A stretch of DNA of 64,000 nt from Selaginella tamariscina (Eukaryota; Streptophyta; Lycopodiopsida; Selaginellales; Selaginellaceae), in NCBI GenBank assembly GCA_003024785.1, contig PUQB01000062.1, positions 706,064 to 770,063 of the forward strand, written 5' to 3'. This document shows positions 1 to 64,000 of the stretch, one piece after another (position 1 is the stretch's first letter; each line of letters opens with the position of its first letter). The translations under genes were made by a program, and so were the position numbers. The notes under the pieces were generated by a model. That model was not told the DNA's origin and ran no database searches. It saw nothing but the letters and a program-made list of their open reading frames with translations.

Positions 1-635
1 CCAAATAGAGCACAGCGTGAGACAATGCTCCGTTTACTCGCTGAAAAGCAAATGCGTCCGCACATAAGGGAGTGGGTAAACTGGGCAGAGGTATGTATAC
101 TGCACACATACACATATACACATACTACTATATAATATGACCCGGTTTTGTGGTTTTGTATGTGTAATATACTTGAAGTCAACCCATGTGTGTGCATTCG
201 TTAATACATGTGTGTGTATATATGTATATGTTTATGAGTATGTGCTTATCTACAGAGTATACCTGACTATATATCTGTTTATACTGTATACACACACATG
301 TATCAGTTAAACCCTGTAATATAGTATAATATACATTGATTAAATTATATTTTGTAGGTGGCAGAAAAGGTGGAAGGTTACACCTTTGTTGATCTCGAAT
401 ATCTTCCATGGAGCTTACAACAGTGTGCTACTAATTGGAAAACTAAGGACGACGAAGAACTGAAAGCATACCTTCACTTATTAAAGGTAAAGCAGACACG
501 TGTACATACATAATATGCATACTATGTCTTATATATACATAATGATAATTATATTGTTACGAACATAGAAAATGTTGTGCAGTATTAACCTATTATATAA
601 CATATATATGAGGGAGGGAGATCATACACGGGTCT

Positions 636-671
<36 letters not shown>

Positions 672-1505
672 GCACGCACGTCTTTTTACCTAAATTGGAG
701 ATGCACGAATATATTGGTGTCTAGATACATAAATGACGTAGAAAAAGAGCTGATGTGCATACATATATGGTATCATATGAATGCCCTCTTGTACATTACA
801 CATGCCGTATGTAATATATTGTATCGTTAGGACATTGTATGTAGCTCAGTACGACATATGTGTTTTAATGTTAGATATTTAATGCAGTGGTATGACTTTT
901 TCGTGCCAAAATGGCTTATGAGAACACCGTTTATGCAAAAAATTGATCAAGGAATCATTGATTTTCTTGGACTACGTATCACAAAGGAAGAGATGCAAAT
1001 GACTGTGAAGTACATGGATGCATATGGTAGATCTAAACCTGGCATTGAGCTACACGATCCATGCTATGAGGTTAGTACATACAGTTATGGCTATTTATGT
1101 GTATACTTATCTTCACGTGCTATGTTTGTATACTTATGCGCGTGTGTATGTGTGTCTATGCATATTATCATGTATTCGTATATATTACATATTTATACAC
1201 ACACACACACACATACATACATACATGTATGTGTGTGTGTGTGTGTGTGTGCCTTGTGTGTGCATGCTAATGATTTGTTTATAGTGGACACCAACGTCTA
1301 AGCATCCTCATGCTATTTGGCCGCTGGAGGGATTAGTGGCAATGCTTCTTCCCAATTTCGACATTGTGGAGCTTTTATGGCTTGATGAGACATCGTGGGA
1401 AGTACGTGCTAATACATATGCTTACACTCATATAGATAAAACATACATGCTTAGATATACATAAGACGAGGCTCAATACATGGGGTATATACACAGATAT
1501 GTGGA

Positions 1506-1564
<59 letters not shown>

Positions 1565-3113
1565 CATGTTTATAAATACATATCATTTGGATATATACAA
1601 ACATTAACAAAGACATGTATGTAACCTTCGTACATATGCATAAAGTTATTTATATAGATCGTGAATCCATCTTAACCTATCAATCTATTCATCATATACT
1701 AATATACATGTACATAGCGGACGCTAATTATATATTGACATAAATATGACCATATATACAATTTACATAGATAAATACGTGTGTGTATGAATCCATACAT
1801 AGGTATATTATGATGCATGCTGTTTATGTAGGGGATTGCATGGACAAGGCTAACGAGGAGGACTGAGGAAGGATACTTAGAAACAGGAACACGAACAAGA
1901 AGCTATCTTGAGAAGAAGCTTGTTGTGTGTTATGGTTCGTATGTAGCTGACCTCATGCTTCTTCCACATATGGAGAGGACTGATCTCTGGAGAGCACAGC
2001 ACGAAGAAGCCAAAGAGGTGTGTGTGTGTGTGTGCGTGCGTGCATGCACATACGTGTTTGCAGTTATCTAGATATATATACGTATATATTAAATAATCTG
2101 TTTTTATAGATTGCATCCAATATGGTCATGGAGTATGGATGGGCTCTGGATGACAGCCCCATGGTGTACAGAAGCCAAGGGGTAACACACACACACACAC
2201 ACATATGTATGTATGTATGTATGTGTGTATATATATAAGTGCAGATATATATTGTGGCCATGTGTGTCTTTGCTTGTGTGCGAATTATTATTGAATAAAT
2301 TGATGACTGTTATTTAGGAGGGCCCAATGAGCATGGGTTATGAAGAAATCGGAGTTCTATCAGACAAAGTTAAGAGGGTAAGCATGTCATTTTTCTAGTT
2401 AATTAAAATATTTATATGCTAACTGATGCTATTTTATGTATCTATATATTTATATGCCTTTCTTATGTATGTACATGATAGATATATATACATTCAAATA
2501 AAATATGTGTGTGTGAAACATTCTAAGTGTATTGCATGCATTTACGTATTTAATGAATGTTTTATTTTGTAGTTGCTTGATCTTGCATGCGATCGAGCGG
2601 CTCAAATACTAGAACGAAACAAGCCAATTTTGGAGACGTTTGTTGATCATTTAGTTGAACACGAGTTCATCACACAAGAGGTACGTGTGGCTTTGTGTGT
2701 GTGTGTGTGTGTATGTAATCTAGTAGTTTATAACATCTGTGTGATACCTCTTTGCATGTACCTATGTATATTATGTATGTATAATGTAGATCTCTCTTTC
2801 TCTCTCTTTCGCACACACACACATTTTTATCTGTTTGTTTTAGAACACCCTTATACATACATATAATCTTTTATATAACTATATAAATATAATTGTATTT
2901 TATATGATTAAGTATATATAATTAATTATACATGTCTATATAATAATCTATGGCGAGCTTATAAAATATAGTTTTATACTTTCGAATAATTTGATTTTAT
3001 TAACAAATTCTTTTCCTCTACATTAGACTATGGAGCAAATTATAAAAGAGAAAGGGGCCATATTTGAAAAAGAACCATTCACGTTAATGGCCCAAGAAGT
3101 TGATGTAGCTGTT

Positions 3114-3116
<3 letters not shown>
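1..3116 (+). CDS. FTSHI5: Inactive plastid FtsH protease homologue (FTSHI5-like), 3' exons
   Basis: Nine in-phase exons are visible: 1-90, 358-486, 888-1070, 1285-1401, 1832-2017, 2110-2181, 2318-2377, 2573-2680 and 3027-3116, each with GT/AG borders. The 5' part lies outside the window and the final short coding exon was not identified. The product aligns by eye with the peptidase-M41-like C-terminal half of FtsH (for example LEKKLVVCYGSYVADLMLLP, then IASNMVMEYGW and ACDRAAQILERNKP). No HExxH zinc site is visible, as in the FTSHI proteins of the plastid envelope import-motor/FtsHi complex. The ending GAIFEKEPF resembles the plant FTSHI5 tail, which is why that paralogue is preferred; FTSHI4 or another FTSHI is the alternative. 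Every visible exon is a multiple of three and intact, unlike most other genes here. Confidence 0.75.
1507..1560. repeat. (CT)n microsatellite in an FTSHI5 intron
   Basis: An uninterrupted CT dinucleotide tract inside the intron between 1401 and 1832. Confidence 0.95.
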
Positions 3117-3158
<42 letters not shown>

Positions 3159-3182
3159 GCTCTGTCTCTGTCTCTCTCTCTC

Positions 3183-3234
<52 letters not shown>
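3117..3234. repeat. (CT)n microsatellite directly at a splice donor
   Basis: A CT/GTCT tract of nearly 120 bp that begins within the donor site itself: the exon ends ...GTTCAG and the intron opens gtctctct. Confidence 0.95.
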
Positions 3235-3236
<2 letters not shown>

Positions 3237-3901
3237 AGATATATATTCACATTAAAACAATTTAACAATTTAATGTTCTTTACAGTCTACAAATGGAATT
3301 TAACAACTGTGGCAACACTTTAAGTTTAATTATTATCAGGTTTTAACATAAAGATAACTTAGTATGTACCTGTTAGATATATTTATAAATACAAATTCAT
3401 GGTTATTTAAAATATTTATTTACTAAAATATTTTTAAATTGGGGTTTAAATTTATATATCTAATCACACACACACATGTATAATTAAACTATATTAAGTT
3501 AACATACTGTAGCTTAATTATCTCTCTCTCAATGCATGTATAGACGCAAACACAAATGGGAATATATATTGAGTTTATTTAACTTACATTACTAATTTTC
3601 ATATATGATTATTTATTGTTACTGATGATAATTATAATGTCTATCTTATGTTAAATCATGTTTGAGATATATTTGATCTGGAACATTCTTTATACTCTTA
3701 TGGTTATTAAAAAAAGTAGATAAATAGCGTGCGTGTGTGTCTGTGTGTGTGTGTGAGAGAGAGAGAGAGAGTAATAATTTATCCAGCTTTTCAAAAGTTA
3801 ATTAAAATCAGAATAAATAAATAAATATACACACACACACACATATATAATACATTAAATAATGTATATAAAATGTATTCATTGACTAAAACTTTAAATT
3901 C

Positions 3902-4345
3902 ACTCATTTGTAGTTAGTATATGGTTATAATATAAGTAATTGTGATTTATATGAGTAAGTATATATAATTAAGTAAAATTTAGCTCCATAATAATCAATA
4001 GCGAGCTCATGAAATGATACAATTTATAATTATAATTAATCATAGTACTGCAAATATACTTTACACTTAATAATTAATTGTTTTTCGTGTACATTAGAAT
4101 ATAGATCAAATTGTAAACAACGACGGTTATTTTTGAAAACAGAACGTGTCCCAACAAGTCCCAACACGTTTAATTATTTGAATTATTAACTTATTTTATA
4201 AAATATATTTACAGTAAAAACAAAATTTAAAACTGCGTCAAGTTTTTTAATTTCAGGTTTTAGCATAAAGATAATTTAGTATATACCTGTTTGATAATTC
4301 TGATTAAAATAAGAATGTATAAATGTAATTATGTTTATTTAGTAA
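3902..4345 (+). repeat. Decayed tandem duplicate of the last visible FTSHI5 exon and its flanks
   Basis: This stretch repeats 2873-3420 in the same order and orientation. Shared blocks are the intron text around 2945-2965 and 4000-4020, the acceptor plus exon start (3015-3060 vs 4090-4135), and the 3' flank with aggttttaacataaagata (3338) matching aggttttagcataaagata (4255). In the copy the exon has lost its reading frame, with a TGA soon after the acceptor, so it is a dead exon. The block 4346-5320 holds no gene I can see, only AT-rich DNA and (TA)n, (CA)n and (GA)n tracts. Confidence 0.8.
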
Positions 4346-4639
4346 CAATATTTTTAAATTTCAACACAGATTGGGAGCCAATAAATACTGAATATTTTTT
4401 ACTCTTATATACAATATATATATATATATTAGTATTTAATATAATATTACTATGTAAGTAACTGAGAAATAAAGTACTGTCCTTTAATATATAAAGAATG
4501 TGTTTACAAATATATTATTTATTTATTATTATAATTAAATGGTTTTAATATAAATATAAGAAACTTGTGATGAATACTTCTACACACACACAAATTATAA
4601 ATATATTTATATATACATAGAATTCTATATATGTTCTAA

Positions 4640-4680
4640 TATATAATCTAAATATATATATATATATATATAATATATAT

Positions 4681-4714
<34 letters not shown>

Positions 4715-4715
4715 A
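4640..4715. repeat. (TA)n microsatellite
   Basis: Long TA dinucleotide tracts with single-base interruptions in the FTSHI5-INCENP spacer. Confidence 0.9.
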
Positions 4716-5032
4716 TTTGCCACATCTGTAAAGGAATTTATATAAATTTAGATTATATACGCAAATAAGTATTATCATTTTCTTTTTTCCTTTTTTCGGA
4801 TTGATAACTAGAATTAGTATCCGTTTTTATTTTTAAATTAATTTAATTACAAAATAACTCGATGATTACTTTAATTTTAGTTCACATAAAGTAATACACG
4901 TACAAATACACACACACACACATCTATCTATTTATCTATCTATCTCTCTGTACACACACACACAACACTGCTGTATAGATGTAATCAAACTTACAATATA
5001 TTAAGCCTGTATATTTGTACAGTGTGCATATA

Positions 5033-5073
<41 letters not shown>

Positions 5074-5436
5074 TTTTGTGTATATTCACAATGACATGTC
5101 TGCACATTGTGTTGAAACCATGAAAATGGAAATGGTTAGTATTACGTATTATTTAATATTTTTCATTTGATTTAACTGTTAATCTACTTGTGTTGCATAT
5201 CCAAGAGTTGTAACGGTACAAGAGATCTCGTCCGTTAATCCTCCGCTGCATCGACGGCTAGAGTCGGAAGAAGCGAGTTCAAACTTCATTCTTGCCCTAA
5301 TCTCTCGGGCGAGGAGAGGGCAGCTATGGCGCCGCGGCGTGAGGAGGTACGTCGAACCCGCGTATGTGTGGTATTTTGAAAGTTGTGTCTGCATTTGCAG
5401 TGACATCTTAGTAGATAGTAAGATAGATCTCGAGCT

Positions 5437-7434
5437 ATGGCGGAAGTCGGCATACATTTCTTGCTGGATTTCGTGGAGCACACAGATGCACAGTACCAGC
5501 AGCAGAAAGCCTACTTTGCGGCATCAATGCAGGCACTTGTGCGGCTTGCGGGCATGCCGGTGCCTCTGTCTCCATTGCCGGCCCAAGCCAGGGGCAGGAA
5601 ACGCGCAAGGAAGACAAACAACAACCAAAACCTTGCCGATGAGGGTAAGGAGAACCGATTCCTTGACGGGTCGCTGATTTTCAACCCTCCGAGGTCCAAG
5701 CAGAAAACCAACACGGAGTTGAGAAGAATTGCGTTGTAAATCAGGTACAAGGCATGTGTGTATATATTATACACAAAATGTGTTTATATATAAGTCGCTT
5801 TGTCAAAACAGAGGACCAAGTCCCCGAAGTCCAGGAAATCCACTCCGTGGAACAGCCGAGGACCACTGAACACGAATTGAGGATTCGCTTTTAAAACAGA
5901 GGGAGCAGCTGAGGAGGACCCATTGTCGAGTGGAGGTATTTGTGCGTGCGTGTGTATGAGAGAGAGTGAGAGTGAGAGAGATGTATTTATTTGTTTGCCC
6001 ATGCCTGTATATATACACTCTATGTTATCAGAGGACTCAAGTGCCCGAAGTCGAGAAAATCCATTCTGTGGAGCAGCTGAGGGGTGATCATGATGGAGTT
6101 GAGGTATTTTTGCGTACGTGAGAGAGAGAGAGATTTAAGTGTTTGAATTGTATTCTATTGTTCCGTTTTCAAATCAGAGGAATCAAGTGCCCGAAGTCGA
6201 GGAAATCCGCTCTGTGGAGCAGCCCAGGAAGACTGAACACGAGAGGATCGTCTCTGAACTTCATGCGTTTCAGTTTCTGCAACAGAATCAACACTGCATT
6301 CATACAATCCTCAGTGGGTCTCTCCATGATAATGAAAAGAAGATGGAAACGCAGGAAACAGATGACGGCGGGAAATAGGGTTACCACCTGATGAGCTCCA
6401 GCAAGGCAGAGAGTCTCAAGGAAGGAAACAGGCAATCAACTGCTAGAAGTAACTGAAGAGCAGGAAACAGGTGAGCAAGATAAGAGGCAGCTAGACGCTG
6501 AAGAACAGGAAGCAGTTGATCAACCACTGCAAGTTAATGAAACTCTAGAAGTAGCTGAAGGGCAGGAAACAGGTGATGAAGCACAGCATGATGATGAAGT
6601 TCAAGATGATGTACAAGTAGAGGATGAACCTAAAGCAGCCTATGGGGACGAGCAGTACAGCTGGAGGAGGAAACGAGTCAGGAATTACGGCAACTTAGTG
6701 AAAGTGGCCCATTGGAAGAGGACGAGCAGAAAACAGAGGAAATAATACGAACAGAAAACGAAAAAACAGGGAAAATAATACGCCAGCTTAGTGAAACAGA
6801 CGATGAGCAGAAAACAGGGGAAGTAATCCGGCGGCTTAGTGAAGCAACCGATGAGCAGAAAGCAGGGGACCTAATCTGGCAGCAGAAAACAGGGGAAGTG
6901 ATACGGCAGCTTAGTGAAACAGATAATGAGCAGAGAACAAGGGAAGTAGTACGGCAGCTTAGTGAGATATATGGGGTTGTAGAAGACACTAAGCAGGAGA
7001 CTCCTGGAAAACAGAGTTTTGAATTTTATACTAATACAATGTGGGGACCTGGAGGATGGAAACCAACAACATATATACGATGATTATAGTATGTCACAAG
7101 CAGGTATGTGATATACTATGCATTGGCTTGATAATTTATGACTATAATTTTGTAGGTGACTCTGGAGCCGAAACGAGCAAGCAGAACATTGTCGATGACA
7201 GTCTCAAGGAACAGGCTGATGCTGGAGAGGCTTCAGTAAAAAGAACAAGCAGGTACATTATTACATGACGTATATGTACATACACACATATGCATGTAAG
7301 CTGACGAGTATGAATGCAGATAAACACGAGTACGTACAGCGGAATATTTGCCGTCTGGAGCCTCTTCCTGTACGTGTGTGTGTGTGTGGATATATACATA
7401 TATATAAGTGGTTATGTGTGTGTGTGTGTGTGTA

Positions 7435-7492
<58 letters not shown>

Positions 7493-10337
7493 ATAACGAT
7501 ATGAACTATGATAGATGAAGCAAAACTAAGCTGGAGTTTCAAACAAAACGAAGTAACAATGGAGCAGCACATTCAGCTCGAGGAACACGTTAAACTGGAA
7601 GAAAACAATGCAGTGCGTACAAGTCCGCAATTAGAACCTAAACGTTCTGAAGAACCAACTCACGACCTTCAGCTGATAGGTATTATATAAAGTTTACATT
7701 CATATATGTTTGCATATAATCATAATACGTAGTTTTACACTGTTACTTGTTTTACATGTATTTAAAGAATTTACCATCTCTCTCTCTCTCTAATTTTTGA
7801 ATTGTGAAACAGATGGGCTCCTGGATGACAACAAGATTGACTGTCACGTTTTACAGCAGGATGGCATTCATGAAGAGGTGTGCAAGACTTAACACATATA
7901 TTATTATATTTGAGTACCTATTTATGCTAAAACTTGAACACCAATGTAAATAATATGTTGTTACTTGTATTCCTTCGTCCGTCAAGTTGATGAGCTTCTA
8001 TGTGCACATTGGCAGGAAGATATACACAAGGATATGGAGAAAGAAGAAGAACACCAAAGTCGAGAGGTTTCGCATTCGCAGGGAGATATACACGAGGATA
8101 TTCACACAGAAGAAGGTATGCACCAAACTCGAGAGCTTTCACACTCACAGGAAGTCAGTACGAATCCTTTGAGGTCCTTCAATCTTGTCTCCAATATGAG
8201 GTCCTTTCTTCCACTTGTCGTTCCCAGCAGCCCGCTGCTGCAATCGCAAATGGTATGAACACACGCACGCACGGTTTTTTGTAATTAGTGTGTACGTACA
8301 GAATATACTATAGATTCTTTGTGATCTTGTATGAAACTGGAGAGGCCGACAAGAAAGCAAATGCACTAGCACCAGTTTCTAAATGCATATGCATAATAGT
8401 CTTTGTGAGTACTGCACACGTGAGATAATGTACATATGTAATTCAGATGCTACCATGTTATTATTAATAATTATAAAATACTAATACATTAACAGGAAAG
8501 AAAGAGGTTAGAGTGAAAGCTCTTGAGGCCGCAGAGGCTGCAAGAAAGCAAAGAAGAGAAACGAGCAGAGGAGCGTAAAATGCGTAAACTGGAGATGCTT
8601 AAACGCGATAAGAATGATTCCTTGACTATTCCTTCTGGTGTGTCCACAAGAACAAAGCGGCCGTTGGAGCTAAAGAGTAAACTCGACCAGCAAAAGACCA
8701 GGAAGCTCGAAGAAGAACAGGTACGTATAGATGCATATATAAAGTATCATGTAATATGTGTGTATGTATAATGTAATGTGCCTGTGAGTAGGTGATATAA
8801 GTGTATCAGTAATTTGTGAGAGAAAGGGAGCGATTCAAAATTTGAGTCATATACATAGAAGTGATGTATATAAACTACAATTATAGATATATAGACTTTG
8901 TGCTCGTATGTGTATGTGTGTGTGTGTGTGTGTGAAATCAATATTTAGAATATAATATGCATACATATTATGTATACATACATGTATACATGTGTGTTTG
9001 TGTGTATATATTTAGAATATAATAGCCAAATGCATACATATTTACATATGTATGTATGCATACATACATTCATGTATACATGTGTGTGTGTGTGTATACA
9101 CACACACAAACACACACACCTATATATGAATGTATATGCGTGTAGAGGAAAAAGGAGGAAGAGTGGAAGAAGAAGGAACTAGAGCTGAACACGAAGAAGA
9201 GAAGAAAGAAGAAATAGAGAAGAAGGAGCGCGAAGATAAAAGGAGAAAAATCGATGATTTAATGCGTATGAAGAAAGAGCAAGAGGAAATTAAGGGCAGA
9301 CCTCGAGGACAAGGAGCAAAGGCGTAAGGCCCTGGTACGTACATATCCAGTTTACATTTGTGTATGCAGTTCTTTAGAGATATCTTCATAATATATGATC
9401 GGTGTTCTATATACACGTATCTCTGTTCTGTGTATTTCTAGGTAATGCGTAGATATTTTCTGTAACATGCATATTTCCTTGTGTCCGTGTCTGTGTGTGA
9501 GTGTGAGTGTGAGTACTTTTTTAGGATATAAGCAATATGCATGTATGCATAAGGTTTATACATATTACATGTATGCATTTTTTTTCAGGAAGAAGCTGAA
9601 AAGGAGAGAAAGGCTATGGAGGAAGAAATGAGAAGAGGAAGAAGGCTAGAAAAGGAGAGAGAGATTGAGCGCAGGAGAAAGGCAGAGGAAGAAGCTAAAG
9701 CGAGCTGGCTGGCCACAAAGGAAGCAGATCGAAAACGCAGAGAAGAGGTCTTTCAAAGAATGAAGGTCCTCGAACGGGAGCAGAGAAAACACATCGATAA
9801 GGTGTGTGTGTGTGTGTGTTTCTATGCATATATTTATATGACATATGCAGTTATTGCAGCATTAATTACTATCGTTAATATTTTTTCATACACTTAGAAT
9901 ATATATGCTCTCTCTCTCTCTCTGGGCGCACACAGAGGGGATTACACGTAGATGTTCATGTACATCTATAGAGTGTATACATGTTCACACCGAGTATGCA
10001 GACGTAGATATACATACCTGTTTTTTTAATATATTATGATTATACTGATTATTGTAAACTTTGCAGAATGAATTAGTAACGTGTACAAATACAAATGATA
10101 AATATGAAATACAAAGAGAGAAATTGGGACTTCTGGGACACGCTGCGAGAATTCCTAAAGAAGCAGCCCAACGCAAGGCAGTCTCACTGACTTTATTAAG
10201 GAACAGTTTTAATGTTAAGCACAGCATGAACGGTACGTTTTATGCATATCTAATTACTAATAATATATTTAAACAGAATTCATGTTTATTGTATTTCTAT
10301 ATACGCAGCGTGTATTCTATACATGTATTAACTCTCT

Positions 10338-10376
<39 letters not shown>

Positions 10377-11712
10377 GTGTCTTGTCACATATATAGTAAC
10401 GTTCTTTCTGATCAGGCACGGAAATATTCCCCGGACTCCAGCTGTGAAGAACACCATGGAACAATGGTAAGATTTTCTTGAGCGTAGGCTAACTAAAGTG
10501 TCTATGGATATAGACATAAAAGTTAAGAGTCATTATATATTGGCTCTTTTACTTTTTATAAGCAGGTGGCCGTATAGTAAAGCCAGTTCTTAAGTGATAT
10601 ATCTCTTGATAGTTTACGGAAGTTCTATTTTATATAGCTATATATAATCTATACATGTAGATGTACACAATATTTTGCTGAGTTTCATAGTTATGTTTTA
10701 CTTCAACAGGAAGCAATCTTATTGTACACCTTTAGCTGGAGAGTTTGTTAATGAGGAAGACTATGATGAAGAAGAAGACGACGGGCCTGTTTCGTATGAG
10801 ATATCACCGTATAAGAATTCTTCAGATGAGGAAGACGAGGACGAAGAAGAGAGTAGGCCTTCGAAGCCCATACCACGCTGGGCAAGGTACATACAGATGC
10901 ATCTATATATACGTACATCTTGTACACCAATGCACACACACACATACACACACGCACACACATATATATGAAGCAGTTCATGACGTATGGATGCCTGTTT
11001 ACATCTATCCATACGTACATACACGTATATATACGCATTTTCTCCTTAAGTGCTAATCATGATAATCAGTAAGCATCGCACATATACACACACACACACA
11101 CAGTATGCATTGGTCTATTCGATATTATGCAAACACTTAGCATCGCTTTTAATCCGTATAACAAGCACTTATTAACTTTTATTATTTATATCGCTTTTCG
11201 TGTAATGTCAGGAAGGATAAATTGTTGCCACAGCTAGTCCGGCAAGCTCACATTGATCCCGATAAGATCTTCAGAAGTGCTAATAGTTGCAGCTTGAACG
11301 AAGGTATTTTAACAGATATGTATTGTAAATGTATTTTCAGGGTGTACATATGTATACACAGACATAAAGAAACGTGGCTATGTAAAGTTCTGTACAAGTA
11401 GTATATAAATTCGTATCTCGTATCTGTACTCTCTCTCTCTCTTTCTGTGCATATGTACATACTACACAAACACATACATATATCACAGCCATGTATCTAT
11501 GTATCCATTTACTATAGACGATTAAGTATATAAAATCTATGTTTTAATTATTTTAATTAATTTTCTTTATTTTGTTTTGTGTAGTGTTTGGCACAACAGG
11601 TAACAGGAAACGCAAAGATTTTGCACAGAGAGCCGGTAGTGGAGACTGGACATCCGACATTGTTAGCTGGAAGGAGGAGCTTATGTACAAGAAAAGCATG
11701 GGGTTTCTATGA
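5437..11712 (+). CDS. Inner centromere protein (INCENP/WYRD-like)
   Basis: This is the scaffold subunit of the chromosomal passenger complex, which positions and activates Aurora kinase. A probable 5'UTR exon ends near 5345 and its intron ends at 5400. The start at 5437 gives MAEVGIHFLLDFVEHTD. Recognisable exons: 7156-7252, 7515-7679, 7813-7877, 7987-8252, 8496-8720, 9146-9334, 9589-9801, 10067-10232, 10416-10466, 10710-10886, 11212-11303 and 11585-11712. Plant-INCENP hallmarks are SNMRSFLPLV (8190-8220), VKALEAAEAARK (8514-8550), a long charged single-helix/coiled-coil region (8560-9800), and the C-terminal IN-box beginning PIPRWAR, with IDPDKIF and RAGSGDW before the stop. The 5' half (5644-7083) is repeat-rich and its exact splicing is unresolved. 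Apparent one- or two-base frameshifts occur near 6655, 8548, 9190-9215 and 9297, so the gene is either slightly decayed or carries assembly indels. Confidence 0.8.
5812..6245 (+). repeat. Tandemly triplicated exon-intron unit in INCENP
   Basis: Three units start at 5812, 6032 and 6178, each just after a cag acceptor. They encode variants of the same peptide: DQVPEVQEIHSVEQPR, TQVPEVEKIHSVEQLR and NQVPEVEEIRSVEQPR. The donors gtattt at 5936 and 6104 and the following GT/GA-rich intron text are duplicated too, so whole exon-plus-intron units were copied. Confidence 0.85.
6661..6975 (+). repeat. Degenerate 15-17-residue repeats in INCENP
   Basis: The frame reads repeated units of the form E-I-I/V-R-Q-L-S-E-T-D-[DN]-E-Q-[KR]-T-G (for example KTGEVIRRLSEATDEQ). 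The nucleotide text agtgaaacagacgatgagca recurs with small changes four to five times. The preceding stretch 6425-6655 reads acidic repeats in a different frame. The switch near 6655 is either a 2-bp indel or an alternative acceptor (tacag at 6660). Confidence 0.75.
9802..10416 (+). repeat. (GT)n and (CT)n tracts in INCENP introns
   Basis: The intron after 9801 starts as gtgtgtgtgt. Further on there are CT arrays at 9910-9923 and 10331-10372. One short exon (10067-10232) sits between them. Confidence 0.8.
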
Positions 11713-11912
11713 CAGGTTTACTTAATATTTAACGTAGTTCATTATTTGTACACTTTATCCTATTCGACAAATATCTATCTTATAATTATATAAAACGATT
11801 CTCTCAAGGTTATCAGTCTTAGACATATAATGCAGTATACACTGTTTGTGCGCGCGTGTGTGCGTCACTCTGTGTGTAAGTGGGGACAGATGATCACCTC
11901 AATATCTAGATG

Positions 11913-11945
<33 letters not shown>

Positions 11946-13239
11946 CATCACATAGTATACAATGTTGCTAAGTGTGTATATATTGAAAAGGTGTATATAA
12001 CGTTCTTTTATATTAAAGTCTATATATATATATATATATATAAATACATTGGTATAAGAATTTCAGACATAATATTTGTGTGTCTGAATTCTTTCTTAAT
12101 TAATTAAACGCAGTTGTATTGTTACTATAAACTCATTTTTATTTATTGATTTTAATATTATAATTTATAGTTTACTGATAATCTATAATCTGATACACAA
12201 AACAACCATAGTTTAGAAATTAAATTTCTAATGTGTTCTTTAATAAAATATCAATTATTATTTAGAATTAATTCAATTTCATATATTGTCTATAGTTATT
12301 CCATTAATCAATACATTTATATTGTCTATTATATATTATATTATGTTCTTATAAACATTAAGATACAAGAGCCCTTGAATGTGTGTGTGTGTGTGTCTAT
12401 TCCATATGTATGTATACCTGTTAATACATTATTATATATGTTGATTTTGCACAGTATAGCACAGTAAATGTATAGCTTTTTGATCTGTATACCTGCGTTA
12501 TATATATTTCAGATCTGTATATATACATATCTATTTGGCACACATGCACGCCTATGCATCCAAGGTGTAATATACAAATCTATACATATTTACAACATAT
12601 TGACTATTTTCCAAATAATGTAACTTTCACATTGTAATAATTATATTTAAATAGTATATCAATTTAAATTTCATAGAAAATTATATACATTAATATGTTC
12701 TTATTACAATAGTAGTGTTAAATCAATATATAATATAATAAGTCTTAATTAATTTAAACAATATAAAATATAATTTTAATTATATATAAAGCACCAGGTC
12801 CATACGATGTTTATGCATATGTAAACATCGTTGAATAAATGTGTATTATACGATTATATACTACACTACATTCTTAATTAGCATTAAAACATATTTTTGT
12901 ATATTTTATAAATTGTATGAATATAATATACATTTACAAGATAGTTTGCTATTAAAAATAGATGTTTTTTGTAACATAGCAACGTATATGTATGAGTATC
13001 CACGCCATATACACACAAAATCTACTTACATGCAACGTATACACACCATAAACACACAAAATCAGCCTGTACGTGTGTGTATAAGTAGAACAAGGTATAT
13101 GTGTGACGTTCGTGTTGTATCCACACAAATCTACTTACATGCAACTTATACACGGCTTATACACTCATCGTACGTGTGTGTATAAATAGAATTTCATGTA
13201 AGTAGTAATATAATTATATGAAGTTTATATAGCGAACTG
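11713..13239. other. AT-rich intergenic stretch between convergent genes
   Basis: No coding signal is seen. It holds (GT)n, (TA)n and GA tracts and two diverged copies of a roughly 100-bp unit (about 12985-13085 and 13105-13190) sharing ctacttacatgcaac and gtacgtgtgtgtataa. It serves as the 3' flank of both INCENP (+) and TatC (-). Confidence 0.6.
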
Positions 13240-15134
13240 TTAAGCCTCTCCATCTCCGTACTGGTTAGGCAACAGCTTAACCAAGAACGCACCTCCCAAA
13301 TAGAGTCCGATTAAAGGACCGGCTAGCAACATCTGTGTTAGAGGATCTGTGGAAGGCGTAAGAACTGCTGCAGCCGCAACTGCACCCACCACTACATATC
13401 TCCACACAGACAGCATTTGATCTCCTGTTACAAGCTTGGTTTGCCCAAGTAGAAGCTGTACCACGGGCACCTGCACACACACACACACACCATATCACAC
13501 ACACATACACCTGTATGTTTGTATTATATAGTTTATACTGTACCACCTCTCTCTCTCTCTCTGTTGTGTGTCAATACAGTTCTAAGACCTTAAACACATT
13601 TGACAGAAAATATATATATAGATACGAGATGGATATACATCACAAAATATGGTGTTGGACGTCTCTGTGTGATCGATATATAGATGAAGTGCATACCTCC
13701 AAACACGCACGCATGCACGCACACAGAGATTAAGCACACTATAAGGAACTTAATACCAAGGTTAAAGTGGTTCTTTCTTTTAAGTAGAAGAGACTTAAAT
13801 ACATTTAAACGTAGCATTAAACGAACATCACCTCAAACTAATGATCAATGGACCAGCAAAATATACATATGATGTGCACAAAAGACATTTTTGGAGAGAA
13901 TAATCCAGTTATATAGTTTAATTTACCTCTCTCTCTCTCTCTCTCACGCACACACACACACATACTAACCTGGAAAGAGAGGCCGGTGCTGAACATGAGC
14001 ACAAGAATGAACTCGAAGTACTGATCAATGGACCAGATGGATTCCACCACACCCTCGGCATACGAAACAAAGAAGTTGAGAGCCGCAGGAGTCAATACAG
14101 AATATGAAAAGGCAAGCCCCGTATAGAAGAGTATGGAGGAACCCAGCACAATTGGTCCCAAGAATTTCCGCTCGCTCAGTGTTAATCCAGGCAGTACGAA
14201 TGCAATTATCTCGTATAAGATAACAGGACTTGCAAGTAGAATCCCACAATAACCTGATACCTGCACCAAGAACAGTCTATAAGTGTGCGTATGGCATGTA
14301 TGTACTTTAATATAAGATACAATCTCTCTCTCTCCCAACACACACAACACACACAACAATCTCTCCTTCCATCTCTCATGTATGTTTGCATTCTGTGTAT
14401 AAATCCACGTTTTCCCTGATGTAGGAAATACTTATGTTTGCTTATATCCAGTTCTATATTTCCACATTATAAATACATACACATACACAAACATCCGTAT
14501 TTCCCATACCTTGAGAGTGGTGAAGAAGTACTCTCCGGAGAGAGCTGAAGAAACCTAACACCTTGCAAATGAGCAGGAGACTCCAGGTACATAATGAGAT
14601 CTTTAGCGAACGCAAAGCATCCAACGATCGCAACCCCGACAACAGCCACAGACACAAACAACCGTTCCCTCAGCTCCTCCAAGTGCTCGAAAATTGTCAT
14701 CTCTTTGTCATCTGGCAATTCCTCCTTACTTGGATACAACCAGGACGAGATTGGAGACGATAATGATTCTTTCTCATTTTGCGAACTTGTACTTGGAGCT
14801 GTTTAACAAAAAGAACAAATATACTCATGTGTGTATATAATAGAGAACTTTGAGAGAGAGAGAGAGAGAGAGAGAGTCACTGCCGAAGTAATATAAACAG
14901 CTATAAGAAACACAGGACAAACTAACTAGTCTCGGTGTAAAATATGTGAATATGTAAATGTGAAGTGCATACATATATATCAAGATGATACTATATCCGC
15001 ATGATTACCGAAAAAATTGACATGATAACTATCTACATGTCATTCATTTTACACGCACGCACACACACAAACCATTTGTAAGAATAGGATGCTATCATAG
15101 ATTTACTGATTTACATAATCAACTAGTTTCAAAT

Positions 15135-15179
<45 letters not shown>

Positions 15180-15519
15180 ACACGTATCCATAGAATACCA
15201 TATTAGTTTATGTTATAGCATTGTAACACACACATAGTATGATACTGAAATTTAAACTAATAATTAAACATGTAATTAACTTCTAAACACTGGAATGCTT
15301 ACCAGGAGGTTCTTCAACAGCTGTCCTCGCATCATCTCCGTTAGCTTGGCTTCTAATTGTTCTTAATTGAGCAGAATGCAATCTCAATCTACTGCGAGAG
15401 CGTGTTGAAAATTTTACTGGACAGTAAAATGTAGAGCTACTACGAATGCCATGATTCATAAATGGAGCTGCAGCTGCGCCATCTCCACACAGGCAGTAGG
15501 CTGCCGCTCTCGTCGCCAT
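13240..15519 (-). CDS. TATC: Sec-independent protein translocase subunit TatC, chloroplast precursor
   Basis: TatC is the multispanning receptor subunit of the thylakoid twin-arginine (delta-pH) pathway. Four exons on the minus strand: 15519-15303, 14798-14510, 14260-13970 and 13470-13240. Exon 1 starts at the ATG at 15517-15519 ([14 protein letters not shown]) and encodes a Ser/Arg/Ala-rich transit peptide. Exon 2 carries [15 protein letters not shown], the conserved TatC N-terminus. Exon 3 has [20 protein letters not shown] and [20 protein letters not shown]. Exon 4 has [20 protein letters not shown] and ends with the stop at 13237-13242 region (tta at 13240-13242). Exon 2 is 289 nt where the phases require 290: a single base is missing near 14540, turning the expected [11 protein letters not shown] into an out-of-frame reading. 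With that base the protein would be 342 residues. The introns exclude a recent plastid insertion. Confidence 0.93.
15140..15178. repeat. (TA)n microsatellite in TatC intron 1
   Basis: A TA dinucleotide tract between exons 1 and 2 of TatC. Confidence 0.9.
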
Positions 15520-16026
15520 GAACCCTAATTTCTGATATTTGTTGCAGTTAGAAAATTTGTACACTGACTCTTTTAAGGAGACTCGAACCAAGCCCTATAT
15601 ATTTACTAGCAATTGAATCGAACCCAGGACGTTTGATTAAAATAATATGGACCATATAGGGATCGAACCCACGATCTTTGGCGTTTTGTTGATGTGGAAA
15701 CTCAAACTAGTATATTTGTTTTGATTGGTTAATTAAGGTTCTATTATTTATATATTAGATAAATATATTTGTAAATAAATTATTTATTTATAAAACATAT
15801 ATTCAATCTTTCAATTAATGCCATTATATGAAATAATTCATAATGTCAAATGTGTGGCTGAGATTAAAACCATAGATGTCAAGGTGGGATCAACGGTTGA
15901 TCAACCAGTAAAGAAAATCCTCACCGTCAAAATCAAAAATTGAGGAGCGCTACCTGTGCATTTTAGGGTTCTTCCCGGATTCTTGGCGATGGCAGCCTAG
16001 GGTTCTAAAGGGGCTCTGCGAAGGCG
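15520..16026. other. TatC upstream region
   Basis: This is the probable TatC promoter side. It holds no confident gene. Two tRNA T-arm-like strings (near 15616 and 15660) lack the rest of a cloverleaf. Confidence 0.4.
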
Positions 16027-16200
16027 ATGATTCTGGTGAAAGTTCACTCAGGCGATGGGGAGTTCCTGGAAGAGGTGTCTTTCGGGGAGATGCAAAGGAG
16101 GTCGCAAAGATTGTGCGAGATGCGTATGGATCTGGCTTTCTGACGTAGGCGGATGGGCGTGTTGTCGTCCATCATGAATCACTATTTAATCATGTAAAAT
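16027..16200 (+). pseudogene. GC-rich first-exon-like fragment of an unidentified gene
   Basis: A GC-rich island in very AT-rich DNA. From the ATG at 16027 it reads MILVKVHSGDGEFLEEVSFG. After a one-base frame change near 16085 it continues DAKEVAKIVRDAYGSGFLT, then a stop, then ADGRVVVHHE. The continuity of sense across the frame change and the stop suggests a decayed N-terminal exon. I do not recognise the family. No downstream exon was found. Confidence 0.45.
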
Positions 16201-18958
16201 TTTAAGTTTTATTATATCTTTTAACAAATGTACACAATGAAATAAATGTTCTAGTTTGTGTATTTAAATAATTGAGTTAGCATTGTTAACATAATTGAAT
16301 ATGTTTAAAAACTTAAGAAATAAATTCTTTTAAAATTTAATCAACTATACTACAAAGTATTTACATGCATATGTGAAAAAAGAGTGGGAAAGGAATTATC
16401 ATATTTAATGATTTTGATAAAAATAAATATATTTACTAGTTAACATACGCATGATGATAAAGTCCATAAGTTGCACCACAATTCTTTATAAATGAAATCA
16501 CTTCAAGATTAATTAACCTAATTAACAATGTAGTATAATTTAACATGAAAAAAATTAACATTTTATATTTTAATTTATCAGTTTGACCAATGATGATAGT
16601 GGTATTACATATCAAAGTATGAAATGTTAAGATCTTAATTATAAAAATAATAAAATTAATTATTATGAAATTCATAAATAATCATCGAACGAACATATGT
16701 TAAGAAGATATTAAAGTTAAATAATGAAGTTTAAAATTTCAAAGCTACTTAAAATACTATAATGATTTAAAATATAATTTTAAATTTATGAACATTTGAA
16801 TAAAATTTATTTATTCAATATTGATATAAAATCATTATAAAAGTAAGTTATTATCATTATCTATTTATAAACATTAACTATTATAAAAGATACTAGTAGT
16901 GACTTCTTATTTTAAAAGTCAATTTTAATAACATTGTTTTAAGTTAATTTAAAGAGATTTAGCATAAATTATTATAGACACTACCATCTAAACCACTATA
17001 AAATTATTTTGTTAATGTTGTGGTCAGTTATCAAACTTCTCATAATTATTATATTTTTCAAAATCTTTTTTATAATTATTATAACATAATTCAAAATTTT
17101 AAATCACTAATTATTTTTGTTATGTAATGTAAAAGTAAATCATTGTTATTGCATTCCGTCAATTTTAATAACATTATTTTAAGTTAATAAAGAGATTTAA
17201 CTTAAGTCATTATTAACATCACTATGTAAACCATTACAAAGTCATTTTGTTAATGTTATAATTATTTCGTAATTACTATACATTTAAAAATCTCTTTTAT
17301 AATTGCTTATAATAATTAGTCTTATAATACACTTTAAAATTTATATTATTAATTATTTTTGTTATGTTACTTAAATATAATTAAATTGGTGGACAGCTAA
17401 CATTATTTAAATAATGATTTTACAATGAAAAACTATAATGCATAACTTAAAAATTATGTTAATATTTATTAATAATAAATATCTTATCATTGTATGACCA
17501 TTAAAATTTACATAATATATATCATTATTACTTAAAAATGTACATGAAAAGAAGTAGCATTCCTAATATATTTTCGAGCTTATATATTTTTTTTAATCTT
17601 TTTGTTAACATATTTAAACATAATTTATAATTTTTAATAAATTTTATTTTCCCACATAACAACCAAATAAATCATTTAAGATTATTATTTGTCATCTTTT
17701 TTTTTTAGTTCTTAAAATTTTACCTTATAAATATAAAATGATATTTAAATTTATAATTATATATATAATCCTTGTGACATGTACGAAGGAACATAATAAA
17801 AGATTTATTTTACAAGTTGCTTGTTTTAAATTATATAACAACATTAAATATATTAATTATGAAATATAATATATTATATAATGTTAATAAAAAAATTAGA
17901 ACTTAACATTATCTAAGCCAATAAACATATTCTTTATTATTTTTTATTTATTTCTTAATGTGGTACTATTATTGAATAATGAATACATTTTCTTTAAGTT
18001 TTAAAAAGTGATGTCATGAATAATGTAGAAACATGTTAATAAAATATTATTTGTTAAATTATCTTAAAAAATATAAAACCTAAAATTAATATTCAATAAA
18101 TATTAAATACAAATTTAGTTTCTAATAAAAAGCATAAAATTTATTTTAACGACATAGTTATTATGCATCACAAAATGTCTTTTTTTAAGTTTTTGAAATT
18201 ATTAAACATAAATGATGAAAGGAAAAAATTGATGACATATAATATGAATATAACTTTATAAAAATTATGATTTCATATAACAATGTTGATTAATACATTC
18301 TTTTGGTGTTATTTTATTTCAATGTTTATATGTTTAAAAACTGATACTTATAATTGACATTCAAGAATATTCAAAAAAACCTTATAACTACTCATATAAT
18401 TAGCAAATATAAATGTTAAATTATTAAATGGTTCAAAAGAATAAGTAGTTTGAAATATAAATTATGCATTGTCTTTATTATATTATTGTAAAGCTCAACA
18501 TTAAATATATATTAATGGAATTAACATTTTAAAGTATATATTTAATGAAATGTGAAGTTCCTACGAATAACTTTACACAGTTCTGTGCAAGTATAAATAT
18601 TAACTTAACATATACTCTTATTATAATTAATTAAGTTAATTATTTTAACGATATGATATGTATTCAGAGGAAATAAATGAAGACCTTCAAATCCTATGTA
18701 GACGATTTTGTATATAAATTTTCTTAAATAAATGTTATTTTCCTGCTTTTTACTTTATTAATTAATTACCACTAATACAAAAGGGGGCTAATCGTCCCAT
18801 ATTAACATCAAAATAATTGATATTATAAGTAAATTTAATTATGAATTCTTTTATTTTAGTTGTGTATGCTACAGGTACATATGTATAAATATTACATGGC
18901 GTATTTAATGACTTCTAAAACGTAATTATCAAATTTATTAACGTTTTAAACCAGGGCA
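16201..18958. other. Very AT-rich spacer without visible genes
   Basis: Homogeneous A/T-rich DNA with no convincing reading frame or splice-flanked exon. It probably consists of old degraded repeats. The FdC1 promoter should lie in its last few hundred bases. The only clear structure is the tandem duplication listed at 16917-17385. Confidence 0.6.
16917..17385. repeat. Tandem direct duplication of about 240 bp
   Basis: 16917-17157 and 17158-17385 are diverged direct copies. Both open gtcaattttaataacatt, both contain attttgttaatgtt, and both end with attatttttgttatgt. Confidence 0.75.
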
Positions 18959-19365
18959 ATGGCTGCATTGGGAGGAGCTTTATCCTGGCACTTCGCAATA
19001 GCAAGTCCAGCCAATTATGTCGAAAGCAAGAAATCCGGCCGTCCAAATCCTCCAAGGAAGCTCCGGCTTGGATGCGTTTCGAAGAAGGTATACGAGGTTG
19101 AAATGCAGCATGAAGGTAAAGTACATACATTGCAAGTCGCGGAGGACGAGACGATATTAGAAAGGGCTCTGGATGAAGGGCTGGATGTGCCCCACGATTG
19201 CAAGTTGGGTGTTTGCATGACATGTCCTGCAAAACTTGAACATGGCAAGGTAATTATTTTCACACACACACACGCACACACATTGATGAATTATGTAATA
19301 TAAGTGTGTGTGTTTGTGTATCTCTGTGTATAGACATATAGATGTTTCTCATCATTGCAAGTGCA

Positions 19366-19447
<82 letters not shown>

Positions 19448-20167
19448 TGCCATATGTATGTGTGTGTATGATTGCAAGTTAGGAGTATGTCTTCGGTAAT
19501 CATAACTATATATATATATAAAGCTGGTGTGTATATGTAAGATCTCGTTTAGCAATCTCTCTTTCTCTCTCTACACACACACATACAATTTTTCATTTAT
19601 TGTGGCATTACACATTAGGTGTTTAGGAGTATATGTGTTTCGTTCTGTCATGAACACACACATATAATGTAGGTGTTACGTGTATGTGTTTATGTATATA
19701 AGGAACACATAATATATGTAAGATAGTTGTTTAAGTGTTTGTGTTGTGTGTCATATGCATTTGTGTGCATACATAAGAGCCGAAGATTAGTCTGTATGAT
19801 ATATTAAACACACAACACAAATACATTATATATATACATACACGTGTATAAATGTATGTATAGATCGTGCATACATCTACAAAGAGCCTTATATGATAAT
19901 AAATATTAATATAAAATCAATTATAATTAATATTTTTTAAGAATTTATGTACACCATATCATTAAAATGTATATATATAACTGAATTTATTAATATTTGA
20001 AGGTGAACCAGTCTGAAGGAATGCTTAGTGACGATGTTGTGGAGAAAGGTTATACATTGCTGTGTGTGTCGTATCCACAGAGCAACTGCCGGATTCGAAC
20101 AATACCTGAAGAGGAGCTTCTTTCTTACAGCTTGTTACCAGTGCAGATTAATACATATTTTAATTAA
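18959..20167 (+). CDS. FDC1: Ferredoxin C1, chloroplast [2Fe-2S] protein
   Basis: Plant-type ferredoxin of the FdC1 class, a plastid electron carrier with a C-terminal extension. Two intact exons: 18959-19249 and 20003-20167, together 151 residues. Exon 1 encodes a short transit peptide (MAALGGALSWHFAIASPANY) and the domain start KVYEVEMQHEGK. The cluster cysteines are in DCKLGVCMTCPAKL (CxxxxCxxC) and in LLCVSYPQS. SEGMLSDDVVEKGYTLLCVS and the tail RIRTIPEEELLS are typical of FdC1 rather than leaf ferredoxin. The 753-bp intron is full of (CA)n, (CT)n and (GT)n tracts. This is the only intact member of a local family of copies. A tRNA gene starts 63 bp after the stop. Confidence 0.93.
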
Positions 20168-20230
20168 TTAATATTGTATATAATTAAGTTTATGCGTCAA
20201 AGCGCATTCTATAACTTGTAAAACCTCTGT

Positions 20231-20304
20231 GGCCGCATAGCGCAGTGGATTAGCGCGTTGGACTTCGGATCCAAAGGTCGTGGGTTCGAATCCCATTGTG
20301 GTCG
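20231..20304 (+). tRNA. tRNA-Arg (anticodon TCG)
   Basis: A 74-nt cloverleaf. The acceptor stem GGCCGCA pairs with TGTGGTC, with discriminator G. D arm GCGC/GCGC, anticodon stem TTGGA/TCCAA around loop CTTCGGA (anticodon TCG), and T arm GTGGG-TTCGAAT-CCCAT. All stems pair. Confidence 0.95.
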
Positions 20305-20320
20305 TATGCATTTTATATAT

Positions 20321-20516
20321 TTAAAACATTGTTTATGTTTATAATTTTAGAAAGATATACAATTTTAATATGATATAACAACATGTACACTCTATAGAAT
20401 TTATATATTCAGAATATTATTTAAAACATTGTTTATGTTTATAATTTTACAAAGATATACAATTTTAAATGATATAACAACATGTACACTATAAAATTTA
20501 TATATTCAAAATATTA
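20321..20516. repeat. Tandem 97-100-bp duplication after the tRNA
   Basis: 20321-20420 and 20421-20516 are near-identical direct copies that start ttaaaacattgtttatgttt. The stretch 20517-21180 is otherwise AT-rich and gene-free, with a (GT)n(GA)n array at 20741-20811. Confidence 0.85.
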
Positions 20517-20738
20517 TTTATGTTTATATATTTATATATGAAGTGTTGCTTACATGTGTATAGATGTTATATACCGGGATATATTTCCAATACAATATTT
20601 CTGTATTTTATGTTTTTTGAGGATCTATTAAACTCAATTTGAACGTTAAATCTATACTATTTGACTATATGAATAACTAATAGTTACCGAATGCAATATA
20701 TATAAATAAAAATTGAATCTTCATATAAAATGGAAGTC

Positions 20739-20740
<2 letters not shown>

Positions 20741-20811
<71 letters not shown>
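20741..20811. repeat. Compound (GT)n(GA)n microsatellite
   Basis: A GT tract runs directly into a GA tract. Confidence 0.95.
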
Positions 20812-21182
20812 TAAGGAAAACATTTTAAAGGTTTATATAAACATTTATATATAAATACATATACAACGACTGATCTATATTTACATTTTCACATCAAACA
20901 CACGTATAACGTATATCATGAACAATGTCTTATTAAAATTTCTCTGCAGCAATTTTAAAATACTAAAATTATATACTAATAATTTAATACTTACATTTTA
21001 ATAAACTTTAGTTTATACTAAATTATAACTTATAATAAATTGCTAAATTTTAATATAATTTTTTTTATTGCTAATACTATAATTATATACTACTAAACTA
21101 ATAAATATTACTAATCTATACACGTATATGTATATAACACACACACACACAGGAATATATATGAAATATTCAAATATCCATA

Positions 21183-21880
21183 ATGTATATAAGAGCTGAA
21201 TGTACCCCATAATTGCAAGTTGGGTGTTTTCATGTATATACTAACAAGTTGGGTGTTTTCATGTATATACTAATGAATTATGCACATATAAGAGTAGTGT
21301 CTACATATGTGTGTGTGTGTGTGTGTGTGTGTACTTACTGAATTTATTAATATTTGAAATCTGAAGGAATTGCTGTGCGTGTCGTATCCACAAAGCAATA
21401 ATACCTGAAGAGCATACTTGCATCCGAACGTTCCAACGCAACCGGATTCGAACGGGTATCGAACGTTTAATACCCGTTTAACTTTTTTTCGAACCGGTAT
21501 AATGGTTTTCAATTTTAATATAATTAAAAAAATAATTAACTGTTACTAAATAAAATTTAACATAATATCATACTTGCATCCAAACATGTAACATAATATC
21601 ATACTTCCATGGACTCACGCCATGTCGGCCTCAGTTTCAGCACATGAGACTCCAGCATGGCTGCCTTCCCGGACTTACCTCAGCGCTTCCGGATCCCGTG
21701 AACCCTGATTTTACATGAACCTTAATCCTAAGTAAAAGAAAGCATATTCTTTAGTTTTTTTTTAAAATATTCTTGGTGTTTAAACGCCGTATTATACGCG
21801 CGTTTTAAACAGCGTCTTTTATTAATCGTACCCGTTCGAATGCAAGTATGCTGAAGAGGAGCTTCCAGCTTGTTACTTAT
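21183..21880 (+). pseudogene. FdC1 pseudogene copy 2, interrupted by a MITE
   Basis: Fragments collinear with FdC1: the end of exon 1 (gagctgaatgtaccccat and ttgcaagttgggtgtttt near 21195-21260, duplicated), a shortened intron, exon 2 pieces from 21355 (cgtgtcgtatccaca) to ctgaagag at 21405-21412, then after the inserted element ctgaagaggagcttccagct at 21851. It has large internal deletions and cannot encode a ferredoxin. Confidence 0.85.
21413..21850. mobile_element. 438-bp MITE, hAT-like, within an FdC1 exon-2 copy
   Basis: The ends form a terminal inverted repeat: catacttgcatccgaacg on the left and the complement of cgttcgaatgcaagtatg on the right, one mismatch over 18 bp. The flanks are a perfect 8-bp direct repeat ctgaagag (21405-21412 and 21851-21858). 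That sequence is present once at the equivalent place in the intact FdC1 exon 2. No coding capacity. An internal GC-rich block (about 21610-21705) of unknown origin may be captured DNA. Confidence 0.85.
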
Positions 21881-21993
21881 ATACATATATATATATATAT
21901 ATGCGGTTTTAATAGCATAAAATCATAGGTAATACGTGATATATAATCAGGTTTATACATGTCCACTTTAAAACGTATTCTTGAAGTCGTTGT

Positions 21994-22067
21994 GGCCGCA
22001 TAGCGCAGTGGATTAGCGCTCTGGACTTCGGATCTAAAGGTCATGGGTTCGAATCCCATTGTGGTCG
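21994..22067 (+). tRNA. tRNA-Arg (TCG), second copy
   Basis: Same 74-nt gene as at 20231 with a few substitutions. The anticodon loop CTTCGGA is kept and the T arm is perfect (ATGGG/CCCAT). The anticodon stem has weakened: CTGGA against TCTAA gives one mismatch and one G-U pair. It may be functional or a tRNA pseudogene. Confidence 0.8.
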
Positions 22068-22977
22068 TATTAAAGATAAAGGATAAACAAGGTTCTTTAA
22101 ATGCATACTCTGATGTTTTAAAACATTGTTTATGTTTATATATAAAAATCTTATGTTATACTATATCTGCATTTTTTATTTTAAAGTTTTAGAACAGTAT
22201 AAATTTAACATTAATAACTTAAACTTTAAATCTAATTTAAATTCGACGGTAGAGATTAAATTATTTATAATTGTTGATATATATAATTATTTTGAAATTT
22301 AATATGATTAATTTTAAATTTTAAATTTAATTTAAGTTTGAGGGTGGAGATCAAATTATTTATAACCATTGATATGCGAAAATTAAATTATTTATAGTCG
22401 GTTTATAGGTTCCCTAGGGCGAACTATTATAATTTTTTGATGCCATAATTAGTTTTCTAAATTAATATTAATATTTAAATATTTTGATTTATTGAACATC
22501 ATTTTCTACATAATAATGTGAACATACTATTTTCTATATGGGTATACCAATCGTATAATAGTTATATTGGAAATGTATGATATGAGTATCCCTTGCAATG
22601 TTTGGAGGAATACCATTCGATCGTATTTTCTAAAATAATTCAACCTTAAGCATGGTTAAGGATAAATTGTCCTTGTACATCTATAAACAAATATATATAT
22701 CATTTAATATATTTATCATTTGTGCTATATATTTTAACTTTAATTGCATATAAATTTATAGTTTATTCTCTATAATATTGCAAGAGTTTTAAATAACAGA
22801 AATAGTATGTATATTATTATAATATTATGTACTACTGTAGTAATCCAAAGAAATTCCAATGTATTTGAGATTTGCTTCTATATGATTTAGATTAATTTGA
22901 TAGATCTAAGTGACTTGAGTGATAATATTTACGGTCCCTTGTTTAATTTTTCTAACATGCATGTAAATTGAATTCAA
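22068..22977. other. AT-rich spacer
   Basis: No gene seen. A short diverged direct repeat (about 22215-22290 and 22310-22390) sharing aatttaatttaa and ttatttataa is visible. The last 120 bp (from about 22855) are homologous to 25660-25790, upstream of the second GH9 fragment. Confidence 0.5.
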
Positions 22978-24010
22978 TACACACAGATGCACTCTCCAAA
23001 TCTATTACAACAATCTGGACCATTCACTTCCATCCTGTAGAGCTGAGTCCGCTCTTCACTGCATGCGAAACATAGTTAAAGTGTGTATATGTGGATCTTG
23101 TTTCTGGTAGTCTAATATGATGGGTGGCTACTATGATGCAGGAGACAATGTATGGATATCCATGGTATAAAACATACTATCACAATGCTTTCTTGGAGTG
23201 CACACAAGCTGGCAAGCTGATAATCTCAAAGATGCAGTTGTGATAGTAATTGTGTTCACATATTATCTTATGTAGCTAATATCCATAATGACATGTATGA
23301 TGTATCATGAACTATGTATAAGGTGCATCATTACATTATATATCTGTGAGTGAGTTTTTTAACAAGGTTAGGAATCCAAACTAGGATCTTCAGTGTTGGC
23401 AGCACCCGGAGGATATGCAGCCGCTATGCTTGTTAATGAAGCCTCACCTGGTACAGAGGTTGTAACATAGGTAGAGTAGCAGAGGTTGTAGCAGAGGAGG
23501 GACATTCTCCAGATAAGGGTGCAACTGGATCGAATACACCGATCGTTCTTTCTTCTGTACCAGAGGGTCTCTTACCTTAGGCTTTATTACCTATGTTATA
23601 TACTTAACTCTTGTGTTTTTGTCAGGTGGACTTATCAATGCTGCAATGCAAACACCTAGTATGCTCTCAACTCAGTTTTCCTGGCAGCAGTACATGCATA
23701 CTACCTCGGACCCAACACATTCATGTGTGAATCTATAAAGACCCATGGATTTCGCAGCAATTCAGGTTAATTACATACTTGATGAGAACCCATTGAGCAT
23801 GTCATAACCCCATCATCGTGCAGCTTCTATTGAGTTTGTACGTGTACATCCTGACCGCGTAATATGTGGGGATGGTTTTGCACGGGATGAGCCAAACCCT
23901 AATGTGTTGACAGGTGCCATTGTTGGGGACCAGATAAGAATGATCAGTTTACAGATAAACGATCTAATTGTCCTCAGCTTGCCACTTATATCAATGCTCC
24001 TTTTGTCTCC
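22978..24010 (+). pseudogene. GH9 endo-beta-1,4-glucanase pseudogene, fragment A
   Basis: Pieces of a plant glycoside hydrolase family 9 cellulase in the correct order. YTDALSKS sits at about 22978. MGGYYDAGDNVW, the GH9 GGYYDAGDN motif, is at 23118-23155. C-terminal text lies at 23753-24010: QVNYILDENPLSMS, then HHRAASI, NPNVLTGAIVG and ATYINAPF, each in a shifting frame. Many frameshifts, stops and missing exons make it dead. Introns were present at least in part, so it is not a processed copy. Confidence 0.8.
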
Positions 24011-24112
24011 TATACATGTTAACATGAGGTCTAGGATCTTTATTTATTTATTTATTTTCAGATTAATATTATTTGTTTATCCTGCTATCGATTTGTACAA
24101 ACATATACATAC

Positions 24113-24119
<7 letters not shown>

Positions 24120-24145
<26 letters not shown>

Positions 24146-24153
24146 ATATATAT
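24120..24153. repeat. (TA)n microsatellite
   Basis: A TA tract interrupted once. Confidence 0.9.
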
Positions 24154-24607
24154 AAAGACATCCTTGGAACCCAATTATATTGTATATGCAATTTATGTGT
24201 ACCTGGATCAGATAAATCTACACTGAAATGCATGGGTGCATAGAAAATTAGTTTTAAGTCTTTATGTTTTTATGTACTTATCCAAATTACCTGATGCTAT
24301 GCTGAATTAACTTTTCATAATACGATAACAATTTATTTATTTATTTGCATATGTAACAGCTAATAATGTGCATAAGTATAAAATACAGCAGCAGATATCC
24401 TTCTTCAATATTACACATACAGGGAAATATCAAAAGCCAAAGCTCCCATCCATGCACACATGAACCCTTATGTGTGTGTAGAGAGAGACCTTGTGTGTTA
24501 GGACTGATTAAGCTATACACATACATTTTAATGCACACGCACGCATACCTGTATATATATTTGTTTTTTAACGACTGTTTATTAACTCATACTTTTAAAC
24601 CAGGGCA

Positions 24608-24840
24608 ATGGCTGCATTGGGAGGCGCTTTATGCTGGCACTTCGCAACAACAGCAAATCCAGCCAGTACTTATACCACAAGCAAGAAATCTGGCCGTCCA
24701 AATCCTTTGAGGCGGGCAAATGTCCGGCTTGGATGCGTCTCGAAGAAGGGATGCATATCAAGAAGGTATACGAGGTTGAGATGAAGGGCTGGATGCTGCA
24801 AGTTGGGTGATGTCCTGCAAAACTTGAACATGGCAAGGTA
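24608..24840 (+). pseudogene. FdC1 pseudogene copy 3 (exon 1 only)
   Basis: Begins with the same text as functional FdC1 (accagggcaatggctgcatt) and keeps the transit-peptide region. An insertion near 24710 and loss of the segment coding for the first half of the domain leave only gggctggatg, tgcaagttgggtg and the exon end catggcaaggtaat. The CxxxxCxxC cysteines are gone. Exon 2 and the tRNA are absent. Instead 24960-25340 resembles the DNA downstream of the functional tRNA (20500-20730). Confidence 0.88.
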
Positions 24841-24858
24841 ATCATTTATTCTCATTCA

Positions 24859-24864
<6 letters not shown>

Positions 24865-24940
<76 letters not shown>
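24865..24940. repeat. (TA)n(GA)n compound microsatellite
   Basis: A TA tract followed without a gap by a GA tract. Confidence 0.95.
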
Positions 24941-24943
<3 letters not shown>

Positions 24944-25802
24944 ATTGATGAATTGATGAATATTATAAATCTTATATATTTTAAAGCATTCTTTATCTTT
25001 ATATGTTTGAAATGGTCTATATAAAATTTGTTAAATTTCATATATTTATGTTTATATATTAAGGGGTATGCATTCTATGAAATTCTATATTTAAAACATT
25101 GTTTAATATGTTTATATGTACAAGTTTAATATTATCCAACAACACGTACACTATAAAATTTATATATTTAGAAAGATATATATATAAAGTGTAAGCACAT
25201 AAGCACATAATCTCTTTTTAAAGGATCTATTAAACACAACTGAACATTGAATCTATAGGGTATACTAATTACTAACAGTTGCCTAATATATATATATTCA
25301 ATATGTATAACATATAAAATCAAATCTTCGTATATCAAACATTCTTGAAACGCTATAATATGTAATATTTTAATATTTAACATATGCATGTTTTATAACC
25401 AGGTGATAAGACCTGTTTTATATATTTATTAGGTTGTGTACATGTTATGAGTGTATTATGAATGGCCACGTAGCTGTATGCAATTGACTATTATTGACCA
25501 CTCTTTGGGTTTATATATCAAAACCTGGGATACATTCCTCATGTGCCTTGGATTGGGATTTCTCTTTGTATTTAATCTTAAGCAGGAGATGGCAGCTTAC
25601 ACAGCTCTACCTGGTTACTACCCTATTTTATTTATTTTATGAAATTGCATGTATATATCAAAAATCCAACGTATTTGAGATTTTTCTTCTACCTATAAAT
25701 TGGGAAGGGATTTTATAAAATCTACGGTTTAGATTGACTTTATAGATCCAGTGGCTGAGTGATAATATTTACCTGGTGTCCCTTGTTAAATTTTGCTTGT
25801 AA

Positions 25803-26115
<313 letters not shown>

Positions 26116-27571
26116 TAATCTCAAACACACAATTCGCTGGGGCACCGATTATTTGTAGAAGGCTCCTACTGGCAAAAGAGAATTCTAAGTGCAGATAACC
26201 ATTGTACTGAATTTTTGTGTGGTTCACGGAAGTTATCTTTTGATTAAGAGTATTTAAAACAATCAAATGTTTTTTTCACCAGACCAAAGGACTCAGATTT
26301 GTAGAAAGCATTCATAACCCCATCTGTCGTACGTTATATATAGAGAGAGATACACGATATATATATAGAGAGAGAGGGGGGGGGGGGGGGAGAGAGTTAG
26401 TTTTAAGTTTGAATATATTTGAACTAATCATAAACAGTAGAATACTAATATTTAACCTAAATAAATCCTTAAACAGTTTATATATCTTTTAATAATTCTT
26501 TCTAAATTATAAAATATACAACTTTAAATTATGAATAATAACTTTAAAAATTTATTTATCATTATAGATATATTTTAGCATTTGTCTTACAATTTCACTT
26601 TAATAGACCCGTAGCAATTGAATATGCATTTCATAAGCTATTTCACTTTTAAAGAATCATATTTATAATAATGAATTCATTACGGGTCAACGAGCGTTAT
26701 GAACAATTCAGATCTATTAAAATTATTAATATATCAATCTTACAGTTATTATTACATATGCAATTTCAAAACTTACAAAGAAAATGTATCTTTTTATTTT
26801 TAAATTATATGTTATATGATTTAATTTAAAATATTATATTAAATACATATATTATATATATTATATTTTTTAATCTTAAAATTTAAAGTATAAATTATAG
26901 AGTTAAGTATTTAATTTTTTAATTTTAATATTAACAAAGAATTTGTGTTCAAAATATAAATCCTTCTATTAATTTTAAATATTAAATTCAAATTTATAAA
27001 CTTACATTTAAATGTTATAATAAATCCTCTGTTTAATTTAAATATTAAAGTTAAAATTTATACATTTACATTTAAAATGCTGTGATAAATCTAGTGTGAT
27101 ATAATGAACTGTATATTGTTGTGTTATTGTTGTTTACACAATTGCATAATAAATTCACTTTATGCATTTATATTTGATTTATAAAAACCAACTTATTTAA
27201 ATTACAAAGTATAAAGATTTTAAAATATACAAATATTTATTTAAAATCTCGTAAAACTAATCTTTTATTTCTGGAAAGCAACACTAGGGAACTTTCTCAG
27301 TTTTAAGAAAATGATAAAAAATTAACTTTGTTTGTAGAAACTTTATTTATATTAGGTATACAATCACATGTTTTTAAATAAAAATAATTAAGAAAAATTA
27401 ATTAAATAATAAAACTTTGACAATTTCAGGAGGACGATTGTTTGTTCTCAATATTCATATATTTACCATGTGTGCTCTCAAATATATTAATTAAAATTAA
27501 TTTTGCATTTAAATTGTTAATCTCAGCCATTAATCTTAAGACATAGATATTTCGAATATTCTTGAGATTTA
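26116..27571. other. AT-rich spacer with a long G run
   Basis: No gene seen. A run of about 15 G sits at 26376-26390 within GA/TA repeats. Confidence 0.6.
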
Positions 27572-27902
27572 GTTCTCAACAGTGTTTTCAGTTGTTTACT
27601 AATTATGCTTCCATATTAGAAATTGGATGCATAATTTGCACCCACATTATTATTGTAATTATGACTGGTCAGCATTTAATTAGTAAATCTCCGGCTGGTA
27701 TATTCTTCAAAAACATCGGAATATTCTAAAGACAAACGTTAAACAATTAACGTGAATTTTAATTTCAAAGTTCGTAATTGGGTATAAGGAATAACAATTT
27801 ACAACACTCAATAGTGTAAGTGTGTATCATGTTTGACTTGTTTACTTCTCTTTTACTGTCACGTTTTGCATATTGGTGAATCTCTCTCTTAACTTGTTAA
27901 GA

Positions 27903-28085
27903 ATGGGACCGTGGGATTCTTCACAAGAGAATGTGTCAGGTTCCTTAGAAGAGGACGAGGTAAAAGTCAGTGAGGAAGAAGAAGTTTTGGAGTCTCCTTT
28001 AATTAGACATGACTATTCAAGTGATGGTATTTTCAAAGTGAGTGAGAAGCATGCTCTAAGATTATTGATTCATATACATAAATAG
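27903..28085 (+). CDS. Small acidic open reading frame inside the hAT element
   Basis: From the ATG at 27903 it reads MGPWDSSQENVSGSLEEDEV, then Glu-rich text ending ESPLIRHDYSSDGIFK. A further in-frame stretch continues to a stop at 28083-28085. It is convergent to the transposase gene. I do not recognise it. It could be a captured host exon (a possible donor gtgagt follows GIFK at 28038) or chance. Confidence 0.3.
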   Translation: MGPWDSSQENVSGSLEEDEVKVSEEEEVLESPLIRHDYSSDGIFKVSEKHALRLLIHIHK

Positions 28086-28199
28086 ATTACAAGGAAGAAG
28101 CTGTTGCACACGTAGCTGCATTTGAGGTTACAAGAGGAACTTAGTTGTCTTAGTTTAACTTTAAATTAACTAAGTAACTTACCAGATTTAATCTATTAA

Positions 28200-31100
28200 T
28201 ATATGTTGCCGTTTTCGTCCATGGGACCTCCCAATTCTAGCTTTTGAACTGTCCAGAAGATCTTCAAACTCATCTTCATGCATTTCCACCCTTTGAGATG
28301 AGGCTACCACATCAGCAACTTGACGATACCCACGTATAGGCCTCTGGTCAAGATCATCGCCTTCAAAGTCACTGTCATCGCAATCTTGATGCACCAAGGC
28401 TTCCACATTGCCGCTGCCAAGTGCCAACAATAAGAACCAAATATAAACATAGCAAAGAATGTTACCTCCGGCATGTCAATGAAGGATATCCTGAGTCTTC
28501 ATCTACTTCTTCTTCAAGTTCATTCTCATCTTCAATGGCTATTTCCTCATCCAAATCCTCATCAAACAAGTGCCGTTTAGAGCTCCCTTCAAGGTCAATT
28601 TGATTTAGTGTCATTCGTTGACGACGTCTCCATAACCGTTGATTATAATATATATGCACCAATTTGGTCGTTCTTGCCTGAGTCAACCTGCAAACGGAAA
28701 GAAACAACTTAAAAACTAAAAACAATGCCATGAAGTCTTACTTGTTCCGTGCCAATGACTGTACATGCTTATATGCTGAAAAATTTCGCTCTGCAGCTGA
28801 ATTTGAAGCACATAAGCCAAGAACATTACATGCTACCCTCCACAGCCTTGGTACTTGCTTCTCAAACATACTGTGTGTTGCCCAAAGTGTATACGGATCC
28901 TTGTTCAGAACATGATCCATGAAATTGGCCACAGCTGGATTTGCAGGGCTTGTCGAAAAGAAATTCTTCCGAAGCTTAAAGTCAGAGTACTCACTACCAA
29001 TCAAGACGCTCATATCCAGTGGATTAGGATAGAACTGTCCAATAACTCGGTTAACATCTGCTCAGCATCAGCATCAAACTCCTCAGAGAACGAAAAGCGT
29101 GGATTTAAGCAATAAGCTGCACCAAATAAGTCGCAACTCTTATACTCCCTTTCTCGGTCAGCTAATATCTCTAGTAGAATTGCTTTTTGTCTCGCACTAA
29201 AGCCTCGAACTTGCTCTGTCTTCCGCTTGATCATTTTCCAAGCCTGCCAAACAAATCCCATTGTTGCATCAGTTCGATCAAATTCTCGAATAGCTTGGAA
29301 AACAGGTTTTAGCAAGTCGATGATCCGATGCACGACACCCCAGAAACCTTCAGCACCTTCGGTGCCACCTACAACCAGTCCTTGATAATTCATCCCAATC
29401 TCCCTTGCATTTCGATTTTGGTTGCCTAGCCATTCTTCGAATCTAGGATCTATAAACATGACAGTTAGTATTTCCTGCACTTGTTTGAGCCGGACCAGCA
29501 TGGTGTAATACGTTCCAAACCTATCAACAAAATAAAATATAGTCTACATTGAAAATAAAAATAAAAATAAATGGTTTACCTTGTGGTTGCAGGTCTTATG
29601 AGTTCTTTTCTGCAATGATTGTCTGTGCAGATATCACGATAAAGAGATAGCACCTCCCATGATTTCGAACAAAATTTATAAGTCCAGTAGCTCGTTCTAT
29701 GTGCCTTCTAATGAACTTGAGCTTGCACCAAGATCCTAGAACGAGATTGAGAGCGTGGCATTGGCATGGCACACTCCAAAGCAATGGATACTTTTCTTCT
29801 AGAAGTACTCCGGCTCTTTTCATGTTCGCTGCATTATCCATGACAATGGATAAAATGTGAAGTGCTTTATCTTGATCACCATAACGTGCTTGTATGCATG
29901 TTAATGCCTTATCAACCTCTTTAAAAATAGCATCACCTGAAACAACCAAGAGCCAAGACATTTAGATAGTATTAAATAACAAATCACTCACCAGATGAAT
30001 CCTTGCAAATGAAGCTTCCCCAGAAGTAATCCTGCTTCCTGTTGCATTAACAATCATCATGTTGCTAATATGTTCTGATTTTACGTTCCTCCATCCATCT
30101 GTGACAAGTGATAGTGGTTGTGGAATATGAGAAACTCGAGCTTCGTCGATGAATGCAGACATTTTGTTGACAACATCATTATACACTTTGTCCAGCAAAA
30201 CTGTTCGCAGGGCTGTCATCGAAGGCAAAATGAACATGTTGTACCTAAATGCTGATTTTTCTAGCCACTCTTTCATTGATTTGTTGAGTGCAACAGTGAA
30301 TGGAGTGGCAGTCTCATAAACCCACGCTGCAAATGCTTGTTGTGCCTCTTGTAGCTCAATTGCTGTTGAAGTTGTTTGTCCACCTCCTCCACTTGTAGTA
30401 GCAGAGGGAGAGGTTGGTGATGTCCGCCGTTGGCTCCCCCGTGTTGGTGACAGTGTCAATGCTCCACCGGAGCCACCATAATGGTAGCACGATTGAAAAC
30501 TGGGTGTGGCACCAAATCACTGAACATCCGATTCATTTTCTGAATGGTATCCTGCGCTTGGAGGTAGTGAATTTGTTTTAACCGCATCCGAACTTCTTCA
30601 TTGCTAATTGCTTCTAAAAACTCCCAGGCTTCCTCATCTTCCCAATCTGGAATTTTCGCTAGAGACCGGGATGCTTGTCGTCGAGGGCTATCATCTTGTG
30701 ATCCTCCTGCATTGAGAACATCTTCATCATTTTCGTCTTCTTCATATGCTTCATACCCTTCCTCCTGGTCACACCAACCACTTCATAAGCCGGCAATCGA
30801 GTTCGTGGCAGTAATCCGCAAGATGGGCTTGTAGAATTAGAGCGTGACATGCTTCTTCCTCTTCCAGTGTCGCTTCTACTTGAAGATGGTGAAGTGGACC
30901 TTCCTCGATTGCCGCCCCTTCCAGCGACTCTTCCAATTCCAAGTGGTGATGGTGATGGAGAATGCATGCGACTGTGTGAAGCGGAAGCATCCGAAGAAGC
31001 TGGAGCATGCCCAAGTCGTGAAGGACAAGAAGTCGATGAACTAGCCAATACCTGTGCCAGCGGCCATTCCAGTCGAAGATGAAGGATCTACCATTGTTTC

Positions 31101-31462
31101 TTTTTCTGTGCCTCTTTGTCGTCTTGATTTGGAAACCCTAGCAGCTCCTTGAGACTGAATCAGCATATACTCTTCCAGTTCTTTTTTTCCAAGCAAACTA
31201 CAAGCAACACTCCTACTCTCGAGACTCACGGCACAACGATTTCTTTTCACATGATGGGTTTTCAAAATATGTTTTCTAATAGCTTGAGGCTTTTGCGAAC
31301 CAGGAATTTGAACAGAGCAGTAGAGACAACAAAACAAATGCTTATAGCCTTCTGGAACAGCAGCAGGTTCATCCATATTGGATAACGACAGTGATAATAT
31401 TCATGATCAATTGGCCATTTTTTTTTAAGCCCTTGACATCCGTCAGGACAAAGATTCGCCAT
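28200..31462 (-). CDS. hAT transposase (BED-like finger, DUF659, dimerisation domain), frameshifted
   Basis: Read on the minus strand. N-terminal MANLCPDGCQGLKK (31462) and a C-C-H-H BED-like zinc finger, LFCCLYCSVQIPGSQ with HILKTHH. Next a Ser/Arg-rich linker, an acidic stretch, the DUF659-type core (PLSLVTDGWRNVKSEHISNM at about 30110, VMDNAANMKRAG at about 29840, CQCHALNLVLGSW at about 29745), and the C-terminal hAT dimerisation motif (WRVACNVLGLCASNSAAERN at about 28800). Introns are apparent near 29520-29590 and 29960-29990. The frame changes by one base several times (about 31390, 31050, 30760, 30470), so the displayed sequence cannot be translated as one protein. Domain content is complete. 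Confidence 0.8.
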
Positions 31463-31646
31463 GGCTTAACTTAACTTATGACTTAAGTCATAGAACTCTG
31501 TAAAAGTAAATATTAACCGGTAAAACAATATTCTACCGGAATATTCAAAGTTTAATTATGATAATAATTACAATTATAAAAGATTTGACTGATGTTGACA
31601 AACTAGTTTACAAAAATTGTAACCAATTTAAATCACTGGTTCTCAG

Positions 31647-32236
31647 CAATATGTGAATATTCGTTGGATTAGTCTGTGTTGCTATTCAGAGTGGAATTCT
31701 TTGTACTTCACTTTAAAATCAGCGCAAATTTTAAATATTTAAATAAATTTATCCATTTTAAAATAAATTTGAACTCAGAATATATTCATAAAACTATCAA
31801 ATAATAATTTTATAAGAAAATCATAAAATTTAAAACTGTATTCATATGCACGAAGTTAATTAGTATACCGAAAGATCCTGAGTGTGTGTATGTCTATATA
31901 TATATATACTTTTGATTTATTGATTTAATATATTATTAAAAAAATCTTAATACATTGCAGTTTTTAAATATGTGAAAGATTAGGTAACAAAAAAATAAAA
32001 AATTAGGGTAAAACAACCGCATTTTTTGAGGAAATTAATAACGAGACAAACAATTTCAAATTTAAAAAAGAAGTTATTTTTATTTATATGTTTAAATTAG
32101 TAGCGACAAAAATACCATTTTAAGTATACTTAAATTCAAAATTTAAAATTTAATCTTAAAATTGTACACACAGAAATACTTAGCTGGATAAACTGACACA
32201 TTTGTTGAATCAACTGGATAAGCCACTAATCGGTCA
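31647..32236. other. AT-rich spacer
   Basis: No gene or element end seen other than the hAT target duplication at its left edge. Confidence 0.5.
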
Positions 32237-32968
32237 TTACCACCCGTCGTAGTTCTGCACTATTCTGTTCCATTCCTCGTCATCAAAGTTGGGCCCATCC
32301 TTGACTTGTTTGTTTACTTCTTCATCAAAACTGGCCCAGTTGGGTGAACCATGGGGGAAACCACAGTCATCAGCTGTACCATTGGATGTATCAAAACTAG
32401 CCCAGTTGGATGAACCCTCCTCTCCATCGAAAGTGGTCCAGTTAGGTGAACCATGGGGGGAACCTGTGCCATTGGACGTATCAAAACTGGCCCAGTTGGG
32501 CGAACCCTCCTCTCCATAGAAAGTGGCCCAGTTGGGTGAACTATGGGGGAACCTGTGCCATTGGATGTATCAAAACTGGCCCAGTTGGGCGAACGACCGG
32601 GGGAACTGCAGTTATCAGCTATACCATTGGATGTATCAAAAGTGGCCCAGTGGGGTGAACCATGGGGGGAACCGCAGATATCAGGTACACCATTGGATGT
32701 ATCGAAACTGGCCCAGTTGGATGAACCGTGCTCAATTTCGCCTGTACCATGTTTGAAACCATCAAACTGGGATTGACGGGCCTTGTCTTTATCCCTGTTT
32801 TCTGCCTTTCGTAACTTCTTCTTCTTCAAGAACAACACTGGAAAGCAGCCCAACATCCTATATATGTATAACACAATTAGGTTTCAGATATATATACCCA
32901 AGGTAAAAGGTAACAGGATAAAAAAGTTACTTACCTTTATCTTTGTGATTATATAACGAATATTCGAC
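32237..32968 (-). CDS. Tandem WxxF-repeat protein, 3' exons
   Basis: The minus strand reads a possible short exon (MLSNIRYIITKIK, 32968-32930) spliced to a long last exon (about 32859-32237). After a basic stretch it carries SQFDGFKHG and then tandem units of about 30 residues built on [NH]WA[ST]FDTSNG, alternating with GSPHGSP. It ends in DDEEWNRIVQNYDGW and a stop. I do not recognise the family. WxxF motifs repeated in an acidic, disordered tail are a known way to bind the alpha-adaptin ear, so an endocytic adaptor role is a guess. One frameshift near 32545 coincides with a G run of five where sister repeats have six. The 5' part of the gene is missing: FdC1-derived repeat DNA follows upstream. 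Confidence 0.5.
32310..32735 (-). repeat. Tandem coding repeats of the WxxF gene
   Basis: The units share tggcccagttgggtgaacca and ccattggatgtatcaaaa. Long (about 95 bp) and short forms are mixed, and at least seven W-x-x-F cores are present. Confidence 0.85.
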
Positions 32969-33059
32969 AACATTACAGCTTTATAGTTTAATTAATGTAA
33001 CCATTATGATAGCAATCAGCTTGATAGTATAACACACACACAATATTGAAGGAGCTATG

Positions 33060-33115
33060 TAGACATATAGATGCATTGCAAGTGCATATCTCTCTCTCTC
33101 TCTCTCTCTCTCTCT

Positions 33116-33151
<36 letters not shown>

Positions 33152-33720
33152 CTATATGAGTGTCATATGCATGTGTGTATATAGAAGGTCCATGAGTGCA
33201 AGTTGGGAGTATCTAGGCCATGTCTTCGGTAATCATAATATATAGAACGCTGTGTATATATGTAAAATATCATTCAGCAGTAACACACACACAAAGTATG
33301 TAGGTCTTATGTGTTTATTTATATAAAGAACACATAAGATAGGTATTGTGTAAGTGTGTTTCTGTTGTGTCATATGCATGTGTGTGCGTACATAAGGGCC
33401 GAGTGTTAGTCTGTATGATATGTCTTAAATGGCAAGTTAGGAGTGCTTATTTACGAATACATTACTGTATCTATACAATAATTGAGGAGTTTTAGGGATC
33501 AATATGTATAACAAAACATAAAACAGTTTGTATAACACATATATAAATGTATATATACAGCATACATGCATCTACAAAGAGTCTTATATGATAATAAATA
33601 TTAATATAAAATTTATATGAAAATAGAAATGAAATGTAATTAATATTTTAAACACCCTCTTTAAGACTTTATGCACAATACTCTATATGTGTGTGTGGTG
33701 TGTGTGTGTATTTGGAAGTC
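33060..33720 (+). repeat. FdC1 intron-derived copy (part of copy 4)
   Basis: Collinear with FdC1 intron text at 19331-19960: gacatatagatg, tgcaagtgcat followed by CT/TA tracts, gtcttcggtaatcataa, gtgcgtacataagggccg and ctacaaagagtcttatatga. No exon is included. 33721-34260 is AT-rich and in part repeats the DNA downstream of FdC1 (20726-21130). Confidence 0.8.
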
Positions 33721-34261
33721 TTGTGTACGAGAGAGAGATGGGCTACAGTAACATTAAATAAATCTAAGGAAATTAAACATTCGCATATACATACGACTGA
33801 TATGTTTATATTTTCACATCAAACACACGTATAACAATTTTCAATTGAATCTTATTAAAATTTATCTGCTAAGATATTAAAATGAAGTCCAGCTCCCTTT
33901 TGTATTAGTTCTAATTAATTAAAAATTAATTAATCGGAAATATTAAAAATATGTAAACCAGGAAAAACATGTATTTAAAAAAACTTATGGTGTATATAGA
34001 AGAAATGCAGGTCTTTTTTAATTTATATCTTTTAAATGCATATAAAATCATTAACTTAATTAATTATAATTATGGAAAAGGGGTGAAAACTAGCCAAAGT
34101 GAAATACTAATAAATATTTCAATACTTACATTTTAAAACTTCAATTTATAGTAATTTATAATTTGTAATAATTATTTAATTTATATATTTTAGAGTACTT
34201 AAATATATTACTAAACTATATATATCTAATATACAAGTAAATATGTAACACACAACACACA

Positions 34262-34537
34262 CAGGAATATATATGAAATATTCATAATGTATATAGAGCT
34301 GAATGTACCCCATGATTGCAAGATGTACATGTAATGGAGTGTTTGTGTGTATTAATACACAACACACGATGTGTGTATGTATACTAGGTGTTTTAAGAGT
34401 GTATATATGTATTACACACATATCTTAATGAATTATACATAATTATGTAAGATAGCAAAGTAGATTCTATGCCATGTCTTCGTAATCATAACTTTTATAT
34501 ATAAAGCAGGTGTGTATATATGCAAGATCTCATGCAA

Positions 34538-34605
<68 letters not shown>

Positions 34606-34718
34606 CACACACAACACACACACACACACACACATGCTTTACTTTAGGTGTTTTAGGAATCGTTCTTTCATCTCAAAGAACGCACAGACACACACCTCTC
34701 ATAAACACATGTAATGTA
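34262..34718 (+). repeat. FdC1 copy 4, exon-1 end and intron part left of the MULE
   Basis: gaatatatatgaaatattca and agctgaatgtaccccatgat (exon-1 remnant at about 34300) match copy 2 at 21155-21215. From 34470 the text follows the FdC1 intron up to aatgtaattgttac, where the Mutator-like element interrupts it. The intron continues at 42881. Confidence 0.82.
34540..34636. repeat. (CT)n(CA)n microsatellite
   Basis: A CT tract of about 60 bp followed by CA repeats. Confidence 0.95.
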
Positions 34719-34727
34719 ATTGTTACG
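34719..34727. repeat. Target site duplication, left
   Basis: ATTGTTACG, identical to 42872-42880. Confidence 0.9.
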
Positions 34728-34766
34728 GGGTCTCGGCGAAAAGGAGGCTCCGGCTCAGGAGGCTTC
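34728..34766. repeat. MULE terminal inverted repeat, left
   Basis: Imperfect complement of 42833-42871, with the blocks GGAGGCT and CAGGAGGC fully conserved. Confidence 0.75.
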
Positions 34767-34769
34767 ATA

Positions 34770-34845
34770 TTATTCTAGATATTCGCGGATATTCTAGGGT
34801 TATTCTAGCATATTCTAGAATATTCTCAAGAATATTCTAGAATAT
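34770..34845. promoter_or_regulatory. Subterminal TTCnnGAAnnTTC palindrome array (left)
   Basis: Repeated tattctag units; 34813-34825 is TTCTAGAATATTC, and further TTC/GAA units follow to 34842. The pattern matches heat-shock elements, but these may equally be transposase-binding repeats. Confidence 0.5.
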
Positions 34846-34905
34846 ATAAGTTTTTTTTAATATGCCGACTGGCTTAATAAAACATTATCCTAAACCCTAA
34901 ACCAT

Positions 34906-37900
34906 TTATCCTTGTAGCACCGGTGGGTCATGAACTCTGTTGCAATTCACCAGCAAACGGTGGACCTCCATGTCACTGAGCGATCGCCTTTGTAGAAAAT
35001 ATGTGACTTCCGGGTTCAAGCCAAGCACACGGCTATAGACGAAGTACATGTGTACACATGGGCTCCAACTTTTGCTCTTCTGAAATGTAGAACAACTGCA
35101 TGAAGGATAAGTATTAATAGTCACCTTTGCAGAGTCATTTCCTGCCGACACAACGAAAGCCTCCTTCCGTCCTCTAGCTGTCACTTCAACATTTCGCACA
35201 CAACCTAAAAACGTCTTGGCCTTGCGGAAATTCTTCTCTTGTTCCTTAGACATTTTTGTTGGAGTCCGAACCATACGTCCTTCGAAAGGTGGAATTGTTG
35301 TAGATCCAGCTCCACGTGGTGGCGATGGTGTTTTGTCCTTCTGACCCTCATCTACTCTTCCTGCCATCCCCTGTAAACCTTCCAGAACAAAGCCTGCATC
35401 CTGTAGTTCTCTGACCTCCTCACTTGTCAGCTTCGTTTCCTTGAGCACAGGCCAAACCGTTGGTGGTGTTGGAATTCGTGACCGAAGAATTTTGCCGTTT
35501 GGCCGCGTGAAACACCCTGAATCTTTTGGGCAGAACCACATCATCTGTTGTACATACTCCTCATTCCCCAAGGCATCAATGTACATTCGTTTTCCATAGA
35601 ATCCTGGTGCTGGCACTCTGCTTGGATAACCGATTGGTTTTCCACACAGAGCAGTTCCTTCCTGATTCATCCCCAAACACTTAACCTTACTGGATGCTCC
35701 GATTCGTCTGATGGCCCACTCTGTTTGAGCAATCTCTCTCTCCGAAACCTCTTCGAACCTTAACCTCTTTCTCCTGTTGTTTTGGACCACCCGCTCTGTG
35801 TACTCTACATCATGTCTGTGTGAACGTCGAGCATCAGACTGTTCTGTTCCTGTGACTGTTCTCCTAACAGTTTGCACTCGAACGTTAGTGGTACTCGTGA
35901 ACTCCGGGCTGGTCAAGTGTTCCTCGCCTTCCACCAGATTATAATTGTTGATGGAGATACACTTTTCCCCTCAGAGAGTTTGCGTTGCACTCGTTTCAAC
36001 AGAGTTTCCTTCGAAGGCCCTGACCCTGTATACCTCCCTTCTATTGCCGCTTTCACCTTCGCACTCTGCATAACTGCATCGGTGAGGTCTAACATTGTCG
36101 CCTCCAGCAGTGGTACTCTTTTGGCCAATCTTGCTCTTCTTGCTCTCGCGTGAATCACTTCAGCATTGTTTGTAGTTGGAACGCTCGCGAGTCCTTCTTC
36201 TGTCATGTCTCCCAGTTCCGCCATGGAGATGTGGTCCTCATGCCTGATCCACCAAGACAGCCATGTCTTCAAAGCTCGAATGTTTGACGCTCGTCCTTCC
36301 CAAAAAGACTCGAGAATTGCCAGTTGTTCTTTCTTAGATTGTTCATTCAGTGCTGCAGGCCAGGCACGAGCAAGCTTCATGTGTTCTTCGCGATGTTCTT
36401 CTGCGATCCATTTCTTTGTCACCTGACGCACGGATTGCATAAAGTGAAACAGACAGCTTCTTTCCCTCCCTTTCATCTTTGCTCCGTTGTTGAATACTTG
36501 GCGCAAGGCTATCCATATCGCTCCAGCCTCATCCGACATGAAACCAGCAAAGTTGACATTCTCCAAACCCTGCTTCTTACAAACCTCTAGCATTGTGTTC
36601 AAGAACTTCAGCACTGCAACATTATCTTCGCGGCACATATCTGCGTAAGCTATAGTCACCATGGATCTGACACTGCAAGAGAGCGTTAGATAACGAAGAT
36701 TAGAAAGTGTTATGAAGAGTTTTACAACTTACAATGGGTCATAAAGGTGTATTCCAATTGTCGCCCAGTCTGGTATGCGGTGCGTGTGGTCCAGAACAAC
36801 CCATTGATCATGAAGGTCTCCTCCACTTTGACACCTTCTGATGTACTCAACTCCTGAACCCGGTCCCTCAACTGTCATTTTGAAGATCAGAGGCTGCTCC
36901 TCAGCACCATGCAGTTCCATCCCTGGAACATGTATGACGTGAATGAAAGGTATTGGCAGCTTTGTCTTCAGCTCCAGAAGACCCTCGTAACCCTCTCTAA
37001 AGTGTGTCTCCTTCTGTCTTGATTGTGTAATCCAGTCCCGAGTCCTAAAGAAAAGGTCACGTCAGTGTGTAGAGATCTAAAAAAAATACCTTCGATGGTT
37101 TGTTAGAGGTTCAAGTTTTGAGAGTAAACCAGTGTACGAGACTTCTCCTTCTTCCTTGAAAAGTTCTTCAAAGATGAGCTCACGCGCGGCTTGAAACTCA
37201 ATCACTCGTTGATTGGTTCGCGGACTGCTCTTTACCACGTTGCTGACACTAGATCTGGCTCGCTGAACGTTTGAAGCTGACACTGAGGGGCTGACTGGAT
37301 GCTGATGAACACCTCTGTGAATGAACAACCTTGTAAAAGAAATGTCGTCTGGCAGAATGTAGTACACATAAGCCGGACAAGTGTGCACCAGCAATGGCTC
37401 CTCTCCACAATGCTTACATTTTATGCCTATTACTTTGCCTGTCTCAGTTGTCTTTGCCTTCTCCACAGCACCCTTGAAGTGACATTCATTTGCTTTCTTC
37501 TCAAAAGCCAAGTAGGGGCAGGTAGGATTGATGCATTGGAGATGTCCGACACATGAACTTCGACTGACTCGCGCCGGAACATGCCAGTGTGTTGTGCTCG
37601 GGTGTGTCCAATGGTAGCAGCCATCCTTGCGATTCATCCCCGAGTACTTCTCTGTGCTTTCTGTCTTAGGGGGAAGTTCGAAAATGACATTTCCATTGTA
37701 TATCTGCGGTAGTTCAGAGACTCGTTTAACTTCAGACGAACCAATGAGATCCTTCCCTATCCTACATTTGTCTGCTCTTAGAAGACACACCAGCATGGAT
37801 TCCTCACGCTCCTCTGTCCGCAACCTGAACAACGGGCCCTTTGCCGGGCACAATGTGTAAAAGACAAACTGGTTTGATGCATTGCCTTCTGGTAACAACT

Positions 37901-38069
37901 CCACATCTTCTCCAGAACTCGCAGAAACTGACATCAATTGAACCACATGTATACTGAACCAACAAGGAATGTTGAAAGCAATGTGAAGATCATGTTCAAA
38001 CACAAAAGCATTTCCATCTTCATCGACTGGGAAATCTTTGTCAATGCCTTCATAGGTAACTCTGGCCAT
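34906..38069 (-). CDS. Mutator-like transposase with GCM1/WRKY-like zinc finger and SWIM finger
   Basis: Catalyses cut-and-paste movement of the element. Exons on the minus strand: 38069-37090, 37044-36733 and 36666-34906, about 1,000 residues. Exon 1 (MARVTYEGIDKDF...) has a Cys/His-rich N-terminal finger: CVGHLQCINPTCPYLAFEKK, then CKHCGEE and HRGVHQHP, the GCM1/WRKY type seen in some MULEs. Exon 2 ends in the first catalytic Asp, QWVVLDHTHR. Exon 3 has the second, NFAGFMSDEAGAIW, followed by CLFHFMQ (the C/H insertion typical of MULEs), the likely catalytic Glu in TTNNAEVIHAR, and a C-terminal SWIM zinc finger, CSCSTF...CVHMY. One single-base frame change near 35930 separates the DDE and SWIM parts. 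The stop is at 34906-34908. Confidence 0.87.
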
Positions 38070-39459
38070 GACAACGCAAGGAGAAAGCTCGGTGGTTTAG
38101 GAAAGCAAAGCAAAAGATTAAACACACTTTCCTTACCAAAAAAAAATTACAATCGTTAACAATAAACGTGAATACACGTTTGTATATAATTAATTCTATG
38201 CTGCCCAGTCACAGTGTTCTTAATGATGTCCTCTCTAGTATCACCGATTTAATTTAATTTCTACCTTTTATGATTTGAAATATCTTCACATTTACCAATT
38301 ATTCACATATTTTAAAATAAACCCTAAATATTAATGTCACATTTATTCCGTAGGGTTCACTGTTTTCATTGCGGCTAGGGTTTTTTGGTAGATAGGGTTT
38401 ACTGTTTCCATTGCGGCTAGGGTTCTTTCAATCTCAGATCTGTTTCCACTGCGGCAGATCCAGAGGGTTTCTTCAATCTCAGATCTCAGAGTTACGGTTT
38501 CCACTGCGGCGCCATCCATTTCGACTCGATTCGTGCAGCGCCCAAGTATAACAATGGAGATTTCTGTGCCGATTTAGATTCTCGGCACCATCCTGCTCAG
38601 CCGGCGGCCACAAGGTATGTGTAATTTCTGTATTTTATGATTTGCTGCTCAAAGTATTTCTTTTTCCAGAGATATAGGGTCTTCTTATTTGTGCCGACTG
38701 AGAGCAACGGCACCATCCTGGTTCAGTCGGCAAACACAAGGTATCGTCGATTTATTTATTTTTTTCCTTGCGGCTCAAGTATACGTGTCACAATGTTTTT
38801 TTTCAGAGTTAATGGGTCTTTCCATTTGTGCCGACTGAGAGTGACGGCACCATCCTGGTTCAGTCGGCAAAACAAGGTATTTTCGATTTGTTTTTTTTGC
38901 TTTCTGGCTCAAGTATTCGTATCACAAGTTTTTTTTTCAGAGTTAATGGGTCTTCCCATTTGTGCCGACTGAGAGTGACGGCACCATCCTAGTTCAGTCG
39001 GCAGCCACAAGGTATTTTGAATTTTTTTTTTTTGCTTTCTGGATCAAGTATTCGTATCACATTGTTTTTTTTCAGAGTTAATGTGTCTTCCATTTGTGCC
39101 GACTGAGAGTGACGGCACCATCCTTCTTCAGTCGGCAGCCACAAGGTATTTTGAATTAGTTTTTTTTTCTTTGCGTCTCAAGTATTTCTTTTAAAACAGT
39201 TAATGGGTCTTCCCATTTGTGCCGTCTGAGAGGGACGGCACCATCCTATCTCAGTCGGCACCATTATCTCTTCAGTGCCGTCTGAAGAGGTCGGCACAAA
39301 CTATCTCAGTCGGCAGGTTTTTCTTTCTACATCTCTCTGCGACTGAGAGGGTCGGCACATCTAGCTTGAGTCGCAGGCCACAAGGTTTAGTCATCTTTGT
39401 TTGTTTTTTTATTTTGTCTAATCAATTGACTTGTGTGTTTGCTTTCCAGAGTTTACAAA
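38070..39459. promoter_or_regulatory. Divergent promoter region of the MULE
   Basis: Lies between the two start codons. The transposase-proximal 450 bp are AT-rich. From 38350 there are three copies of a gtttccactgcggc-like block, then the motif array at 38560-39310. Splice-like borders (ttttcag|agttaatggg and cacaag|gtat) surround each array unit, so the array may be transcribed as repeated 5'UTR exons of the methyltransferase gene. Confidence 0.55.
38560..39310 (+). repeat. Array of about 134-bp units with a GCCGACTGA/TCAGTCGGC inverted repeat
   Basis: gtgccg cores start at 38566, 38691, 38828, 38962, 39096, 39219 and 39275. The full units contain gtgccgactgagagtgacgg, caccatcctggttcagtcgg and cacaaggtattt. 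The outer GCCGACTGA and TCAGTCGGC are exact complements about 21-23 nt apart, and gtgccg/cggcac form a smaller nested inverted repeat. Copies of gccgactg also occur near both element ends (34864 and 42758). Confidence 0.85.
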
Positions 39460-42400
39460 ATGGTGAGAGCTTCAAAACGTCTACTAGAGACTGCGCCTGA
39501 TGAAGAGCCACGGGAAGAGAAGAGGATATCGAAGCAGAAGCGAGGCAAGAGAGGAGAACCATCTAATGTAGCAAAGGAGGATCCTCCAGTGACTCAGTCT
39601 GGAGTAGTAGCAGTTGAGCAAGAACAGCCTCCACCAACAATCACAGATTTCCCGGAGAGCTCGTCGCAGTTGCCTCCTTCATCCGCTGAGGTTGCAGTCC
39701 TGAACGAGCAAGTGCAGATGACAGAGGCTGAAGCTAGCGAGGACGACTTGGAGGAGGCAGTCAGCAAAAAGAGAGGCCGCGGGAAAGCTGATTCAAAAGG
39801 CAAGAAGGCGAAGAGCGATAAGGAGCCGAAGGAGTTATACAGCATACCGGCGAGCCTGCATTTGGAGAGCTCAGCAAACCTGCTCGACAAAATTACTATC
39901 AAGGGACTTGGTGATCCTCCTGATGTGCCCATCTGCAGAATACATTCAACGAGGTGGTTCGACGAGTGAACCCAGGGGACTTGGACAGGCTGGTGTCATC
40001 GTTGAAGAAGGCTGGTTATCTACGCAACACGGCCTTGTTCATTCTGTCCATCGGAGATCGACTCACTGCTGAGGAGCTATCGGAGCTGTCGAAGGACACG
40101 ATTCAGTACGAGCAGCACCGGTCTTTCGAGCAAGCTCTTACTCAGCCGGAGTACAAACAGTGGGCTTCAAGGCTCTCAAACAGGAAGTTTAGCTGCTGGG
40201 ACGGGAACCATAGGCTACAGGCTTTGCAGAAGCTGTACCGAGAGGATGCAGAGGACAACCAGCGATGGGCTATTCGCGTTCGATCGAGTTTCATCTCCAC
40301 GGAGAACCTCGACATTCTTCAACTGGTTTCGATGTTCCAATCGATTAACATGTGAGTATTTTCTTTTCTTTTTGTTAAGAGTTTAGACTTACAGTTTCGT
40401 TGAACAGATCTTCAGCAACATCTGTGGAAACAACGCTACCACATATTCTCCTCGCTGTAAAGGCGGTCTGCACTAGTACAGAAGGAACTCAGAAAATCCT
40501 CGAGTCACTCACGGAGGTTGATCGTCTTGAGGTGCGGAAGTGGAAGGAGAGTTCACAGGAAAGACGGCTTGGCATCCTCTTCCGAACCTGATCTGCGCAA
40601 AGATCCTTTTCAAGGTAACCTCCGATTTAATTTATAGGAAAGAATTTTTAACTTATTCTATGTGCAGAACGAGATCGACGATGATCTCGACAGAGCAGTC
40701 ACCAGTGCTAAGGGCAATTCACAGGTTGAGGTGAACCTGAAGCAGCTAGTGTACAAGAAGCATGACAAGCGTATGCACAAGTTCCTCTCCATCATAGACC
40801 CAGACTTGGGGGAGGAGTGGTTCCAGAAGGTGACAAACATCTCTCATAAGCAGTGTCGCTGGATGGGCATTGAGAAGCTGTATGCGATGTCAAAGGCGAA
40901 GATTCCAAACATGCTGCGACTCCGATACCTGAACAAGCTCACCCGTCTCGAATCCAAGGCAGAACAACAGACACTTGGGCTACCGGGCATGCAGGACAAA
41001 GAGTGGATCAAGTGGTTCACCTTGGACTTATATTGGAAGGCTGTGCGAGGAAGCCATTCAGATCCTTAAGGGGTTGCGAGAGGATGGTGAAGAAGTTGGA
41101 ACGGATGTCGACTTCATGAGCTGGTTTGACGAGATGAGAACTCGGAGCAAGTGCCTGGTCTTTCAGCCCTTCCATGACTGCATACGGTTCACTTATTCGA
41201 TGGAGCCGAATGAGTTTCTGGAGCGTGAGGAATCTGCGCGTCGGATGATATGGAGGTAAGCTTTCAATCCAGCATTGCTACTGTCTGACTTTGTGTTGCA
41301 GGTTCATACTGGCGAAGCAAATGACACCGTCCCATACGATGAAGCTGTGGACAGATCATACAAGCGAGCCTCACATGTGGTCGAAGAGCAGAGGAGCTCT
41401 AACACCGTTCGAACGGGAGCATGTTCCATTCTGGCTCGACTGTCCGTCGCAACAGCCACCAGCTTGGGAGAGCTCACTATTCGACATGCACGCAATGATC
41501 TACCAGCGATTGTTTGGGAGCCAGAAGAAGTAGAGGCTATCAAGAAGAGCAAGATGAAGAAGACGGTGCGGAAGACAACTACACCTGCAAAGGGATCGGG
41601 AGCGGGACCAAGCTCTTCTACAGCACCTCCGCCGGCATTCGACTTTACAATCAATGAGGTACAGCCACTTGTAGCTAGTTTGGACATCAAGGACGACCTG
41701 ATGACCTTCATCCCGACCCTGGCTGCATCCCGTGGATCCTACGACCTAGCTGTGTGCGACATGGAGGAGATGAGCAGGTCTTTCTTCGAGCCGGGTGCTT
41801 CCCAGACAGAGGTGTACACCAAGCTCCGACAACAGGTTGACAGACTACATACGGTTGAGTCACAAACGTTGTTCCAGGAAGTGGTAGGTGAATACGGCTT
41901 CAACCTCATCATCCTCGACTTGCCCAATGAGCTTGTATATGGAGGTGCTAGCATCAACAAGGACATTGTGCAGCTAGATCCGGTGAAGTTTGAGGAGGCC
42001 TTGCAGTTCAGTGGAATGCACTTGGCAGCGAGTGGTTTCATGGTCGTCTTCGCGAGTTCTCCTTCTGTTTCGGCGGTGATTCAGGCGGCTGCAGTAATCA
42101 ACTTGGAGGTTGCAGGGACTTACAGCGTCTACCGTGCACGAGGCTGGGGATACCGTGACAAAATTAAGGTAAGCTAGCTATTCAAGTTCAAGTTTAACTT
42201 GGTCTATGTGGCAGGATAACTTGTTAGTTCTCTTGGTGCTGCAAAGCTCTGAGAAGAAGTCGAAGAGGCCAAACCCTCTGGCGTTGACGAACACGATCCT
42301 CGTCGACACTGCCGACCGTTATCAGGAGGCTTGGTAAGGAAGTACTTTGCTATGTTTATCCTAATGGAAGTTTGTGCAGGATTATGATTCAACCGAAGAG

Positions 42401-42677
42401 TGTTCGACTCATGCAGCTTTTGATCGAGCGTCTCAGTAGACCTGGCGACCTAGTCTGGGATATTGGTTCCGGAACCGGGTCATCATTGTTAGCTGCCGTC
42501 GAGCTCGGAAGGAATATTATAGGAACCGAGAAGAGTTTCGAACTCTCTAGGTTGGCAACAAACAAGCTTGCAGAGAACATTAGACCAGAAGAGTTACCTA
42601 CTCAAACACCTCCACGTCCAAGCGTAACTGGTGGTTCGAGAACTGCAGCTTTACTTAAGATGAAGAAGAAACTTTAG
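39460..42677 (+). CDS. ParB-like domain fused to a permuted DNA methyltransferase (MULE cargo gene)
   Basis: Start at the ATG at 39460 (MVRASKRLLETAPDEEPREE), a lysine-rich disordered N-terminus. Exons end and begin at about 40351/40408, 40617/40669, 41255/41303, 42171/42215 and 42333/42380; the stop is at 42675-42677. Domain 1 (39930-40350) is ParB-like: FNEVVRRVNPGDLDRLVSSL, then FSCWDGNHRLQAL, equivalent to the ParB G-x-H-R box. A helical middle region follows. Domain 2 is an amino-methyltransferase with motif IV (LIILDLPNELVYGG, about 41905-41945) preceding motif X and motif I (SRPGDLVWDIGSGTGSSLLA, about 42437-42500), then NIIGTEKS. That order, IV before X-I, is the beta-class layout of N6-adenine/N4-cytosine enzymes. 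The catalytic box reads DLPN instead of [DNS]PP[YFW]. Single-base frame changes near 39940, 40545, 41042 and 41527 break the displayed frame, but sense is kept on each side. Confidence 0.8.
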
Positions 42678-42754
42678 CTAATGTATATTGAGTAATAAAT
42701 TAAGCTAATATAAAAAAAATAAAAAGAAATACAACAGTTTTAATAGAATTCTTT

Positions 42755-42830
42755 TTTGCCGACTGAGGCCAATACTGCCGACCAGAAAGAATATTCCAAA
42801 ATATTCTAGAATATTCTTGAATATTCGAGC
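42755..42830. promoter_or_regulatory. Subterminal motifs and TTC/GAA palindromes (right)
   Basis: tgccgactgag at 42757 and gccgacc at 42776 echo the internal array. 42804-42826 is five perfectly alternating TTC/GAA units spaced by two bases, the form of a strong heat-shock element. Confidence 0.5.
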
Positions 42831-42832
42831 CC

Positions 42833-42871
42833 AGGCCTCCTGGGCCCCAAGCCTCCAAAATGGCGACACTC
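42833..42871. repeat. MULE terminal inverted repeat, right
   Basis: Imperfect complement of the left end (34728-34766), ending ...ggcgacactc. Confidence 0.75.
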
Positions 42872-42880
42872 ATTGTTACG
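42872..42880. repeat. Target site duplication, right
   Basis: ATTGTTACG, identical to 34719-34727. Confidence 0.9.
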
Positions 42881-43372
42881 TGCATGTGTTTATGTATATA
42901 AAGACACTAATATACTATTTGTGTGTGCATACATAAGCGCCGAGGATTAGTCTGTATGATATGTCTTAAATCGCAAGTTAAGACTGTAATATATATAATA
43001 ATTGAGGAGTTTTAGGGATCAAATATGTATAAACAAAACATAAAACATTTTGTATACACGTATATAAATGTATATATACAGCATACATGCATCTACAAAG
43101 AGTCTTATATGATAATAAATATTAATATAAAATATATATGAAAATACAGTGTCAGCTTAATGAATGTACTTAATTTTAAACACCCTCTTTTAAGGATTCA
43201 TGTACCACTACTATATAAATATATATATATAACTGAATTTAAATATTTGAAGGTGAACCAAGGAATGCTTAGTGACGATGTTGTCGAGAAAGGTTGTGCA
43301 TTGCTATGCGTGTCGTATCCACAAAGCAACTGCCGGATTCGAACAATACCGAAAGAGCTTCTTTCCTTATAG
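42881..43372 (+). pseudogene. FdC1 copy 4, intron remainder and exon 2
   Basis: Resumes the FdC1 intron right of the MULE. Exon 2 at 43253-43372 is open and reads VNQGMLSDDVVEKGCALLCV, then SYPQSNCRIRTIPKELLSL and a stop, keeping the fourth cluster cysteine. It lost Ser-Glu after VNQ, and the C-terminus is shortened. With no intact exon 1 and an 8-kb insertion in the intron, it is a pseudogene. Confidence 0.88.
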
Positions 43373-43474
43373 CTTGTTACCAGTTCAGATTAATATATAT
43401 ATATAGTTTAATAAAATCATAGATAAATACGTATATAATTAAGTTTTGATGCATGTTAACCTGTCAAACGTTGT

Positions 43475-43547
43475 GGCTGCATAGCGCAGTGGATTAGCGC
43501 GTTGGACTTTGAATTTAAAGGTCATGGGTTGAATCCCGTTGTGGTCA
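43475..43547 (+). pseudogene. tRNA-Arg pseudogene (anticodon changed to TTG)
   Basis: Clear relative of the tRNA genes at 20231 and 21994, in the same position after an FdC1 exon 2. The anticodon loop is CTTTGAA, giving TTG (Gln-like) instead of TCG. The T loop has lost one base (gggttgaatccc) and the anticodon stem is mismatched. Not expected to be functional. Confidence 0.82.
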
Positions 43548-43562
43548 TATTTTCAACCTTAA

Positions 43563-44260
43563 GAATACATGTTTTATAAAATTTATGTATAATAATGTGT
43601 TGTGAGAGCTCAGAATATAAGAATGTATAAAGTCAGACACTTAGGTTTATGTATAATAATGTGTGAGAAAGTCAGACATTAGGTTATGTATAATAATGTG
43701 TTGGTGAGAGCTTGGAATATAAGAATGTATAAATGTAATAATGTGTTGTGAGAGCTTGCAATATAAGAATGTATAAAGTCAGACACTTAGGGATGATTAA
43801 GGTTAAAATAGAGCTTGAATGCATGCTTTATAAAATTTATGTATAATAATGTGTTGTGAGAGCTCAGAATATAAGAATGTATAAAGTCAGACACTTAAGG
43901 ATGATTAAGGTTAAAATAGAGCTTGAATGCATGCTTTATAAAATTTATGATAATAATGTGTTGTGAGACTCAGAATATAATGTATAAAGTCAGACACTTA
44001 GGATGATTAAGGTTAAAATAGAGCTTGAATGCATGCTTTATAAAATTTATGCATAATAATGTGCTTGGAATAATACATAAAGCGTTGTGATGACTTTTAC
44101 ACTTAGGAATGATTAAGGTTAAAATAGAGTTTGAATGCATGCTTTATAAAATTTATGCATAATAATGTTTTTGAGAGCTCGGAATGTATGCATAAAGTGT
44201 TGTGAGAGCTAAGAATATATGCATAAAGTGTTGTGAGAGATTGGAATATAGAAAAGTGTA
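43563..44260. repeat. Degenerate tandem repeat array, period about 100-125 bp
   Basis: Recurring text: gtataataatgtgttgtgag, ctcagaatataagaatgtat, aaagtcagacacttagg and gcttgaatgcatgctttata, repeated about six times with deletions. Confidence 0.88.
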
Positions 44261-44465
44261 TCTTGTATTAGTCTAAAACCTTAACTTATATATAGGAGCA
44301 AGTGGTATAGATTGAAACCAATTTGAGGGTTATCGAAATCTCACTGATGTTGTGAAAGTTTGAAATATAGAAATGTATATCTTGTATTATCCCAAAAGCC
44401 TAGCTTATATACATGAGCAAGTAGTCCAGATTGAAACCAATCCGACAACTATCAAAATCCTACTA
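44257..44465. repeat. Two diverged copies of a roughly 110-bp unit
   Basis: 44257-44345 and 44365-44460 share tatcttgtatta, gcttatata, agattgaaaccaat and atcaaaatc-like text. They may be part of the adjacent gypsy remnant. Confidence 0.6.
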
Positions 44466-44499
44466 TGCTAATAATAGTATGTGTGCATGCAGCCATACA

Positions 44500-45270
44500 T
44501 ATGGACTTTACATCATCCCTTCCTCTTGGAAGGACGGAAGGTGGTTAGGATTCTTTAGTAGATAGCCCGAGTTTGGAGGAACATTAGGAAGAGGCACTGG
44601 TGATCTGTAGGTGGCATAACTTGTTTCTGACCCCATTGTATAAAACGCTTCAACTGTTGCACATGCACAATCTCTAGAGAATCGGGTTGAATGTCGTGCC
44701 GAACCTTATAAACTTGCGGTCTTACCTATCACAGCACTCAATATGGTCCCTTCCATTGAGCAAGGAGCTTCTTAGCTAAACCACTTTCCGTGAGCTTGGA
44801 AAAACAAACCAACATTAGCTCATCCATCTTGTACTTCGTAGGTAAACAATGATGAGAGTTGTAACGCCATTGTTGTCCCACTTGTACGTGGCCCAAGTGT
44901 TTTGTAAACTCCGCTTGGACCAATGGAAGAATGTTTGTCAAATACCAATCTCAGGACTTAGCATCAACAGCTCATGGCACATGACCATATAAGAGCTTAT
45001 ATGGTGAAGTATCAATGAAATTATGTATTCTAGTGACATAAGCATATCAGAGAGATAGTAAATAACCATCCCAATCTAAATATTAAAAGTTCACGTACTT
45101 TGCAATCATCAATTTGAAAGTCCTAACGGGCATTCACCAAACCATCTGTCTGAGGATGATAAGTACTTGTGAAAGTGTGACATATCCCCAACCGAGATGT
45201 TAAGATATGAAATGCCTCAGCCATAAACACATGACTATTATTCGAGAGAATTCATTTCGGACAAGAATGT
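44500..45270 (-). mobile_element. Ty3/gypsy retrotransposon remnant (integrase region)
   Basis: On the minus strand the integrase signature TYHPQTDGLVNA is seen at about 45130-45170. It is followed downstream by degenerate text reading SPYKLLYGHVP and MTNILPLVQAEFTKHLGHVQ, then LAKKLLAQWKGPY, the chromodomain-proximal WKGPY-type motif. Frameshifts and stops are numerous and no LTR was identified. Confidence 0.72.
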
Positions 45271-45392
45271 TGGAACACGACCCAATTAAGGAGAAAGGTG
45301 CTAATAGTAGAGTCGCATTATGGGAATCGTCACTTCTTATTCATAAGTGTAGTAAGTGTACAAGCGATTATTCCCGTACAAGTATATACTAG
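45271..45392. other. Junction between gypsy remnant and LINE
   Basis: No gene. It ends in tatactag (45385-45392), which recurs at the other LINE flank. Confidence 0.35.
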
Positions 45393-45528
45393 CTTATTCC
45401 TCCCTACCCAACTAAGTTACCACGTCAACACTGCCATGTCAGCTTTACCACATCATTCTGCCAAATCAGCTTGCCACATCAACACCAGACCAGTTCAAAC
45501 TACCAAGCAGCATCCATGTTCGCCTCTC

Positions 45529-48500
45529 CTAACAAAAACCACCGAGGGGTTGCCATCTCCAAAAAACTTTAGCTCTCAATTGGCCCGGACACCGTACCAA
45601 TCGTCCTAGCACAGGGAGCCACCGCTCCTCATATACACCATACTCAGCTATGTCACACGTGTCTCTGGCTTGCTCATAGGCTGTGGCCACCAAAGATACT
45701 AACTGAACCCATAGGAATGCTAGGGCTCTTGCAGAGACCAACTTCGCCCTTGGAAGACACCAGCATTCTTGCTCTCCAGATTGTCCAGAGTGTGACGCCC
45801 CGAAGAAAATACCATTGTTGAGCAAAGAGGCTGGGTTGTTCCATTGGTTCAACCATTAGGCCCCCCGGGTCAAAGACTTGTCTCTGCTCCACTGATCCAG
45901 GGACACGCCAAACTCCCCTAGAGGCCTTTGCATGGCCTGCATGCTCACCCAAACAAGCTACTTCCCATCCTATTATAGAATCCTCACCCCATCCCAAACG
46001 TTGGACCAGCGACATCGTTCGAAACCACATGACTCGGGCCCTCCTACAGTCCCATAAGTAGTGTCGTTCTGTTTCTGGTAACCCACACGCACCACAACTT
46101 GTGTTTGGCAGACCTCTAATATTCACACACACTGCTAAGCTGTTTTGAAGAAGGAGCCACATGAACGTCTTTATTGCACTGGACCACTCCCCCTTCCAAA
46201 TCTCTGGGCCGACACTGTGCCAGGGATCTAGGAAGGCCTACTTTAATCAGGTGCTCCTGCAGCTTTGAAGGTGTCAACTTGCCAACAAACAGGGAACGAC
46301 CCATTCGTGGTTCATATCCAAAGAGTTCCCGCCCTTGTGCATGCTTCCATCTCCACATCTTCGGGTCCAAGTCAAGCACATCCACCGTTTGGCCACGAAA
46401 CCAATATAGTTGGTACCACTTTCCATGACGTACCTGCGGATCCACCACCGGCCGCTTCGGGCTCATGTTGACCCCCTGACCAGTTGTGCATCCACCAGCT
46501 CTGGTAGAGGGATGAAGCTAACTATGTGAGGCGTAAGTAGACCTTCCCTACCTGGCTGGAAACATGCTCCCTCGCCTGCCTCTAGATCCGCTACATACCA
46601 TATCATACCTGCTAGAACTACCCAGTCGCCAGTCCTGCGTATTGGTTGTGGCCAACACCACCGAAAGGCTTGAGCACTTGCACTCGAGTAGATGCTAAGA
46701 TTTTAATGGCTGTGATCTCACTAGCTGTTAAACTCCGCTGGGATCTGTTTGGCTCCCATTGTCGGACCCATTCAATCGCTGCTCCTTGTCTCATGTCCAG
46801 AGTCCTCAGTTGGCCAACCGTTTCGTAAACCTGCCGCATGCCATCAACAATAGGCAGCTTTTACACCCTGAGGCATGCGCTCATCACCCACTGGGATCCC
46901 GATACCCTCTGGGTGAACCAAGTCATGTAGGAACAAGGGCATAGAAGTGACCTCCTCCAACCTGGATGGCATTACTGACTGCAACGTGGCCCGAAGTTCC
47001 TCCCAGTGTCTCAACAAAAGTGCCACTAAACGACCCCCTTGTAGATGTGTCCCTGAACGGTGGGCGGCTGAACAACCACCTCGGGTCCTCTGCCCACTGT
47101 GCTCCCTGCACTTTGGACGGACGTCTTGGTTTGATTCGTAGCATCCTTGCCCGGAGCATGATCTTCCATGCTTGATTGCCGGGAAATAGGCTGCGAATCA
47201 CCATCTTCACCAGCAAAGCCTTCGCTGTCGGCTCGGGGGAACCAATCCTAAACCACCTTGCGCTCGTGATCTCGCACAAGAATCCCACCGAACACGTGCC
47301 TGGTACTTCCTCCTGGACAAATCGCCCTGCCAGACATAGGCTCTAACCAGCAATTGTATCTCCTTAAGGGTTCTATCCGTAAGGCTCCATATGCCCGCGT
47401 AGAACCACAAGGATCCTAGTAAGACCGCATTGGCTACAATAGCTCTGGCTGGTAAAGATAGTTTACGACTACCCCACCATGTGAGATGGCCGAGAAGACG
47501 TTGCAGCACAAATGCACTCTGTCGTCCCAGGTCATATTGGGCACCCACCTGCACACCCAGGTATCTCGTTGTTTGCTCCTGCTCTAACCAATCAAAGCCC
47601 CACTGAGACCCCCAATTCAACCGTGGCTGCTCACTAAACCAGATCCCTTTCGACTTATGCCAATTGGTCCTTGCTCCAGCTGCAATGTTAAAATGATCCA
47701 GCAAGTGCTTGAGTCTGTTCAGGTTCTCCCACGTTCCACGCACCAGGAAGCACGTGTCATCTGCAAAGTAGCTCCCAAGTAGTTCCTGTGCAACTGGAGG
47801 TCCGAGGTCCTCAAGAGCTCCTGTGCACTGTGTAGGGGTATCCCATAGACAGGGGCCGGACGAAGACGTGTCAGGAACGCGTGCATCGCTTCCGCCTGTA
47901 TGAGGAAAAGGTAGGGTGCCAAAGGACACCCTTGGCGAACAGATCGCTGGAGGTACACATGTCGACCTAGATAGCCGTTGATCAAGAGACGGCTACCTGA
48001 ATTCCTATAAAGTCGGGCAGTCCACTTAATGAATGGTTGAGGAAAGCCCATCCTCAACATCGTACCTTCCAGGAAGTCCAATCTACCCGATCATAAGCCT
48101 TTTCTCCATCCAGCAGTAGTGCACAATACGGAACCTGTTCCTCCCTAATGGTTTCTCCTGCTAACAACATCGTGGCCAGATTCTCGTACAGTTGTCTTCC
48201 TTGCAGGAATCCATTCTGTGCATGGTTAATCACCACTCGCATCACTGGTTGCAGCCGAGTCGCCATCGCTTTAGCGTATATCTTGTACACCGAGTTGAGC
48301 ATTGTGATCGGCCTCCAACTTCGCACCTCCGCCAAGTCTGCCAATCCCTCCTTCGGGATTAGAGCAATTACACCTTCCGTGATTGCATCTGCCCAAGGAA
48401 GTAGTGGGTTGCTGTCTTTTGCCACAATCCATTCCTGAAGCACAGCTTCTCCCAGCCAACGCCATGTTTGTGCAAAGAACTCCATTGGGAGACCATCCAG

Positions 48501-50163
48501 CCCCGGCGACTTATCACGCCCATTAAGTGCCAACATTGCTTGCCGCAGTTCAGTGACCGTGAAGGGCTTTTGCAGAATCAATTGCATCTCCTCTGTAACC
48601 CTCGGAACAAGCGCCGACCACACCGCCGTGCATGCAACGACCTGTCTCTCGTCCATGGTTCAGCTAGAAAGAGTTGTTCAAAGTACTGAGATCCCACATC
48701 CAGCATGCCATCTACATCGGTCCGTGTAATCCCTGCAGAATCTCGTAATCCAAAGATTGATGTTCCTTTCGATGTCGTCGGATCACTCGATAAAATTCAG
48801 CATCCAGTTTCCTCTCACTTTTATACCATCTCAAATCCCTGAGTCGATGACAGTCCCCTGCTTTCTCACTCTCCAACTGCTCAAGGTGGTTTTGTAGGCT
48901 CTCCTCCCTTGCAGTTAGCCATGGATGGTCAACATATCTAGCTAGCAAACGTTGGCAAGCAGCAAGGCTACCACGGACCGCTCGGATACGTCCAAAGACC
49001 TTTGAGTGTCGCACCCGTTGCTCTTCCCGACAAGACGTCGACGCATACCTTAAGAATCCCACCAGGTCAGCATCTCCATTCTCTGATCTCCTTCTCCATT
49101 CCTCCTCCAGGCGGTTCATCACTTGCGGATCCCTTACAAGTCTCCTAGTAATTGCTGCAGGCCTCATATTAGCACCTGGTCGCGCTGAGCACTTTACCGT
49201 GAGGAGAACTGGTGAGTGATCTGATATCCTGAATTCCCGACGGCACGCAAGAACCACTGCGCTCCATAAACCAAGCAGAGAGGTAGAAGCGGTCAAGTCG
49301 CTTGCCGATCTTGGCTCCACCTGGAAGAGTCCCTGTCCACGTGTATCTAGGGATGTGCGGGATAAACCTCTCCATTCCGTAGGCATCCGAAATCCCCATT
49401 GCTGCTCTCAGAGCTCTCCAGGCTTGTTGCTCACGTTGCCCCTGCGCTGCATTCAATGTCTGCCCTGCCACAATTGGGTTTGTCGAATCGTCTTCCAGCT
49501 CCAACATGTTGAAGTCTCCAGCAATCAGCCACTCCTCTACATCCCCAGGTAGCCAATCCAGTAGTTGCTTCCACAGTTGGGTGCGCTCTCTCGACCATCT
49601 CTCTGCTGGTGCATAAATGTTAAGTATCCCGAACCTTGTCCCCCATAGGTCCAGAATCACACATTGAGCTCGTCCACGTACCAATATCTCATGGCGCTGA
49701 ACATGACCCACCCATCGTCTGGCAACACCAACCATTGTGCCACTGTTCGTCCTATGGCTGGATTCCAGAATGTGGTACCCTTAGGGAAAATCACCCGTCC
49801 TTCTCCCGTTCCTCCCGCTGGCACGTGATGTTCTTGGATCATCACAACATCCACTGATTGACGAAGGCCTATCTCAGCAATATTCTGACCAATTCGAGCA
49901 CGCCGCCGAATACCCACCGCATCATTATTAGACACACCATTCACATTCCAGCTGAGTATCCTTAGCTCAGTCATTAAGAAGAGGTCGAGCCAGGATCCGG
50001 GATCTGACCGGTGTCCTTCACCCAGGAGTGAATCCGGTAGTCTCAGAGGCGCTGCAAACCGCAGCTCAACGATTACGTACTCCGCATCCGGGACAAAGTA
50101 GTCAACCAAGATCTGGGCTGAGCCTCCTGCACTACCCATCATGGACTTGAGGAATGCTGTCAA
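45529..50163 (-). CDS. LINE ORF2: AP endonuclease and reverse transcriptase (frameshifted)
   Basis: Endonuclease start MTELRILSWNVNGVSNND (about 49974), then VVMIQEHH, LIAGDFNML and RYTWTG. Reverse transcriptase: NGRDKSPGLDGLPMEFF (about 48510), RSWRPITMLNSVYKI, FLQGRQLYEN, LLLDGEKAYDRVDW, VRQGCPLAPYLFLI and the catalytic FADDTCFLV (about 47770). After a thumb-like region (to about 47200) the C-terminus has CGACGLPETERHYLWDC, a zf-RVT-type finger (about 46060-46110). Reading frames switch at least at about 49700, 49250, 48680, 48070, 47800, 47230 and 46130, so no single protein can be read. Confidence 0.85.
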
Positions 50164-50280
50164 GTCTCCAACCTCCGCAAAAGATGGAACCAGGAGGGTA
50201 CATCACCAATGCCTTCCTTTCGTGTAACCAACAGTTCCCTAACACCCTCCGGTCCCACTCTCCACGGATACAACCTCCTT

Positions 50281-52930
50281 AAGACAGGTCGAGGCTGCAC
50301 ATCCACTTGGTTTGCAGACTGGTGAGTCTCTCCCAGAGTACTGGTCTTCGTCGGGGAGGCGCCTTATCCTTTTGCTGTTTGGGCTGACTTCTCCTTTTCT
50401 TTAGTTTGGTACTTAGTCGACCTAGCTTTGGGCCATTCTTGCTTCCCAACCTACTCGCTCCTCCATCCTTGGGTGCTTCTTGGGATCCCTCAACCTCCAT
50501 AGGTGACTCCTGGTCCAAGGCTGCAAACGGATTTGTGACTTGGACTGGATTGTCCTTGGGGCTGGTTGGGCGAGACAAACGGGCCTTCTTCGGCGTCTGC
50601 CATTGTCCCTCTGTAGGTTGCTGGTGGTCCACTGGCTTACTCCGAGCCTTCTTGGCCTCCAACTTCCTGCATTTGTCCACCGTATGACCATGCATTTTAC
50701 AATAGTGACATGCTCCCGCTCCACCCTTGAGCACCAAACGAACCTTCATACCAACTGCACGTAGAACCTCCGGGACCGAGTTTGGCGATGCACCTGGAAC
50801 CATCATCCTCACCGGTCCTTGTACACCATTAACTGGTTCAGTAACTATGTACTCTGTGGCTTGCAAATCCTGAGCTAGCCGAGCATCAACTCTTCCGTCT
50901 CGCAGAAATAGGAGGGAAGCCCCCACAGTTCAACCTCTCGTTCTTCATTTGCTGCTATAACCGCCTCTTTGTCATCCACCGAGAACGAGGGCAGCCACTC
51001 CAAAAGTCTTGCACGATATTGCCCCATGCGTAATATCTTACGTTCCAGCAAAGGGCCCATGAATGAAGCATCATTTATGACAGCCTCAAAGCAGCCTCTG
51101 CCCAAGTTTCGAAGATACTGCACAGCACACTGACTATTCGGGTCTCCAAGCGCTGCATTGATCCAATCTCGTGTTTCCCCAGTCGGGGGGTAACGCCCCA
51201 GAAAGATCAATGTGCATCTATCTCCCTGCTCCTCCATCCTCGACTGTGACTGTCTCAGCACATCATGCTCCTCATCTGCCAGTCCAAAACGCAATTCCAG
51301 CTGGTCCTGATCGTTCATCACCAGGCTCGAATTTGGAGAGCGAGCTCCTTGCGGAACTCGTACTGCTCGCGACCTCACTGGAGGGCCATTCATCGCTGCC
51401 TTAAGCTTCTCTCCACCCACACCATGCCAAGCGTTTACCGGTGGTATTGGCTGTGGGCGGTCTCTCAGCACAGAGGCCTCAATAGTAACCGGCAGTGTTG
51501 TCTGCCGTGGAGAAATACTAGGCAAAGAGGTACTAGGCAGGGGAGTCCCCACTTTGTCTTTGTCTCCACCCTGGCATGGATCTACCGCCAGCCTAGCAGG
51601 GACACTAGCTGAAGAGCCCGGGTTCCCATCCATAGGTGCAAACACTGAGGACAATGGTGGGAGAGACGTGCCACAGAACGCCCTCGGAGTGGCATTGAGT
51701 GCCTCTTGCGTAAGAGGGGGGCTCCAAACTGTCACTGCTCGTTCCCCAGTTTCCCGACCTGGAGAGCTTGGTCTATCCACACCCTTCCCTTTCAATTGCA
51801 GCTTTTCCCATGCCTTGTCGTCAGCTGCCTTTCTCCTCAGCTGGTTTGCAATGCGAACCCCTTCGAGTATGTCTTCTAGATCACCAGATCGACTCCACAC
51901 ATACTCAGACGGGAGGGGTGGGGTGTCCGCCCCCTTCCAGTGAATCTCGCATAGGCTTGGTTCCACGCGATGCACCCTAAACCCCTCGACTGGCCAGCCA
52001 AAGGTCTCTTTGCCCATCCTGTGGAGAGCCTCTTCCACTGACTCATCTTTCTCACACCGCATGCGTGCAAAGACCCACTGTTCCGACTCAAGTTTCTCCA
52101 TCAGCACCTTCCTCATGCACAGACTGACCCATTCCACCCGAATCAGGTTTGCGTAGTCCAGGCCAAGTCCTGAAGGGGTCCCAACAAATGTGCCAGCAGT
52201 CGAGTGGTCTCCACGGAGTTTCTTTGCCCAGTCCTCTAACTCAACTGGAACTCTCGACAATGTATCCAGCACACCTACACCAGGATCCACGTGCGGTTGA
52301 ACAGTGGTATCTCCTCTTTTCACTGCTGCAATTGATGCTGCCTGGTTTGCAAGTTCATCTGCTCGAGAGTTCTCACCGCGACGGATTGCCGTAATATCAA
52401 ACTTATCAAACTGGTTAACCAGTATCATCACCCGCTCGTGAAGCACTTGCAATGCTGGCCTCTTCACCGCTACCACTCCCATCACTTGATCAACCATAAG
52501 CTTGAGTCACACCAAGCTCGAACGTTCCGGACTCCCTCCTCACGAGCCATGCACAAACCAATCGTAAGCGCCCAGTACTCCGCCTCATTGTTTGTCGCCT
52601 TAAGAATTGGCTGGATGCATTCTCCCAAGGTATAGTCACTGTTGGAAAGAAGCAAAGCCCCTGCACCAGCTGCCCCTCTCGGATTGTCCTTGACTGCCCC
52701 ATCCGTGTACAAATCACCCCAATCTTCCTGGTCCTCTTCATCACTCGACTCTGACAGCCCGATGAGTTCTCTTCACTCAAACCATCCGAATCCTCAGCTC
52801 CATCCGACACCGGCTGAACCTCCAACATTGGTTGAACCTCCTCGTCCGACTGCTCATCTTGGTTCACCGCAGCCTCCTCTGATCCCACTTCGCTTCCTTG
52901 CAAATCCATCCCCCTTGTCCGCACTACCAT
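50281..52930 (-). CDS. LINE ORF1 with N-terminal RNase H-like domain and CCHC knuckle
   Basis: After an acidic leader (MVVRTRGMDLQGSEVGSEEA) the frame reads an RNase H-like domain: YTDGAVKDNPRGAAGAG (about 52710), NNEAEYWAL, WCDSSL and, after a one-base shift near 52490, QVMGVVAVKRP and NSRADELANQAA. All four acidic positions (D, E, D, D) are visible. A long linker precedes a DUF4283-like block (CTLIFLGRYPP to YFCETEELM, about 51240-50900) and a CCHC knuckle CHYCKMHGHTVDKC (about 50715-50675), then a basic Pro-rich tail. A second one-base shift lies near 50900. In plant LINEs RNase H normally follows the reverse transcriptase; here it leads ORF1. Confidence 0.75.
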
Positions 52931-53427
52931 CCTATCTGCACTGGTCCTAGCTGCTCTTATACTATCTGCTCTGCTTTGCCCTATCCTTACACAAGAACCC
53001 TAACCTCTGGCTATCCCTCAACACGTTAATCTTCTCTGATTCTGCACCATCCCCAGCGAATTGCCTGAAATCCACCATGCCCACTTGCAATTCCCGTCCT
53101 CGCACATAGCTCTCAACCTCAAAATCCCATGCCCATGTCCATTTCGCTCCTTCCCCTGTGCACAGGTCGGACCTGGCCGGATCCTGCCTCCCCACTACAT
53201 ACTACACCTAAATGCTGCTATCTACTGTATCCGACACCACCCTAGCACCTATGAATGCATCTACTATTGTCTCAACCGAGACAAATCAGCCCAAGCAAGA
53301 AACCTTCCAGGAAGCCTCACAAAACACATGGCACCAGTGTGGCGCCATGGCGGCGCCCCCCATGGAACCTCCCACGGCTCAAATCTACTCGGCTCTCATT
53401 GCACGTTCCTGTGTAAGAATCACATTT

Positions 53428-54109
53428 TATACTAGTGTATATTCTATACAAATTTCTATTTATTTATAATGTGTTTGTAACTTTTGTATATATATAACTA
53501 TATATATTATTATAGTCTGAAGCTTCTACAGCAAGGAAAGTCTTACCTCAAAAAATCTATTAATAATATATTATCAATTTAAATATTTAGAGTATATTGT
53601 ACACACACACACCAACACACTTTATATGTGTATATATAGGCAAGAGCAGCATGTAAACAAGCATTAAGGATGGTTTTACACCTCTCCCTCTCATAGTTGC
53701 TACTGACCTGGATAAGTCTTATTACTTAGAGAGAGAGAGAGAGAGAGAGAGACGCTACTATATAGTGTGTGTGTGTGTGTGTGTGAAATACTAGTATTAT
53801 CATTAACATTATTTAAGCTAGTATTAGCTATAAGCTATATATAATGTATATATATGTATGTATGTACATATATTTATGATACTAAATCTTTATTTTTATT
53901 ATTTTTTATTTATTTTATTTCAAGTTTCCTTGTATAGAATTATAACTGGAATATATTGGCTATATAATATATCCAATAGACACTTTAAATATATATTATA
54001 CTGTATAATAGTCTTCTATATTATTATATTAAATAAATACGTTTATTATTAATATAGTATCTATAATATACTGAATATATAAATCAATTTTCAAATAGTG
54101 ATATTATAG
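53428..54109. other. AT-rich DNA with a possible decayed exon
   Basis: After a tatatag at 53639 the text reads ARAACKQAL and, one base out of frame, DGFTPLPLIVATDLDK (to about 53718). This could be an upstream exon of the gene whose last exons follow, cut off on its 5' side by the LINE. Confidence 0.3.
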
Positions 54110-54863
54110 GGAGGAATTCAACAGCAGTTTAAGGCCGCAGAAATCTAACCATATTGACAAGGCAGATGCTGTTGGAGTGTGGGAAAATAAAAATGTAAGT
54201 CAGAATATTCTTTATATCTAATTAAATTATTTAAAATTCTATTTTAACTTTAAATATGTATTAATTTTTCTTTTTCTTAATTTAAGCACTAATACTGTTC
54301 CCAACATACACAGAGAGTTGTTTATGTGTTATAATGTATGTGTGTCTACACACACACACACATACACACATATATATGAATTTAATGTTTTAAGATTGGT
54401 TTAAAACATAATTATATATATTACTTATCTTAAAAGCATACTTTAACAAATGCATTCAATGTCTCGTATAAGAAAGCCAGCATTATTTATTATATTATTA
54501 ATGTATGAATTCAAGTATTATTTATTATATTATTAATACATTAATTATGAATATGTCTTTAACAACGTGTAATGATTTTTACATTTAAACTATATGTTTA
54601 TTCGCCATCACTCTAGTTTTGTTCTTTTTAAATAATAAATATTTATATTAGAATTAAATAAATTCTATATTTCAAGTTTATTAGTAGATCTGATTCTTAA
54701 TATATATTTATATAGGTATGTATGTATGTATGTATTTGTGCAGGTAGTTTCAGGCTTTGTTTTTGGAAAGCAAAAGAAGACTTTATGGTTTGAGTGTCCG
54801 GAGATAATGTGCGATTGTTTAAACGATATCCAGGAAACTTTAATAACGTTGTTTATTAATTAA
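54110..54863 (+). CDS. Last two exons of an unidentified gene
   Basis: Exon 54110-54194 (acceptor ttatag, donor gtaagt) reads EEFNSSLRPQKSNHIDKADA then VGVWENKN. Exon 54744-54863 (acceptor gtgcag) continues in phase VVSGFVFGKQKKTLWFECPE, IMCDCLNDIQETL, then the stop at 54861-54863. Good splice sites, in-phase joining and a base composition richer in G/C than the surroundings support real exons. I do not recognise the protein. Confidence 0.5.
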
Positions 54864-57497
54864 TTGTTTTTATCTTTAATTATTTATTAATTAATTATTT
54901 TTTATCTTTAATATATGCAGTGTTTATTACTGATATTTTGATATATTAATAAACACTGCATATATTTTAAACACATTATTCTGTGTGATTATGTACAATA
55001 TATACGACATAGGCATAGAGACATATTTAATTATTTTACAATTCAACTCCTCTTTTAATTAAAGGTGATTCAAGCATTAAGTTTATAGGAGCTTCATTTC
55101 TACTTATCAATTTTGCAAGGCAACTTACTAGTTTTATAACATATAAGTTGATAACATTAGTGTATAAGTTAAACATTTTTTAAATTAATTAAATGAATCA
55201 AATATTAATTCATTATTTTTCTTCCTCAATATGTTGTTTAGTACACTATAATATTATATTTATATTTTGAAATTAAAGTTTGACTAATATCTTGAACTAA
55301 GTCCTTATTCCATAATAATTATTGCATTTTGATAAACAGATGTCACCAAACAACTCCACTTAAAGACTGACACATGTAATAACATGTAAGCATGTATAAA
55401 GGAGAATTTTAATATAGTCAGGTGATTTGCTTCAAGAACACATATAATTGCATTATTAAATATAATTATATGACTATTGTTTAACAAATTTGTCATGTTA
55501 AATTTTAAATTTTAAAGTTAATGAATGATAATGGAAACAAACATTATCCATATTAAAAATACAATAGTTATATGAAATAAAGTTGTTTGAAGGCATTTAA
55601 AGAACATTAATTGAGTAAGTTGATAAGGTATTACTTTAAATAGAAAGTAACCTTCATATATCATCAAATTAGCAAAATAACTTTAAGAAAATTAAAATAT
55701 AAAAATGTCAAATTCTTCAAAAACGTTATAAACATCAAATATTAATTTTAAATAATAAAATTGGGTTTGTACATCTATGTAAATTATGTTTTATACACTT
55801 GCATTAATTGCAATAAAATGAATGCTTTACTTAATCATGATCTTCAATATAAATTCTTTTTTTCTTAAGTCTTCCAAATTGTTAACCAACAATTGAAAGG
55901 AGTAAAACATTTTCTAAACTATTTTCTTTTAAGTCTTCCATAATTTCTTTATATGTACCTAATGAATTATAATCCTCAATATATTTCTATAAACATTCTT
56001 GTTTATACAAAATTACAACTATAACATAAAACAAGGAATACCATATTATTGTCAATTCAAATAAGTCTTTATCAAATTTATAATTTGAACATGTTATATA
56101 TCCATCATTTATATGTATATTCATTAGCAACTATAATACAAAATAACCTTTGAATATTAATGGTTTTTCGAAGCTTTTTTTTCAACACTTGATACAAGGG
56201 GTACTTCACATTGAGTTCCTATAAACTTTAAAGTGCATTGACTCTATTTAATTTTATTATAAAACCATATAGTTGTTAGTCTATAATATTCAACATTGAT
56301 ATTATCAGTGCATCTTTAACTTCAAGCAACCACAAGTTTAAAAACTCTACAACATTAAAAGTTAAATGCTCACCTTTAAATTTAAATATAGTCTAACAAT
56401 TAGGTTCATAGACATAATCCAAGTAGTTACTTCTTACTTTTGGCTCATATAATTAATAATACATTTTTTAAAAAGACATTATCCATTGCATAAGCAATCT
56501 TTTACAACAACAATACTTTTAAATATCTTTAAAATGTAATGTAGGACAGCACAAATAACGTGCCTCAAAGACATAAGTTATGCTCATGCCAACGGAGAGA
56601 AGGAACTAGCTCTTCTTAGTCTTTGACATGCTTTTCCCAAACCTACTTTACTTAATTTATGTGACATGTATATTTTTTTAATTTTATAAAGTGTATTAAA
56701 ATTGAATTTCATAATAAGGTTTAATATAATATTTAGTGTTTTTTATAAAAATAATAACACCGATTCGAATTATCACTAGATACTTAAGTACACTCTATTT
56801 CTTATTACTACATCTAAGACTCATTAACATAATTTAATATGTAACAACAATCAACCTTTAAAATAAAGAACAATTATGGTAGAAATTATAACATAAATAA
56901 GGATTATTAATGATGTTATTAATGATGAAGCTATTATTGCCCCATATGCATACTCAGGTTTTATATAAGTCATTTCAAATGTTGTTTGAATAATTAATTA
57001 TTACATCATATAAATCGATTAATAGTCTCAATAATTGACTTGACTTTTAATAAAATGTTAAAAATAAATTTTTAACATCATTACAAAGTCCCTAATGAAA
57101 TTTATTCATTAAAGTTTTCTCATCCTATGACATATCACATATCAAAATAAAATTTAAAAGCATATATGGATGTTGAGTGATGACATTAGTTGAATTTTTG
57201 CTAATTATTATGAACATTATTAATGTCATTGAAGTAATTATTGAAATGAACATAATTATTTTCAAAATTATTTATCAAATGTAGTTTTTTCTCCAATTGT
57301 GTTGTGCATGTAAGAAGTATATCGATTAAACATTTTGTATTGTGACTTTGTATTATCAAATATTTTTTATAAGTTAATAACTTTATGAGTTTTTGAGTTT
57401 GATTACTTGCCTTATTATTATTATATTTGTTATGTAAATTTATTAACTTAATACATCAACTTTATACCTTAATCATGTCATTTCTTAATGGTAGTGG
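54864..57497. other. Very AT-rich DNA, no gene seen
   Basis: Old repeat DNA. From about 55690 to 57420 it is a diverged direct copy of 62280-64000. Confidence 0.6.
55690..57420 (+). repeat. Large diverged direct repeat, copy 1
   Basis: Collinear with 62280-64000. Paired landmarks: ggaataccatattattg (56035) and ggaataccataatgttg (62620), cacattgagttcctataaac (56208) and cacattgagttcttacaaac (62788), tttcccaaacctacttta (56633) and tttcccaaacttactcta (63152). Confidence 0.8.
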
Positions 57498-58980
57498 TAG
57501 TGAATTGTTATCTTTTATTTAACAGGTGTAAGTTTAACATGTAATTTTTTATTCTTTTTACTCATATTTACAAATTTCATATGTACGCAATTTAATTAGT
57601 AAAACACAAATTTGTATGCACTCAATTTAATTCATAAAACACATAATTTTGCAAAGCATATGGTTGTGCTCCTATTGAATTACCATTATTACAAATGATG
57701 TTTGAATAGAAATTTAATTTAATATTAAATTTTTGATTTAAATTATCAAGAATGTAACTAAAACATATTTGTAAAATAGAATATTAACAACATAATAAAT
57801 TTTATTTATGAATAAAAAAAGAAAATTAAATAACATAGAAATTAATCACAAAATTGACTTATAATTGGTGATGAATTAATATTTTAATCTTATACTATAA
57901 ATTATTTCAAGGAGCTTGGGTTGCATATTTGAATATGATATAAAAAATTATAATAGAATAATATAATTGTATAAACTGTATGTTTTAAGACAATAACAAT
58001 AATAACATTTATGTAATATGTTGTGAATGGAATGTTTTTAAAATATGTTGAGGCATATTTTAATATTAACATCATAAAACATTTGAAGGTATATTTTAGT
58101 ATTAACATCATTATTCATATTAACATAAATAAATAAACAACAAAAATTATTAAGACCATTTAGTTTTATCTTTTTATTAAGAGCTTCTTACATAAGAAAT
58201 CATTTAAGTTTTATTTAAAACACTTAAAGTAAATTATATTAAGAACAAAAATATTAATATAATTTAATTTTGAATTATTATTAAGTATATAAATAAGATT
58301 TATTTATTTTGTAATTCCTTATTTTATTAAAATAAATGAATGTTGATAGTTCAGATTTGTTAACTAAAGTGTTGAATATCAATAAGGTTTGGTTTTTGGA
58401 AAGTTGTTATAAAAATTTTAAAAAGAATGTTCTTTGTATTTTTTATTTTGGAATTCCTTCCTATTATAAAAAATATATTTCTCCAACTTTTTATTACTTA
58501 ACAAAAAAGTTTAATAACCCTTGTAAACAATAAATTTTTAATTATTATATTATTATTATTTTACATATTTATGAGAATTTCAATAAGTCAATTTAATATC
58601 TTTATATAAAGAAAAATAAAAAAATAAAAATTTGTAGTTTAGAATCTTATAACGTTTAAAAGATTGCAAATTTTTTAATGTTATTTCTTAAGTGAAAAAT
58701 GTTTTAAAATCATTAATATTTAAAGAGATATTTAAAAAAATTAAAATTTAATTTGTAAAGCATACAATTTTGTAAAGCATGTGATTATGCTCCTACTGAA
58801 TTATCGTTATTATTGATAATGTTTGAATGGAAATATAATTCAAAATTGAAATTCCTCAGTGAATACAAATTTGTGTTTTGTTAATTAAATTATATATATA
58901 CAAAGTTTGCAAACATGATAAAAAGAATTAAAGATTACATGTTAAAATTACACTTATTACATTAAAATAACAATTCACTA
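57498..58980. mobile_element. AT-rich element with about 140-bp terminal inverted repeats
   Basis: 57498-57640 (tagtgaattgttatctttta, gtaagtttaacatgtaat, aaaacacaaatttgtatgca) is matched in inverse orientation by 58840-58980 (its complement starts tagtgaattgttattttaat and contains gtaattttaacatgtaat). A further inner block, tgctcctattgaattacc (about 57670), recurs in direct orientation at 58790. No target duplication found. A 65-codon frame at 58336-58533 lacks recognisable features. It is probably a decayed DNA transposon. Confidence 0.55.
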
Positions 58981-59003
58981 ATTTAATAAGATTAACAAAA
59001 TTT

Positions 59004-59465
59004 GTGAGAGTAATCACACATATATCTGAGTTCCAGAGAGTCGGACTTGCGATTCTGGAGAATATCCAAGAAGAACTCCACCTCAAACTCTTCCCTCATG
59101 AATGCCCATATATTGTCGTAGTTTGCGTTTTGTCTGACCTCTCCAACAACTCCACCTGTATACATATCCATATGTATGCATACAGATACATGTACGGTGT
59201 GTGTGTGTGTGAGAGAGAGAGAGATACAAAAGACTTGCTTTTAACAGACCGTAACTCAGTCTCACACATATATATACGACGAGGTACACACACGCACACA
59301 TATATACACATGCAGTATGCCTCGGCAAGAGCAGTATTTACAGTGGCAACAAGCTTAAAGAGCTCCTTTCTTTTGAAATTGAAGGTGCCAGTCTACTGTT
59401 AAGATAATCAAAGGACTTAAGCATCTCATCAATCTGTTTTGTGTAATGCAATACTCTGGCTAAGT
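59004..59465 (-). other. Two exon-like fragments downstream of the DUS3 remnant
   Basis: On the minus strand about 59463-59320 reads ARVLHYTKQIDEMLKSFDYL and then, in a shifted frame, KRKELFKLVATVNTALAEAY. About 59160-59005 reads IWAFMREEFEVEFFLDILQN. Base composition is gene-like and a (GT)n(GA)n tract separates them. Unidentified. They may be a neighbouring gene or an extended 3' part of the DUS3 locus. Confidence 0.35.
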
Positions 59466-59534
59466 ATGAGTGCCACGATCCTTATGCGGTTCGTATCTAA
59501 TTCCTACGAGCGTGTGTATATGAGCATATATTAC

Positions 59535-61065
<1,531 letters not shown>

Positions 61066-61079
61066 GCACTCTGAAATAA

Positions 61080-62279
61080 TATGAAGAAGAATCACAATGA
61101 GTTATATTGTGTGTATCTACGACGATTGATATCCTACCCCATATTAACAATAAAAATTAAGTTAAGTTTAAACTTGGAATAAACTGAATAATAATTAGGG
61201 TGTCCATTTTAAAGATAAACGGTTAAGGATTGTTAAATAATTCAACCTAAACAAGAATAAACCTCTAAGTTTGAGAATAAACTCACTATGTTAAGTATAA
61301 AAACTATATTAATGGTCCAACTTAAACATGAACTCACTAAGTTAATGTAAATAATAAATTATTATTAAATAGTTAAGTCAATTAACAATGAGCATTGTAC
61401 TAATGTGTAAAGAATATTTATTATAATAACTCAAAAATTTTATTGTTTCAAAAATGAAATGTCAAATCGTAAGAGTGTAACCCTAACCTACATTATGCAT
61501 TTTCTGACCCTCTTATAACTTCATTTATAAATCTTAATCTTGTAGTCCTCACACACTTTTTAACTACATTATTTATAACTCCTATGCTCTTTTTAAATTT
61601 CCTCTTCGTTCTATGGTTATTAAAGTCCATGTATATATAAATATGTACATGTATATGTGAGTGGGCACCTATAATAGTATTGTTATTTGAATTACTATTT
61701 GATTTCATCACTCATTTTTTCTTTTTTTTTTTTTAACTAGTGCAGGTTTGTTGATCGTTATGATAGATTGATGACATGATATTTCCATTGTTTATTATGC
61801 ATTACTAAATGGTCATCATTTATTAAAAGTATTTCATATGTATTCATTACAAAACACTACTGAGGCGGGGCATCCATTGCATTTGAAATGTGTATATCTA
61901 TACTTTCATCATTTAACGACTTTAAAGAAAAGTAATCATCATATATAAGTCACACCTAGTACCTTTAGCTATGAAATACATTAATAAAGTCCTTTATTAC
62001 ATATGAATACATTTGTACCTTCTTAAGGTATGTGGAAGTCTTTACCATATTCTTAAATTTTTTGATAAAAAAGGTTTGTAAAAGTTTGTTGATGATGGTA
62101 TGCGTAAAGTACATTGTGTAAACCTCACAAACAGGTTCCTCTTTAATGTCATGTAGTATAACCAAAGTGAGCTTCCTAATCTTGTTAAGACCTTTTTATT
62201 GGATGCATGACCTTCCGTACTCATAAGCAATGTATGGCTTGAATATACATTTAGTTTTTTGCACATCACACATTACTAA
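61080..62279. other. AT-rich spacer upstream of the DUS3 remnant
   Basis: No gene seen. Confidence 0.5.
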
Positions 62280-64000
62280 AAAATTTAAAATATAAAAGAT
62301 AACCTTGTGAAAAATGTCAAATCCTTAATAAATTTTTACTTTAAATAATAAAGTTTGTACATATACTTGAATTATGTCTATATAGTTGTATCTACTTCAA
62401 TGAAATAAATGTTTTACTCGGTCATGATCCTTCTTTTTTTAAATCTTATAAAGCAGTTGGAGGGAGTAAAACATATTCTAACTTGTTTTTTTTCAAGTTC
62501 TCTAGATTAAAAAGAAATATAATTCTTTATATATATTATAATAAATTTTTAATGAATAATAATCCTTAGCATATTTATATAAGCATTTTGCTTATGCAAA
62601 ATTGCAATTGCAACATAAAAGGAATACCATAATGTTGCTAATTCAAACAAGTGCATATATGCTTTATTATATTTATAACTCGAATATGCTCTCTACCTAT
62701 CATGTTATACACATGTTCGTTAATAAATAATACAAAAGAACTTTTTTCTCGAAGCTTCTTTTTAATACTTGACACAAGAGTATTTCACATTGAGTTCTTA
62801 CAAACTCTAAAATGCATTAACCCTCTTTCCTTTAATCAATTATAAAATCATGTCATTAAGTGTTAATATATAATATTCAATATTGATATTATTGATGCGC
62901 TTAAGCAATCATGAATTTAAAGAGTTTACAATATTATAAGTTAAATGCCTATAACATTATCCTTTAATCTAAATAATTGCTTTTTGACTTTTGACTTAAA
63001 TGATTAATAATACATTTTCAAAAGAAGCATTGTCCATTACATAAAAACAACTTTACACAACAACAATACTTTTAAAAGTGATGTATCTCTAAATGTCAAA
63101 AGTTAAAGTAGTACAAAGGGATATAAGCTACTCTTAATCACTAATATGTATTTCCCAAACTTACTCTACTTAATTTATATGATGTGGATGTTTTCTTGTT
63201 TTATAAGTGTATAAGGCTTGACGAATTTTATTTGTTTGCCCTTAAATTTTACCCCAAGGCAAACTCATTTCTAAAAGGTAAGTTTAACTTTACTTAGAAT
63301 TTTATGTAAAAAACTAATAAAGCTCATTTGAATTATTATTAAATACCCAAATATCAATTTTTATATTTAAGACTCATCAACATAATTTGGTATATAACAA
63401 TAATCAACCATCAAAATAAGGAATAATTATGATAAATTTAAAACATGAATAAGAATTACTAATGATGTTATTATGTATACTGTAGTTTATGTGTGATACC
63501 TAATGTCACTTGAATAATCAATTGTTACATTATAAAATTGTTTAATGGTTCTAATAAATAACTTGGTTCTTCATAAAATATTAGAAATAAATTTTTAATA
63601 TCATTACAAAATATTTAATAGAATTTATTCATTAAAGAGTCTTCGTCCTATGATATATCACATGTCAACAGATCAAATTCGAGAGATGTTATATTAATTC
63701 CAGACATATTAATATTAAGTAACTACATTAATTGAGTAAGTAATTTTTATTAATTACTGTGAAATTATCAATGTCATTAAAATAATTAGACATAAACTTT
63801 TAAAATCATTTATTAAATATAATTTTTTCTCTGTTGTGTACATAAGAAGCATATTGATTAAACCTGGTACATATCAGTTGTCAAAGCAAAAACTAGGATT
63901 CATGTATATGACCAAGTATACCTAATTCATACATTTATGAAATTGTAATCTTTACATTGTCAAAACCTTTTTAATAAGTTAATAACATTAAGAGTTTTTA
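62280..64000 (+). repeat. Large diverged direct repeat, copy 2
   Basis: Second copy of 55690-57420, same orientation, offset about 6.6 kb, running to the window edge. No coding potential seen. Confidence 0.8.

Follow-up and report, generated by a model that had tools for sequence, protein, structure and literature searches.

Among the closest described systems is Sola1-1_Ec32 from the brown alga Ectocarpus, a 21.5-kb element of the Sola-1 superfamily whose 1104-aa accessory protein, according to the available portion of its description (Genome Biol 2025, PMC12477816), combines a ParB-like domain with an N4C/N6A methyltransferase. On transposons of green and red algae, the same portion refers to Iyer 2011 and Petroll 2025, and the paper's table row for Sola-1 reads 1, 1989, 2 intact copies and 0.17%, under column heads that are partly known. 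In bacteria and phages, ParB-methylase fusions (Bce_0392, polyvalent proteins) pair a ParB/Srx-like domain with an amino-methyltransferase, as set out in the accessible part of PMC5512222. The bdelloid gene N4CMT belongs to the host; its product has a chromodomain and silences transposons, as described in the consulted sections of PMC8885841. The available part of PMC12695648 yielded no mention of ParB, and we found no MULE-type carrier of a ParB-methyltransferase in the literature searched. The original prediction for the locus described here held that no plant MULE with such a cargo had been described; this may be literally right, but ParB-methyltransferases of transposons have been published, and because they are on record from transposons of brown, green and red algae (in the portion of PMC12477816 cited above), the claim to novelty weakens.

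Within the window, the 64,000-nucleotide stretch of Selaginella tamariscina DNA that was analysed, the element proper spans 34728-42871 (∼8 kb) and is enclosed by a perfect 9-bp duplication of ATTGTTACG, at 34719-34727 on the left and 42872-42880 on the right. It holds two divergent multi-exon genes, one on the minus strand encoding a DDE/CxxH/SWIM-type transposase and one on the plus strand encoding a ParB-like/permuted amino-methyltransferase. This duplication and gene pair had been predicted, and both were seen directly, the gene pair in nine further copies as well. The predicted inverted termini are also present, at 34728-34757 (plus strand, starting GGGTCTCGGCG) and 42842-42871 (minus strand), but they are short and imperfect, with 14 of the 22 outermost positions matching when counted by eye. 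Subterminal GAATATTC/TTCTAGAA repeats lie just inside them, at 34780-34848 on the left and 42788-42829 on the right. A 40-base word from the left terminus occurs 322 times in the genome at up to 3 mismatches, and its backward control 0 times.

The element is very numerous. Gene words from the methyltransferase and transposase genes occur 446 and 417 times, respectively, in the 300-Mb genome, and all nine other copies carry both genes in identical order and orientation. These copies and word counts rule out a one-off insertion or a chance domain match. Eight copies, including that in the window, had both ends located, and seven of them have a 9-bp duplication, which is perfect at the called edge in 5 and shifted by 1–2 bases in 2; the remaining copy (L041) has none. 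For the exact matches listed on contigs up to C527, a divergent partner from the other gene lies 3.5–8 kb away in 65 of 96 cases for the transposase word and in 66 of 100 for the methyltransferase word, with a median spacing of 5.5 kb. The original prediction would have been undermined by copies ending without the methyltransferase gene together with its occurrence elsewhere as an unrelated host locus, and this did not come about, the two gene words being about equally numerous; yet 11 of 37 exact left ends, among the matches listed, have no exact methyltransferase word 5–9.5 kb inward, so some copies may lack the gene.

The transposase gene comprises three exons on the minus strand. Exon 1 (38069-37090) encodes a Cys/His-rich N-terminal part, exon 2 (37044-36733) contributes the first catalytic D, and exon 3 (36672-34906) contributes the second D, the CxxH, the E and a SWIM-type motif. 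By inspection, the catalytic residues are D412, D478, C504xxH507 and E602, with the C/DxxH between the second D and the E, and a CxC...CxH motif is found at 956. A relative with 31% identity (P0001) has D, D and CxxH, its match ending before the E. Of the predicted DDE-SWIM assignment, the DDE part is borne out by these residues and the SWIM finger is suggested by its motif; the Pfam SWIM profile PF04434 scored below cut-off in every case (E 0.0058, 0.04 and 0.011), and Pfam reported no match to the MULE profile PF10551 at an E limit of 10. Because PF10551 went unmatched, we file the element as “MULE-type” only. Relative to a consensus of the window and the nine other copies, the window transposase gene has one frame-breaking deletion near 35941; at position 36303 five of the ten copies have a base and five a gap, the window copy being among the former.

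The ParB-methyltransferase gene has six exons on the plus strand, between 39460 and 42677. Exon 1 (39460-40351) includes the ParB-like region (∼39844-40351) with its DGNHR box; exons 2 (40408-40614) and 3 (40668-41255) are followed by exon 4 (41302-42168), which bears motif IV, then by exon 5 (42215-42333) and by exon 6 (42380-42677), which encodes the SAM-binding half (PF01555 positions 165-219). Up to ∼41490, the long open frame spanning 41260-42177 does not follow the frame of the gene. The window gene carries four frame-shifting deletions relative to the ten-copy consensus and, since both of its genes are frame-broken, the window copy as assembled encodes neither protein intact. The consensus itself has open frames for both genes, of 992 and 1019 aa. 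All 45 compared sequences have at least one frame-shifting indel in the methyltransferase gene; many of these are single-base changes, and assembly errors may account for some.

Purifying selection acted on both element genes. The methyltransferase gene has a pN/pS of 0.373 across 39 copies, with a bootstrap interval of 0.33–0.41 that is too narrow because the copies are related, and a value of this size across copies indicates that the gene was under selection. By part, pN/pS was 0.30 in the ParB-like region and 0.37 in the methyltransferase (39 copies), and the transposase gave 0.29 (12 loci).

The C-terminal half of the protein matches PF01555 (N6_N4_Mtase) with an E value of 1.4e-9 and a score of 38.6 bits (cut-off 26.7), over the SAM-binding half only. 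Motif IV (41917-41928, plus strand) precedes motif I (DIGSGTGSS, 42459-42485, plus strand), the permuted or beta-class order. Thus, the permuted amino-methyltransferase of the original prediction is upheld, the profile being that of a DNA methylase and not of some other family. Among solved structures, MboIIA gives the best match (E 0.00053); a protein search with the methyltransferase consensus gave no relative at E up to 1 among 8000 candidates scored. In a tblastn search of phages, matches in the best 15 of 302 records were confined to query residues 676-812 of 812, the C-terminal part. Among viral_contigs, 137, 69 and 4 stretches fit the patterns used to seek a viral relative, and none was confirmed. 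Of the 36 copies that cover motif I, 30 have it exactly, and the second family described below has it too.

Canonical motif IV reads D/N/S-P-P-Y/F/W. Here it reads DLPN, and in alignment with three phage enzymes it stands opposite their DLPY, DIPY and DPPY, the first belonging to an enzyme annotated as an adenine-specific methyltransferase. The D and the second P are kept while the aromatic residue is replaced by Asn, and because the motif is DLPN and not DPPY, catalysis is uncertain. The Asn is present in all 37 covered copies (2 of the 39 are uncovered) and in both copies read of the second family, which rules out decay of the window copy alone. The original prediction missed this motif, and its proposal of a self-encoded base modifier is unsupported, since the aromatic residue is missing.

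The ParB label for the N-terminal region is marginal. The DGNHR box, corresponding to GExRWRAA in ParB, keeps the conserved Arg and is present in both families; exact DGNHRLQA occurs in 34 of 39 copies, with 1 uncovered and 4 altered or gapped. Profile comparison with ParB by hhalign gave E values of 0.069 for the whole region (10 of 200 column shuffles equally good), 0.057 for the second half alone (12 of 200) and 0.015 with an insert omitted (3 of 200). Pfam did not report ParB for the protein at an E limit of 10, a setting under which HMMER filters drop most matches above 0.1, and a PDB search with this part returned only two weak matches, both unrelated. Of the predicted ParB-like domain, then, the box is evident and the profile match is borderline.

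A second family (family B) has the same two-gene layout at ∼50% identity, with 48–72% in the methyltransferase exons and 56% in transposase exon 1. Its gene word has 217 genome copies, and its protein matches PF01555 with an E value of 6.6e-10 and 39.7 bits. We looked for the left end of a family B copy and did not find it. In both families, the intergenic region holds tandem arrays with a common 9-base word, CAGTCGGCA, and such words recur near element ends, a feature absent from the original prediction. The array in the window, 4.5 units of 134 bp at 38661-39260, contains TGCCGACTG/CAGTCGGCA words; single TGCCGACTG words lie near the left end (34863-34871) and the right end (42757-42765), both on the plus strand, and the family B copy has a similar word close to its right end. 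As a control, 35 of 2000 tiled shuffled units shared any such 9-base word, in a single run on units picked after inspection.

The evidence supports the view that the methyltransferase gene belongs to the element and has been kept there by selection, because its words are about as numerous as those of the transposase, its pN/pS is low, and the same pair recurs in family B. Alternatively, the gene might be a passenger, captured a single time from the host or from bacteria and simply carried along in the manner of Pack-MULEs, which would fit the frame breaks in every compared sequence and the listed left ends without an exact methyltransferase word inward. However, we rejected this explanation on the pN/pS across copies; the matched word numbers and the recurrence of the gene, on the same strand and in the same arrangement, in the diverged family B also speak against it, and we regard it as highly improbable. 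The window holds one frame-broken copy of a very numerous two-gene Mutator-type transposon, with one gene encoding the transposase and the divergent gene a ParB-like/permuted amino-methyltransferase. We think it probable that the element keeps this selected accessory protein for its own use and that the protein recognises element DNA and methylates or regulates it. Recognition would go by way of the repeats between the genes and the sites at the ends, where the protein would methylate DNA or act as a SAM-dependent DNA-bound regulator, so that the divergent promoter and transposition might be tuned. With asparagine in place of the catalytic aromatic residue, either mode may apply.

Our confidence figures for the more specific readings overlap and need not sum to one. 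Pseudo-methyltransferase partners of the METTL14 type are known, and the accessory protein might likewise be a catalytically dead DNA-binding regulator that kept its SAM- and DNA-binding parts and lost methylation. Two families that differ by ∼50% share the Asn and retain the other motifs, and repeat arrays adjoin the gene, all of which favours this, but an altered DLPN active site could still work, and we hold the idea only tentatively. We are equally hesitant about an active self-marking enzyme that would modify the element with 6mA or 4mC and so guide transposase, evade host silencing or limit copy number; motif I, the retained D and second P of motif IV, the phage enzyme with DLPY, and an equivalent proposal for the brown algal protein (in the available part of PMC12477816) agree with it, whereas the invariant Asn does not. 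Somewhat more speculative is a plasmid-like self-recognition, in which the ParB-domain protein would bind the tandem palindromic intergenic sites and single end sites, marking or clustering copies to control expression and transposition. The methyltransferase domain of that protein has a conserved noncanonical active site. The repeats could instead be bound by transposase or host factors. Subterminal and promoter repeats of DNA transposons are commonly transposase-bound, and the 9-base word also lies near the element ends; we therefore give appreciable weight, though short of even, to the arrays being ordinary promoter or transposase-binding repeats unrelated to the accessory protein.

The element is a real, selected variant of an already published type of transposon-carried ParB-methyltransferase. 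A ParB-methyltransferase-like accessory gene forms part of two highly abundant MULE-type families and is kept there by selection, and such genes thus extend outside the giant algal elements of the published record. With hundreds of near-identical copies and candidate binding arrays, 6mA/4mC self-marking by a transposon becomes testable, and the DLPN motif makes it possible to ask pointedly if any such mark is made. Compared with other Mutator-like elements, the 9-bp duplication, the DDE with CxxH and, at the level of the motif, a SWIM-type CxC...CxH are shared, whereas the unmatched PF10551, the short, imperfect termini and the additional gene differ. As in bdelloid N4CMT, going by the sections consulted, a bacterial-type amino-methyltransferase in a eukaryote is linked to transposons, but here the transposon itself carries the gene. 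The bacterial and phage fusions, as described in the accessible part of their source, share the domain pairing, marginal here on the ParB side, and the conserved ParB-box Arg (in DGNHR here), and differ in that the gene here has a eukaryotic exon structure and a DDE transposon as its carrier. Likened to Sola1-1_Ec32 by the available part of its published description and not by sequence, the element similarly has both domains, the ParB being marginal here, in one ∼1,000-aa protein encoded opposite the transposase strand inside a DNA transposon. In contrast to Sola1-1_Ec32, it is a MULE-type 8-kb element in two families with hundreds of gene words each, with measured selection, a DLPN motif and repeat arrays.

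The element at 34728–42871 of the window is flanked by a perfect 9-bp target-site duplication, ATTGTTACG, and ends in inverted termini that are short and imperfect, in agreement with the original prediction of a complete element. Both genes begin mid-element and are transcribed outwards, the methyltransferase gene on the + strand and the transposase gene on the − strand. The window lies at the end of a contig (C971) of a 300.7-Mb assembly of 1391 contigs. Nine other copies (L039–L047) were examined: each carries the two genes with order and orientation unchanged, and identity over the main blocks is ∼97–99%; the left side of L040 and L044 differs or is truncated. Both ends were located in eight copies, counting the window. 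Five of these (window, L042, L044, L046 and L047) have a perfect 9-bp duplication exactly at the called edge, two (L039 and L043) have 9-bp repeats offset by 1–2 bases, and L041 has none. The left end was absent from the fetched stretch in L040 and L045.

Allowing up to three mismatches, a 41-base methyltransferase-gene word occurred 446 times in the genome (233+213), a 41-base transposase-gene word 417 times (213+204) and a 40-base left-end word 322 times (163+159); backward control words gave no occurrences. Among the exact matches listed, on contigs up to C527, at least 65 of 96 transposase words had a divergent methyltransferase partner 3.5–8 kb away, and at least 66 of 100 methyltransferase words had a divergent transposase partner at that distance. 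On contigs up to C520, a methyltransferase word lay 5–9.5 kb inward of at least 26 of the 37 exact left ends listed. These are lower bounds, because inexact partners are absent from the lists; the 11 left ends lacking a partner may belong to copies that are degraded or lack the gene.

The predicted amino-methyltransferase assignment was confirmed: the C-terminal domain matches PF01555 above its cut-off over the SAM-binding half, and motif IV (DLPN, 41917–41928) precedes motif I (DIGSGTGSS, 42459–42485), as in permuted enzymes. At motif IV, three aligned phage enzymes read DLPY, DIPY and DPPY, whereas the window family reads DLPN. The P-to-L change also occurs in an aligned phage enzyme, and thus the first substitution falls within the group; the final N is found in none of the three. 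DLPN was present in all 37 covered window-family copies (two of 39 were uncovered) and in both copies read of a second, diverged family (family B). Motif I is unaltered in 30 of the 36 copies that cover it. The words counted genome-wide (446 and, for family B, 217 occurrences) include motif IV and therefore do not test its conservation. Judged from sequence, DLPN could reflect either altered chemistry or a domain that now binds instead of methylating.

The ParB-like domain of the original prediction fared less decisively. Both families keep DVPICRI...NE.VRRVNP.DL..L...KKA.GYLRNT and CWDGNHRL, the latter containing the DGNHR box, but this part has no Pfam listing. Against eleven ParB proteins, hhalign placed 33 columns in register (E 0.069; 10 of 200 column shuffles equally good); for the second half by itself E was 0.057 (12/200), and removal of a 42-column insert extended the span to 95 columns (E 0.015; 3/200). 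This part is probably ParB-like.

In the window copy, the methyltransferase gene is broken by four frame-shifting deletions and the transposase gene by one. Ten-copy majority sequences encode a 992-aa methyltransferase-gene protein in six exons and a 1019-aa transposase in three, one column of the transposase consensus, split 5∶5 among copies, being filled with its letter. None of the 45 methyltransferase-gene sequences compared (35 covered end to end; some copies included twice) lacks a frame-shifting indel; four have just one. Many of the indels are single-base, so assembly error and true decay are indistinguishable. Among the matches listed, all three transposase exons are open in at least one copy, L039.

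Measured over 39 copies against the consensus, the methyltransferase gene has a pN/pS of 0.373 (450 synonymous, 578 nonsynonymous), with a bootstrap interval over copies of 0.33–0.41 that is too narrow because the copies are related and non-independent. Gapped codons were skipped, and six loci (repeated place or twin contigs) and four family B loci were left out. By part, pN/pS was 0.30 (ParB-like), 0.36 (middle), 0.37 (methyltransferase) and 0.68 (N-terminal tail). Decay after insertion pushes pN/pS towards 1, and therefore the gene was under real constraint in the master copies. Transposase pN/pS, pooled over 12 loci, was 0.29 (65 synonymous, 65 nonsynonymous).

In a genome-wide PF01555 search, 150 of 739 first candidates were scored and all 150 exceeded the cut-off. 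Of seven places opened, five were window family (C565, C516, C1016, C50 and C1293) and two family B (C571 and C531). The C571 copy (stretches L051–L053) has the same divergent layout, with 58%, 48% and 72% identity to the window family in methyltransferase-gene segments and 56% in transposase exon 1; blastn of L051 against the window element at 1e-10 gave no matches. Frame breaks interrupt its transposase gene. Family B's catalytic word occurs 217 times in the genome. Most simply, this suggests that the gene pair predates both families. Beside this copy, L052 1–639 (+ strand) encodes the C-terminal SWIM part of a third transposase, ∼30% identical.

Both families hold an array between the two genes, of 4.5×134 bp in the window element and 10.9×39 bp in family B, whose units contain a perfect palindrome, CCCAGTCGGCATGCCGACTGGG. 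The two intergenic stretches share CAGTCGGCA, present on both strands 10 (window) and 24 (family B) times. When both units were shuffled and tiled, some 9-base word was common at least three times in each in 35 of 2000 cases. TGCCGACTG and CAGTCGGCA are absent from the remaining 55,856 bases of the window; single word copies lie near both window-element ends and, in the family B copy, near its right end. We infer that TGCCGACTG/CAGTCGGCA are candidate sites which the accessory protein, the methyltransferase gene product, may recognise. Subterminal GAATATTC repeats are also common to both families and are less specific (5 in the window element, 7 elsewhere in the window). Subterminal GAA/TTC units alternate with 2-base spacing at 34780–34848 and 42788–42829, and in the family B copy; we take them to resemble heat-shock elements.

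The window also contains a TatC exon (PF00902, 6.6e-30), presumably of green-plant type, a hAT-like exon (29962–30516; DUF659 match below cut-off) and a fragmented LINE (47207–52506, − strand) whose endonuclease, reverse transcriptase and RNase H-like parts lie in different frames. Together with the size of the genome, the TatC exon suggests that the host is a photosynthetic eukaryote. Two tRNA-headed stretches (19935–20307 and 43188–43550) are ∼82% alike and are followed by short repeated units; they may represent a SINE family of tRNA origin; tRNA-Arg lies at 20230 and 21993 and tRNA-Gln at 43474. Genome-wide, 16 PF10551 matches of identical score (95 bits; open frames of 433–673 aa) mark another, canonical MULE family, apparently active in recent times.

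The original prediction knew of no described plant MULE with this cargo. Our searches of one open-access library showed no Mutator/MULE carrier of such a gene, but the idea and architecture of a ParB-methyltransferase transposon accessory gene are already published, in an Ectocarpus transposon paper (PMC12477816). To this, our data add three points: the carrier is of MULE type and exists as two abundant families; selection has been measured; and DLPN occurs together with shared repeat arrays.
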